Origin: an uncultured Bacilli bacterium | GTDB taxonomy: Bacteria; Bacillota_I; Bacilli_A; RFN20; CAG-449 | Assembly: GCA_947632435.1 (NCBI GenBank) | Contig: CANRPC010000008.1 | Coordinates: 1-64,000 of the forward strand | Length of the DNA: 64,000 bases | Reading direction: 5' to 3' | Shown here: positions 1-64,000 of the stretch, piece by piece | Layout: every line of letters starts with the position of its first letter | Numbering within the stretch: the first letter of the stretch is position 1 | Translations under genes and position numbers: made by a program | The notes under the pieces: generated by a model | Told to the model about the DNA's origin: nothing | The model's database searches: none | The model's input: only the letters and a program-made list of their open reading frames with translations

Positions 1-58
1 TAATTACTTTAGTAATTAATTCCTTACTTTTTTCCCCTTTTCCTAAATTTTTGAGGCG

Positions 59-171
59 CTAAATCCTAAAAACGGGCATAATAATCCCTCCAGATAGTTA
101 TATTATATTTTATTTTTAAAAAAATTAAAATATTTGCTCCAGAAAGATGTGTTTTTTACAACTATCTGGAG
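59..171 (-). promoter_or_regulatory. Candidate leader with short ORF and SD-sequestering hairpins (left edge)
   Basis: Read on the minus strand, CTCCAGATAGTT (171-160) is the exact complement of AACTATCTGGAG (99-88), and the second arm runs into a strong ribosome site (GGAGGG) six bases before an ATG at 79. A nearer TCTGGAG (143-137) can pair with the first seven bases of the same left arm, so two exclusive hairpins are possible and only one hides the ribosome site. The ATG opens a six-codon frame, MPVFRI, that ends in TAG. The same frame stays open after the TAG to the window edge, and an 18-bp palindrome occupies 1-18. This resembles a translational or transcriptional attenuator for a gene beyond the edge. 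A truncated gene with an amber mutation is the alternative. The function is not recognised. Confidence 0.4.
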
Positions 172-326
172 AAAATCGATAAAAACTATATGAAAAAAAA
201 CAACATTTAAATTCAAATAACTGTTTTTTCATTTTTCTTAATACTTATAATAAACTTCGATAAATTTTACTAAAATAGAAAATAAATTCACAAATAAAAA
301 CAATTATAGAAATATAAATTAATGAT

Positions 327-372
327 TGGTATAATAATTTTATAAGTTATTGGAAAAGCTTATCTTGGAGGT
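327..372 (+). promoter_or_regulatory. prs promoter and ribosome binding site
   Basis: An extended -10 element, TGgTATAAT (327-335), has no convincing -35 hexamer upstream, as is common for TG-type promoters. The ribosome site TTGGAGGT (365-372) sits six bases before the prs ATG at 378. The predicted leader is only about 35 bases. Confidence 0.6.
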
Positions 373-377
373 ATTTC

Positions 378-1331
378 ATGATAAAAAATTCAATTCTTTT
401 TTCTCTTACCGCTAATAAAGAATTAACAGAACAAGTTGCAAAATTATTAGACGTTTCTGTTACAGGTGTTAATGTCAATCACTTTGCTGATGGTGAAATA
501 ATTTGTGAACCTACAAGTTCTGTAAGAGATAAGAATTGTTACATTATTCAATCTACTTCAGCACCTGTTACTGAACATTTATTTGAATTATTAATTTTTG
601 TAGATGCGTTAAAAAGATCAAGTGCTAAAACTATAAATGTTATAATGCCTTATTTTGGATATGCTCGACAAGATCGTAAAAGTAAACCAAGACAACCAAT
701 TACTGCACGATTAGTCGCAGATTTATTAACAACAGCAGGTGTTCATAGAGTTATAAGTTTTGATTTACATGCTCCTCAAATTCAAGGATTTTTTTCTTGT
801 TTAGTTGATGAAATTACAGCAATACCATTAATTGCTAGTTATTATATCAAAAAAAATATTAAGGATATAGTTATTGTTTCTCCAGATCATGGAGGAGCAA
901 ATAGAGCAAGAAGAGTGGCTGAGAGATTAAATGCTCCTTTAGCTATCATAGATAAACGTAGAACTAGACCAAACGAAGCCGAAGTTATGAATATTATCGG
1001 TAATGTTAAAGATATGAATTGTTTAATTATTGATGATATGATTGATACTGCTGGAAGTTGTTCAGCAGCGGCAAAAGCATTGTTGCAAAATGGGGCCAAA
1101 TCAGTACAAATAGCTTGTATTCATGGAGTATTTTCAAGTGCTTCAAAAGAAAGATTGCTAGATGGCACATTTGAGGAAATTGTATGTACAGATTCTATTT
1201 CTTTGCCTGAATATATGGTAGGAAAAGTAAAAGTACTTTCTTTAGCACCTATGATTGCTATGACTATAGAACATATTGAAGGTGGTTTACCTTTATCTTC
1301 AGTTTATGATATCTATAACAATAATAAATAA
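378..1331 (+). CDS. prs: Ribose-phosphate pyrophosphokinase (PRPP synthetase)
   Basis: Makes 5-phosphoribosyl-1-pyrophosphate from ribose 5-phosphate and ATP in the cytosol, feeding purine, pyrimidine, NAD, His and Trp synthesis. The 317-residue length is normal for bacterial class I enzymes. The ATP-site loop YFGYARQDR lies at about 92-100, the PRPP synthetase signature DLHAPQIQGFF at 129-139, and the ribose-phosphate loop DDMIDTAGSC at 219-228. FADGE at 36-40 stands where most homologues have FSDGE. The ATG start is supported by a well placed GGAGGT. The gene is monocistronic and ends 19 bases before the stop codon of the convergent MATE gene. A short AT-rich inverted repeat around 1331-1352 may act as a weak shared terminator. 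Function is secure. Confidence 0.95.
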   Translation: MIKNSILFSLTANKELTEQVAKLLDVSVTGVNVNHFADGEIICEPTSSVRDKNCYIIQSTSAPVTEHLFELLIFVDALKRSSAKTINVIMPYFGYARQDRKSKPRQPITARLVADLLTTAGVHRVISFDLHAPQIQGFFSCLVDEITAIPLIASYYIKKNIKDIVIVSPDHGGANRARRVAERLNAPLAIIDKRRTRPNEAEVMNIIGNVKDMNCLIIDDMIDTAGSCSAAAKALLQNGAKSVQIACIHGVFSSASKERLLDGTFEEIVCTDSISLPEYMVGKVKVLSLAPMIAMTIEHIEGGLPLSSVYDIYNNNK

Positions 1332-1350
1332 CAAAATTTTAAATATAATT

Positions 1351-2772
1351 TTATTTTTGTAACTCTTCTACGTATTTAATAGAGGAGTTTTTTAAACTTT
1401 TATAAGTTGAGATAATAATAAATGTTGATATAATCGCGGTCAATATATCAGAAACAGGCATTGAATAAAGCACTCCATCAAGCTTAAAAAATAGTGGTAA
1501 TACAAGTGCAAAACCAACGCCAAATACAATTTCACGTATCATAGAAAGCATTGTTGAAATCATAGCCTTCCCCATTGCTTGAAGAAAAATAAAAGTTGCT
1601 TTGTTTAAACAGGCAAAAACAATCATACATAAATAAATTCTAAAGGCTTTAATAGCAAATTCTGTATAATAAATACTTTCATTAGCTGAACCGAAAATAT
1701 TAATTAATTGCTGAGGCAAAAATTCCACGATAATAAAAGCAATTAGACCAATTATAGCCTCACAAATTAATAACATTGAAAAAAGTTTTTTAACACGATC
1801 ATATTTTTTGCTTCCCATATTATAGCCTACAATTGGAATACATCCTGCGGCCATACCTATAACAATTGAAATTACAATTTGGAAAAATTTCATGACAATT
1901 CCTACAACGGCCATTGGTATTTGAGCATAGATTGTTTCTTTAAATATATTATCATAAGCACTATATTTAAGGAGCATATTGTTAATCGCTGCCATAGCCG
2001 CGACTAAAGATATTTGAGAAAGAAAACTGCAAATTCCAAGTGATAAAGTGTCTTTTGCAATTTTTTTCTTTATTTTAAAAGCTTGTTTAGATAATTTTAC
2101 TGATTTAATATGAAAAAGATATCCAAAAGAAAGCAAAGCTGTTGCAATTTGACCAATTACAGTAGCAATAGCTGCGCCTTTCATTCCTAAATGAAAATTG
2201 AAAATAAAAATAGGATCAAGAATGATATTTAAAATAGCACCAATTAATGTAAAAGCCATTGCTAATTTTGGACTTCCATCTGCACGAATAATAGGATTCA
2301 TTGCTTGCCCAAACATATAAAAAGGGATACCAAGTGAAATATAGAAAAAATATTCTTTTGAAAGAGCAAAAGTTTCTTCATTTACATTTCCTCCAAACAT
2401 TATGATAATTGGCGTTTGAAAAATAAGATACAAAGCACAGAGAAAAGTACTTGTGATTAAAGTCATTAATATAGAAAAACCGATGCTATTTCTACAAGCT
2501 TCTTTATTATTTTTTCCAAGACTTAAGCTAACATAGGCACAACAACCATCACCAATCATGACAGCAATAGCTAGGGCTATAACTGTTAATGGGAATACTA
2601 CTGTATTTGCTGCATTGCCATAAGAACCAAGATAACTAGCATTAGCAATAAAAATTTGATCGACAATGTTATAAAGTGCACCAACAAGAAGCGATATAAT
2701 ACAAGGCACAGCATATTTAAACATAAGTTTACTTATTTTTTCATTAGCTAGAAAAGATTGATTTTGTTCCAT
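1351..2772 (-). CDS. MATE family multidrug/cation efflux transporter
   Basis: A 473-residue, 12-helix membrane protein of the MATE superfamily, which exports drugs or metabolites in exchange for Na+ or H+. The N-terminus (about 15-45, with FKYAVPCIISLLVGALYN) and the internal repeat of two six-helix halves match DinF/NorM-like MATE proteins, as do the loops with VIGDGCCAYVSLSLGK and AAGCIPIVGYNMGSKK. The start follows AAGGAGG with ideal spacing. The gene has its own extended -10 promoter and a short leader carrying a hairpin plus U-run immediately before the ribosome site, so conditional termination is possible. The substrate cannot be told from sequence. Confidence 0.88.
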   Translation of the reverse strand: MEQNQSFLANEKISKLMFKYAVPCIISLLVGALYNIVDQIFIANASYLGSYGNAANTVVFPLTVIALAIAVMIGDGCCAYVSLSLGKNNKEACRNSIGFSILMTLITSTFLCALYLIFQTPIIIMFGGNVNEETFALSKEYFFYISLGIPFYMFGQAMNPIIRADGSPKLAMAFTLIGAILNIILDPIFIFNFHLGMKGAAIATVIGQIATALLSFGYLFHIKSVKLSKQAFKIKKKIAKDTLSLGICSFLSQISLVAAMAAINNMLLKYSAYDNIFKETIYAQIPMAVVGIVMKFFQIVISIVIGMAAGCIPIVGYNMGSKKYDRVKKLFSMLLICEAIIGLIAFIIVEFLPQQLINIFGSANESIYYTEFAIKAFRIYLCMIVFACLNKATFIFLQAMGKAMISTMLSMIREIVFGVGFALVLPLFFKLDGVLYSMPVSDILTAIISTFIIISTYKSLKNSSIKYVEELQK

Positions 2773-2789
2773 AATTCCTCCTTAAAAAC

Positions 2790-2830
2790 AAAAAAACGGC
2801 ATAAGTCTAAAAGTTGGACTTACGCCGTTT
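2790..2830 (-). terminator. Intrinsic terminator in the MATE leader (attenuator candidate)
   Basis: On the minus strand AAACGGCGTAAGTC pairs with GACTTATGCCGTTT through a nine-base loop, with one G.U pair in 14, and a run of seven T follows. It lies about 15 bases after a predicted transcription start and ends only about 10 bases before the MATE ribosome site. It could simply end the upstream GGGtGRT transcript, but its place downstream of a good promoter suggests regulated read-through. Confidence 0.7.
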
Positions 2831-2848
2831 GGCTACACACTAATAAGT

Positions 2849-2876
2849 ATTTTATCAAATTTCCTTTTTTTTGCAA
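2849..2876 (-). promoter_or_regulatory. MATE promoter
   Basis: On the minus strand a -35 TTGCAA (2876-2871) is followed after 16 bases by TAAAAT (2854-2849), preceded by TGA as an extended -10. The predicted start near 2842 gives a leader of about 70 bases containing the terminator hairpin. Confidence 0.55.
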
Positions 2877-2919
2877 AGGTAAATTTTTACTTATTTTTAT
2901 TAGTTTAATTGATAATAAT

Positions 2920-3921
2920 TTATTTAGTTAAAGCTTCTTGTACTGCAACTGCGGTAGCAACTGTTGCTCCTACCATTGGGTTATTTCCCATACCAATTAA
3001 TCCCATCATTTCAACATGAGCAGGTACTGAAGAAGATCCTGCAAATTGAGCATCTGAATGCATTCTTCCCATTGTATCTGTCATACCATAAGATGCTGGA
3101 CCTGCAGCCATGTTGTCTGGATGTAAAGTTCTACCTGTACCTCCACCTGATGCAACAGAGAAATATTTTTTGCCTTTTTCAACACATTCTTTTTTATATG
3201 TGCCCGCTACTGGATGTTGGAAACGTGTAGGATTTGTGGAATTACCAGTAATAGAAACATCAACATTTTCTTGCCACATAATTGCAACACCTTCACGTAC
3301 ATCATCAGCACCATAACATCTTACTTTAGCTCTTTCTGAATTAGAGTAAGGTGTTTCGCTAACGATTTCTAATTTACCTGTAAAATAATCAAATTTTGTT
3401 TCTACATAAGTAAATCCATTTATACGAGAAATAATTTTTGCAGCATCTTTTCCTAAACCATTTAAGATAACTTTTAAAGGTTCTTTACGGACTCTATTGG
3501 CTTTTAATGCAATTCCAATAGCACCTTCTGCCGCGGCAAATGATTCATGACCTGCTAAAAAGCAGAAACATTTTGTGCTTTCAGAAAGTAACATAGCACC
3601 TAAATTACCATGCCCTAATCCAACTTTACGATCATCAGCGACAGATCCTGGAATACAAAATGATTGTAAACCAACACCAATCCATTTAGCAGCTTCAGCA
3701 GCATCTTTTACATTATGTTTAATAGCTAATGCAGCACCAACTGTATATGCCCAACAAGCATTTTCAAAACAAATAGGTTGGATTCCTTTGACTAAATTAT
3801 AAACATCAAGTCCTTTATCTTTGCAAATTTTTTCGGCTTCTTCTATAGAAGAAATACCGTTTTCATTTAAACATTTATTAATTTGATTAATACGTCTTTC
3901 GTAACTTTCAAATAATGCCAT
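2920..3921 (-). CDS. GGGtGRT family protein
   Basis: A 333-residue protein of the GGGtGRT family, named for the motif seen here as SGGGTGRT at about 258-265 and followed by LHPDNMAAGPASYGMTDT. The family is widespread in anaerobic Firmicutes and its biochemical role is unknown. There is no signal peptide or membrane segment, so it is cytoplasmic. Several conserved Cys residues (about 89, 118, 120) and Gly-rich loops suggest a cofactor or metal site, which is inference. It starts 14 bases after the NifU-like gene, with AGGAGGATT as ribosome site. The pair is a recurrent neighbourhood, so the two products probably work together. Family identity is secure and function is open. Confidence 0.9.
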   Translation of the reverse strand: MALFESYERRINQINKCLNENGISSIEEAEKICKDKGLDVYNLVKGIQPICFENACWAYTVGAALAIKHNVKDAAEAAKWIGVGLQSFCIPGSVADDRKVGLGHGNLGAMLLSESTKCFCFLAGHESFAAAEGAIGIALKANRVRKEPLKVILNGLGKDAAKIISRINGFTYVETKFDYFTGKLEIVSETPYSNSERAKVRCYGADDVREGVAIMWQENVDVSITGNSTNPTRFQHPVAGTYKKECVEKGKKYFSVASGGGTGRTLHPDNMAAGPASYGMTDTMGRMHSDAQFAGSSSVPAHVEMMGLIGMGNNPMVGATVATAVAVQEALTK

Positions 3922-3935
3922 TGTTTAATCCTCCT

Positions 3936-4628
3936 CTATTCCTTACGTGGATCAATAACTTTGGCAGCTTCATTAAATCTGCCATATTGACCTCTTGCTT
4001 TTTGAAGTGCTTCTTCAGCAGGTGTTCCAGCTTTCATAGCATCTAAAAATTTACCAATGCTTAAATATTGATAACCAATAATTTCATTGTTTGCATCTAA
4101 AGCAATTTTTTCAATATAACCTTCTGTTAATTCAAGATATCTTGGACCTTTTTCCAATGTAGAATAAATTGTTCCAACTTGACTTCTTAATCCTTTTCCT
4201 AAGTCTTCAAGTCCAGCACCAATTGCTAAACCACCTTCAGAAAATGCAGATTGAGTTCTACCATAAACAATTTGTAAAAACAATTCTCTCATTGCTGTAT
4301 TAATAGCATCACAAACTAAATCAGTATTTACTGCTTCAAGTAAAGTTTTGCCAACAATTGCTTCTCCCGCCATAGCGGCAGAATGAGTCATTCCTGAACA
4401 ACCAATAGTTTCAATTAAAGCTTCTTGAATAATACCTTCTTTAACATTTAAAGAAATTTTACAAGCACCTTGTTGAGGAGCACACCATCCGATTCCATGA
4501 GTAAAGCCATTTATATCCTTTATTTCACGTGAATAAACCCATTTTCCTTCTTCAGGAATAGGAGCACAACCATGGTGAGCACCACAAGTTACTTTGCACA
4601 TATTTTTTACTTGATTAGTATATTCCAT
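3936..4628 (-). CDS. NifU-like iron-sulfur scaffold family protein (partner of GGGtGRT)
   Basis: A 230-residue protein usually labelled iron-sulfur cluster assembly scaffold. It has an N-terminal Cys-rich segment (Cys at about 11, 15 and 21), then Cys 49 and 56, and an IscU/NifU-like core with IETIGCSGMTHSAA (Cys 77), where scaffold proteins carry a cluster ligand. The C-terminal third is helical and specific to this subfamily. It leads a two-gene unit with the GGGtGRT gene. A TATAAT element on the minus strand upstream and AGGAGGAAA before the ATG support the start. No cysteine desulfurase (SufS/NifS) is adjacent, so a role in general Fe-S biogenesis is uncertain; a dedicated scaffold or redox role for its partner is equally possible. 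Confidence 0.8.
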   Translation of the reverse strand: MEYTNQVKNMCKVTCGAHHGCAPIPEEGKWVYSREIKDINGFTHGIGWCAPQQGACKISLNVKEGIIQEALIETIGCSGMTHSAAMAGEAIVGKTLLEAVNTDLVCDAINTAMRELFLQIVYGRTQSAFSEGGLAIGAGLEDLGKGLRSQVGTIYSTLEKGPRYLELTEGYIEKIALDANNEIIGYQYLSIGKFLDAMKAGTPAEEALQKARGQYGRFNEAAKVIDPRKE

Positions 4629-4723
4629 TATTATTTCCTCCTAAATATTATGCAAAAATTTATACTTCTTAATTATATATAAACAATAATTTTTTTTAAA
4701 TAATTCCATTAAAAAAGATAGAC

Positions 4724-5275
4724 TTATTTTAATTTTTCTCCATCTTTAAATGCTGAACCTACAACTTTTCCTAACGCCACATATTTATGATGACATGGAT
4801 CATAAGTAATAGGATTAAATTTGTTCAAATCAGGTAATCCATCTTCTCCTAAAATATCTTCTCTAGCTAAAATATTTACAATTTTTCCTATTAAAGTTCC
4901 ATTTTCAAATGAAATTACTTCACATTCCAAAGTTAAAGGAAGTTCGTTTATAACAGGAGCATTTACAAATTTACTTTTAGTAGTTGTAAAACCAGATTTT
5001 TCCATTTTATGAGGATCATCATTTGCTGAGACAATTCCAACATAATCACAATTTGCTACGTGTTCAGCATCTCCAACAGCAATAGTAAATGCTTTTGTTT
5101 TCATAAAATTTTCTGTTGTCTTGTGTTCACTTAATGATACAGTAACTTGATTATAATCTGCAATACCTCCCCATGCAGCATTCATTGCATTAGGATTATT
5201 AAATTCGTCATATGTACTAATTATTAGTACTGGCATAGGGTAAAGATAAGTCTTAGCGCCTAAATTTTTAAACAT
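4724..5275 (-). CDS. Flavin reductase family protein (FMN-binding split barrel)
   Basis: A 183-residue protein of the DIM6/NTAB flavoreductase family, which bind FMN in a split beta-barrel and pass electrons from NAD(P)H or other donors. The pattern from about residue 10 (YPMPVLIISTYDEFNNPNAM, then a stretch ending in AAWGG), the stretch with VSLSEHKTTENFMKTKAFTIAVGD and the central DYVGIVSAND are typical of the clostridial subfamily. No membrane segment is present. A TGATGTATAAT promoter (-10 at 5308-5303 on the minus strand) and GAAAGGAAA precede the ATG. It lies 95 bases upstream of the NifU-like gene, which appears to have its own promoter, so co-transcription is possible but not required. 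The electron acceptor is unknown. Confidence 0.85.
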   Translation of the reverse strand: MFKNLGAKTYLYPMPVLIISTYDEFNNPNAMNAAWGGIADYNQVTVSLSEHKTTENFMKTKAFTIAVGDAEHVANCDYVGIVSANDDPHKMEKSGFTTTKSKFVNAPVINELPLTLECEVISFENGTLIGKIVNILAREDILGEDGLPDLNKFNPITYDPCHHKYVALGKVVGSAFKDGEKLK

Positions 5276-5354
5276 AATTATTTCCTTTCATTTCTTAATA
5301 AAATTATACATCATAATAATATAAATTTTAAGTATAATTAATGTTATATAAATT

Positions 5355-5525
5355 AAAAAAAGCAGATTAAATATAACTAAAAATTTAATAAATGTACACT
5401 TTTTTCTCTAATTTTAAAATTTGCTAATTATTAAAAAAAGTAGCGATTTTCTTTGTTTTTTTAATAGTTTTATATTTTTAGCTATTATAATCTTCTAATA
5501 AAAAAATTAAATAACATTAAAAAAA
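5355..5525. repeat. Direct repeat copy 1 (about 170 bp)
   Basis: This segment recurs about 602 bases downstream with only scattered substitutions and small indels, which is striking for non-coding DNA. Both copies share the blocks AGCTATTATAATCTTCTAAT, ATGTACACTTTTTTCTCTAA and TAGCGATTTTCTTTG. On the minus strand each copy holds GATTATAATAGC, a TATAAT-like element, and ends a possible stem AATAGC...GCTATT with a T-run. Confidence 0.7.
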
Positions 5526-5566
5526 TTTTAACGTTAAATGACAAATTATATAAAACTAAGAATTTG

Positions 5567-5611
5567 TTGAAGAAAATCATAATAATGATTATGTTGAACT
5601 ATTTTCTTCAA
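5567..5611. repeat. Long imperfect hairpin in intergenic DNA
   Basis: TTGAAGAAAAT (5567-5577) and ATTTTCTTCAA (5601-5611) are exact complements. Inside them CATAAT and ATTATG extend the stem around a four-base loop, leaving a seven-base bulge on one side. There is no T-run, so it is not a standard terminator. It lies between the two copies of the direct repeat. Confidence 0.55.
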
Positions 5612-5806
5612 TATTTATACTATAATGTTTTTTAACGATTAAGTAAAAAAGATATAAAAATTTTTCTTTAGCAAAAATATTTGAATTCAATTTAATTAAG
5701 AGAGGTAAATCATTGATTGAAACACAATAAAAGTTAAATAGAAAAATTAAATTATAAAAAATACCACATTTTCTGGCAAAATCAAAATAAATTTTGCATG
5801 CAAAAA

Positions 5807-5845
5807 AACATGGAAACCCCTTGATAATAAAGGCTAATCTATGTT
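5807..5845. terminator. Bidirectional terminator-like hairpin
   Basis: AACATGGA pairs with TCTATGTT (one G.T pair), and CCTT pairs with AAGG across a four-base internal loop. The stem is flanked by A-runs on the left and T-runs on the right, so it could end transcripts from either strand. No recognised gene ends here, so it may close a small RNA. Confidence 0.45.
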
Positions 5846-5956
5846 TTTAATTTATATTTTTTTATGGTAAAACTTCTAAAGATAAGTTTAATAATTTACA
5901 ATATTGTTTTAGCAGAACAATTGCAAAAATCGATATAATAATTAAAATTGTACAAG

Positions 5957-6123
5957 TAAAAAAGCAAATTAAATATAACTAAAACATTAATAGATGTACA
6001 CTTTTTTCTCTAATTTTAAAATTGACTAATTATTAAAAAAAATAGCGATTTTCTTTGTTTTTTTAATAGTTTTATATTTTTAGCTATTATAATCTTCTAA
6101 TAAAAATAATAACATTAAAAAAG
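5957..6123. repeat. Direct repeat copy 2 (about 167 bp)
   Basis: Second copy of the intergenic repeat, in the same orientation as copy 1. It runs directly into the ppdK terminator, so the duplicated unit starts (on the minus strand) right after ppdK. Confidence 0.7.
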
Positions 6124-6156
6124 AGAAGTCAAAATCATTAATCTTGACAACTCTTT
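6113..6156 (-). terminator. ppdK intrinsic terminator
   Basis: On the minus strand AAAGAGTTGTCAA pairs with TTGACTTCTCTTT with two mismatches around an 11-base loop, and T6 follows. It begins 16 bases after the ppdK stop codon. Confidence 0.8.
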
Positions 6157-6172
6157 TCTTTAAATTTAATTA

Positions 6173-8809
6173 TTATTTTCTTGGATTTTTAATGTTTGCT
6201 TGAGCCGCGGCAAGACGTGCTACTGGAACACGGAATGGGGAACAAGAAACATAATCTAATCCTGCATTATGATAGAATTCTATAGATTTTGGATCTCCAC
6301 CTGTTTCTCCACATACTCCAATATGTAAATCTTTTCTTGTGGAACGACCTAATTTAACTGACATTGTAACTAATTTACCAACACCGTTTTGGTCAAGTGT
6401 TTTAAATGGATCTTCTTCTAATATTTTGGTTTCATAATATGATGGTAAGAATTTAGCAGCATCATCACGTGAGAATCCAAAAGTCATTTGAGTTAAATCG
6501 TTAGTGCCAAATGAGAAGAATTCAGCCTCTGTGGCAATTTCATCCGCTAATAGGGCAGCTCTTGGAATTTCGATCATTGTACCTACGTGATATGTCATAT
6601 TAATTCCAGCTTCTTTAATTAATTTATCAGCAGTTTTTGTAATTAAGTTTTTAACAAATCGTAATTCTTTAACTTCTAAGACAAGAGGAATCATGATTTC
6701 TGGAGTAATAACTTTTCCTGTTTTTTTAGAAACGTTAATTGCTGCTTTAATAATAGCAGTGGTTTGCATTTCGCAAATTTCAGGATAGGTAACAGCAAGA
6801 CGGCAGCCTCTATGTCCCATCATAGGATTTGCTTCATGAAGTTCAGCAATTCTTGCTTTAACTTGCTCAACAGATTTATTCGTAGCAACAGCAAGTTCTT
6901 CAATTAAATTATCTTCTTGAGGTAAAAATTCATGAAGAGGTGGATCTAATAAACGAACATTAACATTTAATTCGCCCATTATTTCATATAATCCTTCAAA
7001 GTCTTTTTGTTGCATTGGTTCAAGTTCATTTAATGCTGCGACACGTGCTTCTTTAGTATCAGCTAAAATCATTTTACGCATAGAGAAGATTCTATCTTTA
7101 TCAAAGAACATATGTTCAGTACGGCAAAGACCAATTCCTTTAGCGCCAAAATCTTTTGCTTTTTGAGCATCGCGAGGAGTATCAGCATTAGTACGAACTA
7201 CTAAAGCAGAGTTTTCTTCAACCCATTTCATAAGTCTAGCAAAATATCCAGAAGTTAAATCAGGATCCACTTTTTTAATAGTGCCTAAATAAATATTTCC
7301 TGTTGTTCCATCAATTGAGAACACATCTTGATCAGTATAAGTTTTTCCATTAATTGTAACTGTTCTTTTTTCTTCATCAATTAAAGCATCGCTACAACCA
7401 CATACGCAGCATTTACCCATTCCTCTTGCAACAACCGCAGCATGTGAAGTCATACCTCCACGCATTGTTAAGATAGCTTCACTTGCAACCATGCCTACGA
7501 TATCTTCAGGAGATGTTTCACTACGAACTAAAACAACTTTTTCACCTTTAGAATGTCTTGCTTCAGCTTCTTCTGCAGTAAATGCAAGTTTACCTGTTCC
7601 AGCACCAGGACCAGCAGCTAAGCCTTTAGCAATTGGTTGAACTTTAGCAAGTTCTTTTGGATCAAATCCAGGAAGTAAAGCAGTGTCAAATGTTAAAGCA
7701 TCAATTCTTAATACTGCTTCTTTTTCAGTAATTAAACCTTCATCAACTAAATCGCAAGCAATTTTTAAAGCAGCTGTTGCAGTTCTTTTACCATTACGAG
7801 TTTGTAAGAAGAATAATTTACCATCTTCCACGGTGAATTCCATATCTTGCATATCACGATAATGAAGTTCCATGTTTTTAATTGTTTGAATAAATTCTTC
7901 ATATACTTTTGGCATACGTTTTTTAAGTTCATCAATGTGATAAGGAGTACGAATTCCTGCGACAACATCTTCACCTTGAGCATTTGGTAAATATTCTGCT
8001 GAAACAACTTTTTCTCCTGTACCAGGATCACGTGAGAAAGCAACTCCTGTACCAGAAGTTTCTCCTTTGTTACCAAATACCATTGATTGAACATTAACAG
8101 CAGTTCCCCAAGAATAAGGAATATTATTCATCATACGATATTTATTAGCTCTAGGATTATCCCATGATCTAAATACCGCGGTTACAGCTTCCATTAATTG
8201 GACATATGGATCTGAAGGGAAATCTTCTTTGAATGTTTCTTTATAATAATTTTTATATTTTAATACTAATGATTTTAATTCTTCCGCGGTAACTTCAGTA
8301 TCAAATTTATATCCTCTTGATTCTTTTAATTCATCTAGCATTTTATCCATTGCAGTACGAGGATGACCTTTAGCAATGTTTGTAAACATTAAAATGAAAC
8401 GGCGATAGCTATCATATGCAAAGCGTTCATTATTTGTTTCTTTAGCTAAAATTTCTACAGTTTTGTCATTAAGACCTAAATTCAAAATAGTATCCATCAT
8501 TCCTGGCATAGAAACTCTTGCTCCAGAACGAACAGAAACTAATAAAGGATTTTTATCTCCACCAAAATTTTTCCCTGTTTCTTTTTCAATTACTTTAACA
8601 GCTTCTTTTATTTCTTTTATCAAATAATCAGGTAAAATTTTATTTGAATCATAATATAAAGTACAAGCTTCTGTGGTAATAGTAAATCCTTGAGGAATAG
8701 AAACTCCAATATGGGACATTTCTGCTAAACCTGCGCCTTTTCCGCCAAGGAGTTCTTTGCCTAAACCATAGGCTTCTTTAAATTGATAAACGTATTTCTT
8801 TTCTTTCAT
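6173..8809 (-). CDS. ppdK: Pyruvate, phosphate dikinase
   Basis: Interconverts pyruvate, ATP and phosphate with phosphoenolpyruvate, AMP and pyrophosphate. In anaerobes it often runs as a PPi-saving glycolytic step. The 878 residues match the family length. The N-terminal ATP-grasp domain starts with LGGKGAGLAEM (about 21-31), the phosphorylated His lies in GGMTSHAAVVARG (His 456), and the C-terminal PEP/pyruvate barrel contains RTEHMFFD and the catalytic CGETGGD near residue 832. The start follows AGGAGGAAAAA. The gene is transcribed alone between a TG-extended promoter and a good terminator. No PPDK regulatory kinase/phosphatase is nearby. The identification is secure. Confidence 0.97.
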   Translation of the reverse strand: MKEKKYVYQFKEAYGLGKELLGGKGAGLAEMSHIGVSIPQGFTITTEACTLYYDSNKILPDYLIKEIKEAVKVIEKETGKNFGGDKNPLLVSVRSGARVSMPGMMDTILNLGLNDKTVEILAKETNNERFAYDSYRRFILMFTNIAKGHPRTAMDKMLDELKESRGYKFDTEVTAEELKSLVLKYKNYYKETFKEDFPSDPYVQLMEAVTAVFRSWDNPRANKYRMMNNIPYSWGTAVNVQSMVFGNKGETSGTGVAFSRDPGTGEKVVSAEYLPNAQGEDVVAGIRTPYHIDELKKRMPKVYEEFIQTIKNMELHYRDMQDMEFTVEDGKLFFLQTRNGKRTATAALKIACDLVDEGLITEKEAVLRIDALTFDTALLPGFDPKELAKVQPIAKGLAAGPGAGTGKLAFTAEEAEARHSKGEKVVLVRSETSPEDIVGMVASEAILTMRGGMTSHAAVVARGMGKCCVCGCSDALIDEEKRTVTINGKTYTDQDVFSIDGTTGNIYLGTIKKVDPDLTSGYFARLMKWVEENSALVVRTNADTPRDAQKAKDFGAKGIGLCRTEHMFFDKDRIFSMRKMILADTKEARVAALNELEPMQQKDFEGLYEIMGELNVNVRLLDPPLHEFLPQEDNLIEELAVATNKSVEQVKARIAELHEANPMMGHRGCRLAVTYPEICEMQTTAIIKAAINVSKKTGKVITPEIMIPLVLEVKELRFVKNLITKTADKLIKEAGINMTYHVGTMIEIPRAALLADEIATEAEFFSFGTNDLTQMTFGFSRDDAAKFLPSYYETKILEEDPFKTLDQNGVGKLVTMSVKLGRSTRKDLHIGVCGETGGDPKSIEFYHNAGLDYVSCSPFRVPVARLAAAQANIKNPRK

Positions 8810-8862
8810 TTTTTCCTCCTATTTTTTTACGTTAAATTCTAGTATGTCTAGATATCTTTAAT

Positions 8863-8891
8863 ATATTAGCATAATTTAAATTTTTTGAAAA
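8863..8891 (-). promoter_or_regulatory. ppdK promoter
   Basis: On the minus strand TTTTCA (8891-8886) is followed after 17 bases by TAATAT (8868-8863) preceded by TATGC, an extended -10. The rest of the gap up to the HMA promoter is AT-rich with no other clear signal. Confidence 0.5.
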
Positions 8892-9064
8892 GATAGCAAA
8901 AAATGCGTTTTTTAGAAAAAAATTAAATTTGTAATTATTTCAAAATATAAATTTTTTTAAAATATATAAGCAATTATTCCTCTTTTAATTAATACCTTTT
9001 ATCAAGATTCAAATAATTTTGCTATATTAGAATTTACTTTTTCTTTATAGCTTGAAAATAACGT

Positions 9065-9169
9065 TTGACAAGAAAAAAAGATATATGCTAAACTAGTTGT
9101 TAGTTATGACTAACACATATTTTTGCCATTCTTTGTTTTTATTAATAATATTAGGTTAGTTATAACTAA
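9065..9169 (+). promoter_or_regulatory. Promoter with two palindromic operator-like sites (HMA gene)
   Basis: A consensus -35 TTGACA (9065-9070) is followed by TGcTAAACT (9086-9094) with an 18-base spacer. Immediately downstream is the dyad TGTTAGTTATGACTAACA (9098-9115), and 40 bases further on is the perfect palindrome TTAGTTATAACTAA (9156-9169). The shared core TTAGT...ACTAA resembles sites of DtxR/MntR-type metal repressors, which is inference. The first site covers the expected transcription start, a repressing position. Confidence 0.65.
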
Positions 9170-9224
9170 TTCATTTAAAAAATATTTTGAATATATTTAT
9201 AAATTAAGAAAGGATAAAGTGCTC

Positions 9225-9479
9225 ATGACTAAGATTACAATGAAAATTGATGGTATGATGTGTGGAATGTGTGAAACACATGTAAATGATATAATTCGTA
9301 AAGCATTTACAATAAAAAAGGTCAGTTCTTCTCATAAAAAAGGTGAAATAGTAATTTTATCAGAAAATGACATTTTAGAAGAACAACTTCGTTCTGCTAT
9401 AGAATCTACAGGTTATCATGTTCTTTCAATTAGTAAAGAAGAATACAAAAAGAAAAGTTTTTTAAATTTTCATAAATAA
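9225..9479 (+). CDS. Small heavy-metal-associated (HMA) domain protein
   Basis: An 84-residue cytosolic protein with one HMA/ferredoxin-like fold. The metal-binding loop GMMCGMCETHV (Cys near residues 13 and 16) corresponds to the GMTCxxC loop of copper chaperones. The start used is the ATG at 9225, preceded by AAGAAAGGA; a GTG two codons earlier is possible. An open frame continues 34 codons upstream through the promoter region and is not expected to be translated. The two palindromes upstream suggest metal-dependent repression. The bound metal (Cu, Zn or Fe) cannot be told, and no P-type ATPase or feoB is in view. Confidence 0.8.
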   Translation: MTKITMKIDGMMCGMCETHVNDIIRKAFTIKKVSSSHKKGEIVILSENDILEEQLRSAIESTGYHVLSISKEEYKKKSFLNFHK

Positions 9480-9546
9480 AAAAATTATAAATGGAATAGT
9501 TTTAATATTTTTAAATTTAAAATCATAAGTTACTAAAAAAAATCAA

Positions 9547-9591
9547 ATTCAACATCTTTTTGTTGAATAATGAATGCTAAAAGCGTAAAAT
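9547..9591 (+). promoter_or_regulatory. Promoter of the lipoprotein operon with overlapping inverted repeat
   Basis: TTGAAT (9563-9568), a 17-base spacer and TAAAAT (9586-9591) form a good sigma-A promoter about 80 bases before the first lipoprotein gene. The inverted repeat ATTCAACA (9547-9554) / TGTTGAAT (9561-9568) overlaps the -35 hexamer, so it could be an operator. It could also be the stem of a weak terminator for the HMA gene, but no T-run follows. Confidence 0.5.
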
Positions 9592-9672
9592 CGTAAACAA
9601 TATTTATATTTTTTAAGAGATTTATTTAAAAAAGTAAGTATTAAATAGCAAGAAATTCTATAGGAGGTATAA

Positions 9673-10842
9673 ATGAAAGGAAGAAGAAAGGCTTTATTTC
9701 TCTTACCATTTCTGTTAATGGGATGTAATAAAGTTCCAATAAGTTCACCTAATTCTTCTGAACAAGAAAGTTCTTCTAGCAGTGAATCAAGTAGTGAATT
9801 TAAGCAAAGTGATTCAAGTTCAATATTAGAAGAATTTGAATTTGATAAATATTATCATTCTGATTCTTGGGATGAACAAGTTGTAAATTTAATTTCTGTC
9901 GCAGTCAATAAAGACAATGCTCTTTCGGTTCCGTCGGTGAATGCAGAAAGTTTTGATTATTATTTGACTAATGATTCTCAATCAGGAATCGATGTTGCAG
10001 TTATTAATTGTTTTGGAATAAATGAAAATTCTATTGTAGAAGAATATGAAAATGCTTTAGTGGCTAAAGATTTTATGTTATCAAGTGAAAACCCATATGG
10101 TTATAAAGAATGTTCTTTAACAGAAGATTTGTCTGTACAATATGAGCTAACAGAAAACATAAACAAAGAAGTATATTTACAGTTAATGATTTATAAAGCA
10201 GAAATGCGTTTAGCTGAGTGGCCTGAAGAAGCTATAAAGCAAATAACTGATGAAAAAGTCCCAGTAGTAGAGGGGAAAAGTTATCAAGCTTTCGCGGATA
10301 TGACTATCGATTATAAACCAAGAATTATTATTTATACATACGAATCTATTTTTGATGATAGAGAATATGCTCAAAAATTAATAGATGAAGGGTTTAATGT
10401 AACAGTATCTCAATATTATTATGAAGCAACAAGTGATTTAGGATTACATATGTCTTTCATGTATGATGAATATGAAAAATACTTTACATTAATAATTTAC
10501 AATGATTGGCCATATTGTGATTTAAATTATCTTTTAGGATTTGATTTACCTAGACTTGATTATGAAGGTGCCGAATTTGATTATGATTATATTTATGATA
10601 ATGATAATTATGAAATATTAACACTTTATTATTCTAATGTTGATATTACTTCACTTACTCTTTATGGAGAATCATTAGAAAATATTGGCTTTAGTCAATA
10701 TGGAGATGTAAGTCAAAATCAAGGTGAATATCAAACCACCACAAAAGCATATGTTAAAAACTTAGATCAAGAAGAAGAACATTATATTGTTTTATCTTAT
10801 AGCGCTAAATTGAATATGTTAGCAATTGCTATTTATTATTAA
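9673..10842 (+). CDS. Putative lipoprotein with three related ~100-residue repeats
   Basis: A 389-residue predicted lipoprotein: basic N-terminus, hydrophobic core and lipobox LLMGC (Cys 18), then a Ser-rich linker to about residue 55. The rest appears to be three diverged repeats (about 65-177, 178-286, 287-389). Each is rich in Tyr, Asp and Glu and shares the pattern W...I...(LG).(D).P, then Y....L...GF.V, then a closing beta-like stretch such as TLIIYNDW or LAIAIYY. The same repeat occurs in the third gene of this operon. AGGAGG precedes the ATG. No enzyme motif is visible. It probably sits on the outer face of the membrane. Function unknown. Confidence 0.8.
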   Translation: MKGRRKALFLLPFLLMGCNKVPISSPNSSEQESSSSSESSSEFKQSDSSSILEEFEFDKYYHSDSWDEQVVNLISVAVNKDNALSVPSVNAESFDYYLTNDSQSGIDVAVINCFGINENSIVEEYENALVAKDFMLSSENPYGYKECSLTEDLSVQYELTENINKEVYLQLMIYKAEMRLAEWPEEAIKQITDEKVPVVEGKSYQAFADMTIDYKPRIIIYTYESIFDDREYAQKLIDEGFNVTVSQYYYEATSDLGLHMSFMYDEYEKYFTLIIYNDWPYCDLNYLLGFDLPRLDYEGAEFDYDYIYDNDNYEILTLYYSNVDITSLTLYGESLENIGFSQYGDVSQNQGEYQTTTKAYVKNLDQEEEHYIVLSYSAKLNMLAIAIYY

Positions 10843-10857
10843 AGGAGATTAAAAAAA

Positions 10858-13800
10858 ATGAGAAAAAGTCCAATTTTAGTTTTAACAGCGGGGTTATTGA
10901 TTATAACAGGTTGTCAACAAAGACAACAAACAAGTCAAGAAACTTCACATACTTCAGATCAAGTAACAACTTCTGAAGAAAAAACCACGACATCTCAAAC
11001 TACAACAGCAACAAGTCAAAATCAAACAACATCATCGATGAATCAAAATGCTGCTATTGCGCTTTTTAAAGAAGCATTAAAGAAAGATTATTCTAATCTT
11101 ACAATATATGAAAAAAGTGCTTATGTTGATGATTGGTTAGGAGAATCTATTACTTATGAAACTTATGAATATCTTGATGATGGATATAATGTTGTTTATG
11201 ATTATTCTTTAAATACTCAAGGTTATGAAAGAGAACAATGTTTAAGTTATTATTATGTAGATGATAAAGGAGTTAATTATCAATATTTTGCTAAAGAAGA
11301 ACAAGTTACTAATTCTAAAGCTGGTTGGATAAGCAAAGGATATAAAAATGCTGAAGTTTCAATAGCAAACAATAATTTTTATTTACCATTATTCTTAGAA
11401 AAGGTAACAGAAAATGATGTTAAATACCAAAATGGAGAATATATTTTAAACGATACATTAACTCAAGAATTAAATTCTACTTTATTTAAATACGCTTGGG
11501 AAAATGACATCGTAGAAATAGGTGTAACACTTTCTTCATCTGGATATATTGAAGGAATAACAGGATATTGTGAAGATTATATGGGTGCAATATCTAATGA
11601 TACGTATGTTTATGTTGAACTTTTTGATTTTAATCAAACATCTTTGCCTAGTGAATTTAGTCAGATTCTACCATTTTCAGAAGATACTAAAATTGGTTAT
11701 TGGGAAAATCAAGGTTGGTCACAAGATTATCAACAAGCATATTATACTGAAGCTCATGTTAAATTAAGCGAAAATCAAGAAGTTGAAAGCGATGAAACAT
11801 ATAAAGCTATTATTGATGTTGATAAAAAATTTGATGTTGAATATAGTTTAGTTCCAACAACTTTCTCACCTTGGGATTTAGTGGATGATGAAGATAAAGT
11901 TGTCACATGGCATTATGATGAAACAATATTAGAAAAAGTTAATCCAACAACAAGTGGTGCACAAAGAGTAGGATTCAGAGGCATTTTAGGTGGCGAAACT
12001 GAAATATATGTTTCGGTAAATGGCAAAGATGGTGTCATTGAATCAGAACATATTAAAGTAAAAGTTAATGGTTTACAAGAACAAGATAAACAAGATGCTG
12101 TTTATGATTTTGATTTTGTAACACTTAGTGAAGATGTAGTTGATGAAAAGAAAACCGTAACCGCGGTTAATAAAGTTAGTGACGCTAAGGCACCATATGA
12201 AATTAAAGTGGGACCTGGAGCTTCCACAAATTCTGGATCTAATGCATCATATAGTAAAGTAGAAGATCCAAAATATTATTATGAAAGTTCTAAATCTTAC
12301 TTATTATTCAATCCTTCTTCACAAGAAACAATGAATAAAACCACAAAAACAGGCTTGTATTTTGATTTTAAAGAACAACAAGTATCAGAATTATCATTTA
12401 AATATGGAATGTTCTTTGAACAACATTTAGCTAATTTAAAACAACTTACAAAAGTAGTAATTAGAACCTCTAATGATGGAGAAGAACCTGTTGAAAAAGA
12501 TATAACTGAAGAAATAACAACAAATATATCCGCAGAATTTGTTAAAGTATTTACCACAACATTTGATCCAGCAAGTAAAGTAGAAATTATTTTTGAATCA
12601 AATTGGATAGGCGGAAACTTAAGCTTTGTAGTTGATTCATGTTGTTTCAAAGCAAATGATGATTGTTCAATGTATGTACCACCAGAAGATATTGAAGTTA
12701 GTGAAGTACAATTAGTGGCAAGTTCACAAAGTGTATATGTTGGTAAAAGTGTACGTCTTACACCTGTAATTACTCCGCAAAATGCTTATAATAAAGATCT
12801 TGTTTGGCATGTTGAAGAAGGAAAAGAAGACTATGTTTCTATAGATGAAAAAGAAGGTTTAGTAACAGGCTTACAAGAAGGTACAGTTAAAGTATGGGTA
12901 ACCGCGGCAAATGGGGTTAAATCAAATGAAGTTGAACTTACAATTTCTACTCTTCCAGATTTAACAACTTATGTAGGAAACATATATTTAAATGAAGATA
13001 AAAAAGTTACTATTCTTGATGCTCAAAAAGTAAAATATCAAGATGGTGATGTTACTATAGAAGCAAACGTTCAAGATTTTGCTAATGACAGATATATTTT
13101 AACTAATGAACAAGGTGAAGGCTTTAACTTAAGTTTTGCTTCTTCAAGAGTGGATGTATCAAACATTAAGCATCTTGTCGATGGTACTCTTCAAAGTAGC
13201 ACTGCAACATATAGTTTAGATTTAGCAAAAAGAATTAGTAGTTTTACATTAAAAATGCAAAACCAAACAGTGGATACTTCCAAAACATATGAAGTTTTAG
13301 AAGGCGAAACTAGATATATAACAATTGAAACTTCACCAAGTGATGCTAATGTAAGTTTAAGCTTTACTTCATCAAGTGATACTAATGCAACTGTTCAAAA
13401 TATCTCTTATGGTTATACAAAACAATGTCAAGTTGATTTTAAAGAAGCTGGAGAAGTAACAATTACTATTACTTTAAAAGATGAATATGAACAAGAATTA
13501 ACAAAACAAGTTAAATTCTTAGTAAAAACTAAAGTATATGTTAATGATACAAACTGGAGCATTAAAACTTTAGATGGCAGTGATCCTCAACAAGAATATC
13601 CTGCAGATAATAATGTACAATTAACTTATAAATGCGATGACTTAGTTAATGTTCTTCCAACAGTATCAGAAGTTACTTGGGATATTGGAGATGGTCATTT
13701 AACAAGTAAAGAAGATATAACAACAAGAGAAATTGCTACAATTAGTAAGAATTATGTTACAGGAGTAGCAACAATTAAACCTCAATCTCTAGCAGGAGAA

Positions 13801-14199
13801 GTCAGTGTATTTTGTTCTATTACTGCAAATGGACAAACATTTACCAAAGTAGTTTATCTTCAATTTAAAGCTGTTGAAGAAGGCGCTTTACCTTCTTATA
13901 TAACTGGCCAATGGGCAGGAGCTGATATATCGGGTTTTGAATTTACATTCACCATTGATGGAACAACCGCTACGTTAGAAAATGAAAATGGATCATTGAC
14001 ATTTACTTATGAAAAAACAGATAGTGAATCAAATAATATTTATACTTTTGTTTCTGATGATGATCCAAGTTGTAAAATTGAATTTTATTATAAATCTTCT
14101 GATGAAGGAAATATTGAAGTAATAGATTTAAATGACAAAATATATACAGACTTATCATTATATTTCTATGATCCAGTAGATTTAACTAGAGTTGATTAG
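10858..14199 (+). CDS. Large lipoprotein with bacterial Ig-like (BIG2) domain
   Basis: A 1113-residue predicted lipoprotein with lipobox IITGC (Cys 19) and a Ser/Thr/Gln-rich linker to about residue 60. A BIG2-type immunoglobulin-like domain is clear at about 618-700 (SEVQLVASSQSVYVGKSVRL, later VSIDEKEGLVTGLQEGTVKV). Several other beta-rich stretches, at about 300-405 and 780-1000, look like diverged Ig-like folds. The last 100 residues (from YITGQWAGADISG) resemble a small beta-barrel and share pattern with the 172-residue lipoprotein encoded opposite. It starts 15 bases after the previous gene with AAAGGAGA as ribosome site. Ig-like domains suggest adhesion or matrix binding at the cell surface, by inference. 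No LPXTG anchor or dockerin was seen. Confidence 0.8.
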   Translation: MRKSPILVLTAGLLIITGCQQRQQTSQETSHTSDQVTTSEEKTTTSQTTTATSQNQTTSSMNQNAAIALFKEALKKDYSNLTIYEKSAYVDDWLGESITYETYEYLDDGYNVVYDYSLNTQGYEREQCLSYYYVDDKGVNYQYFAKEEQVTNSKAGWISKGYKNAEVSIANNNFYLPLFLEKVTENDVKYQNGEYILNDTLTQELNSTLFKYAWENDIVEIGVTLSSSGYIEGITGYCEDYMGAISNDTYVYVELFDFNQTSLPSEFSQILPFSEDTKIGYWENQGWSQDYQQAYYTEAHVKLSENQEVESDETYKAIIDVDKKFDVEYSLVPTTFSPWDLVDDEDKVVTWHYDETILEKVNPTTSGAQRVGFRGILGGETEIYVSVNGKDGVIESEHIKVKVNGLQEQDKQDAVYDFDFVTLSEDVVDEKKTVTAVNKVSDAKAPYEIKVGPGASTNSGSNASYSKVEDPKYYYESSKSYLLFNPSSQETMNKTTKTGLYFDFKEQQVSELSFKYGMFFEQHLANLKQLTKVVIRTSNDGEEPVEKDITEEITTNISAEFVKVFTTTFDPASKVEIIFESNWIGGNLSFVVDSCCFKANDDCSMYVPPEDIEVSEVQLVASSQSVYVGKSVRLTPVITPQNAYNKDLVWHVEEGKEDYVSIDEKEGLVTGLQEGTVKVWVTAANGVKSNEVELTISTLPDLTTYVGNIYLNEDKKVTILDAQKVKYQDGDVTIEANVQDFANDRYILTNEQGEGFNLSFASSRVDVSNIKHLVDGTLQSSTATYSLDLAKRISSFTLKMQNQTVDTSKTYEVLEGETRYITIETSPSDANVSLSFTSSSDTNATVQNISYGYTKQCQVDFKEAGEVTITITLKDEYEQELTKQVKFLVKTKVYVNDTNWSIKTLDGSDPQQEYPADNNVQLTYKCDDLVNVLPTVSEVTWDIGDGHLTSKEDITTREIATISKNYVTGVATIKPQSLAGEVSVFCSITANGQTFTKVVYLQFKAVEEGALPSYITGQWAGADISGFEFTFTIDGTTATLENENGSLTFTYEKTDSESNNIYTFVSDDDPSCKIEFYYKSSDEGNIEVIDLNDKIYTDLSLYFYDPVDLTRVD

Positions 14200-14207
14200 G
14201 TAAAATA

Positions 14208-15059
14208 ATGAAACGTTTATTAAGTATTAGTTTTCTTGCATTATCTATTTTGTTTGGTGTATCATGTCAAAAAAATAATGATACATCTATAATTAGTGAA
14301 TCATTAACTACTTCTTCAGAAAATGAAGAAAGCACTAGTACACCAATACAAAATAGTAAATGGGGACAAGAATATAATGAAATTATTATTTCTACTTTAG
14401 GTGAAGATATTCCTTATATTGAATGTAATAATTTTGAAATTGTTTTAACAAAAGATGATTATCAAGATGATATGGTAGTATTTTACTTATATTTTGATGA
14501 TAATCTTGAAAGTAAACTTGAAGAATATTCACAAATTGCTACTTTAGAAGGCTATATAGTTGAAAAAGTAGAGAATTCTTATTTTGATCCAGTTGAAGGA
14601 TATTATTCTTATGAAGTATATTATGCAGATAAACAAATATCTTCTTCATTAGGAATTGAAATGCAATTTTTAATTGGTTCATATAAAAACAAAGATTGTG
14701 TAGGAATATTTGCTTATAATTATGTTATTGATGAAGTTAATGCATGGCCAACAAATCTTGTAGTGTCATTACTTGGATATGATGTGCCTCATTTGGAAGA
14801 TACTGGAGAATATAATTATTATGCAAAAATAAATGCTGAAGGTTATATAGATATTATTATTTATAACGTTCAAGCTAATGCTGAAGATGAATACTGTGCT
14901 CTTTTAGAGGCTAATGGATATGTAGTAACAGAGGAACAATATGATCCTGATACAGGAGAATATATGGGTAGATATGCATATGCTGAAAATGGTGAAGTAG
15001 TTATTCAATTTGGATTATCTCAATATGGATTAGAAATATATATTTATAAAATAGCATAA
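14208..15059 (+). CDS. Putative lipoprotein with two related ~100-residue repeats
   Basis: A 283-residue predicted lipoprotein, lipobox FGVSC (Cys 20) and a short Ser/Thr linker. Two repeats follow (about 50-180 and 182-283), opening with WGQEYNEIIISTLGEDIPYI and WPTNLVVSLLGYDVPHLED, and each containing a Y/LE..GY.V segment. These match the repeats of the first gene in the operon, so the two arose by duplication. It begins eight bases after the preceding stop; no strong ribosome site is visible, suggesting translational coupling. A strong bidirectional terminator ends the operon. Function unknown. Confidence 0.8.
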   Translation: MKRLLSISFLALSILFGVSCQKNNDTSIISESLTTSSENEESTSTPIQNSKWGQEYNEIIISTLGEDIPYIECNNFEIVLTKDDYQDDMVVFYLYFDDNLESKLEEYSQIATLEGYIVEKVENSYFDPVEGYYSYEVYYADKQISSSLGIEMQFLIGSYKNKDCVGIFAYNYVIDEVNAWPTNLVVSLLGYDVPHLEDTGEYNYYAKINAEGYIDIIIYNVQANAEDEYCALLEANGYVVTEEQYDPDTGEYMGRYAYAENGEVVIQFGLSQYGLEIYIYKIA

Positions 15060-15066
15060 AAAAATA

Positions 15067-15098
15067 AATGGTCGGGAAATAAAAGCCCGACCATTTTT
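15067..15098. terminator. Bidirectional terminator between convergent lipoprotein genes
   Basis: AATGGTCGGG (15067-15076) pairs perfectly with CCCGACCATT (15086-15095) around a nine-base loop, followed by T6 on the plus strand and preceded by A-rich DNA that gives a T-run on the minus strand. It serves both the + strand lipoprotein operon and the - strand VWA operon. Confidence 0.9.
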
Positions 15099-15124
15099 TA
15101 TAAGTAAATGTAGATAAATTAAAT

Positions 15125-15643
15125 TTATTTAACTGCTAAAAATTCGGTATTATCAACCCAAACATTATCTTCTAAATATACACCATCATCAAGAGTTAAA
15201 CTTAAACGATAATTTTTGTTAAATTTATAAACTTCAAGATTATGGTCATTTTCTTTATCTTCATAATAATAAAAATCATTATTTCTTTCTTTAAAAGTAA
15301 ATGTTAAATTCAAAGGATTATCACGAAAATCACTTGGCCAAGACATAGTTAAAGTACCATCATTTTTAATTACTAAAGTAATAATGTCATAATAAGCTCC
15401 ATCATAGCCTTCATATGTACCTTCAATTTCACTAAATGGATTAATTTCTACTGATGATGTAGTTTCACTTATTGATGATTCTTGTGAAGAAGAACTTGAT
15501 GAAAAAGGGTTAAATTCTAGACTATTTGAATCTTGAATATTTCCATTTATTGATGAAGAAAGTGATGAACTATTATTTTTTGAACATGAAACAAAAGCTG
15601 AAAGTCCTAAAATTATTAATGAAGTTAATAAAATTTTTTTCAT
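15125..15643 (-). CDS. Small lipoprotein, last gene of the MoxR/VWA operon
   Basis: A 172-residue predicted lipoprotein with lipobox AFVSC (Cys 20) and a Ser-rich linker to about residue 70. A compact beta-rich domain follows (EIEGTYEGYDGAYYDIITLV, then DGTLTMSW and repeated Phe/Tyr strands), reminiscent of small lipocalin-like domains. The domain opening (G.Y.G.D...ITL.I..DGT) recalls the C-terminus of the 1113-residue lipoprotein on the facing operon. It starts 17 bases after the VWA gene, preceded by AGAGAGGTAA. Function unknown; its position suggests a surface partner of the VWA system. Confidence 0.75.
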   Translation of the reverse strand: MKKILLTSLIILGLSAFVSCSKNNSSSLSSSINGNIQDSNSLEFNPFSSSSSSQESSISETTSSVEINPFSEIEGTYEGYDGAYYDIITLVIKNDGTLTMSWPSDFRDNPLNLTFTFKERNNDFYYYEDKENDHNLEVYKFNKNYRLSLTLDDGVYLEDNVWVDNTEFLAVK

Positions 15644-15660
15644 ATGATTTACCTCTCTTT

Positions 15661-18255
15661 TTATTTAATTTTTTTTGTTTTCTTTTTATGAATAAAACGT
15701 AAGTCACTTAAACGTAATTTTCTTAAGAAAATATCAATTATAAATAGGAATAAAGTAGTTATAAGAAGATATATACTTATACTTTCATAATATCGTGTAC
15801 TTGTTTCATCATTAAGTAAAGTATAGTCTAATTCATGCATAACTTTTCCATTTTCACTTAAAAGAGAATATAATAATTTTTCATTAGATTCTTTAAAATA
15901 ATTATATTCTTGAGAATAGGAATAAGCAAAATATTTAGTATCGGTATATTTATAATCTAAATAACGATAAGTTAATGTAACTTTATAAATTCCTTTTTCT
16001 TCAGTAGGGATTACTAAATTATAAAAATATGATTCATTCATTAAATATTTAGTAATAACTGTTTCATCAGGTAAATAAATATCTACTTGTAAATATGCAT
16101 TTTCATTTACAAGATCTAATTCAATATTTAATTCAGTGCTAAATCCTTTAGTTGCAACAGAAAATTCATATGAAGAAGTTATTTTTTCTTTTGGCTTTAA
16201 ATAATCTAATATATTTTTAAATAAATTTTTACCACCTTCAGATGTTTTTAATTCTTCTGCCCATGAATTAGTAAAGGTACTAGTAAAAGATAAAACTTTA
16301 CCTTTTCCAAAGGTCCAATATGCAAGTAAAGGTACTTCCCTTGTGCCACCTAAATCATTAGTGTAAGTCACGGTATAAACTGTATTAGCGCTTCCTTTAA
16401 TACGTGAGAAATTATAGCCTTTAATATTAGGTAAATTAGAAACGTTTTCTGTCAAAACATCATGATTTTTATAACTATTTATAGTAAAATCACCCTCAAT
16501 AACAGTTTCATTTACAACATCGGCGACGGAAGATAAAATAACATTAACAATATCGGAACTTCTACTTATATAGTAATATTCTCCAGTTCCTATGGAAGCA
16601 AGATATCGCATTAAATAATCGCCTTCTCGGCAATTAATATTTATAAATGAAGTAACAATATTATTATTTGTCATTGTTTCGACAATATTTGGTAAAGAAT
16701 AATAATAATCTAATTCTGATGGAAGACCATCGGAAAGTAAAATAACATGTTTGTTTTCAAAATTTGCATTGCGAATTTGATTGTAAGCTTCTTGTAATCC
16801 TCGAGTCATATTGGTTGCATAAGATACATGTATCGAACGGATGGAGTTAATAATTTGTTCTCTATTTTTCGCGCTTGTTAATGGCTGCACAACGCTTGTA
16901 GTGTCACCAAAGGAAATAACAGTTACATAATCTTTTTCACCTAACAAATCTAAACATGCAATTGCACCTTCTTTTGCTTTATCAAGACGATTATCTGTTT
17001 CCATAGAGGAAGATGCATCAATTACAAGGGCTAAACATTTTGCGTCACTAGCTTCAAATTGAATAGGTAACATATTATTATATTTAGACATTGTTTCACT
17101 ACTTGTACCACTTGCAAATGTTGCTCCATAAGTAGATAATGATTTTCCATATTTTGAAATAACTTTTTCTAAATTTATAATAAATTCTTCATGATTATTA
17201 AGAGAAATAATATTGACATTTGATAAAACAATCTCATCATAAAGACATAAATCCTCTAAGGTATATGGGATATCTTCTCCGTTAAAATATGAAGAAACAT
17301 CACATGGCCAAGTATAAAATTCACTTACAGATTCACAATCACTTAAAGTGTTTCCAATTACTAAAACTTTATATTCTGCACTGACATTTTGTGTAAAATA
17401 AAATTCATTGTTATCCTTATAATAATCATCTTCTGATTCTACTTGAACTTTATAATCATAGATACCAGATTGAAGGGTATCTAGTTTAAAGGTTGCAATG
17501 TTAATACCACGATTTAATAATAAATTTTGGGTTGCTTCTAATTCGTTATTTTTATAAAGATTTAAAGTTACATTATTATCTTTACCTGCTTGTAAGCTTA
17601 CTTTAAGTGTTTCTTCTTTTTTGGTGTAAGTTACTTTTGTATAATCAACACCATTTATTTGTACTTCATTAGCAAGCATTGCTCTATCTAAAGATAAAGC
17701 ATCGACATTAATATTTTCCGCGCGTAATTGTTCGATTGCATTTATTGAGTGATTATCGGTTTCTAAGCCATCAGAGATAATAAGTAATTTTTTAATTACA
17801 TTATCATGATATAATGTCGCAGTATATTTTAAGGCACTTTCTAAATCTGTTGCACTTTTATCTACATGAGAAGAACTTACACTTTTAAGATTAGTGCCAA
17901 GTGGAGATAATAGTTCATAATTTTTGGCAAAGCAGACAAGACCGATTTTCGTATTAATATCAATTTTTGAACTTAATTCTTTCAAAGAATTATCCATTTT
18001 TTCGTAATTATCTTCATTGGAAATAGAAACATCGGCTAGAACATATAATTCAGTATTTTTACTTGATCGAAGAATTTCTATATTGCTTATTGCTAATGTT
18101 AATAAGATACATATAGTTATATGAATTATTAAAGAAATGATATTTTTGGCTTTTCTTTTTCCATCTTTCATTTTAACAAAAGGAATAATTACAAATAGTA
18201 ACAAAGGGATGATAAGTAATAAAGCCCATATAGAGGAAATTTTAATATTGCTCAT
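15661..18255 (-). CDS. Membrane protein with two VWA domains and a GATase1-like domain
   Basis: An integral membrane protein of about 864 residues. Two N-terminal helices (about 10-29 and 40-58) precede a first VWA-like domain with DVSIS (about 76-80) as MIDAS motif. A class I glutamine-amidotransferase-like fold follows (about 295-405), without a clear catalytic Cys/His pair. A second, canonical VWA domain has DASSSM near 415 and a conserved Thr/Asp region. Beta-rich segments and a C-terminal helix before a basic tail (about 835-866) complete it. The start chosen is the ATG at 18255, eight to nine bases after GGTGGT; an ATG two codons upstream is too close to that site. It overlaps the end of the preceding gene. 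Homologues pair with BatA-like proteins and MoxR ATPases. The ligand is unknown. Confidence 0.85.
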   Translation of the reverse strand: MSNIKISSIWALLLIIPLLLFVIIPFVKMKDGKRKAKNIISLIIHITICILLTLAISNIEILRSSKNTELYVLADVSISNEDNYEKMDNSLKELSSKIDINTKIGLVCFAKNYELLSPLGTNLKSVSSSHVDKSATDLESALKYTATLYHDNVIKKLLIISDGLETDNHSINAIEQLRAENINVDALSLDRAMLANEVQINGVDYTKVTYTKKEETLKVSLQAGKDNNVTLNLYKNNELEATQNLLLNRGINIATFKLDTLQSGIYDYKVQVESEDDYYKDNNEFYFTQNVSAEYKVLVIGNTLSDCESVSEFYTWPCDVSSYFNGEDIPYTLEDLCLYDEIVLSNVNIISLNNHEEFIINLEKVISKYGKSLSTYGATFASGTSSETMSKYNNMLPIQFEASDAKCLALVIDASSSMETDNRLDKAKEGAIACLDLLGEKDYVTVISFGDTTSVVQPLTSAKNREQIINSIRSIHVSYATNMTRGLQEAYNQIRNANFENKHVILLSDGLPSELDYYYSLPNIVETMTNNNIVTSFININCREGDYLMRYLASIGTGEYYYISRSSDIVNVILSSVADVVNETVIEGDFTINSYKNHDVLTENVSNLPNIKGYNFSRIKGSANTVYTVTYTNDLGGTREVPLLAYWTFGKGKVLSFTSTFTNSWAEELKTSEGGKNLFKNILDYLKPKEKITSSYEFSVATKGFSTELNIELDLVNENAYLQVDIYLPDETVITKYLMNESYFYNLVIPTEEKGIYKVTLTYRYLDYKYTDTKYFAYSYSQEYNYFKESNEKLLYSLLSENGKVMHELDYTLLNDETSTRYYESISIYLLITTLFLFIIDIFLRKLRLSDLRFIHKKKTKKIK

Positions 18256-20068
18256 GTGCATACACCACCCAATCTAAAATAAAAAATATGGCTCCAATGA
18301 TAATAATTGGCATAAGTTGATCAATAATGCTTGTATTTTTTTTGATGACACTTGACAAGGCAAAAATAAGATTTTCCTCTTTAATATTTATATATCCTTC
18401 TTCTTTATCAAAACTTACAAAAACATAATAATCTTTGGTTTCTGATTTAGTGACTACTTTTACTTCATAAGTACCAACTTCATATAAAGGAACATATTCA
18501 ATATCAGAAGTTAAAGCTAAATAGGAAATATTATTAGAAGGGGTTAAAATTCTTACACTTTCATAGTTATTAAAAATGTTAATTTGCAAATTATTTCCTA
18601 CGACATAATTTTGATCTTCAACAACAGAAGGCAAAGAATAATTTAATAAATTTCTAATAAGTGGTGCAAAATCATAAAGTAAAGGCAAATCAGTATCATG
18701 TAAATCAAAAGCAAATACTACTTCGCGTAAATTATTTTCTGTAGAACCTACGAATAAAAGAGGAACAGAATTATAATTAAAAATTGTCGTAAAGTCTTTA
18801 TAAAGACTATATTTTTTATATTTATATATTGCAATTTGATTTCCCTTAATATCTTTAGTTATTTGATTATATAAAGGATTTTCATCTTCATTATAAGAAA
18901 TAGCAACATTTGGCTCTGCGACTCTTTCATCTTGAACAAGAAAACCAGTTTGATCGATATTTTGATCGCTATTGATAAGCCAAACCGAACCATTTTCTGG
19001 CAAAACATCAGGAGTAAATGAATCAAAAATAAATAAATCATATTCTTGATTTTTAACATATGAACTTGGATTTTCAATAGTTAAACTATAATTTCCAATA
19101 GCATTTATCATAGCTTGTAAGTAAAAAGGCTTTTCACTAACAAGAAGGATATTAGGTTTTTCTTCATTACTAAGATTATAAATAATATTACTATTATCTA
19201 ATATAAGAGCATCTTCATTAATAATAACTACATTTGCTTTTTGATAATTTCTTTTACTAACATGGAAAGCATATTTACTTTCTATTTCTTTTAAAACAGA
19301 AATAGTTTGAGTATCCACTAATTCATCATCCAAATATAAATTTAAAGTTAAATCAGTATCACTTTCATAAGAAAGTATATTTCCTGAAAAAAGTAATTCA
19401 TCTTGTGATAAACTAGCTTTAAAATCATAAATTGCATAATTTTCTTCATTACTTGAAACATCAATTAATTCAACATTTTCTATCGATTCAAAAGTTTTAT
19501 CACTAAATACATATAATTTAGAAACATCGCCATTTTGATAATATTCATCAGCCTTTTTTAAAGCATCAGTTAATGTTAAAAACATGTATTCTGGTTTTAA
19601 ACTCTGATTAAATTCATAGAATGTATCTTTGTTATCGAGATTTTTAACAATGGTTCTTGTTTCATATCCAGCATAAATTAAAGTATAAGTACTTCCTTCT
19701 TTTGCCTCTTTTACAATGTTATTCATTTTTTCTTGTGCCAAAGCAAATCGTGTCTTATCTTGATTTTTAATATTCATGCTTCCAGAAGCATCTAAAATAA
19801 AACAATAATTTTCAGCATTGTTTTTTTGATAAAATACAGGATGTGCTAAAGCAATAGAAAGAAATATTACCGCGCTTATTTCAATAATTAAGCTTAAAAT
19901 ATTTTCAAAACGATGTCTTTTTTTCTTTTTTAAAAAACGATTACTAAGTTCAAATAAATAAGAAGACGATACAATATGTTCTTTAAAACGATTTCTTAAA
20001 ATATAAATTATAATTAAAATCGGTACGGCAATAAGACCGAGTAAGCCTAAAGGAAATAAAAATCTCAT
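18242..20068 (-). CDS. BatA-like membrane protein with VWA domain
   Basis: A 608-residue protein with the BatA N-terminal signature: helix at about 5-24, the segment FLKKKKRHRFENILSLIIEI, a second helix at 56-76, then a VWA domain with MIDAS DASGSMN (from residue 93). A beta-rich region follows (about 210-580), then a C-terminal helix (PIIIIGAIFFILDWVVYA). The VWA domain should face the cell exterior, bounded by helices. It overlaps the DUF58 gene upstream by four bases (ATGA) and the next VWA gene downstream by 14, indicating a tightly coupled operon. In Bacteroides-type Bat systems such proteins act with MoxR in stress tolerance; here the role is inferred only. Confidence 0.87.
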   Translation of the reverse strand: MRFLFPLGLLGLIAVPILIIIYILRNRFKEHIVSSSYLFELSNRFLKKKKRHRFENILSLIIEISAVIFLSIALAHPVFYQKNNAENYCFILDASGSMNIKNQDKTRFALAQEKMNNIVKEAKEGSTYTLIYAGYETRTIVKNLDNKDTFYEFNQSLKPEYMFLTLTDALKKADEYYQNGDVSKLYVFSDKTFESIENVELIDVSSNEENYAIYDFKASLSQDELLFSGNILSYESDTDLTLNLYLDDELVDTQTISVLKEIESKYAFHVSKRNYQKANVVIINEDALILDNSNIIYNLSNEEKPNILLVSEKPFYLQAMINAIGNYSLTIENPSSYVKNQEYDLFIFDSFTPDVLPENGSVWLINSDQNIDQTGFLVQDERVAEPNVAISYNEDENPLYNQITKDIKGNQIAIYKYKKYSLYKDFTTIFNYNSVPLLFVGSTENNLREVVFAFDLHDTDLPLLYDFAPLIRNLLNYSLPSVVEDQNYVVGNNLQINIFNNYESVRILTPSNNISYLALTSDIEYVPLYEVGTYEVKVVTKSETKDYYVFVSFDKEEGYINIKEENLIFALSSVIKKNTSIIDQLMPIIIIGAIFFILDWVVYAHEQY

Positions 20069-20943
20069 TTTACAATCTCCATAGACATTAAGTCTTTAAA
20101 AAAAACATCTTCTAAAGGAGTTGAAACATTTACTAACAAATAATTAGCGTTTCTGATTTCACAGTAATTTTTAATCCTTTCTTGAACATAATTTACTGCT
20201 TGATTATAAGCCTCAACTACTTCTTTATTAATATTGTTTTTATAATAAGAAGAATTATCTTCACTATCATATAATAATACTTTACCGCGATATGAAGGAT
20301 GTAATTCTTCATTAGCTAAAACTTGTAGACATAAGACATCTCTTCTTTTATCTCTTAAATGATCGATAATATTAAAATAATTATTATCAGTTAAAAAATC
20401 GGAAATAATAATTGAATTACCATCGCCAAATCCAACAACGGAATTAATAATTGCATCTGATAAATCACTTGTACCATCAAAATCAATTTCATTTAGTTTT
20501 CCAATATAATTTAAAAATGAATCTTTACCTACAATATTTTCTAATATAGCAATTATCTTGTTATTTTGTATATAATAAATCGATACTTTATCCATATTTT
20601 TAATAGATAAATAAGCAAAAGCAGCAGCAAGCATCAAAGCTTTTTTATCTTTATCTAAATAAGACATGGATTTGCTAGCATCAATATATATACGAGTATG
20701 AAGTTGTCGCTCATCAAGGAATAATTTTAAAAATAAATTGTCCGTGCGTGCAAAAATACTCCAATCAATTTTGGAGATGTCATCTCCAGGAAGATATTCA
20801 CGATAATCTGCAAATTCTACAGAAGAACCATAATTTTTTGTTTTATGATTTCCGCCAAAACGTCCTTGGATAACATCATTGATTGATAATTGTAGCAATT
20901 CTAATTGTTCTAAAAATTTATCATCAATGAGTCTTTCTTTCAT
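20065..20943 (-). CDS. DUF58 domain-containing protein
   Basis: A 292-residue cytosolic DUF58 protein, the usual partner of MoxR ATPases. The DUF58 hallmark is present as YREYLPGDDISKIDW (about 47-61), followed by a VWA-like fold with DASKSM (88-93) as metal site and DFLTD further on. No membrane helix is seen. It starts four bases after the MoxR gene, with AAAGGGTT nearby. MoxR/DUF58 pairs are thought to act as chaperone and adaptor for maturation of secreted or metal-dependent complexes. The specific client here is probably one of the membrane VWA proteins, by inference. Confidence 0.9.
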   Translation of the reverse strand: MKERLIDDKFLEQLELLQLSINDVIQGRFGGNHKTKNYGSSVEFADYREYLPGDDISKIDWSIFARTDNLFLKLFLDERQLHTRIYIDASKSMSYLDKDKKALMLAAAFAYLSIKNMDKVSIYYIQNNKIIAILENIVGKDSFLNYIGKLNEIDFDGTSDLSDAIINSVVGFGDGNSIIISDFLTDNNYFNIIDHLRDKRRDVLCLQVLANEELHPSYRGKVLLYDSEDNSSYYKNNINKEVVEAYNQAVNYVQERIKNYCEIRNANYLLVNVSTPLEDVFFKDLMSMEIVK

Positions 20944-20947
20944 TTTT

Positions 20948-21931
20948 TTAACCCTTTTTATTTTCTTTAATTAATAAACTAATTACATCATCACAAGATA
21001 AATGTTCATTTATCGCATTGTAATTTATTTTTATTCTATGTCTTAAAACAGGATAAGCTAAAGCGTCTATATCTTCATAACTTACATTATAACGTCCTTG
21101 AATTAAAGCCCGTATTTTTGCTGTAGTAATAAGTGCTTGTCCTGCTCGAGGTGAAGCTCCGTAACGGATATATTTTTTTGCTACTTCTGAAGTATTTTTA
21201 ATTTCAGGGTGAGAAGAAGATACTAAATGCATTGCATAACTTACGATTTCTTGAAGTACAGGAACATCTTTTGCAAGATTTCTCATAGCAAGTATTTTTT
21301 CACCATCGAGTACCTCTAATGCGGTTTCATCCATAGTAATTTGTGTCATATTAACAATATCAACAAGCTCTTCATCACTTGGAAATTCCATAATTAATTT
21401 AAACATAAATCGGTCCATTTGAGCTTCTGGCAATGGATAAGTTCCATCTTGCTCAATTGGATTTTCCGTTGCCATTACAAAAAATGGCTCATCGATACGA
21501 TATGTTTGATTAGAAACAGTAACGCTATGTTCTTGCATTACTTCTAATAAAGCAGATTGAGTTTTTGGTGTAGCTCTATTAATTTCATCAGCAAGAATTA
21601 AATTAGCAAAAAGAGGACCTTTTTGGAAACGGGTATTTAATTTTCCATTTTCATCTTTTTCAATTATATTCATCCCTATTAAATCAGAAGGCATTAAATC
21701 AGGGGTAAATTGAATTCTAGAAAAAGGCAAACTTAAAATCTTACTTAATGATCTAATAAGACGTGTTTTACCTACGCCTGGTACACCTTCAAGAAGAACA
21801 TTACCACCTGCAAGAATTGCGATAATAATATCATCGACAACTTTTTCTTGACCAACAACATCCTTTTGCAATTCTTCTTTTACTTTTTTTACTAATTCAT
21901 AAAATTCTTTAACTTCTAATTCTTTATCCAT
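20948..21931 (-). CDS. MoxR family AAA+ ATPase
   Basis: A 327-residue MoxR ATPase. Walker A is GVPGVGKT (about 49-56), Walker B/sensor region ADEINRATPKTQSALLEVMQ, and sensor 1 lies in ATENPIEQDGTYPLPEAQMD, followed by the MoxR-type Arg finger region and the C-terminal lid with RYGASPRAGQALI. It is cytosolic and hexameric by family precedent. The start is preceded by AAAAGGAGTAG, 13 bases after the stop of the upstream membrane protein. All parts needed for ATPase activity are seen. Its place before DUF58 and two VWA genes is the classical MoxR-Bat layout. Confidence 0.95.
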   Translation of the reverse strand: MDKELEVKEFYELVKKVKEELQKDVVGQEKVVDDIIIAILAGGNVLLEGVPGVGKTRLIRSLSKILSLPFSRIQFTPDLMPSDLIGMNIIEKDENGKLNTRFQKGPLFANLILADEINRATPKTQSALLEVMQEHSVTVSNQTYRIDEPFFVMATENPIEQDGTYPLPEAQMDRFMFKLIMEFPSDEELVDIVNMTQITMDETALEVLDGEKILAMRNLAKDVPVLQEIVSYAMHLVSSSHPEIKNTSEVAKKYIRYGASPRAGQALITTAKIRALIQGRYNVSYEDIDALAYPVLRHRIKINYNAINEHLSCDDVISLLIKENKKG

Positions 21932-21944
21932 TTTCTACTCCTTT

Positions 21945-23492
21945 TTATCGATATAAAGATGCGAAATAATCATCTAGAATATTACCTAAATCTTCATCTG
22001 TTTCAGCATTATTTTCATCAACAATTTTTCCATAATAATTATCTAAAACATCACCATATTTGCCATAACCTTCATCGGTATAAATGGTGTCATCGCTTCC
22101 ATAAATTGTTTCTCCATCACTATCAACGTTTGGATCATTTTCATCATCTTCTTCGCCTTCGTTTGGATTTGCTTCTCCTTCATCATCTTTATTTTCTTCA
22201 TCTTCTTGATTTCCTTCTCCATCTGAAGGATCACCATCATTTTCATCTGAAGGATTTAACATTTCGTTTAAAACATCTATTACTTGATCAGCAAGATTTT
22301 GATTATTGTTTTTTAATGTTAAGGCATTTAAAATATCTTCTTTTAATTGATTTATCGCACGATCAATACGTTCTTGACCACGATCTTCATCAATTAATTT
22401 TGTATCAAGAGAATTAGCAATTTCTTCTAAACTATTAGCAAAAGTATTTAATGCTTGATATAAAGCATCATCTTCTGAAACTTGAGAATTAATTAAAGCA
22501 TCTTTAATTTGTTGAGCAATATCTTTTAAATTATCAATCAATTCTTGATCTTTATAGTTTTTAAGTTCATTATTTAAAGAATCAATAGCAGTATTTATCG
22601 CATCATCAATATCTTTTGCTAATAAAACATCTCCTAAAGCAATCAAATTTATATTTTTTTCTTGTTTTAAAGCATTAGCGATTTTTTCAATTGAAGAATT
22701 AGCTTCATCGACAATTTGTTGTACTTTGTCTATTGTTTCTTGAATAGCATCTTTTGCTTCATCTTCAGTTTTAGCATTATCTAATTTTGCTTCTAAATCA
22801 TCAATTGCTTGATGCATATCTTGTTTTACTTGATTTTCAGCATCAGATTGATTAATTAAATCTCTTATCGCGTCAAGTTGATCTTGATAATCTTGGCTTT
22901 GAGAATCGCCTTCACCATCTCCTGATTGATTATCGCCACTTGTTGTTCCTTCTGAATTTGTATTAAAGGAATCAGTTGAAACAAAAGAATTTGAATCAGA
23001 AGATGAATTATTACTTTGTGAAGAAGGATTTTTGGCTTTTGCAGGAACAAAAAATGATGTAGAAACAAAGATTAAAGTAAGCAAAATTAAACCAAAATTC
23101 AAAGCAGATATTTTAACAGGTAATTTTTTAATAGGAATATTTTTTAAATTATTTTCAGTATCTAATTTTTGTAATTTTAAAATTTTATTATCTTTATCTT
23201 CAAATTTAACCATTGTTTGGACTTTTTCATTTAAAAGAAAAGTTTTATCTAAACGTTTAGCAATTTTTAAATCACTTGGCATTCTTGTTTTATAAAATAA
23301 ATAAGTTAAACCAAATGATAAAATAGCAAAAAATAAAAGGTAAATAACAAAATGTAAATCAAAAGGAATTCTTTTTAACATAACAAAAAGTAAAGCATTA
23401 ATAATAGCGCTTAAACAAACACCTAATATTAGGCATTTTATTAAATGCTCTTTTAGAACTCTTTTTTTAAATTTATTAAATCCTTCATCCAT
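21945..23492 (-). CDS. Membrane coiled-coil protein with highly acidic C-terminus, first gene of MoxR/VWA operon
   Basis: A 515-residue protein not assigned to a named family. Three hydrophobic helices lie in the first 155 residues (about 18-38, 47-67, 130-150). A Ser/Asn/Gly-rich spacer follows (155-200), then a long helical region (about 205-405) dominated by Asp, Gln, Ala, Ile and Leu with heptad-like spacing. A very acidic, Gly/Asn-containing stretch (about 410-475) precedes a short Tyr-rich end. The layout loosely resembles DUF4175-type membrane proteins found first in MoxR operons. The acidic tail could bind cations or the VWA metal sites, which is speculation. It begins the operon behind a TG-extended promoter. 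Confidence 0.8.
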   Translation of the reverse strand: MDEGFNKFKKRVLKEHLIKCLILGVCLSAIINALLFVMLKRIPFDLHFVIYLLFFAILSFGLTYLFYKTRMPSDLKIAKRLDKTFLLNEKVQTMVKFEDKDNKILKLQKLDTENNLKNIPIKKLPVKISALNFGLILLTLIFVSTSFFVPAKAKNPSSQSNNSSSDSNSFVSTDSFNTNSEGTTSGDNQSGDGEGDSQSQDYQDQLDAIRDLINQSDAENQVKQDMHQAIDDLEAKLDNAKTEDEAKDAIQETIDKVQQIVDEANSSIEKIANALKQEKNINLIALGDVLLAKDIDDAINTAIDSLNNELKNYKDQELIDNLKDIAQQIKDALINSQVSEDDALYQALNTFANSLEEIANSLDTKLIDEDRGQERIDRAINQLKEDILNALTLKNNNQNLADQVIDVLNEMLNPSDENDGDPSDGEGNQEDEENKDDEGEANPNEGEEDDENDPNVDSDGETIYGSDDTIYTDEGYGKYGDVLDNYYGKIVDENNAETDEDLGNILDDYFASLYR

Positions 23493-23566
23493 AATATCAG
23501 CCCTTTTAAATTTCTAATTATTAATTTTATTAATAAAATATGCTTCAATTAATAAAATTTGCGTAA

Positions 23567-23594
23567 ATTATAGCATATTAGGTTTTAAAGTAAA
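23567..23594 (-). promoter_or_regulatory. Promoter of the MoxR/VWA operon
   Basis: On the minus strand TATGcTATAAT (-10 at 23572-23567) is a near-consensus extended -10; TTTACT lies at the -35 position with a 16-base spacer. It is the only clear promoter seen for the six-gene operon. Confidence 0.6.
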
Positions 23595-23663
23595 ACAAAA
23601 AGGTACTAAATTAAAAAAATGAATGGAATTATGGGATAAAAAGACAAAAAATGAATGAAATTT

Positions 23664-24422
23664 TTATTTAGAAAGTTTTCTTTTTTGCTGTTTACTAGCA
23701 AGATGAATTATTAATTTTGCAGGACAAAAACGCATTAAAAATGTTGCAATTTTTAATTTCATTGTAGGTATTATAATTACTTTTTTTTGAAACATTTTTT
23801 TAAGCGCATAAGATACGCATTTACTAGAAGAGATGCCTTTTAAAGCAAATTGAACATGGGCAACACGATTAAATTCTGTATTAACAGGACCAGGACATAA
23901 TGTTCCTAAATATACTGGGTAATTATTATCTTTTAATTCTTTAGCAATTCCTCTTGTTAAGCTTACAATATAAGATTTAGTTGCATAATAAGTTGACATA
24001 TAAGGTCCAGCAGGAAATAATCCTGAAATTGATGCAACATTTAAAATATAAGCTTGTTGATTTTTTAATTTATTAAGAGCTAATTTTGTTAATAAATGCA
24101 TTGCTTTAACATTTACATCAATCATTTGTAATTCTAATTTATCATCAATTTTAATAAACTCGCCACATTCTCCAAAGCCAGCATTGTTAATAAATATAGC
24201 AATATCTAAATCTTTAATCTTTTCAAAAAAATCGCGGCATTCTTCTTCTTTTGCTAAATCAACTTCATAAATTAATGATGGATTTTTAAGCAATTTAGAA
24301 GTTTCTTGCAATTTTTCTTTTCTCCTTGCAACTAAAATTAATTCATAATTTAATTTTGATAATTGAATAGCAAATTCTTTTCCTATCCCTGAACTTGCAC
24401 CAGTAACCACAGCATAAGGCAT
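23664..24422 (-). CDS. SDR family NAD(P)-dependent oxidoreductase
   Basis: A 252-residue short-chain dehydrogenase/reductase. The nucleotide site is TGASSGIG (about 7-14), the structural NNAG motif is at about 84-87, and the catalytic triad is Ser in NVASISGLFPAG with YATKSY (YxxxK). ARRKEK after strand 2 suggests NADP(H) preference. The C-terminal 50 residues are basic and hydrophobic, as in the DltE-like/YdfG-like subfamily of envelope-associated SDRs. AGGAGGTAATTT precedes the ATG. It is monocistronic and diverges from cysK. Substrate unknown. Confidence 0.9.
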   Translation of the reverse strand: MPYAVVTGASSGIGKEFAIQLSKLNYELILVARRKEKLQETSKLLKNPSLIYEVDLAKEEECRDFFEKIKDLDIAIFINNAGFGECGEFIKIDDKLELQMIDVNVKAMHLLTKLALNKLKNQQAYILNVASISGLFPAGPYMSTYYATKSYIVSLTRGIAKELKDNNYPVYLGTLCPGPVNTEFNRVAHVQFALKGISSSKCVSYALKKMFQKKVIIIPTMKLKIATFLMRFCPAKLIIHLASKQQKRKLSK

Positions 24423-24533
24423 AAATTACCTCCTATATTTATTATTTTGGCTAACAATAACTATTTAAATCAAAATAAAAATTTAAAATCAATAACTTTT
24501 TTTTAAGTTAAATCATATTATATATTGATATTT

Positions 24534-25463
24534 ATGAAAATTTATAACTCAATTATTGATTACATCGGTAATACTCCATTAGTAAGATTAAATAAAATAG
24601 AAGCGCTTTTTAAAATTGATTCGCCTCTTTATGCAAAATTAGAAATGTTTAATCCATCGCATTCTATTAAAATTCGTATTGCAAAAAATATGATAGATAA
24701 AGCGATAAAAGAAAAAAAGATTTCTAAAACTACGACGATTATTGAACCAACTTCAGGCAATACAGGAATTGGTTTAGCTTTAATATGTGCTTATTATAAT
24801 CTTCATTTTATAGCAATAATGCCCGAGAATATGTCTATAGAAAGAATAAAATTATTAAAAGCATATAATGGAGAAGTTATATTAACAAAAAAGGAATTAG
24901 GCATGAAGGGCGCGATCAAAAAAAGTGAAGAAATGCATCAAAAAATTAAAGATAGTTTTATACCTTTACAATTTGAAAATCAATATAATCCATTAGCACA
25001 TTATGAAACAACGGCCAAAGAAATATATAATGATTTAGATGGACAAATTGATATTTTTGTAAGTGCGATAGGCACAGGAGGAACTATTACAGGCATCAGC
25101 AAATATTTAAAAGAAAAAAACAAAAATATTATAAGTATTGGTTTAGAACCTAAAGAATCACCATTGTTAACTGAACATAAAACTTCTTCGCATAAAATTC
25201 AAGGTATTGGTCCAAATTTTGTACCTAAAACACTTAATTTAGATTATGTTGATAAAATTTTAACGATTACAAGTGAAGAGGCATATGAATACACAAATTT
25301 ATTAGCTAAAACTGAAGGCATTTTCGCAGGTATTTCTTCAGGATGTGCTTTATGTGGAGGATTAAAAATTGCCAAAGAAGTAAAAAACAAAAACATAGTT
25401 ATGATTTTCCCTGATTTAGGTGAAAGATATTTATCTACGGATTTAATAAAATATGATATGTAG
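24534..25463 (+). CDS. cysK: Cysteine synthase A family (O-acetylserine sulfhydrylase)
   Basis: Pyridoxal-phosphate enzyme joining O-acetylserine and sulfide to give cysteine. From the ATG at 24534 it is 309 residues. The PLP-binding Lys is K46 in NPSHSIKIR, where most homologues read NPxxSxKDR, so Asp after the Lys is replaced by Ile. The acetylserine loop is TSGNTG (73-78) and the phosphate loop GTGGTITG. The ATG has no ribosome site, but AT-rich -10-like DNA (TATTATATAT) ends just before it, so the message may be leaderless; a TTG three codons upstream is the other candidate. It overlaps the next gene, cysE, by 11 bases, a coupled pathway pair. Confidence 0.9.
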   Translation: MKIYNSIIDYIGNTPLVRLNKIEALFKIDSPLYAKLEMFNPSHSIKIRIAKNMIDKAIKEKKISKTTTIIEPTSGNTGIGLALICAYYNLHFIAIMPENMSIERIKLLKAYNGEVILTKKELGMKGAIKKSEEMHQKIKDSFIPLQFENQYNPLAHYETTAKEIYNDLDGQIDIFVSAIGTGGTITGISKYLKEKNKNIISIGLEPKESPLLTEHKTSSHKIQGIGPNFVPKTLNLDYVDKILTITSEEAYEYTNLLAKTEGIFAGISSGCALCGGLKIAKEVKNKNIVMIFPDLGERYLSTDLIKYDM

Positions 25464-26214
25464 AATAAAAAAGCTTAATTTTCAGGAAATTGAAAAGTTA
25501 ATAAAGGATTTTAAATTAATCATTTTTATTGATTATTTTCAAAAAATAAATGTGAGAAAAACTAAAAGAAGAATAAAAAGAAGATTAAAAAAATTGTGCA
25601 AAGAGGCATTTTTAGTCGCAGGAAAAAAATATGAATCAAAAGTGATTTTAAATAAATGCAATCTAATGATAAAAGAAATTAGTTCGCTTTTAAAAAAAGA
25701 TTTAGAATTTTATTTAGAAAGTGATCCTGCTATTTATGATGAAAAAGAAGTAATTTTAACTTATCCAGGATTTTATGCGATTTTTGTATATCGTTTAGCG
25801 CATTATTTATATAAATTGAATGTTCCTTATGTTCCTCGTTTAATGACTGAATTTGCTCATTCTAAAACAGGTATTGATATTCATCCAGGTGCTAAAATTG
25901 ATTGTTATTTTTTTATCGATCATGGTACAGGTATTGTCATTGGAGAAACAACAGATATTGGAAATCATGTAAAAATATATCAAGGAGTTACTCTTGGAGC
26001 AATTTCTTTAAATAAAGGCAGTATTTTAAAAGGTAAAAAAAGACATCCAACAATAAAAAATTATGTTACTATCTACGCGAATGCCTCTATTTTAGGGGGT
26101 GAAACTATCATCGGGGATAATGTTATTATTGCTGCGAATACTTTAGTATTTAAATCTATTGAGCCATATTCTTTAGTTAAAGATCTTACTTTTTTAAAAA
26201 TAAATAAAAATTAA
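25453..26214 (+). CDS. cysE: Serine O-acetyltransferase
   Basis: Acetylates serine with acetyl-CoA to make the substrate of CysK. The 253 residues include a helical N-terminal domain and a left-handed beta-helix of hexapeptide repeats from about residue 140. The active-site region reads DIHPGAKIDCYFFIDHGTGI, with the catalytic His in DHGTG, followed by VIGETTDIGNHVKIYQGVTLGA. The C-terminus is short and lacks an obvious tail with terminal Ile for CysK binding. The start lies inside the end of cysK (ATGATATG). It ends one base before the convergent stop of a hypothetical gene. A fully formed CysE-CysK complex is plausible but not shown. Confidence 0.92.
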   Translation: MICRIKKLNFQEIEKLIKDFKLIIFIDYFQKINVRKTKRRIKRRLKKLCKEAFLVAGKKYESKVILNKCNLMIKEISSLLKKDLEFYLESDPAIYDEKEVILTYPGFYAIFVYRLAHYLYKLNVPYVPRLMTEFAHSKTGIDIHPGAKIDCYFFIDHGTGIVIGETTDIGNHVKIYQGVTLGAISLNKGSILKGKKRHPTIKNYVTIYANASILGGETIIGDNVIIAANTLVFKSIEPYSLVKDLTFLKINKN

Positions 26215-26215
26215 T

Positions 26216-26650
26216 TTATTTAAGCATGCTAATTAAACTATCAACTTCTTTAACTAAGTTATTTAAAATTACTACAGCTTGATAGAATTTATTAAGCAAT
26301 GATTTAGCTAATGCTAGAGAAACATTTTCTACTTTGTACATATTTTCTTTATAGCAATCATATGACATAGATAATTGAAATACACATCTTTGTAAATAAG
26401 TATTTTTTATACGGGTTATTAAGACATTATTTGTTAAACCATTTTTCATATAAACTAGATAATTTTTTTCTACTTGACTTAATAATGTTCTTGCTAAATT
26501 TAAATGATATTGTGATTTTATTAACAACTTATCATTTTTTAAATATATATTATTGAAAATGGGTTTCATTTCTTGATTAATAAATTTAATTTTTTCTTTA
26601 ACGGCCACAATAACCCATGAGATATGAAAAGCAAGTTGATTAAATTCCAT
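26216..26650 (-). CDS. Hypothetical helical protein, third gene of the murA operon
   Basis: A 144-residue protein, if started at the ATG at 26650 that follows AAGG by seven bases. It has no recognised domain, signal peptide or membrane segment. The composition is helical with many Lys, Asn, Leu and Tyr (for example KSQYHLNLARTLLSQVEKNY and a closing VILNNLVKEVDSLISMLK). The start overlaps the end of the SGNH-like gene by 11 bases, so translation is coupled to it. Its function may be tied to the SGNH-like lipoprotein or to the cell wall, by location only. Confidence 0.65.
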   Translation of the reverse strand: MEFNQLAFHISWVIVAVKEKIKFINQEMKPIFNNIYLKNDKLLIKSQYHLNLARTLLSQVEKNYLVYMKNGLTNNVLITRIKNTYLQRCVFQLSMSYDCYKENMYKVENVSLALAKSLLNKFYQAVVILNNLVKEVDSLISMLK

Positions 26651-27269
26651 AATTAACCTTTTGATAAATATAATCACAAATATCTAAACGTTCATTTTTA
26701 TCAATTAATAATGAAACATCTCTTAAATCAATAAGAATACAGGAAAAATAAGAAGCGATCTCTTGAAATACTTCATAAAATGTATCTAATAATATTTCTA
26801 ATTTAATTTTTTCTTCATTTGATTTAAAAGTGACAATGTAAGGAGATAAAAGAAAAATTTTTTCTTTAAATATTTCTCTTATTTCTTCAATAGTTAAGAA
26901 AAAATAATAAGAAAATAATTCTTTTTGTGTTGCTATATAATCATCACTTAAATCTGTTTGATTTATATTAATGCGCATGATATCGCTTGTTCCAATATGA
27001 ATAAATATATTTTTTGATGACTTTAAGGCATTTTTTAAAGAGACATTATTCTTTTTAGCGTCTTGATCAATAAAAGAATATAAAAAGGAGATATAACCAT
27101 CTTGCATTAAATAATTATCATTAACTTTTAAATTTTTTTCTTCTTTTAAATAAGCATCAAAATTTAAATTTTTTAAATCATTGCCTAGAAATAAAATGTC
27201 ATCTTTTGCTTGATAAGAACAAGATATGATACATAAAAAAAGAATGACAATCCAAATTAATTTTTTCAT
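26640..27269 (-). CDS. SGNH-hydrolase-like lipoprotein (catalytic Ser apparently missing)
   Basis: A 209-residue predicted lipoprotein: N-terminus MKKLIWIVILFLCIISC with Cys 17 as lipidation site. The rest resembles an SGNH/GDSL hydrolase: block I reads DDILFLGNDL where active enzymes have a GDS, and block III reads IHIGTSDIMRIN like the GxND block. The nucleophilic Ser is not visible, so it may be inactive or use another residue. A closing Asp-x-x-His could not be placed. It starts one base after the murA stop, so it is co-expressed with murA. A role on the wall polymer or its acetylation is conceivable, which is inference. Confidence 0.6.
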   Translation of the reverse strand: MKKLIWIVILFLCIISCSYQAKDDILFLGNDLKNLNFDAYLKEEKNLKVNDNYLMQDGYISFLYSFIDQDAKKNNVSLKNALKSSKNIFIHIGTSDIMRININQTDLSDDYIATQKELFSYYFFLTIEEIREIFKEKIFLLSPYIVTFKSNEEKIKLEILLDTFYEVFQEIASYFSCILIDLRDVSLLIDKNERLDICDYIYQKVNYGI

Positions 27270-28510
27270 TATTTTTCCACCTTTATATCTGCGCCTAAGG
27301 CTTTAAGTTTAAGGACAATATTTTCATAACCACGATATAAAATTTCGGCATCTTCTATTTTTGTTGTTCCTTGAGCATTTAATGCGCATAAAAGAATAGA
27401 TGCAGCGCAGCGTAAATCTTTTGCTTTAACAACATTACCATGTAAAGAAAAAATGCCATTTATTAAAATAGTGTTTTTTTCTTTAAAAATTACCGCGCCT
27501 AATTTTTTTAATTCTTCAACATGAGAAAATCTTTCATCATAAATATTCTCTTTAATAACATGTATTCTTTTTATAGTTGTTAAATAAGCAGTTAATATTG
27601 GTTGTAAATCCGTTGGAAATAAAGGATATTCTCCTGTTTCTACGATTAAACTTTTTTTAACTTTAGATTTTTCAATTACTAAAGCATCTTCGATAAAATA
27701 ATATATAATATCTAATTTTTGCAAAATATTTTCTAAATATACAATTTGTTCACGGATTACAGGATGTAATTTTATTTTTCCTAAAGTTGCTGCGATAAAA
27801 ACAAAAGTACCTATTTCCATACGATCAGGAATATTTGTAAAATTTAAATCATGAAAAGTACCTTTTCCGATAATAATAGAATTATTTTTGCGATATATTT
27901 TTTTCCCTGCTTTGTTTAAAAACTCAATTAAAGTATCAATTTCAATTTCTTTAGAAACATTTTCGATAGTTATAATTTCTTGAGCATAAAGTCCCATTAA
28001 AATTGCATTAACTGTTGCCCCAAAAGAAACATTTTTTAAAACTATATGTGAATTAGTATACTTTTCAAAATTAAATATTAAATGATCTTTCTCTAAATAA
28101 TTTGCTCCATAATCTTGAAACATTTTTAAATGAATATCTATTGGTCTAGTTGAAAAATTACAACCTCCAGGATAATTTATTTCTAATTTTTTTGTAATTG
28201 GTAATAACGCGCCTATTAAATAATAAGATGCACGAAATTTGTTTACTTCTTCAAGACATAAATTATGATATTCTATATTTTTAGAATCAATTAATAAGTG
28301 ATTAGAGTCAATAAACATACATTTGACATTTAAAACATTTAAAATTTCTAAAAAATTATAAATGTCTGTTAAAACGGGAATGTTTTTTAATATAACTTTT
28401 TTTTGTATTGCTAAGGCACCAGCAATTAAACATAATGCAGCATTTTTTGATCCTGAAATTTGAACTTCTCCACTTAAATCAACATTTCCATTTATAAGTA
28501 AGCTAGACAT
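27269..28510 (-). CDS. murA: UDP-N-acetylglucosamine 1-carboxyvinyltransferase
   Basis: First committed step of peptidoglycan synthesis: adds enolpyruvate from PEP to UDP-GlcNAc in the cytosol. The 413 residues match the family. GSKNAALCLIAGAL (about 20-33) holds the conserved Lys-Asn pair; the flexible loop has the catalytic Cys 117 in PGGCNFSTRPIDIH, the residue attacked by fosfomycin; RAASILLCALNA lies near the C-terminus. GAAGTGAT precedes the ATG. It leads an operon with the SGNH-like lipoprotein and a helical protein and diverges from tldD. No second MurA copy is seen here. Identification is secure. Confidence 0.95.
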   Translation of the reverse strand: MSSLLINGNVDLSGEVQISGSKNAALCLIAGALAIQKKVILKNIPVLTDIYNFLEILNVLNVKCMFIDSNHLLIDSKNIEYHNLCLEEVNKFRASYYLIGALLPITKKLEINYPGGCNFSTRPIDIHLKMFQDYGANYLEKDHLIFNFEKYTNSHIVLKNVSFGATVNAILMGLYAQEIITIENVSKEIEIDTLIEFLNKAGKKIYRKNNSIIIGKGTFHDLNFTNIPDRMEIGTFVFIAATLGKIKLHPVIREQIVYLENILQKLDIIYYFIEDALVIEKSKVKKSLIVETGEYPLFPTDLQPILTAYLTTIKRIHVIKENIYDERFSHVEELKKLGAVIFKEKNTILINGIFSLHGNVVKAKDLRCAASILLCALNAQGTTKIEDAEILYRGYENIVLKLKALGADIKVEK

Positions 28511-28654
28511 AAAATCACTTCCTTATTTTTACATTATGTTAATAGGTTAATCTTTAGAATTATTTAAAAAAAATAATTTAAAAAAAGGAAGCTAAAATCT
28601 ACTTATTATATAAAAAAAATGATATGATAAAAAAAGTTAAAGGAGACATATTTT

Positions 28655-30046
28655 ATGATTAGTAAAAACCTAGCCCAACTAGTATTAAATGAGTGTCTTT
28701 CTACTGGTGCAGAGTTTGCTGAAATCTTTTTAGAAGAAACTGAAGAAGAAAAAATATCTTTAGATTCTTCTATCGTGGAAACTGTTTCCTCCTCTTTAAA
28801 TTATGGAGCAGGTATTCGCTTGATTTCAGGATTACAAAGCGTTTATGGACACACAAATAACATTTCAAAAAAAGGACTTTTAGACCTTGCTTCGATGTTA
28901 AAACAATCGTTTGCTAAAGAAAGAATTAGATATTGTAGCCCTATTGCTAAAGTTCGGGTAATAGCTAAACATAAACCAGAGATTTCTTACCAAGAAATTT
29001 CTAAAGAAGAAAAAATAAAATTTTGTAAAAAAATTGAAAAGTCAATGCATATTGATAAAAGAATCGTAAGAACAGTTGTCGGACTTTTAGATACAACTCA
29101 AAAAGTGCAAATTTTTAATAGCGAGGGTAAAGAAATTTGTGATACTCGTGTTCGTGGACGTATGAGTTTACTTGCTGTTGCTAAAGATGAAAAAGGAATT
29201 GAGACTTCTTTTCAAGGACCAGGAGCTCAAAAAGGAATGGAATTTTTCTACAAAGAAAATGACATGGAAGAAATAGCAAGAGGAGTTGCTGAATCCGCAT
29301 TAACGATGTTAAATGCTAAAGAATGTCCTTCAGGTAAAATGCCTGTAGTTATTGGAAACGGATTTGGTGGAGTAATATTTCATGAAGCATGCGGTCATTC
29401 TTTAGAAGCATCTTCAGTTTCAAAAAATCTTTCTGTTTTTGCTAATAAATTAGGAGAACAAATCGCTTCACCATGTGTTAATGCAGTCGATGATGGCACA
29501 ATTAAAGGTGGCTGGGGAAGCGGTAATGTTGATGATGAAGGTTACCCTTGCCAAAGAAATGTTCTTATTAAAAATGGTATTTTAACTTCATATATGGTTG
29601 ATAGTTTTAATGGCAAAAGGATGTCTGCTAAGCAAACGGGTTCTTCAAGAAGAGAATCTTATCGTTATGAACCAACTTCAAGAATGACAAATACTTTTAT
29701 TTTACCTGGAAAAAATACTTTTGATGAAATGATTTCCTCGATAAAATATGGCTTATATGCAAAATCTATGGGAGGGGGCAGTGTAAATCCTGCGACTGGA
29801 GAATTTAACTTTGCTTGTAATGAAGCATATATGATTGAAGATGGTAAAATTACTTATCCTGTCAAAGGTGCAACTTTAATAGGATCAGGAAAAGATATCT
29901 TAATGAAAATTGATATGATAGGTAATGATTTAAAAAGAGCGCAAGGAATGTGTGGTGCAAGTTCAGGAAGCATACCTGTTGATGTAGGACAACCAACATT
30001 AAGAGTAAGTGAAATTACTGTTGGAGGAAGCGGAGGTAAAAATTAA
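28655..30046 (+). CDS. tldD: TldD family metalloprotease subunit
   Basis: Large subunit of the TldD/TldE (PmbA) zinc protease, which trims peptides in the cytosol; family members process antitoxin or RiPP precursors. The 463 residues contain the zinc motif HEACGH at 243-248, corresponding to HExxxH. The C-terminal half carries the conserved MGGGSVNPATGEFNFACNEA and GAPxGS-like region (CGASSGSIPVDVG). AAAGGAGA precedes the ATG. It overlaps tldE by one base (TAATG), so both subunits are made together. No RiPP precursor or toxin-antitoxin gene is adjacent. Confidence 0.93.
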   Translation: MISKNLAQLVLNECLSTGAEFAEIFLEETEEEKISLDSSIVETVSSSLNYGAGIRLISGLQSVYGHTNNISKKGLLDLASMLKQSFAKERIRYCSPIAKVRVIAKHKPEISYQEISKEEKIKFCKKIEKSMHIDKRIVRTVVGLLDTTQKVQIFNSEGKEICDTRVRGRMSLLAVAKDEKGIETSFQGPGAQKGMEFFYKENDMEEIARGVAESALTMLNAKECPSGKMPVVIGNGFGGVIFHEACGHSLEASSVSKNLSVFANKLGEQIASPCVNAVDDGTIKGGWGSGNVDDEGYPCQRNVLIKNGILTSYMVDSFNGKRMSAKQTGSSRRESYRYEPTSRMTNTFILPGKNTFDEMISSIKYGLYAKSMGGGSVNPATGEFNFACNEAYMIEDGKITYPVKGATLIGSGKDILMKIDMIGNDLKRAQGMCGASSGSIPVDVGQPTLRVSEITVGGSGGKN

Positions 30047-31371
30047 TGAAATATGATATTTATTTTCAAGAAGCAAAAAAAATCGGCTTAGAGGCTTTAG
30101 AACTTGCTTCTACTAGTGCTTCATCTTTATCATTTTCTTTGTTTCATGGTGAAATTGAAAATTATACTGTAGCAAAATCATTTTCTTTAACAGCAAGAGG
30201 AATATATCATGGTAAATTTGGCTATGCTGTTAGTGAAAAAAATGATAATACGACACCTAAATATATCGTAGAACAAATAAAAGAAAATGCTTTAGTTAAC
30301 GAAACAAAAGAAAGCGCGGAAATTTTTAAAGGTAGTCAAAAATACACGAATAAAAATGTTTATGATTCTTCATATTTGAAAATACCAGTAGAGCATAAAA
30401 TTGCTTTAGCTAAAGAAATGGAAAAAGCATTAAGAGAAGCAGATAAAAGAATTTATGAAGTAGAAATATCCTATTCAGAAGAAGAGGAAGAAATTCGCTT
30501 AATGAATTCTTATGGGTTAAATTTAAAAAGTAAAACTAATATTTTATATTATTATGTTTCGGCAGTTGCTACGGATGAAAATGAAGAAACAAAAACAGGA
30601 TATAAAATTTCTTTTAGCAATAATTTTGAAACTTTTAATCCTAAAGCTATAGTTAATGAAGTAGTTGAAAAAACAATATCTCAACTTAATGGTAAACCTT
30701 GTAAATCAAAAAAATATAAAGCAATTTTAGATAAATCAGTTACTGCAAGTTTATTAAATTTTTTCTTGCAAAGTGTTTCTAGTGAAGCAATTCATAAAAA
30801 TTCAAGTATGTTAGCAGGTAAATTAAATACTCTTGTAGCCTCAAAAAAAATAACACTTGAAGAAAGACCATTAAGTAAAAATATGTTTTTTAGAGGATTT
30901 GATGATGAAGGAGTTGCTACTTTTAATAAAAAAATCATTGACAAAGGCGTTTTAAAAACTTATTTATATGATTTAAAAAATGCTCGTATGGATAAGGTAG
31001 AGCCAACGGGAAATGGGTATAAGGGTAGCGATGGTAAAGCACATGTATCCTATGTCAATCCATATTTAAAACCAGGTAAAAATAGTTTAGAACAACTCTT
31101 TGAAATGGTTAATGAAGGAATTTATATCACTACAGTCCAAGGATTACATGCTGGAATTAATGCTCAATCAGGAAATTTCTCCTTGCAAGCTGCAGGTTAT
31201 TTAATTGAAAATGGTAAACGTGGACAAGCAGTTACCTTAATAACTATCGCGGGCAATTTATTTGAAATGTTAAAAGATGTTAAAGAAGTTGGATCTGATT
31301 CCGAATTATTATCCAATGGATTTACTTGCTCATCAATATATTTAAAAAATTTAGCGGTTTCTGGAAATTAA
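30046..31371 (+). CDS. pmbA: TldE/PmbA family metalloprotease subunit
   Basis: Partner subunit of TldD, 441 residues, lacking the zinc motif as expected for TldE/PmbA. The family layout is clear: an N-terminal alpha/beta domain, then RGFDDEGVAT with a following GVLKTYLYDLKNARMD, and the C-terminal YVNPYLKPG and AGINAQSGNFSLQAAGYLIE. It shares a bicistronic message with tldD and ends at a hairpin terminator with a T-rich tail. Substrate not known. Confidence 0.92.
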   Translation: MKYDIYFQEAKKIGLEALELASTSASSLSFSLFHGEIENYTVAKSFSLTARGIYHGKFGYAVSEKNDNTTPKYIVEQIKENALVNETKESAEIFKGSQKYTNKNVYDSSYLKIPVEHKIALAKEMEKALREADKRIYEVEISYSEEEEEIRLMNSYGLNLKSKTNILYYYVSAVATDENEETKTGYKISFSNNFETFNPKAIVNEVVEKTISQLNGKPCKSKKYKAILDKSVTASLLNFFLQSVSSEAIHKNSSMLAGKLNTLVASKKITLEERPLSKNMFFRGFDDEGVATFNKKIIDKGVLKTYLYDLKNARMDKVEPTGNGYKGSDGKAHVSYVNPYLKPGKNSLEQLFEMVNEGIYITTVQGLHAGINAQSGNFSLQAAGYLIENGKRGQAVTLITIAGNLFEMLKDVKEVGSDSELLSNGFTCSSIYLKNLAVSGN

Positions 31372-31393
31372 AAAAAGACTCTTAAAGAGCCTT
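31371..31393 (-). terminator. Terminator of the secA-GT2 operon
   Basis: On the minus strand AAGGCTCT pairs with AGAGTCTT (one G.U) around a three-base loop, followed by T6. It lies about 40 bases after the GT2 stop codon. Confidence 0.75.
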
Positions 31394-31400
31394 ATTTAAT

Positions 31401-31439
31401 AAGCGGTTTAGTAAAAATATTAAATCGCTTTTTATTTTT
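31401..31439 (+). terminator. tldD-tldE terminator
   Basis: AAGCGGTTTA pairs with TAAATCGCTT (one G.U) around a ten-base loop and is followed by TTTATTTTT. It overlaps the stop codon of the convergent GT2 gene. Confidence 0.75.
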
Positions 31440-32397
31440 GCATATTACTATCTAAATCTTCATCGATTATATATAATGGTCGATCTTGAGCTTCTTTAAA
31501 TATTCTAGCAATATATTGAGAAATAATTCCTAAGAAAATAAATACTAAACTAAAGAAAAATGCGATAAAGAATAAAAGAAAGAAGAATTTACTATCGATA
31601 TTTAAAGAATATACGTTACATTTTTTTAAGATTAAAAAAATAGCAAAAACTAACATTCCAATTATAGAAATAATAGAAGTATAGATACCAAATTTTAATG
31701 ACCAACCAAGGGGAATTGAAGATGAAGAAACAATAGAATCACCAGCAAGAGAAAACATGGATTTATAATTATATTTTGATTCACCTTTAAGTCTTTTTGG
31801 TCTTACAAAATCAACAGAGGTTGTTTTAAAGCCAACATAAGGAACAATAACTCTAAAAACACGACTTCTTTCATTTAAAGCATTAATATGATCAAGAACT
31901 TTACGAGAAATTAAACGGAAATTACCAATATTTTTAGGAACTTTTATTTTACCTGATAATTTATAAATTACATCGTAATATTTTTCCGCGGTAAATCTTT
32001 TTAAAAAGGAGTCTTTTTTTCTATCGACACGACGGCCATTAACTACTTCATAACCTTCTTCATATTTTTTTAATAATTCATATATTACTTCAGGAGGATC
32101 TTGTAAATCTGAATCCATAATTATAATCGCGTCGCCTTTAGCTTCCTTCATACCAGCACATATCGCGGCTTCATGTCCATAATTTCTTGAAAAAGAAATA
32201 AGATGAATACGATCATCTTTATTTTTAAATTCTTTAAGTAAAGATAATGTTTTATCTTTAGAACCATCGTTAATAAGTACAAATTCAAAAATATATTTAT
32301 CTTTTACTTTTTCTACGATATTGCAAATAGTTTTATAAAAAATAGGCGCCATTTCTTCTTCGTTATACATTGGTGCCACGATTGAAATTCTTTGCAT
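31432..32397 (-). CDS. Glycosyltransferase family 2, DPM1/GtrB-like membrane enzyme
   Basis: A 321-residue polyprenyl-phosphate glycosyltransferase of the GtrB/YkcC type. The GT-A fold starts with ISIVAPMYNEEEMAPIFYKT; the metal and sugar-nucleotide motif is IIMDSDLQDPPEV, followed by the GRR loop (VVNGRRVDRKKDS) and FRLISRKVLD. Two C-terminal helices (about 229-252 and 268-290) anchor it. Such enzymes load a sugar onto undecaprenyl phosphate for transfer to a wall polymer or lipid outside the cell. It starts directly after the GNAT gene, with GGAGAAGT as ribosome site. No GtrA flippase or GT-C partner is present here. The sugar is not known. Confidence 0.9.
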   Translation of the reverse strand: MQRISIVAPMYNEEEMAPIFYKTICNIVEKVKDKYIFEFVLINDGSKDKTLSLLKEFKNKDDRIHLISFSRNYGHEAAICAGMKEAKGDAIIIMDSDLQDPPEVIYELLKKYEEGYEVVNGRRVDRKKDSFLKRFTAEKYYDVIYKLSGKIKVPKNIGNFRLISRKVLDHINALNERSRVFRVIVPYVGFKTTSVDFVRPKRLKGESKYNYKSMFSLAGDSIVSSSSIPLGWSLKFGIYTSIISIIGMLVFAIFLILKKCNVYSLNIDSKFFFLLFFIAFFFSLVFIFLGIISQYIARIFKEAQDRPLYIIDEDLDSNMQK

Positions 32398-33003
32398 TTA
32401 CTTCTCCTCCGTTAATTCGATTTCATCTTTTAATAAAGAATACAATTTTATATCGTGAAATTCTTCATTATATAGGGCATATTTTCTTTGTGTACCTTCA
32501 TAATGAAATCCTGATTTAATAAGGGCAATTTCTGAAAAATCATCATCAGCATCGATTTTTGCTTGAATTCTTCGTACTAATTTTGTGGAAAATAAATATG
32601 AACATGCGAGTTTAATTGCCTCGATGATATATGTATCTTTTAATCCTAAAACAGTGTAAAAAGAAATAGAACAATTGCCTTCTTCACTATAATAATGTGG
32701 AACTTGAATAACCCCGATAAATTCTTTGGTCTTAGTTGAGGTTATAGCCCATCCGACAGATTTACCAGTTTCATATCTAGAAGTATAATCCATTAAATAA
32801 ACCATGTAATCATCATCAGTATTTAAAAAATTAAAACTATGATATCTTTTAAATTTTAAGTCTTCATAAGTATCATGAGCATAAACTGCATCTTTAACGA
32901 CTAATTTTCGTAAAGTAACTTTCTTTCCTTCAATTTTTGCTGAAATTAATTTACTTGGTTTTTTCTTCTTATGGAAAAAGTCCTCAAATTTTAAAAGTTT
33001 CAT
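32398..33003 (-). CDS. GNAT family N-acetyltransferase
   Basis: A 201-residue protein with a RimJ/RimL-type GNAT domain from about residue 25: VTLRKLVVKDAVYAHDTYED opens the fold, the middle contains GWAITSTKTKEFIGVIQVPH, and the acetyl-CoA-proximal end reads LVRRIQAKIDADDDFSEIALIKSGF then HYEGTQRKYA. A basic N-terminal 25 residues (HKKKKPSK) are unusual. It follows uvrB by 54 bases and abuts the GT2 gene. Substrate unknown; protein N-termini, antibiotics or a metabolite are possible. Confidence 0.85.
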   Translation of the reverse strand: MKLLKFEDFFHKKKKPSKLISAKIEGKKVTLRKLVVKDAVYAHDTYEDLKFKRYHSFNFLNTDDDYMVYLMDYTSRYETGKSVGWAITSTKTKEFIGVIQVPHYYSEEGNCSISFYTVLGLKDTYIIEAIKLACSYLFSTKLVRRIQAKIDADDDFSEIALIKSGFHYEGTQRKYALYNEEFHDIKLYSLLKDEIELTEEK

Positions 33004-33057
33004 ATATCTTAACTCCTTTTTTAATTATAACGTAAAAAAATATTAATAGGGAAATAT

Positions 33058-35031
33058 TTATTCATTTTTTAATTCAAACAAAATATCGCGTAAAGTTGCA
33101 GCTTTTTCAAAATCGTAATTTTTTGCTGCCTGGCGCATTTCTTTTTCAACATCTTTAATCATTTTATCTTTTTCACTTCTAGTTAATTTTTTAGTATTTT
33201 TGGCTTTAATTTGTAAAGAATCATCAATTACTTTTAAAGGCAAACGTATTTCTTTAATAATTGTTCTTGGTATTATATTATGTTCTTTATTATAAGCTTC
33301 TTGAATAGATCTTCTTCGACTAGTTTCATCAATAGCTTCTTTCATTGATCTAGTTATTTTAGAAGCATACATAATAACTTTACCATTTTCGTTTCTTGCA
33401 GCACGTCCAATTATTTGTATTAAAGATGTCGTGGATCTTAAAAATCCTTCTTTATCAGCATCAAGAATAGTTATTAAGGAAACTTCAGGAATATCTAAAC
33501 CCTCTCTTAAAAGATTAATACCTATCAATACATCATATTTTCCTTTACGAAATTGATATATAATTTGAGTTCTTTCTAAAGTTTTTGTTTCGTTATGTAA
33601 ATAAACAACCTTTTTCCCTTTTTCTTTTAAATATGCCGTTAAATTTTCTGCATCTTTAATAGTTAAAGTTACAACCATTACTCTTTCATTTTTAGCTATA
33701 ACTTTATCAATTTCTCCGATTAAATCATAAATAGGATTTTCTACATTTTTAACCTCAATTATAGGGTCTAACAATCCAGTCGGACGAATAATTTGCTCGA
33801 CAACTTCTCCCCCTGTTTTGTCTAATTCATATGAACCTGGAGTCGCGGATGTACAAATAACTTGATTTATTTTATTTTCAAATTCTGAAAAATTTAAAGG
33901 TCTATTATCAAGCGCGGAAGGTAAACGAAAACCATATTCAACAAGCGTTTCTTTACGAGAGCGATCACCATTGAACATGCCTCTTACTTGAGAAAAAGTT
34001 ACGTGAGATTCATCGACGATGAGTAAATAATCTTTTGGTAGATAATCAAAAAGACAATAAGGAGTTTCCCCTTCTTTTCGGCCATCAATATGACGAGAAT
34101 AATTTTCAATTCCAGGACAGATACCAAATTCTAATAATGATTCAATATCGCGTGTTGTACGTTGAGCCAATCTTTCTTCTTCAAGATATTTTCCTTGTTC
34201 GTGAAAAAAAGAAGTTCGCTTTTTTAATTCTTCTTTAATACTTTCAACGGCTTTTTCAATTCTATCCATAGTAGAGGCATATTCGTGAGCAGGAAAAATA
34301 GGATATTCATTATAAGTATGAATTATTTCTTTTGTTGTTAAATCGCATTCTCTAATTTCTTGAAGAACATCAAATTCATCTAATAATAAGCGAATGACTA
34401 TTTCTTTGGTGGATGGAGGAACAATTTCAATAACATCGCCATTTACTCTAAATGAGCCAGAATTCAAATCAAGATTATTTCTTTTATATTGACTATCAAC
34501 TAATTTAGCATAAAGTTCTTTACGATTAATTTCTTGACCTTTATATAGGAAAAACGCTAAAGATTGATATTCGGCAGGATCTGTTAAACCATATATCGCG
34601 GCTACCGAGGCCACGACAATCGTATCTCTTCTTTCTAAAAGCGAATTAATCGCCGAGGCACGCATTATTTCAATTTCTTCATTCATTACAGCATTTTTGT
34701 CAATGTAAGTATCGGAAGAAGGAATATATGCTTCAGGTTGATAAAAATCAAAGTTTGAAACAAAATATTCAACTCGATTATTAGGAAATAGTTCTTTAAA
34801 TTCACTGTAAAGTTGCCCTGCAAGAGTTTTATTATGAACTAAAACTAAAGTTGGTCGATTAACTTTTTCAATAATATTTGCTACAGTAAATGTTTTACCT
34901 GTTCCAGTTGCGCCTAGTAAAACTTGAAATTTTTGGTTGTTTTTAAGACCTTTTACTAAATTTTCAATTGCTTGAGGTTGGTCACCAGTTGGTTTGTAAT
35001 TAGAAACAATTTTAAAAGGTATATCACTCAT
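33058..35031 (-). CDS. uvrB: Excinuclease ABC subunit B
   Basis: Damage-verifying helicase of nucleotide excision repair, acting with UvrA and UvrC. Starting from the ATG at 35031 (MSDIPFKIV, as in homologues), it is 657 residues. Walker A is GATGTGKT (about 36-43); the beta-hairpin region that clamps DNA reads YYxxxxYIPSSDTYI-like as FYQPEAYIPSSDTYIDKNA; motif V/VI are GINLLREGLDIPEVSL and QIIGRAARN. A UVR domain (about 620-655) for UvrC binding closes the protein. The start overlaps the end of yitT (AATGAGTGA), so no separate ribosome site is needed. A GTG three codons upstream is less likely. Confidence 0.96.
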   Translation of the reverse strand: MSDIPFKIVSNYKPTGDQPQAIENLVKGLKNNQKFQVLLGATGTGKTFTVANIIEKVNRPTLVLVHNKTLAGQLYSEFKELFPNNRVEYFVSNFDFYQPEAYIPSSDTYIDKNAVMNEEIEIMRASAINSLLERRDTIVVASVAAIYGLTDPAEYQSLAFFLYKGQEINRKELYAKLVDSQYKRNNLDLNSGSFRVNGDVIEIVPPSTKEIVIRLLLDEFDVLQEIRECDLTTKEIIHTYNEYPIFPAHEYASTMDRIEKAVESIKEELKKRTSFFHEQGKYLEEERLAQRTTRDIESLLEFGICPGIENYSRHIDGRKEGETPYCLFDYLPKDYLLIVDESHVTFSQVRGMFNGDRSRKETLVEYGFRLPSALDNRPLNFSEFENKINQVICTSATPGSYELDKTGGEVVEQIIRPTGLLDPIIEVKNVENPIYDLIGEIDKVIAKNERVMVVTLTIKDAENLTAYLKEKGKKVVYLHNETKTLERTQIIYQFRKGKYDVLIGINLLREGLDIPEVSLITILDADKEGFLRSTTSLIQIIGRAARNENGKVIMYASKITRSMKEAIDETSRRRSIQEAYNKEHNIIPRTIIKEIRLPLKVIDDSLQIKAKNTKKLTRSEKDKMIKDVEKEMRQAAKNYDFEKAATLRDILFELKNE

Positions 35032-35959
35032 TTTCTTCACTCTTCTTTATCAAATCATTTATTTCATTTTCATCATAAGAAAAACCCATTCCTCTTATTT
35101 CATGAGCTTTCACTATCGTAACAAAAGCTTTAGGATCGATTTCTACGATTGCATTTTTTAAAATATAATATTCTTTAACATCAAAGCATACTTGAATAAC
35201 CTTGATATTTTTTTTAGAATATCCACCTTGAGAAAGAAGCAACGTAGATCCTCTTTCCATTTTTTCAATAATAAAATTGTTAATTTCTTCATATTTTTCT
35301 GACACTATATAGGCTATATAACTAGCTTTTCCACCAATAAATATTTTATCCATCGCAAATGCTGTGACAAATGCTGCAAGAATACCTATTAAAGCTAAAT
35401 CAAATTTTTTAATAACAAAAATACCAAAGATGATTACTAAAGTATCAATAATAAAAGAAGAAACACCAACTCGAATTTTAAATAGTTTATATATGATAAG
35501 TGTAGGAATATCAACTCCGCCTGTTGAACCTCCACCTAAAAAGGTTAATCCCACACCTAATCCAGTTATAGCTCCTCCAAATAAAGCGGCTAAAATAAGA
35601 TGAGATAAATTATTTATATCAAGATGAAAAATACTGCCATTAGAATATAAAAAAGAAAAAAGATAAACACCAATTGGATAAACAATCGTGGCACATAAAG
35701 TTTGTAAAGCAAAACGTTTACCTAAAGTAAAGATTCCTAAAATAAAGAAAGCCCAAGTAAAAATAGTTATATAAAATTCTTCATTTATAAATGATATATT
35801 AACCTTTATTAAATTACTTAAAACAATAGCTAAACCAGATATTCCTCCAGAAACTATATTATATGGAAGATAAAAAAATGAAGTGGCAAAAGAAAGAAGT
35901 AAACTACCAATAATTACTAAAAATAAATTTTTGGTTGCATTAAGAGTCTTATTTAGCAT
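35024..35959 (-). CDS. YitT family membrane protein (DUF161 plus DUF2179)
   Basis: A 311-residue membrane protein of the YitT family. Five to six helices fill about 10-200, with the conserved FFYLPYNIVSGGISGLAIVL and the Gly-rich GLGVGLTFLGGGSTGGVDIP. A cytosolic DUF2179 domain follows (about 215-305: RGSTLLLSQGGYSKKNIKVI... and a C-terminal IRGMGFSY). Substrate and role are unknown; amino acid or small-molecule transport has been proposed for relatives. It starts inside the last codons of prfB and overlaps uvrB at its end, so it is embedded in the secA operon. Confidence 0.9.
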   Translation of the reverse strand: MLNKTLNATKNLFLVIIGSLLLSFATSFFYLPYNIVSGGISGLAIVLSNLIKVNISFINEEFYITIFTWAFFILGIFTLGKRFALQTLCATIVYPIGVYLFSFLYSNGSIFHLDINNLSHLILAALFGGAITGLGVGLTFLGGGSTGGVDIPTLIIYKLFKIRVGVSSFIIDTLVIIFGIFVIKKFDLALIGILAAFVTAFAMDKIFIGGKASYIAYIVSEKYEEINNFIIEKMERGSTLLLSQGGYSKKNIKVIQVCFDVKEYYILKNAIVEIDPKAFVTIVKAHEIRGMGFSYDENEINDLIKKSEENE

Positions 35960-37062
35960 TTTTAACCTCCCATTTTAAATATGAAAGAATTAATTCATCT
36001 AATTGTCCATCCATTATTGCAGAAACATTGTTTGTTTCATATAAAGAGCGATGATCTTTAACCATAGTGTAAGGGCAAAAAACATAAGAACGAATTTGAT
36101 TTCCCCATTCAATATTTTTTTGTTCTCCACGAATTTGTAATAACTCTTTTTGTCTTTCTTGTTCTTTTAAAATTAGCAAACGAGATTTTAAAATATTCAT
36201 AGCAATTTCTCTATTTTGAATTTGACTTCTTTCATTTTGACAAGAAACCACAATACCAGTTGGAATATGTTTTATACGTATCGCAGATTCTGTTTTATTA
36301 ACATTTTGACCGCCTGCCCCTGAAGAACGATAAGTATCAATTTTTAAGTCTTTTTCTGATATTTCTAAATTGATATCATCATTTATTTCTGGAGTTACTT
36401 CAACAGAGGCAAAAGAAGTATGTCTTCTTCCTGAAGCATCAAATGGAGATATTCTTACAAGACGATGAACCCCTTTTTCGGATTTTAAAAGACCATAAGC
36501 ATTTTTTCCTTTAATTATAAAGGAAACACTTTTAATGCCTGCTTCTTCACCAACTTGATAATCTAATGGTTGAATTTTAAAATGATGTTGCTCTGCATAA
36601 CGTACATACATTCTATAAAGCATTTCTGCCCAATCTTGAGATTCAGTACCACCTGCTCCTGGATGTAATTCCATAATCGCATTGCAATTATCAAATTTTG
36701 ATGATAATAAAACAGCAGTTTCAAATAAATGCATCTTTTTTTCTAAATCAATTATTTCATCAGAAATAAGTTGATGCATTTGTAAATCATCTTCTTCTTT
36801 TAATAAATAAAACATTTCCTCTAAAGATTTTAAATTTGTTTCTAAGGAATAATATTCATCGATTTTTTCTTTAATATTATTAGCTTTATTTACAATTTGT
36901 AAGGCTTTTTTATTATCTTGCCAAAAATCATCTTCACTAATTTGTTTGTCGAGCATTTCTTTTTGCTTTTTTAAATTAGTGACGTCAAAGTGAATCACCT
37001 AATTCCTTTAATAGAGCAAAAAGAGCGCTTAGACAATTTTTAATTTCATATAGTTCTAACAT
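35949..37062 (-). CDS. prfB: Peptide chain release factor 2, with programmed +1 frameshift
   Basis: RF2 reads UAA and UGA stop codons. The gene is in two frames: 25 codons from the ATG at 37062 (MLELYEIKN...LLKELGDSL), then an in-frame TGA at 36987-36985. Skipping one base there (T at 36987) gives GAC and a 345-residue continuation, 370 residues in all. The site has the classical parts: internal Shine-Dalgarno-like AGGTGA, slippery CTT and TGA C. In the joined protein the anticodon tripeptide SPF falls at 205-207 and the GGQ at 250-252, the same as E. coli RF2. A GTG inside the site (36998) is only an apparent start. RF2 levels therefore autoregulate. It lies 29 bases after secA. Confidence 0.95.
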
Positions 37063-37091
37063 GTCTATTTTCGCCCCTTTTTTAATAATAA

Positions 37092-39614
37092 TTATTTATT
37101 TTCTGTTTGAAGTTTTTCTTTTTCTTCTTGTTCTTGTTTTATTTTTTCTAAAGATCCTTCTTTTGGAAGTTCTTGTTTTGGAGCATCTACTTCAGATGGA
37201 CCTTGATGCATTTGCTCTAATTTTTCTTCTCTTAATTGAATTTCAGCACGTAGTAAAGTCGAAGTAACTTCATTTGCAATATTATTAACCATTTCATCGA
37301 ACATTTCATAACCTTCACGTACATATTCTTGAAGTGGATTAGTATTTGCATAACCTCTTAAATGAATGCCATCTCTTAACTTTGCCATTGAATCAATATG
37401 ATTAGTCCAGTAACGGTCAATAGCTCTTAAGGTAACCATTTTTTCAATTTGATCTGGAGCATCTGAAGAAGCACGAACTTTCCAAGTCTCTCTTTTTTTG
37501 TCATAAACACTTATTAAAGCTTCACCAATTTCATCAGTGGCTTCTTGAATAGGTGCTTCATTATAACCTTCGGTAGAGAATGTTCCTTCTTTTAAATATC
37601 TACCAGTTAGATTCTCTTTTAATTTTTGAGCATCTATCCATTTATCGCCTCCGTTTGATACTAAAGATTTATCGACAATAATTTTCGCAGCTTTACGGAA
37701 ATATTCTTGTACAGCATCATAAATGGATTCAGAATATAAAACTTTATCTCTTTGTTCATAAATTACACTTCTTTGTTGACGCATAACATTATCATAATCA
37801 ATAAGTGATTTACGAGTATCAAAGTTTTGACCTTCAATTTTCTTTTGAGCACTTGTAATTGCCGAAGTTACAAAACGATTATTTAATCCTTCATCACCTA
37901 ATGAAGCAAAGGCGTTACGGAGCATATCGCTACCAAAACGAAGAATTAATTCATCATCACAACAAACAAAGAATTTAGAATATCCTGGATCACCTTGACG
38001 TCCTGAACGTCCTCTTAATTGATTATCAATACGTCTTGCTTCATGTCTTTCAGTGCCTATAACACACAATCCTGCGGCATGTTTTACTTCATCGGTATCT
38101 TTAACATCTAATACTCCAGGTCCAAGTTTAATATCAGTACCACGACCTGCCATATTTGTAGCAACTGTGATAGAACCAAGTTCGCCAGCGTGTTCGATAA
38201 TATGAGCTTCACGTTCATGATTTTTAGCATTTAATACTTCATGATTTAAACCAGCATCTAATAATAATTTTGATAAATATTCAGATTTTTCAACGGAAAC
38301 GGTACCAACAAGTATTGGTTGACCAAGAGCATGTCTTTTTTTAATTTCTTCTAAAATAGCTTTATATTTTGCTTGTTCATTTCCATAAACCATATCAATA
38401 TCATCAAAACGAATAACAGGTTTATTAGTTGGAACACAGGTAACATTCATTTTATAAATTTCTCTAAATTCTTCTTCTTCTGTTTTAGCAGTACCTGTCA
38501 TACCAGCAATTTTATTATATAATCCAAAGAAATTTTGATAAGTAATAGTGGCCATAGTAATAGTTTCTTGCTTTATTTTGACATTTTCTTTGGCTTGTAA
38601 AGCTTGTTGTAAACCATCACTATATTCTCTTCCTTTTAAAACACGACCAGTGAAAGCATCGATTAATAAAATTTCATCATCTTTAACCATGTATTCAACA
38701 CCACGTTTCATGATGTAGTTTGCTTTTAAGGCTTGAGTAATACGATGTACTAAATCGGCATTACTTGGATTAGATGAATCGTAAATATTTTTGATATTAA
38801 AAGCTTTTTCCGCCATATCGATACCAGAATCTGTCAAAGAACATGTTTTGGTTTTGATATCGATGGTAAAATCTTTATCTTTTCTTAATGATTTACAAAA
38901 ACGATCCGCGAAAATATAAGTTGAAGCACTTGCTCTTTCACCACCTGAAATAATTAAAGGAGTACGTGATTCATCAATTAAAATTGAGTCTGCTTCATCC
39001 ACGATAGCGTAATTTAAGCCTCTTAAAACACGTCTATCTGTTGATTGAGCCATATTATCACGTAAATAGTCAAATCCTAATTCGCTATTGGTGGTGTATG
39101 TAATATCAGCATTATAAGCATCTTGTTTACCACGTACATCTTTTTCTCTTAAGTTAACATCTACGGTTAATCCAAGAAACTTATAAATTAATCCCATATT
39201 TTCACAGTCTCTCGCGGCTAGATATTCATTTACAGTAACAATATGTACACCTTTACCAGCAAGCGCATTTAAATATGCAGGCATAGTTTCTGTCAAGGTT
39301 TTACCTTCACCAGTTTTCATTTCAGCGACATCGCCTTCATGTAGCACAATGCCTCCCATGACTTGTACTTCAAAAGGAAATTCCCCTCTTACTCTTCTTG
39401 CAGTTTCTCTTACAACAGCGAAAGCTTCTGGTAAAATATCATCTAAAGTTTTGCCTTTAGCTAATAAGTTTTTAAAATAAGGAGTCTTAGCTTTTAATTC
39501 ATCATCTGTTAAAGCTTTCATCTCATTTTCATAAGAAAGAACAATTTTTGCTGTTTTCCTTATTTTTTTTAATCGACGTTTATCAACCATCAAAATTTTA
39601 TCTACAAAGCTCAT
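37092..39614 (-). CDS. secA: Preprotein translocase ATPase SecA
   Basis: Motor that drives secretion through SecYEG. The 840 residues hold both nucleotide-binding domains: GEGKTLTETMPAYL (Walker A region near 101), VDEADSILIDESRTPL (Walker B), MTGTAKTEEEEF, and GRGTDIKLGP with QLRGRSGRQGDPG (motifs V and VI). The helical wing and scaffold follow. The C-terminus ends in a Glu/Lys/Gln-rich stretch and lacks the usual zinc motif CxCxSGK...CH, as in some other Bacilli and Mollicutes. The gene leads the operon secA-prfB-yitT-uvrB-GNAT-GT2. The promoter region holds a dyad that fills the spacer. Confidence 0.96.
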   Translation of the reverse strand: MSFVDKILMVDKRRLKKIRKTAKIVLSYENEMKALTDDELKAKTPYFKNLLAKGKTLDDILPEAFAVVRETARRVRGEFPFEVQVMGGIVLHEGDVAEMKTGEGKTLTETMPAYLNALAGKGVHIVTVNEYLAARDCENMGLIYKFLGLTVDVNLREKDVRGKQDAYNADITYTTNSELGFDYLRDNMAQSTDRRVLRGLNYAIVDEADSILIDESRTPLIISGGERASASTYIFADRFCKSLRKDKDFTIDIKTKTCSLTDSGIDMAEKAFNIKNIYDSSNPSNADLVHRITQALKANYIMKRGVEYMVKDDEILLIDAFTGRVLKGREYSDGLQQALQAKENVKIKQETITMATITYQNFFGLYNKIAGMTGTAKTEEEEFREIYKMNVTCVPTNKPVIRFDDIDMVYGNEQAKYKAILEEIKKRHALGQPILVGTVSVEKSEYLSKLLLDAGLNHEVLNAKNHEREAHIIEHAGELGSITVATNMAGRGTDIKLGPGVLDVKDTDEVKHAAGLCVIGTERHEARRIDNQLRGRSGRQGDPGYSKFFVCCDDELILRFGSDMLRNAFASLGDEGLNNRFVTSAITSAQKKIEGQNFDTRKSLIDYDNVMRQQRSVIYEQRDKVLYSESIYDAVQEYFRKAAKIIVDKSLVSNGGDKWIDAQKLKENLTGRYLKEGTFSTEGYNEAPIQEATDEIGEALISVYDKKRETWKVRASSDAPDQIEKMVTLRAIDRYWTNHIDSMAKLRDGIHLRGYANTNPLQEYVREGYEMFDEMVNNIANEVTSTLLRAEIQLREEKLEQMHQGPSEVDAPKQELPKEGSLEKIKQEQEEKEKLQTENK

Positions 39615-39652
39615 TTATTTTTTTGCTCCTTTCAATCGGTGTAATCTAATTT

Positions 39653-39681
39653 ATTATACTATATCTTTTAGATATAGAAAA
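39653..39681 (-). promoter_or_regulatory. secA promoter with dyad in the spacer
   Basis: On the minus strand TATAAT (39658-39653) is the -10. The preceding 19 bases form the perfect inverted repeat CTATATCT-AAA-AGATATAG (39677-39659), exactly filling the spacer, with only a weak -35 (TTTTCT) behind it. A protein bound to the dyad could activate or block the promoter. Confidence 0.5.
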
Positions 39682-39789
39682 GAAAAAAACTCTTTTATTA
39701 CAAGCAAAATTACTAATCTTGTTATTATTAAGCTAAGAAAATAATATTAATAAGTTAAAGGTTAAATTAAAAATTATATATTAGATAAA

Positions 39790-39808
39790 TTTGTTTTCTG
39801 AAAACAAA
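39790..39808. repeat. Short perfect palindrome downstream of the ABC exporter genes
   Basis: TTTGTTTTC and GAAAACAAA flank a single T. It lies 40-60 bases after the 133-residue gene on the minus strand and could help end that transcript, though no long T-run follows. Confidence 0.4.
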
Positions 39809-39846
39809 AATCTTGTACAAAAAACATTTAAAAATTAATTTTAATA

Positions 39847-40248
39847 TTACAATACTTGTTGATCATTTTCATCAAGCATTATTTTAATTTTTACATCTTT
39901 CCAGTTGTCTTTTAAACTTACTCCAAATGGTTTTTCATTAGTAAATATATCTTTATAATTATTGTATTGAACTTTATTTAAGTAATAACTATTTATTTTT
40001 AGAAAAGTATTGTTGATAACTATATGATCTATTACATATTTTTTGTTTTTAAAAGTAAAATAAATACTGACAGTTTCTTCTCTTTTTAAAATATTTTCAA
40101 TTTCTTTTAAAGAATATGGCTTAGAATAATATTGATTTATGGATTTTAAATACGTAATAATTTCTTCAAATCTTTTTATACTTTTAAAAGAAACAACATT
40201 TTCTTCATTTTCTTTTTTCTTTTTTAATTTTGAAAACATTTTCATCAC
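39847..40248 (-). CDS. Hypothetical protein downstream of the ABC exporter pair
   Basis: A 133-residue protein without a recognised domain. The first 20 residues are strongly basic (FSKLKKKKENEEN); the rest alternates helix and beta-like stretches (SIYFTFKNKKYVIDHIVINN, then VKIKIMLDEN). No membrane segment or signal is seen. It follows the ABC transporter gene by 22 bases in the same direction, with AAAGGTGAT before the ATG, so it is probably co-transcribed. The fold might be a small nucleotide- or cystatin-like domain, but this is not supported beyond pattern. Confidence 0.6.
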   Translation of the reverse strand: MMKMFSKLKKKKENEENVVSFKSIKRFEEIITYLKSINQYYSKPYSLKEIENILKREETVSIYFTFKNKKYVIDHIVINNTFLKINSYYLNKVQYNNYKDIFTNEKPFGVSLKDNWKDVKIKIMLDENDQQVL

Positions 40249-40270
40249 CTTTAATATTTAATCATAAAAT

Positions 40271-42022
40271 TTATTTAATTGAAAGAGTACACAAATTATA
40301 ATAATAACCTTTTAAATCCATCAATTCATCATGAGTGCCACTTTCGATTATTTTGCCATTTTCTAATACGATAATTTTATCGGAATTGTATATCGTGGAA
40401 AGTCGATGAGCAACCACTAACATTGTACCAATAGATTTCATTTTTTCTAATGATTTTTGAATTAAAATTTCACTTTCTGTATCAATATTTGCCGTAGCTT
40501 CATCAAGAATTAAAATTGAAGGTTTTCTAACTATTGTTCTTGCAAATGACAATAATTGTCTTTCTCCAGCAGAGAAATTTTTGCCATTTTCTAACACCAC
40601 GTGTTCGTATTTTTTATCTAAACGATTAATAAAACTATCCGCGTGTACATATTCGCAAGCTTTAATTATTTCTTCATCACTAATTTCTTTGTTTCTTAAA
40701 CGTATATTTGTTTTAATATCTCCTGAAAAGAGAAAAACATCTTGTAACATTTGTCCTATTTGTTTTCTTAATGAAGCAATGCTTATATCTTTAATATCAT
40801 GACCATCAATATAAATATGCCCTTTTTGAATATCGTAATTTCTAACTATTAATGATAATATTGTGGTCTTTCCTGCACCTGTTTGCCCAACAAATGCTAC
40901 AGTTTGTCCAGGATTTATTTTAAAACTTACATCTTCTAAAACCCAATTTTCTTTATTATAAGCAAAATAAACATGATCAAATTCTATTGAACCTTCAAAA
41001 TGGTCTAAAACCAAAGCATTTTCTTTTTCTTTAATTAAAGGTTTTATATCCATGAGTAAGAATAATCTTTCTGAAGCGGCAAAACCTCTTTGAAAACCAT
41101 TAAGTAAATCTGCCATATTTTGAATAGGTTCAAAGAAATTTGATAAATATAAATAAAATAAAAGGAAAGTTGAACTTGAAACACTTGGAATTCCAATAGC
41201 AAAACATGTAGCAATTGCTAAAATATAAATAAGAGAAACAGTAGGTCTATAAAAAGCAAAAGCTAAAGTGACATTGTAAGTAGCCTTTTTTAAATTTTTA
41301 TTTTTTTCGGCAAATTCTTTTTTTATTCTTTCTTCTTGATTAAATACTTGTATTACTTTCATGCCAGTAAGAGTTTCACTTACAAAAGAATTCATCTCGG
41401 ATATTCTTTCTCGTTCTTTACGAAACACTTTTTTGGAAACATATTTAAAGATAAAAGAAACAATACCAACAGCAAAAACAAAAATTAACATATATAAAGC
41501 TAATTGCAAATTAACAACAAACATTACAATAAAAGTGACAATAATTAATAATAAATTTTTTATAAGATTGACTATCAAACTTGAAAACATATCTGATAAG
41601 GCTACGGTATCATTTGTAATACGCGTTACTAATTTGCCTACAGGTATATCGTTAATTTGTAAAAGAGAAAGATTTTCAATATGATTAAAGACATCTTCAC
41701 GAAGATTAACAACGATATCTTGACCTACTTTTTGTAAAAGAATAGACATTAAATATCGCATAACAACATTGATAAAAGAAAGCAAAAAATAAGAAAGAGC
41801 TAAAATAATAATTTTTGAAAGTAAAGTATTATTTAAAGTGCTTTCAAGTAATTTTAAATTTTTGGTTGAATCAGAAATTATTAAAGGTAAGCTTATGTCA
41901 AAAAACACGGTTAAAGCAAGCAAAATAAACGCTAAAAAGAAGTACTTTTTATAAGGTTTAATATATTTAATCGCGCGTAAAAATATTTCTTTATCTTTCA
42001 TTACTCTTTTATCTTGTTTCAT
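40271..42022 (-). CDS. ABC transporter, fused permease/ATPase (exporter half 2)
   Basis: About 583 residues when started at the ATG at 42022, which follows TGGAG by eight bases; an ATG four codons earlier lacks a ribosome site. Six helices (about 30-320) precede an ATPase with Walker A GQTGAGKTT, Q-loop, signature FSAGERQLLSFA and Walker B ILILDEATANID with Glu after the Asp, so this site is catalytically competent. The signature starts FSAGE instead of LSGGQ. It overlaps the upstream half-transporter gene. The pair resembles YheH/YheI or LmrCD heterodimeric multidrug exporters. Substrate unknown. Confidence 0.92.
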   Translation of the reverse strand: MKQDKRVMKDKEIFLRAIKYIKPYKKYFFLAFILLALTVFFDISLPLIISDSTKNLKLLESTLNNTLLSKIIILALSYFLLSFINVVMRYLMSILLQKVGQDIVVNLREDVFNHIENLSLLQINDIPVGKLVTRITNDTVALSDMFSSLIVNLIKNLLLIIVTFIVMFVVNLQLALYMLIFVFAVGIVSFIFKYVSKKVFRKERERISEMNSFVSETLTGMKVIQVFNQEERIKKEFAEKNKNLKKATYNVTLAFAFYRPTVSLIYILAIATCFAIGIPSVSSSTFLLFYLYLSNFFEPIQNMADLLNGFQRGFAASERLFLLMDIKPLIKEKENALVLDHFEGSIEFDHVYFAYNKENWVLEDVSFKINPGQTVAFVGQTGAGKTTILSLIVRNYDIQKGHIYIDGHDIKDISIASLRKQIGQMLQDVFLFSGDIKTNIRLRNKEISDEEIIKACEYVHADSFINRLDKKYEHVVLENGKNFSAGERQLLSFARTIVRKPSILILDEATANIDTESEILIQKSLEKMKSIGTMLVVAHRLSTIYNSDKIIVLENGKIIESGTHDELMDLKGYYYNLCTLSIK

Positions 42023-43787
42023 AATTTTCTCCATTTAATTTAGCTTCAAATTTTTGTATGTAAACAAGATTTTTGTATAATAATGAGCTTTTTAATAATT
42101 CTTCATGAGTACCATAAGCATCGATTTCTCCATCTTTTAAAACAAGAATCTTATCTAAATGTTCTACAGTAGAAATACGAGAAGATACTAAAATCGTCGT
42201 TTTATTTTCTCTTAATGATAAAATGTTATTTAAAATCTCTTGTTCTGTTTTCATATCAACTGCAGAAAGAGAATCATCTAAAATCATAATTGGAGCGTTT
42301 TTAATATATGCTCTTGCAATCGCTATTCTTTGTTTTTGACCACCAGATAAAGAAACACCTTTTTCACCAACCATCGTTTGATATTGGTTATCAAAAAGTA
42401 AAATATTATCATGAACAGAAGCAAATTTTGCTGCATTTATAATATCTTCATCTTGATATTTTTCATCTTTAAAAGAAATATTATTAAAAACAGTATCGGA
42501 AAAAAGAATATTTTCTTGAGGGACATAAGCAATATTTTCTCTTACATCTTTTATTTTTAAATGCATAATATCTTCATTATCGATAAATACTTTACCTTCT
42601 TCGATATTATATAATCTTAATAAAATATCCATTAAAGTGGATTTTCCACTTCCTATTTTTCCTACTATACCGATTCTTTCACCATGATTTATTTTTAAAG
42701 TAATATTATTTAAACAATTATTTTTTGCACCTTTATATTTAAAAGAAAAATCTTTAAATTCAATATCACCTTTAACTTTATTAGTAAAATTATTTGTTCC
42801 TTCTTTAAGTTCTACTTCTAAATCAAGAACTTTACTAATACGTTTTAAAGAGGCATTTGCTTTTGAAATCATCACAATAATTTGCCCAAAAGCCATCATT
42901 GGCCAAACTAAAGTGTTAAAATAACCAACAAATGTGACAATTTTTCCCGCGCTTAAAGCACTTTCTAAAGAATTATTTACATTTAAATAAACATAATATC
43001 CTCCAACACCAAGAATAATAACGATAACCGTTGAGCATAAAAAAGATATTATAGAATCGACAAAAGAAGAAAATCTAGTTAAATTTATTTCTGCTTTACG
43101 ACATTCTTTACCTAAACGTTTTGCTTCTAATTTTTCAAATCCTTCTTGTACGAATGCTTTTATCACCCGAATTCCTGAAAAATTTTCTTGAGCAAAATCA
43201 GAAAGGGCATCTAATTTTTTTTGTCTGTTTTCATAAAAAAAGGACATCCATTTTTCGACTAAACCACTTAAAATGGCTAATAAAATAATAGGTATTATAG
43301 AAAAAAGAGTTAATCTCCAATCTAAAGAAAACATTTTGTAAAGAGTTAAACCACCAAGAAAAATAAAATCAACAAGCATCATTAAACCAAAGCCAAATAA
43401 ATCTTGAATTGTTTCAATATCATAAGACATTAAAGATAATAATTCGCCGACTTTATGACTAGAAAAATTATTTTGGGAAAATTTTGTTGTCTTTTCAAAA
43501 ATTTTTCTTCTTAAATCGCATTGTACTTGACTGGAAACTTGAAAAAGTGTAATTCTCCATAAAAATCGACCGATAAACATGATAAATGCGACAATAATAA
43601 TAGTTCTTATGATATTATTTAATTCATTTTGATTTGTAGCAATTTCTTGAATATTATCGATAACATAGCCAAGATTTTCTGGAATTAATAATTGAGCATA
43701 ATCAACAGCAATTAACGCTAAAAAGCCTATTAAAAAAGCAAAAAAATGTTTTCTATAATATTCGTTAATATGTCTTGAAAATATCAT
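42009..43787 (-). CDS. ABC transporter, fused permease/ATPase (exporter half 1)
   Basis: A 592-residue half-transporter: six helices (about 15-310), then an ATPase with Walker A GKIGSGKST, signature LSGGQKQRIAIARA and Walker B IMILDDSLSAVD. The residue after the Walker B Asp is Asp and not Glu, typical of the degenerate site of heterodimeric exporters, so it should pair with the downstream half, which keeps Glu. Translation of the second gene starts inside the last codons of this one. It is preceded by the cold-shock gene, which has its own terminator, so the ABC operon starts in the gap at 43788-43860. Confidence 0.92.
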   Translation of the reverse strand: MIFSRHINEYYRKHFFAFLIGFLALIAVDYAQLLIPENLGYVIDNIQEIATNQNELNNIIRTIIIVAFIMFIGRFLWRITLFQVSSQVQCDLRRKIFEKTTKFSQNNFSSHKVGELLSLMSYDIETIQDLFGFGLMMLVDFIFLGGLTLYKMFSLDWRLTLFSIIPIILLAILSGLVEKWMSFFYENRQKKLDALSDFAQENFSGIRVIKAFVQEGFEKLEAKRLGKECRKAEINLTRFSSFVDSIISFLCSTVIVIILGVGGYYVYLNVNNSLESALSAGKIVTFVGYFNTLVWPMMAFGQIIVMISKANASLKRISKVLDLEVELKEGTNNFTNKVKGDIEFKDFSFKYKGAKNNCLNNITLKINHGERIGIVGKIGSGKSTLMDILLRLYNIEEGKVFIDNEDIMHLKIKDVRENIAYVPQENILFSDTVFNNISFKDEKYQDEDIINAAKFASVHDNILLFDNQYQTMVGEKGVSLSGGQKQRIAIARAYIKNAPIMILDDSLSAVDMKTEQEILNNILSLRENKTTILVSSRISTVEHLDKILVLKDGEIDAYGTHEELLKSSLLYKNLVYIQKFEAKLNGENYETR

Positions 43788-43852
43788 AAGCTTTCCTCTT
43801 CTAAGATATTTTATATAAAGGATAGCAAAAAGTAAATTTTAAACGTTTATTT

Positions 43853-43886
43853 ACAAAAAAAAACCAAGAAAATTTATTCTTGGTTT
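43853..43886 (-). terminator. Cold-shock gene terminator
   Basis: On the minus strand AAACCAAGAA pairs perfectly with TTCTTGGTTT around a six-base loop, followed by a run of T. It starts six bases after the csp stop codon. Confidence 0.88.
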
Positions 43887-43892
43887 ATGAAT

Positions 43893-44096
43893 TTATGCGC
43901 CTATTTTCACAACATTTTTTGCTTGAAGACCACGTTCTGTTTCTGTTAAGTCAAATTCTACTTCTTGACCTTCTTCTAAGGAACGGTATCCTTCTTCTTG
44001 GATTTGAGAATAATGCACAAAGATATCTTCGCCTTGACCACGATTAATAAAGCCATAGCCTTTTTCAGCGTTGAACCATTTTACCTTACCTAACAT
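43893..44096 (-). CDS. csp: Cold-shock protein (CspA family)
   Basis: A 67-residue single-stranded nucleic-acid-binding OB-fold protein acting as RNA chaperone. RNP1 is KGYGFI (about 13-18) and RNP2 is DIFVHY (about 25-30), both intact. The start is the ATG at 44096, five bases after AAGGTGG; a GTG three codons upstream is covered by that ribosome site. A TATAAT box on the minus strand (44138-44133) gives a leader of only about 30 bases, much shorter than the long leaders of cold-induced cspA genes. It is monocistronic, with a strong terminator. Confidence 0.95.
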
Positions 44097-44183
44097 ATTT
44101 ACCACCTTCCTGCAGTTAATGACTACAATTTAATTATAAAAATAAAAATACCTAATTTACATTTTTATTGATAGTCAAATTCT

Positions 44184-44792
44184 TCAATAATTTGACAAAG
44201 AATATGCAATTGTAACAATTTTTATTTTTTTAGGATTTAATGTTTTTAAAAGTGACACACATTGTAATATTGTATTTCCAGTTGTAACAATATCATCCAC
44301 TAAAAGAAGATTTTTATTTTCCAATGTTATGTCCTTTTTTATCATAATATTTTTGCTTGCCACCTCTCTTTCTTTTTTGCTTAAATTTGCTTGTTTATAA
44401 TCTTTGGTTTTAAATAGTACTTTAGCCATTTTTAAATGTAAAGAAGCAAAAATTTTTTCTACATGATTAAAGCCTCTATTTTGATCATGTTCATAGTAAG
44501 AAGGAACAGGAATTAAAATATAGTTGAAAAATTTTAATTTTAAAAAGAAAGCATCATAATTTAAAAAAATAGGAGCTAAAGCAATATCGTTGCATCCTTT
44601 TAATTGATAAATCAAAGAAACAATTTTATCTTTATATGGATATAAAGAATAAACTCTAATATCATTAAAAGATTTTATTCTAGGCTTTCGATTTAAAGAA
44701 ATAAAACATTTTGGGCAGATATCTACTTTGAAAAATAAGGCTAAAAAACCCCATTTTTGAATTTTTTGAAAACAAATTAAGCAATTTGCCAT
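44184..44792 (-). CDS. comFC: ComF family protein (phosphoribosyltransferase-like)
   Basis: A 202-residue ComFC-type protein needed for DNA uptake in competent Firmicutes. It opens with a zinc-finger-like Cys set (CLICFQK... and CPKCF, about 4-30) and ends with a phosphoribosyltransferase domain holding LLVDDIVTTGNTI, the PRPP-loop motif, at about 163-175. The middle has PVPSYYEHDQNRGFNHVEKI, the family signature. Its start lies in the last codons of the comFA-like gene (16-base overlap). An inverted repeat GTCAAATT/AATTTGAC (44174-44196 on the plus strand) spans the stop codon. Other competence genes are outside the window. Confidence 0.9.
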   Translation of the reverse strand: MANCLICFQKIQKWGFLALFFKVDICPKCFISLNRKPRIKSFNDIRVYSLYPYKDKIVSLIYQLKGCNDIALAPIFLNYDAFFLKLKFFNYILIPVPSYYEHDQNRGFNHVEKIFASLHLKMAKVLFKTKDYKQANLSKKEREVASKNIMIKKDITLENKNLLLVDDIVTTGNTILQCVSLLKTLNPKKIKIVTIAYSLSNY

Positions 44793-45919
44793 TCGTTTGC
44801 CTTTTTAATTTTATTAATAGCAGTCTGCATTGAAAAAGTATTTTTATAGCCCAAAAAGAAGACATCACCAGTAGGAGAATCTATTTTTCTTCCAACTCTA
44901 CCTGATATTTGAATTAAACTTGCTGAATCATAAATCTTATGATCTGCATGATAAACTATAACTTGTAAATCTTTAACAGTCACCCCTCTTTCTAAAATGG
45001 AAGTTGTCACTAAATAATCATATTTTTTTTGTTTAAAATCATTAATTATATTTTCTCGATCTTCTTTTTTTGAATGTACAACATTACCTTTTTTAAAAAA
45101 CCATTTTAAAATAGAAAATAATTTTTCACTTTCCTCGATGGTTGGAGTAAAAATAAAACATTGTTTATTTTCTTTTTTGTAAGTATATAATTTTTTAATG
45201 ACAAAAAATAAATTTGAGATGATAGAAATTTTGATTTTGGGAATTGGCAAATCGACATTATGATATCTTCTTAATAATTCTAAATAGATACCATTGTTAT
45301 TTATCACTTCCAAAATTTTTTCTTCTTTTGGAGTTGCTGACATTAAAACATAAGTGCCTTTAATGGCTTTATAAAAGAAATGTTTTAAAACATCATTTCC
45401 TTCATAAGGGAAAGCATCTATTTCATCGAAAATTAGATAATCAAAATAATTTTCATAACGATATAATTGATGAGTTGTAAGTAAAATAATATCGCCTTCA
45501 AGCTTTTCAGTATGTCGATTATAAAGTGCAGTAACTTGGCTATTTAAAAAAGCTTTTTCAAAACGAGGTAATAAATCAATTACTACATCTTTTCTTGGAA
45601 TGACAAATCCTACAGTTTTATTTTCTTTTAAAGCATCTAAAATACTTTCAAAAACAATTTCTGTTTTACCTGCACCTGTTACAGCATAAAGGAAAACATT
45701 TTTTTTATTTTTTCTTGCTTTTACTAATTGATTAGAAATTTTTTCTTGTTCTTTACTTAAAGGATAATCTAAGTGAAGAGTTATATTTTTATTAATTAAT
45801 TTTTTTTGAGCTTTCTTTCCATTAAATGTTAAACATTTTCGACAATAATAAGAATTGTTAAAAAAAGAAAAGTATTCTTGATTGTTATTTCCACATCTAA
45901 GACAAACCATTTTTTTCAC
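44777..45919 (-). CDS. comFA: ComFA-like DEAD-box DNA helicase
   Basis: A 380-residue helicase, shorter than B. subtilis ComFA (about 460). A Cys4 zinc finger lies at the N-terminus (CLRCGNNN...YYCRKC, about 5-35). Then come Walker A YAVTGAGKTE, the DEAD-like FDEIDAFPY, SATPKEE as motif III, and motifs V and VI TSILERGVTV and QISGRVGRK. In competent cells this ATPase helps pull in single-stranded DNA. It is followed by comFC in the same operon. A TATTAT box and GAGGTGAA precede the ATG. PriA-like helicases are excluded by length and by the neighbouring comFC. Confidence 0.9.
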   Translation of the reverse strand: MKKMVCLRCGNNNQEYFSFFNNSYYCRKCLTFNGKKAQKKLINKNITLHLDYPLSKEQEKISNQLVKARKNKKNVFLYAVTGAGKTEIVFESILDALKENKTVGFVIPRKDVVIDLLPRFEKAFLNSQVTALYNRHTEKLEGDIILLTTHQLYRYENYFDYLIFDEIDAFPYEGNDVLKHFFYKAIKGTYVLMSATPKEEKILEVINNNGIYLELLRRYHNVDLPIPKIKISIISNLFFVIKKLYTYKKENKQCFIFTPTIEESEKLFSILKWFFKKGNVVHSKKEDRENIINDFKQKKYDYLVTTSILERGVTVKDLQVIVYHADHKIYDSASLIQISGRVGRKIDSPTGDVFFLGYKNTFSMQTAINKIKKANEWQIA

Positions 45920-45980
45920 CTCAATAATACTATTCTTAATTTTTTAAATTTATTAAAAAAAATTTAATGTTTTATTATCC

Positions 45981-46190
45981 TTATTCTATCATATTTTTCA
46001 TTATCATTTTTATAGTTCTAATGGACTTTCTAGTCAACTTAGCAATTTCTTCTTGTTTTACTGATTCGCTATTTTTATTAATATTAATGATTGTTAGTTC
46101 TTCTAAAAAGTATTTACTATTATTTAAAACATTTTTACTATCTTCATTCTTAAAATCTATATGCGTATATCGATTTTTAAGCTCAAGCAT
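45981..46190 (-). CDS. Possible small helix-turn-helix protein
   Basis: A 69-codon frame starting MLELKNRYTHIDF and ending with KQEEIAKLTRKSIRTIKMIM, a stretch patterned like a helix-turn-helix (Q-EE-IAK-...-S-RTI). Composition is similar to real genes here, while the overlapping frame on the other strand is Ile/Phe/Leu-biased and looks like noise. A TATAAT (46215-46210 on the minus strand) lies 20 bases upstream and an 8-bp dyad around it could be an operator, but the ribosome site is weak (AAAGAA). It may be a small regulator or a gene remnant. Confidence 0.35.
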   Translation of the reverse strand: MLELKNRYTHIDFKNEDSKNVLNNSKYFLEELTIININKNSESVKQEEIAKLTRKSIRTIKMIMKNMIE

Positions 46191-46223
46191 CACATTCTTT
46201 ATAAATATTATTATATAACTAAA

Positions 46224-46254
46224 AGTGCAAAATTTGCTCTTTGGCGTTTGCACT
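46224..46254. repeat. Inverted repeat, operator-like
   Basis: AGTGCAAA (46224-46231) and TTTGCACT (46247-46254) are exact complements separated by 15 bases. They lie just upstream of the -10 box of the small helix-turn-helix frame on the minus strand, in the place expected for an operator. Confidence 0.45.
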
Positions 46255-46436
46255 AATGATGTCATAAAAATCTTTTTATTATGTTATTAATTACTCATTT
46301 TTAACACTTTATGAGCAAAATCTTTTTATTATGACAGACTAAAGTCATTTTATATAAACTGAATTTACTTTGTCATTTATGATCTAAAATTAACTATTGA
46401 TTTTTACAATTTACTTAATTAAAATATAAACAAGGT

Positions 46437-46533
46437 TTATATAGCAGACCCTTTGCATTTAATGTAATAAAGACAGGTGAGTAGAATTAGCACTCACACG
46501 GAAGTAAAGGCTATATCTTTCACTTCCTTTTTT
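46437..46533 (+). ncRNA. Structured small RNA candidate with riboswitch-like folding
   Basis: A promoter TTTACA (46403-46408), 16 bases, TATAAA (46425-46430) points to a start near 46437. Four helices can be drawn. P1 is ATATAGC (46439-46445) with GCTATAT (46510-46516), extended after a five-base bulge by CTTT (46451-46454) with AAAG (46506-46509). P2 is GTGAGT/ACTCAC near 46478-46497. A terminator, GGAAGT-AAAG (46500-46509) with CTTT-ACTTCC (46517-46527), is followed by T7. The P1 3' strand is the terminator stem and loop, so the two folds are exclusive, as in riboswitches. The GC is higher than in the flanks. No plus-strand gene follows before the convergent spoIIQ, so a free-standing regulatory RNA is possible. 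No known family was recognised. Confidence 0.6.
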
Positions 46534-46593
46534 TATTTCTTAATATTTATTGAATAATACTTAGCTTACAAATAAAATTTAATGATTAAAAAG

Positions 46594-46626
46594 CAAAAAA
46601 TGTGGATGATAAAATCAACCACATAT
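46594..46626 (-). terminator. spoIIQ terminator
   Basis: On the minus strand ATGTGG-T-TGA pairs with TCA-T-CCACAT around TTTTA and runs into T6. It lies 40 bases after the spoIIQ stop and faces the plus-strand small RNA terminator. Confidence 0.8.
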
Positions 46627-46665
46627 CTTTTATAATTTTATAACCTGAAAAGTAATCAATATTTG

Positions 46666-47367
46666 TTAAATTTCTTGTACGGAATTTGAATAAGCAGTTT
46701 CAGGGTTTATATGTTTTCCATCTTTTAAGATTTCAAAATGTAAACTTGATTTAAAATCGCTTGTGTATAAAGATGTACCTGATGTAGCAATTACTTGCCC
46801 TTGCTTAACTTCATCGCCTTTATTGAATTTGATATTTTCTAAAGAGGCATAATATAATTTAACACCTGATTTGTGTTCAATAACAACGATATTTCCATAC
46901 ATAGGATCATTCATTTTTTCTAATACTTGGCCAGATAAAGAAGCGACAACATTAAATGTTTCATCTTTTTCATTAACATAGTCAACGCCTAAACTTTTAA
47001 TATAATTTTGCGTTCCTGGAACTTTAATAATTGACATTTTTCTTTTTTCAATAGGATCCTCAGCGTTGTAAAAGAAATGCTTTGCTGTTTGATTTCCTTC
47101 ATATGGTCTTATAAATTCTTCAAGCATGACATCAACCTCAGGGGTAGTAGGTGATGTTACATGATTAGAACTAGTAGTTTGATTTCCATTACTTGTTGGA
47201 TTTGATGTACTAGTATTTAAATTATTAGAACTCATAATAGATGAGGATCCTTCGTTATTAGATAAAACAACAGCACTTGTAAAGATAACTACTGCACCTA
47301 AGCTTAATGCTAAACCTGCCTTTGCTTCACTGCTCCATGAAGCGATACTTTTAAATGGATTTTTCAT
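46666..47367 (-). CDS. spoIIQ: SpoIIQ-like degenerate LytM (M23) protein
   Basis: A 233-residue single-pass membrane protein: cytosolic 16 residues, helix at about 17-36, a Ser/Asn/Thr-rich linker (37-78) and a LytM domain (about 110-228). The fold is clear from VVASLSGQVLEKMNDPMYGN, VIEHKSGVKLYYASL and the closing SSLHFEILKDGKHINPETAY. Both zinc motifs are broken: HxxxD reads SLGVD (about 115-119) and HxH reads SLH (208-210), so it should not cut peptidoglycan. In B. subtilis the forespore protein SpoIIQ, also degenerate, pairs with SpoIIIAH across the septum. The sigma-F-type promoter and neighbours support that role here. An ordinary M23 peptidase is excluded by the lost ligands. Confidence 0.82.
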   Translation of the reverse strand: MKNPFKSIASWSSEAKAGLALSLGAVVIFTSAVVLSNNEGSSSIMSSNNLNTSTSNPTSNGNQTTSSNHVTSPTTPEVDVMLEEFIRPYEGNQTAKHFFYNAEDPIEKRKMSIIKVPGTQNYIKSLGVDYVNEKDETFNVVASLSGQVLEKMNDPMYGNIVVIEHKSGVKLYYASLENIKFNKGDEVKQGQVIATSGTSLYTSDFKSSLHFEILKDGKHINPETAYSNSVQEI

Positions 47368-47386
47368 TTTATTTCACCTCACTAGT

Positions 47387-47415
47387 AATTTTTCCCAGAA
47401 GTGAAATTTTTATAC
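47387..47415 (-). promoter_or_regulatory. Sigma-F-type promoter of spoIIQ
   Basis: On the minus strand GTATA (47415-47411) is followed after 14 bases by GGGAAAAATT (47396-47387), matching the sigma-F form GYATA...GGNRANANTW at all defined positions. It sits about 20 bases before the ATG at 47367, with AGGTGA as ribosome site. B. subtilis spoIIQ is also sigma-F-dependent. Confidence 0.7.
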
Positions 47416-47432
47416 ATTATTAAAAAAATATT

Positions 47433-47876
47433 TTAATTTTTATTTTCATAGTCCTTAATTATTTGAACTCGTTTTTCATGTCTACCTTTTAAAAAGTCAG
47501 TATTTAAAAAGATATCAACATATTTTAAAGCTTCTTCTTTAGAGACAAATTTTGCTCCTAAAGCCATCATGTTGCAATCATTATGTTCTCTAATTAAAGA
47601 AGCAGTTTCTAAATTGTAGATAAGGCCACATCTTATTCCTTTTACTTTATTAGCGCTTATTGTAACTCCTTCTCCTGTTGTACAAATTACAATGCCATAG
47701 TCACATTCTTTATTAGCTACTTTTGTAGCGCATAAAAGAGCAAATTCGCTATAATTACAAGAAGTTAAAGAATAAGTACCGACATCACATATTTCATAAT
47801 TATTTTTTAATAAGTGATTTTTTATTTCTTCTTTTAAAAGATATCCTCCATGATCACTAGCTAAAGCAATTTTCAT
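47433..47876 (-). CDS. rpiB: Ribose-5-phosphate isomerase B
   Basis: Interconverts ribose 5-phosphate and ribulose 5-phosphate in the pentose phosphate pathway; the product can feed Prs. The 147 residues match the family. ASDHGGYLLKEEI lies at 6-18 and the active-site loop is VICTTGEGVTISANKVKGIR, with the catalytic Cys in place where most relatives have CGTGIG. His in REHNDCNMMALG is also conserved. It follows tsaC directly (one base gap) as last gene of the prfA operon. Some family members act on allose phosphate, but the pentose role is the default. Confidence 0.93.
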   Translation of the reverse strand: MKIALASDHGGYLLKEEIKNHLLKNNYEICDVGTYSLTSCNYSEFALLCATKVANKECDYGIVICTTGEGVTISANKVKGIRCGLIYNLETASLIREHNDCNMMALGAKFVSKEEALKYVDIFLNTDFLKGRHEKRVQIIKDYENKN

Positions 47877-47877
47877 T

Positions 47878-48492
47878 TTAATCCTCCCAAACTTTTAAAA
47901 TTTCCGCGAAAGGAATTTTTCCTTGACGTATTAATTTAATTTCATCATCAATCATTAACACAATTGTGGAAGCCACATTTGAATTTTGATAACCTTTATA
48001 TTCTACGATTGCTTTTATTTTACCATTAAATTTATTTTTTATACTTTCATAATCATTTAAAGGTTTTTCATTTGATTCATTAACGCTTGTTACAAGTAAA
48101 GGTTTATTAACTTTTTGAATTAAAGAGGTTACTTTATTTAAACCACTTACTCTTATACCAATAGTAAGTGAATTTAAATGCACCCAAGAATAAGTTTTAT
48201 CTTTTACTTTTAAAATTAAAGTTAATTCACCAGGTAAAAAAGTATCTATTACTCTTTTTATTTTAGAATTTATTTCTGCGAATTGTTCTATTTGTTCTTT
48301 AGAACTTAACATTAAAGTAAAAGGTTTTTCAGGTGGTCTTTTTTTTAATAAGACTAATTTATCATAAGCTAGTTTATTATCATAGATACAACCAACTCCA
48401 TAAATTGTATCTGTAGGAAAAGAAACTAATTCTCCATCTTTAATAATCTGAATTAATTTTTCATCATCAAAATTTAATTTTAAACTATCCAT
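47878..48492 (-). CDS. tsaC: L-threonylcarbamoyladenylate synthase
   Basis: Makes threonylcarbamoyl-AMP from Thr, bicarbonate and ATP for t6A37 modification of ANN-reading tRNAs. About 204 residues from the ATG at 48492, which follows AGGTGA by six bases; a GTG three codons upstream overlaps the prmC stop. The YrdC fold shows LVSFPTDTIYGVGC and VSGLNKVTSLIQKVNKPLLV then TSVNESNEKP. It lacks the C-terminal Sua5 domain, so it is the short TsaC type, although YwlC/Sua5 occupies this place in Bacillus. Neighbours prmC and prfA match B. subtilis gene order. Confidence 0.92.
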   Translation of the reverse strand: MDSLKLNFDDEKLIQIIKDGELVSFPTDTIYGVGCIYDNKLAYDKLVLLKKRPPEKPFTLMLSSKEQIEQFAEINSKIKRVIDTFLPGELTLILKVKDKTYSWVHLNSLTIGIRVSGLNKVTSLIQKVNKPLLVTSVNESNEKPLNDYESIKNKFNGKIKAIVEYKGYQNSNVASTIVLMIDDEIKLIRQGKIPFAEILKVWED

Positions 48493-48497
48493 ATTTA

Positions 48498-49325
48498 TCA
48501 CCTATTCCAATATATAATTAAAAATCTTGTAAATCCATTAATATCTTTTTGAAATTCGTAATTAGTTTTTGCAAGATATTTTTTTAATAAAACTTTAAGA
48601 CCTTCTTCTCTTTCAGGTGCTATTTCTAAAGCAATAATTGCATTATCTAATAAATATAAAGAAGCATCTTTAATAATTTTTTCATAAATTTCTAAACCAT
48701 CATTTTTTGCATATAAAGCTAAATGAGGCTCATTTTGCTTTACGCGATAATCAACATATTCTCCTTCTTTAATATAAGGAGGATTAGCAATAATTAAATT
48801 AAATTTACCTTTTATATTTTGATAAACATCAGATAAAATTAATTCACTTTTTAAATTAAATTTATTTTTGTTTTTATTAGCAACTTCAAGGGCTAAAAAG
48901 GAAATATCACTTCCTACACCATAAAATTTTACTCCCTTTTTTTTAAAAAACATTTCTAAAGAAAAAATTATTGCTCCTGAACCTGTACCAATATCTAAAA
49001 CGGAAATTTCTTGATAGTTTTTAAAGATATTTTCTACTTTTAAAACTAGTTCTTCAGTTTCATAACGAGGAATTAAAACATTTTTATTAAGAAAAAATTT
49101 ATGCTTTAAAAAATAGCCATAACCTAATAAATATTGAATAGGAATATTTTTTAATTGATCCCAATAAAAAAAGAATTTTTTTTCATCTATTTCTTTTTCA
49201 TAATTAAAACAAAATTCTTCTTGTTTTATAGAAAAAATATCTTCAATTAACCAAATAATATCTTCTTTAGTTCGAATATCATTTTGATTTAAAGGGGGAT
49301 GAAAAATTAATTCTTTTAATTTCAT
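48498..49325 (-). CDS. prmC: Release factor glutamine methyltransferase
   Basis: Methylates the Gln of the GGQ motif in RF1 and RF2 using S-adenosylmethionine. The 275 residues have an N-terminal helical domain and a Rossmann methyltransferase: VLDIGTGSGAIIFSL (about 111-125) and the catalytic NPPY in LIIANPPYIKEGEYV. The start overlaps the prfA stop by four bases (ATGA), so it is coupled to one of its substrates. Both substrates, RF1 and RF2, are encoded in this window. Confidence 0.95.
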   Translation of the reverse strand: MKLKELIFHPPLNQNDIRTKEDIIWLIEDIFSIKQEEFCFNYEKEIDEKKFFFYWDQLKNIPIQYLLGYGYFLKHKFFLNKNVLIPRYETEELVLKVENIFKNYQEISVLDIGTGSGAIIFSLEMFFKKKGVKFYGVGSDISFLALEVANKNKNKFNLKSELILSDVYQNIKGKFNLIIANPPYIKEGEYVDYRVKQNEPHLALYAKNDGLEIYEKIIKDASLYLLDNAIIALEIAPEREEGLKVLLKKYLAKTNYEFQKDINGFTRFLIIYWNR

Positions 49326-50407
49326 TTATTATCTTCCGAGGCTAATTTATCTTGTTGATCAGCATTAATTAAAGCATCGAGAATTTCATCAAGTTCGCCT
49401 TCAATAACACGATCAAGTTTTTGAATAGTAAAGCCAATTCTATGATCGGTAACTCTATTTTGAGGGTAATTGTATGTTCTTATTTTTTCAGATCTTTCTC
49501 CTGTACCGACTTTCAATCTTCTTTCGTTTCCAATTTTTTCATTTTGTTCTGCTTCTTTAGCAGCTAGAATTCTTGCTCTTAATAAATTCATTGCAATTTC
49601 TCTATTTTGAATTTGACTTCGTTCTACTTGACATGCGACGACAATACCTGTAGGAATATGAGTTATTCTTACCGCGGATTCAGTTTTATTAACATTTTGA
49701 CCGCCTGCCCCAGAAGATCGATAAGTATCTATTTGTAAATCAGCAGGATTAATTTCTACATCGACAGCTTCAGCTTCAGGCATTACTAAAACAGTCGCAG
49801 TTGAAGTATGAATTCTTCCAGAAGCTTCGGTTTTTGGTACTCGTTGTACTCGATGAGCACCAGATTCAAATTTTAAACGTGAATAAACTCCTTTACCTTT
49901 AATCATAAATGAAATATAAGCAAAACCACCCATTTCTGAAGGGTTTTCATCCACGATTTGAATTTTCCAATTCATCGTTTCAGCATAACGAGTATACATT
50001 CTAAATAAATCACCAGCGAAGATATTAGCTTCATCTCCTCCAGCCGCGCCTCGAATTTCCACGATGACATTTTTTTCATCATTTGGATCTTTTGGTACAA
50101 GCATCAATTTTATTTTTTGATAAAGTTCTTCTTTTTTAATACTTAATTCATGGATTGTTTCTTTAGCAAATAAAGCAATTTCTTCATCTTCATCATGTTG
50201 CATTAAATTAGCATCATCTAAATCGGAAAGAATTTTTTTATATTTTCCATATTCGAAAACAGGATCTTCTAAACTAGCTCTTTCTTTGTTTAATGATGTT
50301 AATTTTGCTACATCAGAAGCTGTTTTTTCATCACAAAGCATTTCATCAATATCTTTTAATCTTTTTTCCATCGCTTCTAAACGATCTATCATTTTATCTT
50401 GAGCCAT
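49322..50407 (-). CDS. prfA: Peptide chain release factor 1
   Basis: Reads UAA and UAG. The 361 residues match RF1; the codon-recognition tripeptide is PKT (191-193, PxT type) and the catalytic GGQ at 235-237 in SSGAGGQNVNKTESAVR. It lacks the frameshift of prfB. It starts the operon prfA-prmC-tsaC-rpiB; ribosome site AAAAGGGGATTAG. In B. subtilis the same genes are together, with spoIIR after prmC, which is absent here. Confidence 0.96.
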   Translation of the reverse strand: MAQDKMIDRLEAMEKRLKDIDEMLCDEKTASDVAKLTSLNKERASLEDPVFEYGKYKKILSDLDDANLMQHDEDEEIALFAKETIHELSIKKEELYQKIKLMLVPKDPNDEKNVIVEIRGAAGGDEANIFAGDLFRMYTRYAETMNWKIQIVDENPSEMGGFAYISFMIKGKGVYSRLKFESGAHRVQRVPKTEASGRIHTSTATVLVMPEAEAVDVEINPADLQIDTYRSSGAGGQNVNKTESAVRITHIPTGIVVACQVERSQIQNREIAMNLLRARILAAKEAEQNEKIGNERRLKVGTGERSEKIRTYNYPQNRVTDHRIGFTIQKLDRVIEGELDEILDALINADQQDKLASEDNK

Positions 50408-50476
50408 ATCTAATCCCCTTTTAAATCCTAAAATATCATAACAAAATAAATAATACTATACAAAATTTTCTTTAAT

Positions 50477-51481
50477 TTATGAAAAAAATGTTATCTTTGT
50501 TTTATAGCAATATGAAGCAGATAAAAATTTACCAAATATATAACGATTTGAAGCTGATTCATTCATCGTATAAAGATAATCATCTAAGATTATAATTTCT
50601 TCTGACATTGGAGGAATTTTCCTTTTTTTAATTAAAGAGAGTGAATCAAAAGCATATAAAGGTAATTTTTTATTTAAAGCAACGACATAATTTATTTTTA
50701 TTAAATTTGCTTTAGAATAACTTGAAATATAAGAAAAATTTAAACCATAAGAAGTAGAAAGATAAAATATCCCTTTATCATAAGCCATGCCTTGAACTAA
50801 ATCAGGAATAGAATAAGCACAATCTGGTTCATCAAGATAAAAAGAAGCATCCTCTTTTAAAGGAAAACTTAAAGCTAAAGCTTGATTATAAGAATCATCT
50901 AAAGTAACAAATTTATGTGACTTTAAAGTCGGATATTCTTTTTCTTTAAAAAATTCACCGACAATTAAATTTTTTTCATTGATGAAAACAAAAGCAGGAT
51001 TTAAATAATCATCATTACTATATTTTAATGAAAAACTTTTTAAAGCATTAATTTTGGCTTTATGTTTTGCTTCAATAATTTCTTGATAAGAAAAAATATA
51101 TAAATTTGCAGTATTTCCTCCTGCTATATATACATAATCTTTGTATATAGTTATGCCTCCTGAATGAATTTTTAAAGGAATATCATTTTCATAAAGTTTT
51201 ATTTGTTTAGTAATTTTATAATGCGAATTAACTAAATATAAAAGGGCATTGTTATTTGTTTGATAACCAGATACAAAAAAGTTTTCGCTTATAGGATCAT
51301 AATCTAAACCTTGCCCTACAAAATTATCATTAATGCCAGGTATTTTAAATGCTTTTAAAGAATTATTATAATAGTCATTAACTGAAAGCATAAAATAAGA
51401 TCTAAAGCTAAAGATTATTACACAAATTCCAATAAAAATGGTAATAATTATGGTTATTATTTTTTTGATTTTTATTTTCAT
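50477..51481 (-). CDS. Hypothetical membrane-anchored protein, possible beta-propeller
   Basis: A 334-residue protein: one N-terminal helix (about 8-33) and an extracellular remainder. Repeated beta-like segments with the pattern GLDYDPISENFFVSGY, then SGGITIYKDYVYIAGG, VFINEKNLIVGEF, GMAYDKGIFYLSTSYG and EIIILDDYLYTMNES suggest a five- or six-bladed propeller, as in NHL/YncE proteins. No catalytic residues are evident. It follows tilS by four bases in the same direction, so it may share the spoIIE-tilS transcript. Function unknown. Confidence 0.7.
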   Translation of the reverse strand: MKIKIKKIITIIITIFIGICVIIFSFRSYFMLSVNDYYNNSLKAFKIPGINDNFVGQGLDYDPISENFFVSGYQTNNNALLYLVNSHYKITKQIKLYENDIPLKIHSGGITIYKDYVYIAGGNTANLYIFSYQEIIEAKHKAKINALKSFSLKYSNDDYLNPAFVFINEKNLIVGEFFKEKEYPTLKSHKFVTLDDSYNQALALSFPLKEDASFYLDEPDCAYSIPDLVQGMAYDKGIFYLSTSYGLNFSYISSYSKANLIKINYVVALNKKLPLYAFDSLSLIKKRKIPPMSEEIIILDDYLYTMNESASNRYIFGKFLSASYCYKTKITFFS

Positions 51482-51485
51482 AATT

Positions 51486-52688
51486 TTATTTCACTTTCAA
51501 TTTAAAAATTAAAGAATTATCTTTTTTTATGCAATTTGTTCTTGGAAAAAAAATTATTTTTCCTTCTTTATTATAAATACATGGCCAAATATCTCTTAAT
51601 TTTAAAGGAATTTTTTCATCGATATATAATCTATTTATTTTCTTTTTTATTTTCCCGATTAACACATATTCATCTTTTTGAGGATGTTTGATTTTTAAAG
51701 GATAAGAATCTTCTTTAATAAAAAAGGTTTCAGGATAATTTTTTAAATCAAAATAAAATAGATCATTATCGATAATATATGGTTTATTTAAATTAATTTC
51801 ATAAGTTATTTTATGTAAGCTTACTAATTCAAAATAACCATAATTACAATAAATAAAATAATTTTTAATTTTATATTGATTATGATTATTAGCTTTGATA
51901 AAGAGAATTATATTATTTATTTCTTTACCAGAAATTAAAAGATTATTTTGTTTTAATAATTTATATATAAGGCGTTTTTGCACACATTCTTCCAAATTTA
52001 AAAAGTCTTTAATATAATATTTATCTTGTTTTAAAAAATCATTTATTATCTTATCTTCTTGTTGAAGTTTACTATTTAAATCATTTATTTCTTTTAAATA
52101 TAAAGCTATTTCTTGATTAGTTAATTTTTCTACGATGGTATGTCTTATAATATTTCGTGAATAGTTATTTTTTAAATTAGATTCATCAATTGAATAAGGT
52201 ACATTATTTTCTTTACAATATAACAGTAATTCTTTTTTTTTAAAATTAAGTAGAGGGCGAAAAATAGCAACATTTTTATATGAAGATATTTCTTTTAAAG
52301 AATAAAAATCATAAATTCCTCCACGTTTTTTTTGGAAGATGTAGGTTTCTAATAAATCATCTAAATGATGAGCTACGACTACACCATCAAAAAGATGTTC
52401 TTTAGTTAATTTGACAAAAAAATCATATCTTTTTCTTCTAGCCCAAGCTTGGAAATTGCCAATGTTATCTTCTTTAAAAAGAGATAAAGAATAAAAATCA
52501 ATATTTCTTTCCAAAGCATAATTTCTTACCATTTCTTCTTCATCATCACTTACTTTTCTTTTATGATAATTAACTAAAGCGACCGCGAAATTAAAATGTT
52601 CTTGATAAAGCATATTGAAAAGCGCCATAGAATCAGGCCCACCAGAACAGGCTAATAAATAGGTTTTATTCTTTTCTAACTGCAACAT
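51486..52688 (-). CDS. tilS: tRNA(Ile)-lysidine synthase
   Basis: Adds lysine to C34 of the AUA-reading tRNA-Ile, essential for decoding AUA, a very common codon in such an AT-rich genome. The 400 residues start with the PP-loop LACSGGPDSMAL (SGGPDS at 15-20), then VVAHHLDDLLETYIFQKKRGG as tRNA-contact region, and the C-terminal TilS domain with LKIKHPQKDEYVLIG and LRDIWPCIYNKEG. It lies 29 bases after spoIIE as in B. subtilis (spoIIE...tilS). hprT and ftsH, which usually follow, are absent. Confidence 0.93.
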   Translation of the reverse strand: MLQLEKNKTYLLACSGGPDSMALFNMLYQEHFNFAVALVNYHKRKVSDDEEEMVRNYALERNIDFYSLSLFKEDNIGNFQAWARRKRYDFFVKLTKEHLFDGVVVAHHLDDLLETYIFQKKRGGIYDFYSLKEISSYKNVAIFRPLLNFKKKELLLYCKENNVPYSIDESNLKNNYSRNIIRHTIVEKLTNQEIALYLKEINDLNSKLQQEDKIINDFLKQDKYYIKDFLNLEECVQKRLIYKLLKQNNLLISGKEINNIILFIKANNHNQYKIKNYFIYCNYGYFELVSLHKITYEINLNKPYIIDNDLFYFDLKNYPETFFIKEDSYPLKIKHPQKDEYVLIGKIKKKINRLYIDEKIPLKLRDIWPCIYNKEGKIIFFPRTNCIKKDNSLIFKLKVK

Positions 52689-52717
52689 ATGATTACCTCG
52701 ACTTTATTTTACATACC

Positions 52718-54850
52718 TTAATTTCTTTTTTCAATTTTTAAGACAACTAAAGTTTTATCATCATTTATTAATGATTCTTGTAAAAGTGCTTCTTTTATTT
52801 GATGATGTATCTCTTTAGCGCTTAAAGAAGAAGAACAAGATAAAACCATTTCTATAGTTTCTTTTACTTCTTCTTTAAAACCATCGGTTAAAAAGATTAA
52901 AATATCATTAAATTCTAAATAGTCTTGATAAGCAAAAGGAGTTATTTCTTCTAAAATACCTAAAGGAGGAAAATTCTTTTTTGATTCTTTGATTTTATCT
53001 TTATGAAAAATATAATTTGGAAAAGAACCAGCTTTAAATAAATTAAATTGCAACGTTGTTAAATCAATTGTTAAATAATCTAAAGTTGCATAGGCATCTT
53101 GAGTTGATTTGTTATATAAAAGATTATTTACGGTTTGGATTTGTTTAGCAAAGTCGCTATTTAAAGCTTTAAACGCTAATAAGGATTCAACTAAAAATTC
53201 GCTTAAAGAAGCTGAATAAGAAGAATGTCCCATACCATCACTTAGTAAGAAAATAAATTTATTGTCATTAGTTATTAGTTTTAAATAATCGCCACTTTTA
53301 TTATTTACACCATCATTAGAATAATAATAATCAATTTTATATTGAGCTTTAAAAGTAAATAATAATATATAACATCCTGAAGAAAAAGAATAAGCACTTT
53401 TAATAAATGAAGGCATTTTTTGATATACTTCATAAATTATATCTTTAATTCTTGTTAAATCATCTTGATCAAAATGAAGAATTCTTATTTCTAATTCATC
53501 ATCATATTCAGCACATTCTAAAATTTTTAATTCTTCATCTTTTAATAATTCTTTTAATTTTTTTGGTAAAGAAATTTCTTCTTTTTCTAATAAGAGCAAA
53601 GGAGTATATATATTACTTAATTCTTTTTTATAGGCATTTTGTAATTCTAAAGTTTTATTTACTTTATCATATTCTCTTTGATAAATATCACGCATAATTT
53701 CACTTTGTTTAAAGAATTTATAAGGTGAAGAACAAAAATTTAAAACACTTCCTCTTTCTTGTTGATTTAATTTGGTAGAGATACTTTTAAGTTGCAAAGT
53801 TTTTAATGAACAAGTTTTTTCTTTTTGACAATTACTACATAAATTGTAATTAAATTGATTTAAAACTTTTTCTTGAGGTGAATCTTTATCTTCTAAATTT
53901 GGAGAAAGAACATAATTAATATATTTTTTAATATCATTAATAACATTTTTTTCTTTTTGATTGTTTTCTTTTTTTTCTTGATAAAAAAATAGATGGACTT
54001 TTTCATATCCTTGATCAGAAATAAATATTCCTAAGATAAAAGCAATTAAACTTTGATAAAAATTTTCATTAATATAAAATTCTTGAACAAATAAAGCTTC
54101 ATATATAACAAAGAATAAAGCATAAGTAAATAAATTATGTTTATTAAAGAAGAACCAATTTATCAAAAAAGGAATAATTAAAGAAAAGATTATAATTATA
54201 TCGATTTTACATAAATAATAAAGTAAAAATGAAGATAAAAGCATAGCAATTAAGCTTTCTTCATGCTTTAAAGTTTTTAAATAAAAAATATGTAATGATT
54301 GAAGAATTAATATTAAAAATGGATCAGAGCCTAAAAAGAATAAAGGAAATAAACAAAAAGAAAGAATGCGATTTTTCTCAGGTATTTTAGCTTTGTATTT
54401 AATATTTTTAACCATTGGGTAAAAACCATATAAAGCAATAAGCGATAAAGAAAAATTAAATATTACTTTTAAAATATTTGTTAAAGATGTATCTAAACTT
54501 ATTAAATATATATCAAAGATTAAAGAAATAATAAAAAAAGGAGCATAATCTTTTATAAAACGATTATTAAAAAAGCTATTAACAATAACTTTTAAAAAGA
54601 AAAAACCGCTGGTGATAAAAGTGATTAATAACCCATATTGATAAGAAAAAATAAAAGAAAACATTATGGTTACAAGATTAAAAACTACATAAGTTCTAAA
54701 TCGATAATTCGCACATAATGTTAATAAAACAATAAAATAGGGATGTAAGATAAAAAAATCATTTTTTAATAAAACAAAAACAGCAAGAATAATAACTATA
54801 GCTACATCTAAGGTAAAGCAATCTTTTATTTTGGTTAATATTTTTTTCAT
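52718..54850 (-). CDS. spoIIE: Stage II sporulation protein E, phosphatase
   Basis: Membrane serine phosphatase that releases sigma-F in the forespore. The 710 residues fit the family: about ten helices in the first 300, a central region, then a PP2C domain (about 510-705) with FLLSDGMGHSSYSA and metal motifs, and LIFLTDGFKEEV near the end. A Cys4-like set (CSNCQKEKTCS) in the centre is unusual but occurs in clostridial forms. The gene order divIC-spoIIE-tilS matches Bacillus. Its promoter region has two Spo0A-like boxes. AAGGAAG precedes the ATG. Together with spoIIQ and yabPQ it shows this lineage can sporulate. Confidence 0.9.
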   Translation of the reverse strand: MKKILTKIKDCFTLDVAIVIILAVFVLLKNDFFILHPYFIVLLTLCANYRFRTYVVFNLVTIMFSFIFSYQYGLLITFITSGFFFLKVIVNSFFNNRFIKDYAPFFIISLIFDIYLISLDTSLTNILKVIFNFSLSLIALYGFYPMVKNIKYKAKIPEKNRILSFCLFPLFFLGSDPFLILILQSLHIFYLKTLKHEESLIAMLLSSFLLYYLCKIDIIIIFSLIIPFLINWFFFNKHNLFTYALFFVIYEALFVQEFYINENFYQSLIAFILGIFISDQGYEKVHLFFYQEKKENNQKEKNVINDIKKYINYVLSPNLEDKDSPQEKVLNQFNYNLCSNCQKEKTCSLKTLQLKSISTKLNQQERGSVLNFCSSPYKFFKQSEIMRDIYQREYDKVNKTLELQNAYKKELSNIYTPLLLLEKEEISLPKKLKELLKDEELKILECAEYDDELEIRILHFDQDDLTRIKDIIYEVYQKMPSFIKSAYSFSSGCYILLFTFKAQYKIDYYYSNDGVNNKSGDYLKLITNDNKFIFLLSDGMGHSSYSASLSEFLVESLLAFKALNSDFAKQIQTVNNLLYNKSTQDAYATLDYLTIDLTTLQFNLFKAGSFPNYIFHKDKIKESKKNFPPLGILEEITPFAYQDYLEFNDILIFLTDGFKEEVKETIEMVLSCSSSLSAKEIHHQIKEALLQESLINDDKTLVVLKIEKRN

Positions 54851-54873
54851 TTTTTCTTCTTCCTTATTTATTA

Positions 54874-54917
54874 ATTATAATATTAAGGAAGTGAAAAAAA
54901 GGTCGAGCTAAGTCGAG
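54874..54917 (-). promoter_or_regulatory. spoIIE promoter with two Spo0A-like boxes
   Basis: On the minus strand TATAAT (54879-54874) lies 24 bases before the spoIIE ATG. Upstream, at the -35 region, the plus strand reads GTCGAG at 54902-54907 and 54912-54917, spaced ten bases apart, one helical turn. The Spo0A box is TGTCGAA; each copy keeps the GTCGA core. There is no good -35 hexamer, as in Spo0A-activated promoters with long spacers. Interpretation as Spo0A sites is inference. Confidence 0.5.
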
Positions 54918-54926
54918 GATAAAAAA

Positions 54927-55205
54927 TTACATTTCGTAAATAATTATTATTTCTTCATTATCAAGTTGTAAGACATAATCATTTGCTGCATAGACTATAT
55001 AATAGCCCTCTAAGACATCATTACCTAAATCTCCAAGATAATTCAAATCATTAATTAATTCTTCTTGTTTATCAGTTAATTTTTGATTTTGGACATAAGT
55101 ATAAATAATATCACCAGTTACAACACCTAATAAGGCTAAAGCAACAACAAAGACGATAATGTATAAAATGTTATATATGCGCTTTTTCTTTTTTTCTTTT
55201 TCCAT
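54927..55205 (-). CDS. divIC: DivIC/FtsB-like septum protein
   Basis: A 92-residue protein with a Lys-rich cytosolic end (KEKKKKR), one helix (about 12-33) and a short extracellular coiled coil (VQNQKLTDKQEELINDLNYL), as in DivIC/FtsB, which bridges FtsL and DivIB in cell division. It overlaps the end of yabQ by 35 bases; both frames read a Lys/Glu-rich stretch there. It is in the order yabQ-divIC-spoIIE as in B. subtilis. Expression from the sigma-E-type promoter of yabP would add to vegetative expression, whose promoter was not found. Confidence 0.85.
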   Translation of the reverse strand: MEKEKKKKRIYNILYIIVFVVALALLGVVTGDIIYTYVQNQKLTDKQEELINDLNYLGDLGNDVLEGYYIVYAANDYVLQLDNEEIIIIYEM

Positions 55206-55584
55206 TTTTTCTTTTTTCTTTCTTATTTTTTAGTATACTTTTTATCTTTGAAATTTTCAAATAAATAGGTCTAATAAAAATTTTATTTAATTTAGAAACA
55301 ATTTTTTCAAAAAATCTTAAAACATAAGGTGCATAAAATTTTTGATATAAAAATGCTCCAAGTAAGATGAATAAAGGATAATATATTCTTAAAACACCAT
55401 TATTTAAAATTACTAATAAATAAAAATATATAATAGTCATTATTAAAAAATAAAAAATAATCATTAAGTTTTTTAAAATTGTTAATTTAAAAAATAAACG
55501 ATTAATAAAAGAAAAAAAGAAGAGAAATATTGCTCCAAAGAATAAAGAATATATTGATACTTGAATTTGATTTAAAAGATCCAT
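55171..55584 (-). CDS. yabQ: Spore cortex biosynthesis protein YabQ
   Basis: A 137-residue membrane protein with four predicted helices in the first 95 residues (starting QVSIYSLFFGAIFLFFFSFI) and a basic C-terminus rich in Lys and Arg (about 105-137). The length and helix layout match YabQ, needed for cortex peptidoglycan in B. subtilis and made in the mother cell under sigma-E. It directly follows yabP (adjoining stop and start) and precedes divIC. The divergence in sequence is high, so the name rests partly on gene order. Confidence 0.8.
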   Translation of the reverse strand: MDLLNQIQVSIYSLFFGAIFLFFFSFINRLFFKLTILKNLMIIFYFLIMTIIYFYLLVILNNGVLRIYYPLFILLGAFLYQKFYAPYVLRFFEKIVSKLNKIFIRPIYLKISKIKSILKNKKEKRKNGKRKKEKAHI

Positions 55585-55862
55585 TATTTAAAAAGCTTTT
55601 TTAAAAAACCTTCTTTTTTCTTATTTTCTTTATCTAAATAAGTAAGTGAATCAATAATTCCTTCAATACTTAAGTGCCCTTTATCCATATCCATTCCCGA
55701 AAGAGCTAAATTTTTACCATGAACATGAAGATAGCCTAATGTTGTATCAATTAAAAAATCATTTTTATCAAAACTATCTAATTTTTTTACTCCTTCAATT
55801 ATTATGGTTTTTCTTTCTTTAATAATAATACTATGTGGTAATAATGATATATTTTCTTCCAT
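55584..55862 (-). CDS. yabP: Sporulation protein YabP
   Basis: A 92-residue protein of the YabP/YqfC family. The pattern SLLPHSIIIKERKTIIIEGV, then SFDKNDFLIDTTLGYLHVHG with HG-x-NLALSGMDMDKGHLSIEG, is typical. It has no membrane segment. It is a mother-cell sporulation protein under sigma-E in Bacillus, and a sigma-E-type promoter is visible just upstream. AGGGGG is the ribosome site. A Lys-rich tail (KENKKKEGFLKKLFK) closes it. Confidence 0.88.
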   Translation of the reverse strand: MEENISLLPHSIIIKERKTIIIEGVKKLDSFDKNDFLIDTTLGYLHVHGKNLALSGMDMDKGHLSIEGIIDSLTYLDKENKKKEGFLKKLFK

Positions 55863-55878
55863 AAATACCCCCTAAAAA

Positions 55879-55907
55879 AGAGTATGAAAGAAATAAAAAA
55901 AATATGC
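55879..55907 (-). promoter_or_regulatory. Sigma-E-type promoter of yabP-yabQ
   Basis: On the minus strand GCATATT (55907-55901) and, after exactly 14 bases, CATACTCT (55886-55879) match the sigma-E form KMATATW...CATACAMT with one mismatch. It lies between the rqcP stop and the yabP ribosome site. B. subtilis yabP-yabQ are sigma-E genes too. Confidence 0.7.
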
Positions 55908-55908
55908 T

Positions 55909-56160
55909 TTAGTTAATTTTACTTATAATTTCATAACTAGTTTTAGCTTCATCTTTTTTATATGAAACATCTGTTGATAATACTTTAATCACTAATTTTC
56001 TTTCACCAAGAGTTAATTCTAAAATATCGTTTTCTTTAACAATAGAGGAAGGTTTAGCGATTTTATCATTAATTTTTACAAAGCCTAATTGTAAAATATC
56101 TTTAGCAATTGTTCGACGTTTAATAATTCTTGAGATTTTTAAATATTTATCTAGGCGCAT
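55909..56160 (-). CDS. rqcP: S4-domain RNA-binding protein RqcP (YabO)
   Basis: An 83-residue S4 RNA-binding protein. MRLDKYLKISRIIKRRTIAKDILQLGFVKINDKIAKPSS (in parts) is the S4 motif. RqcP (YlmH-independent, formerly YabO/HslR) helps RqcH add alanine tails to nascent chains on stalled 50S subunits. It overlaps the end of mfd by 14 bases, as in the Bacillus order mfd...yabO. No rqcH is in the window. Confidence 0.9.
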   Translation of the reverse strand: MRLDKYLKISRIIKRRTIAKDILQLGFVKINDKIAKPSSIVKENDILELTLGERKLVIKVLSTDVSYKKDEAKTSYEIISKIN

Positions 56161-59100
56161 AACTTTCTCCTATTCTATGAATACATTCTAAAATAAATTC
56201 AAGATTTTTTAAAAGCATTTTATCTTTTATTAACTGAATAACAAATAAACTATTTTTAAAACTTATATTTAGATAATCTTTTATAGGATATAATTCTTTT
56301 GTTAACAAAATTCCACTTCGACTTAAATTATTAAATTCTTTGCTTAAAGTAATATCAACATTAATATTTTCTTGAATTGATTCAATATATTGATAATGCG
56401 CAAGAATATCAATTTTTCTTTTTCTTAATAATTCTTCTACTTCTGATGGTAATCTTCCATATATATCTTTAATACGTCTTCTTTCTAATTCTAATGAAGT
56501 TATAGAATTTACATTTTGTATTTCTTGATATATTTGTATTTTTTCTTTATCAGAAGCATATTTTGATGGAATATAAGATGATACTGTGATATTGATAGAA
56601 TCTATATGTTCTTCTTTTAATTTTAATCCACGTTTTTCTAATAAAACTTCTTGAACAATTTTTAAATACATATCCATTCCGATAGTATCGACAAATCCTG
56701 ATTGTTCAGAACCAAGAATATCACCAGCACCTCTTATAGTTAAATCACGTTGAGCAATTTTATATCCTGAGCCAAGTTCAGAAAATTCTTTAATAGCTTT
56801 TAATCTTTTTTCGGCATCTAAAGTTAATTCTTTTTTATCGTTATAAAATAAATAAGCATAGGCTACTTTAGATGATCTTCCTACACGTCCTTTAATTTGA
56901 TAAAGTTGAGCTAAACCAAAACAATCAGCATCTTCAATAATTAACGTATTAGCGTTTGCAATATCTAATCCAGTTTCAATAATTGAGGTACAAACTAAAA
57001 TATTGATTTTACCTTGATAATAAGCATCCATTATGCCATCAATATCATCTTTATCCATTTTACCATGAACAATTCCGACCACCGCATTTTTGATGGCATT
57101 TTGAATTTTATTGGCTTTTTGAAAAATGGTCGCAATGTGATTATGGACATAGAATACTTGTCCTTTTCTTGATAATTCTCTTTCCATAACTTGGATGGCA
57201 AATTTCTCTTGATAAGGTAATACATATGTTTGAATTGGCATTCTATTTAAAGGAGCACTTGCTATCGTTGATATTTTTCTTATTCCAATTAAAGACATTT
57301 GTAAAGTACGTGGTATAGGTGTCGCGGTTAAAGTTAAAACATCGATATTTTTAGCAATTTCTTTAATTCTTTCTTTATGTTCCACGCCAAATCTTTGCTC
57401 TTCATCGACGATTAATAAACCTAAATTATCAACAATTATATCTTTAGATAGTAAACGGTGAGTACCAATTATTAAATCTATTTCATGTCTTTTAATTTTT
57501 TCAATTTGCAATTTTTGAATTTTTAAAGGAATAAAACGCGAGAATAAAGCAATTTTAACACCAAAAGAAGCAAATCTACCTAAGGCAACTTCATAATGTT
57601 GTTTAGCAAGAATTGTCGTAGGGCATAAAAACATTACTTGTTTATGAGATAATATAGCTTTAAATGCCGCGCGAAAGGCTACTTCTGTTTTACCAAAACC
57701 TACATCGCCACATAATAAGCGATCCATAGGCTTTTTAGATTCCATATCTTTTTTTATTTCTTCAACACAGCGAATTTGATCGCTTGTCAAAGGAAAAGGA
57801 AAAGCATTTTCAAAAGCAAGTTGTAATTCATCATCTTTAAAAAAGGCATAACCATTTTCTTCTTCTCTATTTGCATATATTTGAATTAGTCTTTCAGTAA
57901 TATCATTTATTTTTTCTTTTATTTTCTTTTTAGTTTTTTGCCAATCGGATTTACCAATTTTTGATAATTTTGGTACAGAACCCTCTCTTGAAACATATTT
58001 TCTTACTAAATAAAATTTTACTAATGGAATATATAAATATTCATTGTCCGCATATTCTATTTTTAAATAATCTTCTTTATGATCATCAAATGTCAAAGTG
58101 GTAATTTCTTTGAATTTTCCTATACCATATGATTCATGAACGACAAAATCACCTTCATTTAATTCCTCAAATGATGTAATAATTTCTGCTTTTTTAAATC
58201 GAGAGCTATATAAAGAAGAATAATTATGATAACCAAAGATTTCTTTTTTTGTTAAAATGACAATGTTATCTTGATAAAGTTCAAATCCTTCATTAAAATC
58301 AAATTCATATAAAGAAATGATACCTTTTTGAGTTTCTCCTTCATTTGATTTACGATAATTTATATTTTGATTAATTAAAAAATCCTCAAAAGATTTTAAA
58401 CTTAATTTATCTAAACAAATTAATATTTCTTTATCTTCTTGTAAATATTTATTTATTAAATCTTGAGATTTTAAAACATTATTAGAATTAAAAATAATAC
58501 TTCTTAATGGTAAAACTATATCTTCTTCTGATGAATTAAATGAAATAGTTTTTATCGAAGTTTTATTTAATAAGCTTGATAAAGGATTATAATAGCTTAT
58601 ATTTTTTAAAAATAATCCATTATTAAATAATTCTTCAAAATAAAATTTTTGTTCATCATTAAAAAATGAATAAGTTTCTGACATTTTATCAAAATTAAAT
58701 AAAATTAAAGTATCAATATTTAAATAATCAAGAATTGTCATTTTATTATTATTTAAAAAATTATAATAAGGATACAAAGTATCATTAAAGCCATCAATTT
58801 TAATTTTTTCTAAATCAGAAATAGTTTTCTTTGATAATTTATCATAATATGGTGTTTGATTTTTTTCTAATTCTAATTCATGAAGAACATTAGCTTTTAA
58901 AGTATCATAATCATTTACATCATATAAATATTCATTACTTGGAAAAATAGTAATTTCTTGAATATTTGCCTCTTTAGAAAGTTGACTTGCAATATCAACA
59001 ATACGGATTGATTCAATTTCCACGTCAAAAAATTCAATACGATAAGGATAATTACTATTAATAGGATAAATATCTAAAACTTCACCCCTTAATGCATATT

Positions 59101-59596
59101 GTAAAGGTTGATCCACTTTTAAAACTCTTAAAAATCCTAGTTGTTCAAGTTTATTAGTTATATCTTTAATATTATAAGAATTACCCTTTTTTAAATATAT
59201 TAAATTATCTTGAAATAGTTTTTTATCAGGAATATTTCTTAAACATGAAGATAAATGAGTAATTAAGACCATAGGTTTATTTTTTAAACATTCATTAGTT
59301 ACATATAGTCTTTGAATAAGCATTTCATTAGAATTTGATAATTTATCAACACGTATTACTTCATCAAAAGGGTAAAATAAAACGTTGTTTTTACCTAAAA
59401 ATGCTTCGGTTTGTTCATATAAAGTTTGAGCATTATATAAATTTGGAGTAATAACCACGATCGTTCTTTTATTTTCTAAAAATGAAGATGAAAGAGTTAA
59501 GGCTAAACCTAATGTATCTTCCACGACAAAAGATGCTTCTTTATTTAAAAGCATTTTGGTGGTTTGATAATTTTTAATTAAATCTAATACTTTCAT
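56147..59596 (-). CDS. mfd: Transcription-repair coupling factor
   Basis: ATPase that removes stalled RNA polymerase and recruits UvrA; it pairs functionally with uvrB in this window. The 1149 residues cover the UvrB-homology modules, the RNA-polymerase-interacting domain (around GDFVVHESYGIGKFKEI near 485) and a RecG-like motor: GDVGFGKTEVAFRAAF (Walker A), IVDEEQRFGVEHKERIK (DEEQ box), TATPIPRTLQMSL and QIKGRVGRS. The C-terminal TRCF domain has YIPSKYASDKEKIQIYQEI. It starts three bases after pth, with both genes in one transcript. Confidence 0.96.
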   Translation of the reverse strand: MKVLDLIKNYQTTKMLLNKEASFVVEDTLGLALTLSSSFLENKRTIVVITPNLYNAQTLYEQTEAFLGKNNVLFYPFDEVIRVDKLSNSNEMLIQRLYVTNECLKNKPMVLITHLSSCLRNIPDKKLFQDNLIYLKKGNSYNIKDITNKLEQLGFLRVLKVDQPLQYALRGEVLDIYPINSNYPYRIEFFDVEIESIRIVDIASQLSKEANIQEITIFPSNEYLYDVNDYDTLKANVLHELELEKNQTPYYDKLSKKTISDLEKIKIDGFNDTLYPYYNFLNNNKMTILDYLNIDTLILFNFDKMSETYSFFNDEQKFYFEELFNNGLFLKNISYYNPLSSLLNKTSIKTISFNSSEEDIVLPLRSIIFNSNNVLKSQDLINKYLQEDKEILICLDKLSLKSFEDFLINQNINYRKSNEGETQKGIISLYEFDFNEGFELYQDNIVILTKKEIFGYHNYSSLYSSRFKKAEIITSFEELNEGDFVVHESYGIGKFKEITTLTFDDHKEDYLKIEYADNEYLYIPLVKFYLVRKYVSREGSVPKLSKIGKSDWQKTKKKIKEKINDITERLIQIYANREEENGYAFFKDDELQLAFENAFPFPLTSDQIRCVEEIKKDMESKKPMDRLLCGDVGFGKTEVAFRAAFKAILSHKQVMFLCPTTILAKQHYEVALGRFASFGVKIALFSRFIPLKIQKLQIEKIKRHEIDLIIGTHRLLSKDIIVDNLGLLIVDEEQRFGVEHKERIKEIAKNIDVLTLTATPIPRTLQMSLIGIRKISTIASAPLNRMPIQTYVLPYQEKFAIQVMERELSRKGQVFYVHNHIATIFQKANKIQNAIKNAVVGIVHGKMDKDDIDGIMDAYYQGKINILVCTSIIETGLDIANANTLIIEDADCFGLAQLYQIKGRVGRSSKVAYAYLFYNDKKELTLDAEKRLKAIKEFSELGSGYKIAQRDLTIRGAGDILGSEQSGFVDTIGMDMYLKIVQEVLLEKRGLKLKEEHIDSINITVSSYIPSKYASDKEKIQIYQEIQNVNSITSLELERRRIKDIYGRLPSEVEELLRKRKIDILAHYQYIESIQENINVDITLSKEFNNLSRSGILLTKELYPIKDYLNISFKNSLFVIQLIKDKMLLKNLEFILECIHRIGESYAPR

Positions 59597-59598
59597 TT

Positions 59599-60150
59599 TT
59601 AAAAATATTTAGCCTTAGCTTTTAAAAAATCATATTTAATAAAGCATTCAATAGCGTCACTTGCTTTATTTTGGGCTAAAGAAATTAAAGATAAATCTTC
59701 TTGAGAAGGTTTAGTTAAAACATAATCAATAACATCTTTATTAGCTTTACCTATACCAATTCTTATACGATTTATTTCATCTGTATGTAATAAATCTATG
59801 ATGTTTTGCATACCCTTTTGCCCTCCAGAAGATCCTTGTTCTCTAAGGCGAATTTTCCCAGCAGGTAAATCCATATCATCATAAATTATTAATAAATCTT
59901 CTAAATCAATTTTAAAATAATTAAAAAATTCTATAACACATTCTCCAGATAAATTCATATAAGTTAAAGGCTTTAAAAAAATAACATCTTCATCAAAAAT
60001 ACGAGTCTTTAAATATTTACCTTTAAAAGCCTCTTTATTTAAGACTAAATCATGTTTTTTTAAAAAAACATCAAGAACATCATAACCCATATTATGACGT
60101 GTATGTTCATATTCTTTACCAGGATTACCTAAACCAACAATTAATTTCAT
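59599..60150 (-). CDS. pth: Peptidyl-tRNA hydrolase
   Basis: Recycles tRNA from peptidyl-tRNA released by drop-off. About 183 residues from the ATG at 60150 (MKLIVGLGNPGKEYEHTRHNMGYD), the classic opening with catalytic His in TRHNMG; FLKPLTYMNLSGE and IYDDMDLPAGKIRLREQGSSGGQKGMQN (in parts) complete the site. A GTG four codons upstream is at the predicted transcription start and is not a likely initiation codon. It leads pth-mfd-rqcP, like spoVC in B. subtilis; fin and spoVT between pth and mfd or rqcP are missing. Confidence 0.95.
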   Translation of the reverse strand: MKLIVGLGNPGKEYEHTRHNMGYDVLDVFLKKHDLVLNKEAFKGKYLKTRIFDEDVIFLKPLTYMNLSGECVIEFFNYFKIDLEDLLIIYDDMDLPAGKIRLREQGSSGGQKGMQNIIDLLHTDEINRIRIGIGKANKDVIDYVLTKPSQEDLSLISLAQNKASDAIECFIKYDFLKAKAKYF

Positions 60151-60167
60151 AACTCTTACCACGATTT

Positions 60168-60180
60168 ATTTTAGCACATA
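60168..60180 (-). promoter_or_regulatory. pth promoter (extended -10)
   Basis: On the minus strand TATGTGCTAAAAT, with TAAAAT at 60173-60168, is an extended -10 element. It places the start about 11 bases before the pth ATG, so the leader is extremely short, and rules out the upstream GTG as start. Confidence 0.5.
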
Positions 60181-60297
60181 TTAATGTTATAAAAACAAAA
60201 AAATTTATTTTCAATCATAATCTATATTTTAAGAATAAATTATAAATTTTATATGTTGGTTAATATATAAACGTTTTTTTTAAAAAGTTAATTAAAT

Positions 60298-60344
60298 GAA
60301 AAAAAGAGCATAGAAATATAAAATTAAACTTTATTTCTTTGCTC
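60298..60344 (-). terminator. Terminator after the DUF1540 gene
   Basis: On the minus strand GAGCAAAGAAATA pairs with TATTTCTATGCTC with one A.A mismatch, around a 13-base loop, followed by T7. It starts 11 bases after the stop codon. Confidence 0.8.
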
Positions 60345-60354
60345 CTAATTTATT

Positions 60355-60669
60355 TTAATAATTTTTTTTACGATAATTCATACATAATGTGTGATCGTTA
60401 GAAACATCAAATCTAACATGATTTGCTGTGCAAGCATGATTATAATTGTTCATACAGGTTGTTGTTTCACAGACAATTTGATGGTTATCACTTTTTACTA
60501 AAAATCTACGATCTTCTGCGTATTCATAATCATATAATTTTGCTTTATTATCTACCTTTCTTGTAAATGATACACATTTTGCATTTTCACTAACATTTGG
60601 TTCTTCTTTATTACAATGTGTGCAATCATTATAGGCACAAATGTATGAATGACATCTTAAATTAGCCAT
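60355..60669 (-). CDS. DUF1540 domain-containing protein (two domains)
   Basis: A 104-residue Cys-rich protein with two diverged copies of the DUF1540 Cys pattern: Cys 6, 11, 16, 19 and 32 in the first half and Cys 67, 72, 80 and 96 in the second. The ends CVSF and NYRKKNY are family-like. DUF1540 proteins are small, common in spore-forming Firmicutes and of unknown function; metal binding is expected. It is monocistronic with TTGGAGGA before the ATG. The neighbouring sporulation genes may be a hint only. Confidence 0.85.
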   Translation of the reverse strand: MANLRCHSYICAYNDCTHCNKEEPNVSENAKCVSFTRKVDNKAKLYDYEYAEDRRFLVKSDNHQIVCETTTCMNNYNHACTANHVRFDVSNDHTLCMNYRKKNY

Positions 60670-60749
60670 GTTTTTTCCTCCAAATTTAGTTTTGTCATTT
60701 TATATTTTTTTATTAAAGAATTTTATATTTTGTCTATTAATATATTGTA

Positions 60750-61610
60750 TTGGTGATAATTATTTTATTTTTAAAAGGAATGCTATGTGGCATAGGGATT
60801 ATTATTCCAGGATTTTCTTTTTCTTCTTTAGCGCTTTTAATTAATGTTTATAATGATTTGCTTTTAGCAATTAATAATTTTTTCAAAACACCTAAAAAAT
60901 CTTTGAAAATTCTTTTACCCTTTTTTTTAGGGGCTATAACCTCTAGTGTTTTATTGTTTTTTCCTATTAATTTGTTATTGAAGAATTACCCTTTAGTTTT
61001 ATTAATGTTTTTTTCTGGTTTATTAATAGGTGGTTTTTCTTCTTTAATGAAGAAAATAAAAAAACAAGATTTTCTTTTTGTTATTTTAGGATTTATCTTC
61101 TTTTTTCTTTTAAGTAATTTAATAAATGTTAAAACTGAGCAAAATTTAAATAGTTTTAGTTTATCTTTAATTTTTATCATTTTCTTTGCAAGTTTATTGT
61201 CCGCATTTGCAGCATTAGCGCCTTCATTATCTATTACTTTTATTTTAATGAATTTTGGATTATATACTCCATTAATGAATATTGTAGAAAATGTTTTAAA
61301 ATTTAATTTTTCTAATGTATGGCAGATAAATATCATTTTAAATTTATTATCTTTAGTAATATTTTTTATAGCCTTTGTTTTTATTTTTGCTCATTTTATA
61401 TCAAAAATTTTACAAAAAGAAGAAAGTAAAACAATATCTTTCTTTTTAGGTTCAGCTTATGCAACATTAATTAATGTTTATTTAAATTCTTTGATAAATA
61501 TAAATCCCATTAATAAAAATTTAAATTTATGGTATTATTATGCTATAAGTGTTGTTTTTCTTCTTCTTGGATTATTAATAATATTATTATTAACAAAAAG
61601 AAAAACATGA
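60750..61610 (+). CDS. DUF368 membrane protein (polyprenyl-phosphate transporter family)
   Basis: An eight- to nine-helix membrane protein of 286 residues. The family opening is LKGMLCGIGIIIPGFSFSSLAL, where most members have an IPGVSGGT loop; the matching second-half loop is APSLSITFILMNFGLYTPL. DUF368 (PopT-type) proteins return undecaprenyl phosphate to the inner leaflet for reuse in wall synthesis. The start is unclear: TTG at 60750 or GTG at 60753 give the usual N-terminus but have no ribosome site, while ATG at 60780 follows AAAGGA too closely. It overlaps the PAP2 gene, a natural functional partner. The altered loop may change specificity. Confidence 0.85.
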   Translation: MVIIILFLKGMLCGIGIIIPGFSFSSLALLINVYNDLLLAINNFFKTPKKSLKILLPFFLGAITSSVLLFFPINLLLKNYPLVLLMFFSGLLIGGFSSLMKKIKKQDFLFVILGFIFFFLLSNLINVKTEQNLNSFSLSLIFIIFFASLLSAFAALAPSLSITFILMNFGLYTPLMNIVENVLKFNFSNVWQINIILNLLSLVIFFIAFVFIFAHFISKILQKEESKTISFFLGSAYATLINVYLNSLININPINKNLNLWYYYAISVVFLLLGLLIILLLTKRKT

Positions 61611-61618
61611 GGATAAAT

Positions 61619-62191
61619 ATGGATATAGCAATTTCAAAGTGGATTAGTAATAATATGCATGGTAATGATTTTTTTAATAAATTAATGTTTTTTATTACGG
61701 AATTTGGAGTTGGTTATATCTTTTGGCTTATCTTAATAATAAGTCTTATAATTTATAATTTAATTAAATATAAAAAACTGTCTTTTAAATGTGTATCATT
61801 TTTAATTTTTCTTCTTTTAGCGCATTTAATCGGCGAATGTTTTTTAAAAAATATTGTAAAACGTATTAGACCATATCATGAAATACATGAATTTGAAGAA
61901 TTTATGAAGCTTTATAAATATCCTTTACCTTCATCATATTCTTTTCCTTCAGGTCATACATTTTGTGCTTTTACTGTAGCTATTGCAGTTTCTTGTTTTT
62001 ATAAAAAAATGTGGTGGTTTTTATTACCTTTTGCTATAATTGTAGGCTTTTCTCGTATTTTTGTTGGAGCGCATTATTTTTTAGATGTTCTTGCAGGAGC
62101 AATTTTTGGTGCTATATTAGGTATAATAAATTATTATGTTGTTTTATATCTCAACAAAAAAAGAAAGAATTATAAATATATATGCGATTAG
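61619..62191 (+). CDS. PAP2 family phosphatase (probable undecaprenyl-diphosphatase)
   Basis: About 190 residues from the ATG at 61619, which follows GAGGA by five to six bases; an ATG four codons earlier overlaps the DUF368 stop. Five helices carry the PAP2 triad: KNIVKRIRP (Kx6RP, 77-85), PSGH (110-113) and SRIFVGAHYFLD (Sx...H152 x3 D156). The size and motifs fit BcrC/UppP2-type enzymes that turn undecaprenyl diphosphate into the monophosphate on the outer face. Its product is the substrate of the DUF368 transporter encoded just upstream. It overlaps rsuA by ten bases. Confidence 0.9.
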   Translation: MDIAISKWISNNMHGNDFFNKLMFFITEFGVGYIFWLILIISLIIYNLIKYKKLSFKCVSFLIFLLLAHLIGECFLKNIVKRIRPYHEIHEFEEFMKLYKYPLPSSYSFPSGHTFCAFTVAIAVSCFYKKMWWFLLPFAIIVGFSRIFVGAHYFLDVLAGAIFGAILGIINYYVVLYLNKKRKNYKYICD

Positions 62192-62904
62192 ATCGGTTTT
62201 TAGTTTCATCTGGGTTAGGCTCAAGAAAAGAAGTAAAAAAAATAATAAAAGATAAAAAAATTTTTGTTAATGAACAAATATGTTTAGATTCTTCTTTAAA
62301 TATTGATGAATATAAAGATAAAATAAAACATTTAAATGACGAAATTGTTTATCATAAATTTTACTATTTATTATTAAATAAACCTGAAGGTTATGTTTCA
62401 TCCACGAAAAAAGAAGGTAAATATTTACCTGTGACAGAATTAGTTAAAGAATATGAATTTGCTAATGTTTTTCCTGTTGGAAGATTAGATGTTGATTCAA
62501 CAGGTGTTTTATTAATGACAAATAATGGTACTTTAGCGCATCAATTACTATCTCCTAAATATCATGTCGATAAAATTTATGAAGTTGAAGTTGATTTTCC
62601 TTTAAAAGATGAACTTATTAAAGAATTTGAAAAAGGAATAATAATTGATAATGAATTAACTTTACCTGCAAAATTAGAAATTATTTCTCCATATAAAGCT
62701 CTTGTAACTTTACATGAAGGAAAATTTCATCAAGTAAAAAGAATGTTTTTAAAATTTTCTTATAAAGTCATTTCATTAAATAGAATTCAATTTGCCTTTT
62801 TAACTTTAAATGGAATTAAAAAAGGTGAATATCGTATGTTAGCTAATGAAGAAATATTAAAACTAGAAGAACTTACTCAACACAAAACACTTGATAATAA
62901 TTAG
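62182..62904 (+). CDS. rsuA: 16S rRNA pseudouridine synthase (RsuA family)
   Basis: A 240-residue protein with an S4 RNA-binding domain (MRLDRFLVSSGLGSRKEVKK, 1-20) and a pseudouridine synthase domain with the catalytic Asp 103 in GRLDVDSTGVLLMTN. KPEGYVSSTK and the late HEGKFHQVKRMF are also typical. RsuA modifies U516 of 16S rRNA; the close relatives RluB/RluE act on 23S rRNA and cannot be excluded. It overlaps the PAP2 gene by ten bases, and its last 32 bases overlap the convergent lipoprotein gene. Confidence 0.9.
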   Translation: MRLDRFLVSSGLGSRKEVKKIIKDKKIFVNEQICLDSSLNIDEYKDKIKHLNDEIVYHKFYYLLLNKPEGYVSSTKKEGKYLPVTELVKEYEFANVFPVGRLDVDSTGVLLMTNNGTLAHQLLSPKYHVDKIYEVEVDFPLKDELIKEFEKGIIIDNELTLPAKLEIISPYKALVTLHEGKFHQVKRMFLKFSYKVISLNRIQFAFLTLNGIKKGEYRMLANEEILKLEELTQHKTLDNN

Positions 62905-64000
62905 AGGAATTATATAAATCTAAAGAAAAATAAATATCAACTTTAATAGAATTCATATATGATTCATAAAGATTAGCTTTAATAAATTCATTTTCATTAA
63001 GATTATAATATTCATTATTAACTAAAAATAACGCTTTATTATCACGAGCATTTTGTTCCGTCCATTCATATTTATGATCTATTAATGAATCAAGTAAAAC
63101 ATAATAATATTTACCATTTTTTAAATAATAATCAACATAACCTTCAAAGTGATAAAGATATTGATAAAGGTCGCTATAAGAAGGATAAAACATATTGCTC
63201 TTATCATTATCTTTATCATAAAGAGGGGTTTTATATAAAGTTTCAGCATTAATAGATACACTATTACTTTTTAAATTTGAAATATCAATATCATCTATAC
63301 GATCAGCTTTAATAAACGTTAATCCAGGACGATAATAATACATATTTAAGGTAGCATATAATTTATAAGAACTATTGATAGATAATGAATTTTTAACTTT
63401 ATCTAGAGTATGTACAAGAATTAAATTTGAACCATCAGAAAAAAGTAATACTTTATCATCATGAATACCAATATATTTTGCTTTTATATTAATTAAATAT
63501 GAATTAGCTATACCTTTACAATTTGTAGATAAATTTTTAATATCATTATGAATATCTTTAATAGTTTCATAATTAATAGATAAAGCATCAAAATCGATAT
63601 TTATAACATCATTTATTTCTTTATAAGAATTTAAAACAATTTCTGGTTCATGACAATATAGAGCAATATTACCTTCAAATTCAAAATTTTTACCAATTAA
63701 ATTTTCCGTTTTTTGATATACTTGATAATTTACTTGGATATAAAGATAACCACTTTCATCCATGACAAATAATTTATAACGATCACCATATCCTTTTTTG
63801 GTAGTTATAACATCCATTCTATTTAAAAGAGTTGCTTTTATTGTTACTTCTTCTAAAGAGGTAGCTACATCAATATCATTAACTAATTCTTGTAATTTTA
63901 ATTCTTTTACTTCTTTTATTAAAGAAATCTTATTTAATTCTTCTTTAGAAGTTGAAGAAGAAGTAGAAGATGAAGATTCTTTTTCACTTGTTAAAGTACT
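62873..64000 (-). CDS. Putative lipoprotein with OB-like domain, N-terminus beyond the window
   Basis: The frame is open to the right edge, so the true start is missing; the ATG at 63817 is internal. The 375 visible residues begin in a Ser/Thr/Glu-rich linker (ESSSSTSSSTSKEELNK) of the type that follows lipoboxes of the other lipoproteins here. An OB-fold-like segment follows (about 54-125: VTIKATLLNRMDVITTKKGY, later DRYKLFVMDESGYLYIQV and NFEFEGNIALYCHEPEIVL), then a Tyr/Asn-rich second half with another possible OB-like part. Function unknown. The 3' end overlaps rsuA on the other strand by 32 bases. Confidence 0.72.
   Translation of the reverse strand, partial: STLTSEKESSSSTSSSTSKEELNKISLIKEVKELKLQELVNDIDVATSLEEVTIKATLLNRMDVITTKKGYGDRYKLFVMDESGYLYIQVNYQVYQKTENLIGKNFEFEGNIALYCHEPEIVLNSYKEINDVINIDFDALSINYETIKDIHNDIKNLSTNCKGIANSYLINIKAKYIGIHDDKVLLFSDGSNLILVHTLDKVKNSLSINSSYKLYATLNMYYYRPGLTFIKADRIDDIDISNLKSNSVSINAETLYKTPLYDKDNDKSNMFYPSYSDLYQYLYHFEGYVDYYLKNGKYYYVLLDSLIDHKYEWTEQNARDNKALFLVNNEYYNLNENEFIKANLYESYMNSIKVDIYFSLDLYNSSNYYQVFCVE

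Follow-up and report, generated by a model that had tools for sequence, protein, structure and literature searches.

A small RNA gene probably shared by the chromosome of an uncultured Bacilli bacterium and an inovirus-like element

Results

In the window, by which we mean the whole stretch of 64,000 nucleotides that was analyzed from an uncultured gut-type Bacilli bacterium, comFA (44777–45919, minus strand) and spoIIQ (46666–47367, minus strand) lie approximately 750 bases apart. The gap between them contains a 94-aa ORF (45981–46265, minus strand), a palindrome (46331–46376), and a plus-strand RNA element. The product of spoIIQ is a Peptidase_M23 protein; the gene is convergent with the RNA, and a terminator scan placed its own minus-strand terminator near 46600. 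No plus-strand gene was found in the window 3' of the RNA terminator and before spoIIQ, in agreement with an earlier sequence-only reading of this DNA. In most family relatives with a readable junction, comFA and spoIIQ abut directly, and the RNA element was found at this junction in none of them.

The comFA–spoIIQ junction is a variable insertion site among relatives (L039, L042, L044, L049). The inserts comprise a DUF4143 AAA ATPase (G001), an AbiEi-like antitoxin (G013), an M48 peptidase gene (G005), a 300-aa ORF without assignment (G015), and, in the window, a Fic remnant together with the RNA. The 94-aa ORF (45981–46265, minus strand) is what remains of a Fic/DOC-family protein that has lost its catalytic part, namely the winged-helix part at the C-terminal end. 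This region matched a 364-aa homologue in a tblastn search (E 3e-11), and a related 346-aa homologue carries the Fic domain PF02661. A faint match to another part of a Fic-family protein was observed at 53042–53236 on the minus strand of the window (tblastn E 0.07). Where the Fic remnant starts, the 17-base exact direct repeat AAAATCTTTTTATTATG occurs at 46267–46283 and 46317–46333 with a spacing of 50 bases. The palindrome, TGACAGACTAAA...TGAATTTACTTTGTCA, occupies ~47 bases (46331–46377) immediately 5' of the RNA and is unrelated to it. It has the form of joined inverted repeats, like transposon ends, and copies are also present in several family genomes (G000:C16:24100–24194; L150–L155). 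An HTH protein adjoining one of these copies (L154) could not be placed in any transposase family. A minus-strand reading of the RNA element, as the leader of the 94-aa ORF, was rejected because the ORF is a Fic-family remnant and the T-run is present on the plus strand only.

We examined the anatomy of the RNA element by consensus scanning, terminator scanning, and folding. A consensus scan revealed a -35 hexamer TTGATT (46397–46402, plus strand) and, at a spacing of 17 nt, a -10 hexamer TAAAAT (46420–46425, plus strand). The RNA that would start from this promoter is ~100 nt long and spans 46432–46534 on the plus strand; its 5' end near 46432 was placed from the -10 site, with an uncertainty of a few bases. 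It ends in an intrinsic terminator (46500–46534, plus strand) formed by GGAAGTAAAGG/CTTTCACTTCC and T7, with 11 pairs, a C bulge at 46521, and a pairing probability of 0.95. Upstream of the terminator is a 6-bp hairpin, GTGAGT-AGAATTAGC-ACTCAC (46477–46497, plus strand), also with a pairing probability of 0.95. A possible 5' hairpin, GGTTT/AGACC with the loop ATATAGC (46434–46450, plus strand), had a pairing probability of 0.81–0.83 in the window RNA. When 46432–46534 was compared with shuffled sequences, 26 of 500 shuffles matched or beat its folding, and the fold of the whole segment was moderately above that of shuffles (z -2.5).

The sequence-only reading had described a good promoter and about 90 bases of RNA with paired arms, closed by a T7 terminator. 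The terminator was found as described. The paired arms are represented by the hairpin at 46477–46497, and the size was revised to ~100 nt. The promoter appears to be real, its hexamers being kept in the homologue described below, and its position was shifted to the hexamers given above. Within the window itself it is at chance level: 10 promoter-like sites were observed against 11.3 expected by chance, so that in DNA this AT-rich such a site is no evidence when taken alone. The segment has its own promoter and terminator, contains no ORF, and is kept as a unit, as expected of an intrinsically terminated sRNA gene. Judged from these sequence features, this is a small RNA gene that stands alone, in which a predicted promoter of the sigma-A type (TTGATT-17-TAAAAT) is followed by an RNA of ~100 nt that ends in an intrinsic terminator of its own.

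The sequence-only reading had further noted a closing helix (46439–46516, plus strand) that would be exclusive with the terminator. This helix is present. It pairs ATATAGC (46439–46445) with GCTATAT (46510–46516) and CTTTGC (46451–46456) with GTAAAG (46504–46509), giving 13 pairs with a 5-base bulge, and it is also mutually exclusive with the 5' hairpin at 46434–46450. When the upstream RNA was dinucleotide-shuffled and the left arm of the terminator kept fixed, 17.6% of the shuffles reached at least 13 such pairs and 31% folded equally well. At least 13 competing pairs were likewise found for 6 of the 57 terminators scanned, the terminator of the RNA itself included. The closing helix is therefore no more than chance would produce. 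Its pairing probability in the full-length RNA was ~0.0003, while in a transcript ending at 46518 the competing helix would form in both copies of the RNA (-14.3 and -14.5 kcal/mol). No family in Rfam 15 matched the RNA at the gathering threshold, and loose thresholds gave chance matches only, with no riboswitch family among them.

A search with a 335-base query of all 279 genomes of the order (278 besides that of the window) returned a single homologue, in which G198:C35:10200–10367 matched window 46388–46554 with 86% identity over 167 bp (E 1.4e-49). A two-sequence covariance model run on the same 279 genomes recovered both known copies and nothing else credible. No copy of the RNA was found in a 395-genome sample of the class, with single-sequence covariance models in 57 relatives, or with exact patterns of the RNA in GTDB and IMG/VR. 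BLAST with a 131-base query against 97 relatives, and searches of phage and plasmid collections, yielded AT-rich scraps only. A 23-bit model match at window 1210–1300 lies antisense inside a 317-aa gene, and a match in G164:C53 (27.7 bits) lacks the hairpin and has a different terminator sequence; both were dismissed as chance, as was an IMG/VR match of GTAGAATTAGCACTCACA in unrelated repetitive DNA. The search of 97 relatives gave no homologue and that of the whole order gave one, indicating that a search confined to near relatives can miss a homologue; the earlier null searches alone would suggest a "species-specific" RNA.

The two copies were then compared without gaps. The -35 hexamer TTGATT was identical (6/6), the spacer was identical at 10 of 17 positions (59%; seven differing), and the -10 hexamer at 5 of 6, TAAAAT in the window being TAGAAT in the homologue. 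Between 46434–46534 and positions 10246–10346 of the homologous contig (L157), 94 of 101 positions were identical (93%). The flanks showed 42% identity in the 60 bases 5' of the -35 hexamer and 30% at 46555–46614, 3' of the terminator, against a baseline of 31 ± 6% for random 60-mers from both sequences. The spacer had diverged more than the RNA (Fisher P 7e-4). Because identity is bounded by the -35 box and the T-run and the flanks are near random, the promoter, the RNA, and the terminator are conserved together as a unit. This pattern supports the predicted transcription unit, in that the part free to vary has varied. The conservation could partly come from a fairly recent transfer and not from selection on both copies.

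Seven differences separate the two RNAs. The terminator is kept in the homologue, and the 9-base loop AGAATTAGC and the GACCCUUU stretch show no change. The A-to-G difference at 46480, in the hairpin at 46477–46497, keeps a G-U pair, and that at 46508 changes an A-U pair of the terminator to G-U, so that the pair is kept. Overall, the seven differences keep all but one pair in the 5' hairpins and all pairs in the closing helix; the 5' hairpin at 46434–46450 is absent from the minimum-energy fold of the homologue. With two copies and seven differences, random placement of the changes equaled the observed pattern in 24–45% of cases (P 0.24–0.45), so the differences neither support nor refute any helix.

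The homologue is located on a phage contig (L157; G198:C35) of 11,565 bases in a metagenome-assembled genome that is 89% complete. The minus strand of this contig encodes a Rep protein, a 713-aa membrane ATPase, a 548-aa secreted protein with a membrane anchor predicted from sequence at its C-terminus, several small membrane proteins, and an IS481-like integrase. Rep matched PF23343 (ORF2/G2P, 9e-13) and was weakly similar to replication initiators in Inoviridae records. The ATPase, a large Walker-type protein adjoining rep, matched no named family in Pfam and NCBIfam, and no relatives of the ATPase, Rep, or integrase were found in IMG/VR. Relatives of the ATPase were present in 21 of 196 genomes, including members of the window's family, and no copy was found in the window's genome. 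The element resembles inoviruses (PMC6813254) in its G2P-type Rep, the membrane ATPase alongside it, and the integrase, and differs from them in that its ATPase has no Pfam or NCBIfam match and no IMG/VR relative. From its sequence the element appears inovirus-like; because the ATPase belongs to no named family, membership in Inoviridae is unproven. Inovirus-like elements with this ATPase are an uncatalogued lineage, given these null results in Pfam, NCBIfam, and IMG/VR.

Members of this lineage are L157 and L195–L214, with the IS481-like integrase in the closer ones. The integrase is also found 3' of rep in other elements, at 72–85% identity. The nearest relatives of the phage contig's ATPase (67% and 52%) are found in the family of the window; the host assignment of the contig is therefore uncertain, and the contig may be mis-binned.

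On the phage contig, the RNA copy (10246–10346) is on the plus strand, opposite all main phage genes. Its terminator overlaps a 143-aa gene at that gene's 3' end (stop at 10332), and ~40 bases separate its promoter from the point where the next small minus-strand ORF presumably starts. The gene ahead of the phage copy is convergent, with its 3' end toward the RNA, and neither copy is followed by a gene that it could regulate from upstream. In the stretches examined of 20 related elements with the same ATPase, several of them incomplete, no recognisable copy of the RNA was observed; the RNA thus appears to be accessory in the phage. Presence in a phage-like genome, absence from related elements, sharp borders, and its own promoter and terminator are features of a phage moron. 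No remnant of a phage protein was found in the window.

Discussion

Among the 279 genomes of the order, the RNA gene was found only in the chromosome of the window and in a filamentous-phage-like element. At the sequence level, we show a putative unit with sharp borders that occurs in two contexts, in one of which, the phage-like element, it is antisense to the phage genes. Very probably, it is an sRNA gene common to chromosome and phage. The anatomy of the RNA gene is ordinary, its family is unregistered, and its phage link is unexpected. The sequence-only reading had offered a free-standing regulatory RNA among its options, and this option is supported by a promoter, RNA, and terminator conserved as a unit in two contexts with no gene behind. 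The segment is probably a small phage-related regulatory RNA and not a riboswitch, and a speculative switch is thus replaced by a concrete and testable object, an RNA gene of ~100 nt. The best explanation overall, to which we assign a probability of about one half, is a stand-alone, phage-shared sRNA gene with a possible role in antisense regulation or immunity.

The mechanism that we put forward is tentative and, in our estimate, less likely than not. In the phage, the RNA would base-pair with polycistronic phage mRNA in the stretch that separates the 143-aa gene from the next small ORF, assuming that a sense transcript crosses the RNA region, and pairing would dampen phage expression. The lone chromosomal copy would be expressed from its own promoter, and its RNA, 93% identical, might pair in trans with the mRNA of incoming phage relatives, which would make it a superinfection-immunity RNA. 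The antisense orientation to the phage genes, taken alone, had a one-in-two chance of arising. The fuller account, in which a phage-derived antisense RNA that outlived its prophage is kept in the chromosome and protects this uncultured Bacilli species against a filamentous phage, is doubtful. Should the RNA indeed counter the phage, the host would have a simple defence consisting of RNA alone, kept without the prophage.

The main rival to the antisense or immunity reading is an sRNA that would act in trans on host targets. Phages would carry it as an RNA "moron" because it alters host expression, and its antisense orientation would be incidental. We consider this a serious candidate, if short of even odds. 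The moron anatomy, with its own promoter, terminator, and sharp borders, fits it, as do the loop AGAATTAGC and the GACCCUUU stretch that are the same in both copies, and precedents exist in E. coli in AgvB and AsxR (PMC4104026) and svsR (PMC12803456). Against it, no host target emerged when 61 start regions of the window and of the phage contig were scanned. The scan gave one strong score, which was rejected as the ORF was judged spurious, lying antisense across the start of another gene. The unit might also serve phage replication or packaging, as a complementary-strand origin or packaging hairpin, its chromosomal copy being a dead remnant. It does sit in an intergenic region of the phage, and its transcript would template on the presumed viral strand like a complementary-strand primer. 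This explanation is nevertheless improbable: the viral strand as ssDNA folds no better than shuffles (z -0.65, DNA parameters), an origin has no need of a T7 terminator and exact promoter hexamers, no recognisable copy of the RNA unit was observed in the stretches examined of other elements with the same ATPase, and no other phage sequence accompanies the chromosomal copy. A dead remnant should also have decayed evenly in spacer and RNA, which was not seen.

The view that the RNA is a riboswitch, attenuator, or sensor is not supported, since the closing helix is no better than chance, neither copy has a gene behind it, the two copies differ entirely in what lies downstream, the DNA there being unrelated, and no riboswitch family matches even at loose thresholds. 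The form of this view that the sequence-only reading had suggested, a relic of a switch whose gene was lost, gains something from the competing helix that both copies form when the RNA is cut at 46518. This helix is nearly absent from the full-length ensemble, however, and the promoter hexamers and terminator are kept where the flanks are not, which disfavours a relic; we regard it as very improbable. Least probable of all is that the segment has no function and combines a chance terminator with sites that happen to resemble promoters in an AT-rich intergenic region. In favour of this reading, the terminator is the one clearly distinctive feature when the window is taken alone, and the RNA is absent from the genus and family relatives and from all but one other genome of the order. 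A 101-nt copy that is 93% identical, lies in a distant context, and is bounded by the -35 box and the T-run (E 1e-49) already refutes the reading as stated; a version of it could survive only if a piece lacking function had been transferred very recently.

Most of the known phage-borne sRNAs come from tailed phages of enterobacteria. To our knowledge, there is no antisense immunity RNA for the filamentous phage group. In a 2025 review of phage-derived sRNAs, the word inovirus is absent. Among known systems, STnc6030, an antisense RNA of the Salmonella prophage BTP1 that excludes superinfection (PMC7067206), resembles the RNA described here in being phage-borne, non-coding, and opposite phage genes, which are structural genes in BTP1. 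STnc6030 excludes superinfection when supplied from a plasmid to a host that lacks the prophage; its function has been shown (PMC7067206), whereas an immunity function is proposed for the present RNA. STnc6030 is also larger (786 nt, predicted, against ~100 nt), belongs to a tailed phage, and is antisense to coding genes (PMC7067206), whereas the present RNA lies for the most part opposite an intergenic leader and the end (3') of a single gene. The c4 RNA of phages P1 and P7 is a small structured antisense RNA with a role in immunity that acts on phage mRNA, pairing around the ribosome-binding site of the ant mRNA (PMC12197685). Compared with c4, the present RNA has its own promoter and intrinsic terminator, and no sequence relation to c4 was found, there being no Rfam match. 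AsxR and AgvB, the anti-sRNAs of lambdoid prophages, act on host sRNAs (PMC4104026), and svsR is a phage-borne sRNA with host targets in E. coli (PMC12803456). AsxR and AgvB share with the present RNA the form of short sRNA genes in phage genomes at a moron site, and differ from it in their length of 51–60 nt, against ~100 nt, and in belonging to tailed E. coli phages (PMC4104026).

Other terminator-like sequences were observed in these elements. In L196, an antisense-oriented terminator hairpin, ACCTAGACCCTTTGTCTAGG, is present near 8312 on the minus strand, just 5' of the gene that encodes the ATPase in the G012 element. The 10-mer AGACCCTTTG occurs both in this hairpin and in the 5' part of the window RNA, which may be chance. 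On the phage contig, near 8862 on the plus strand, a second terminator, AGAGAATGTTGAAAAATCAACATTCCC followed by T7, also lies opposite the phage genes.
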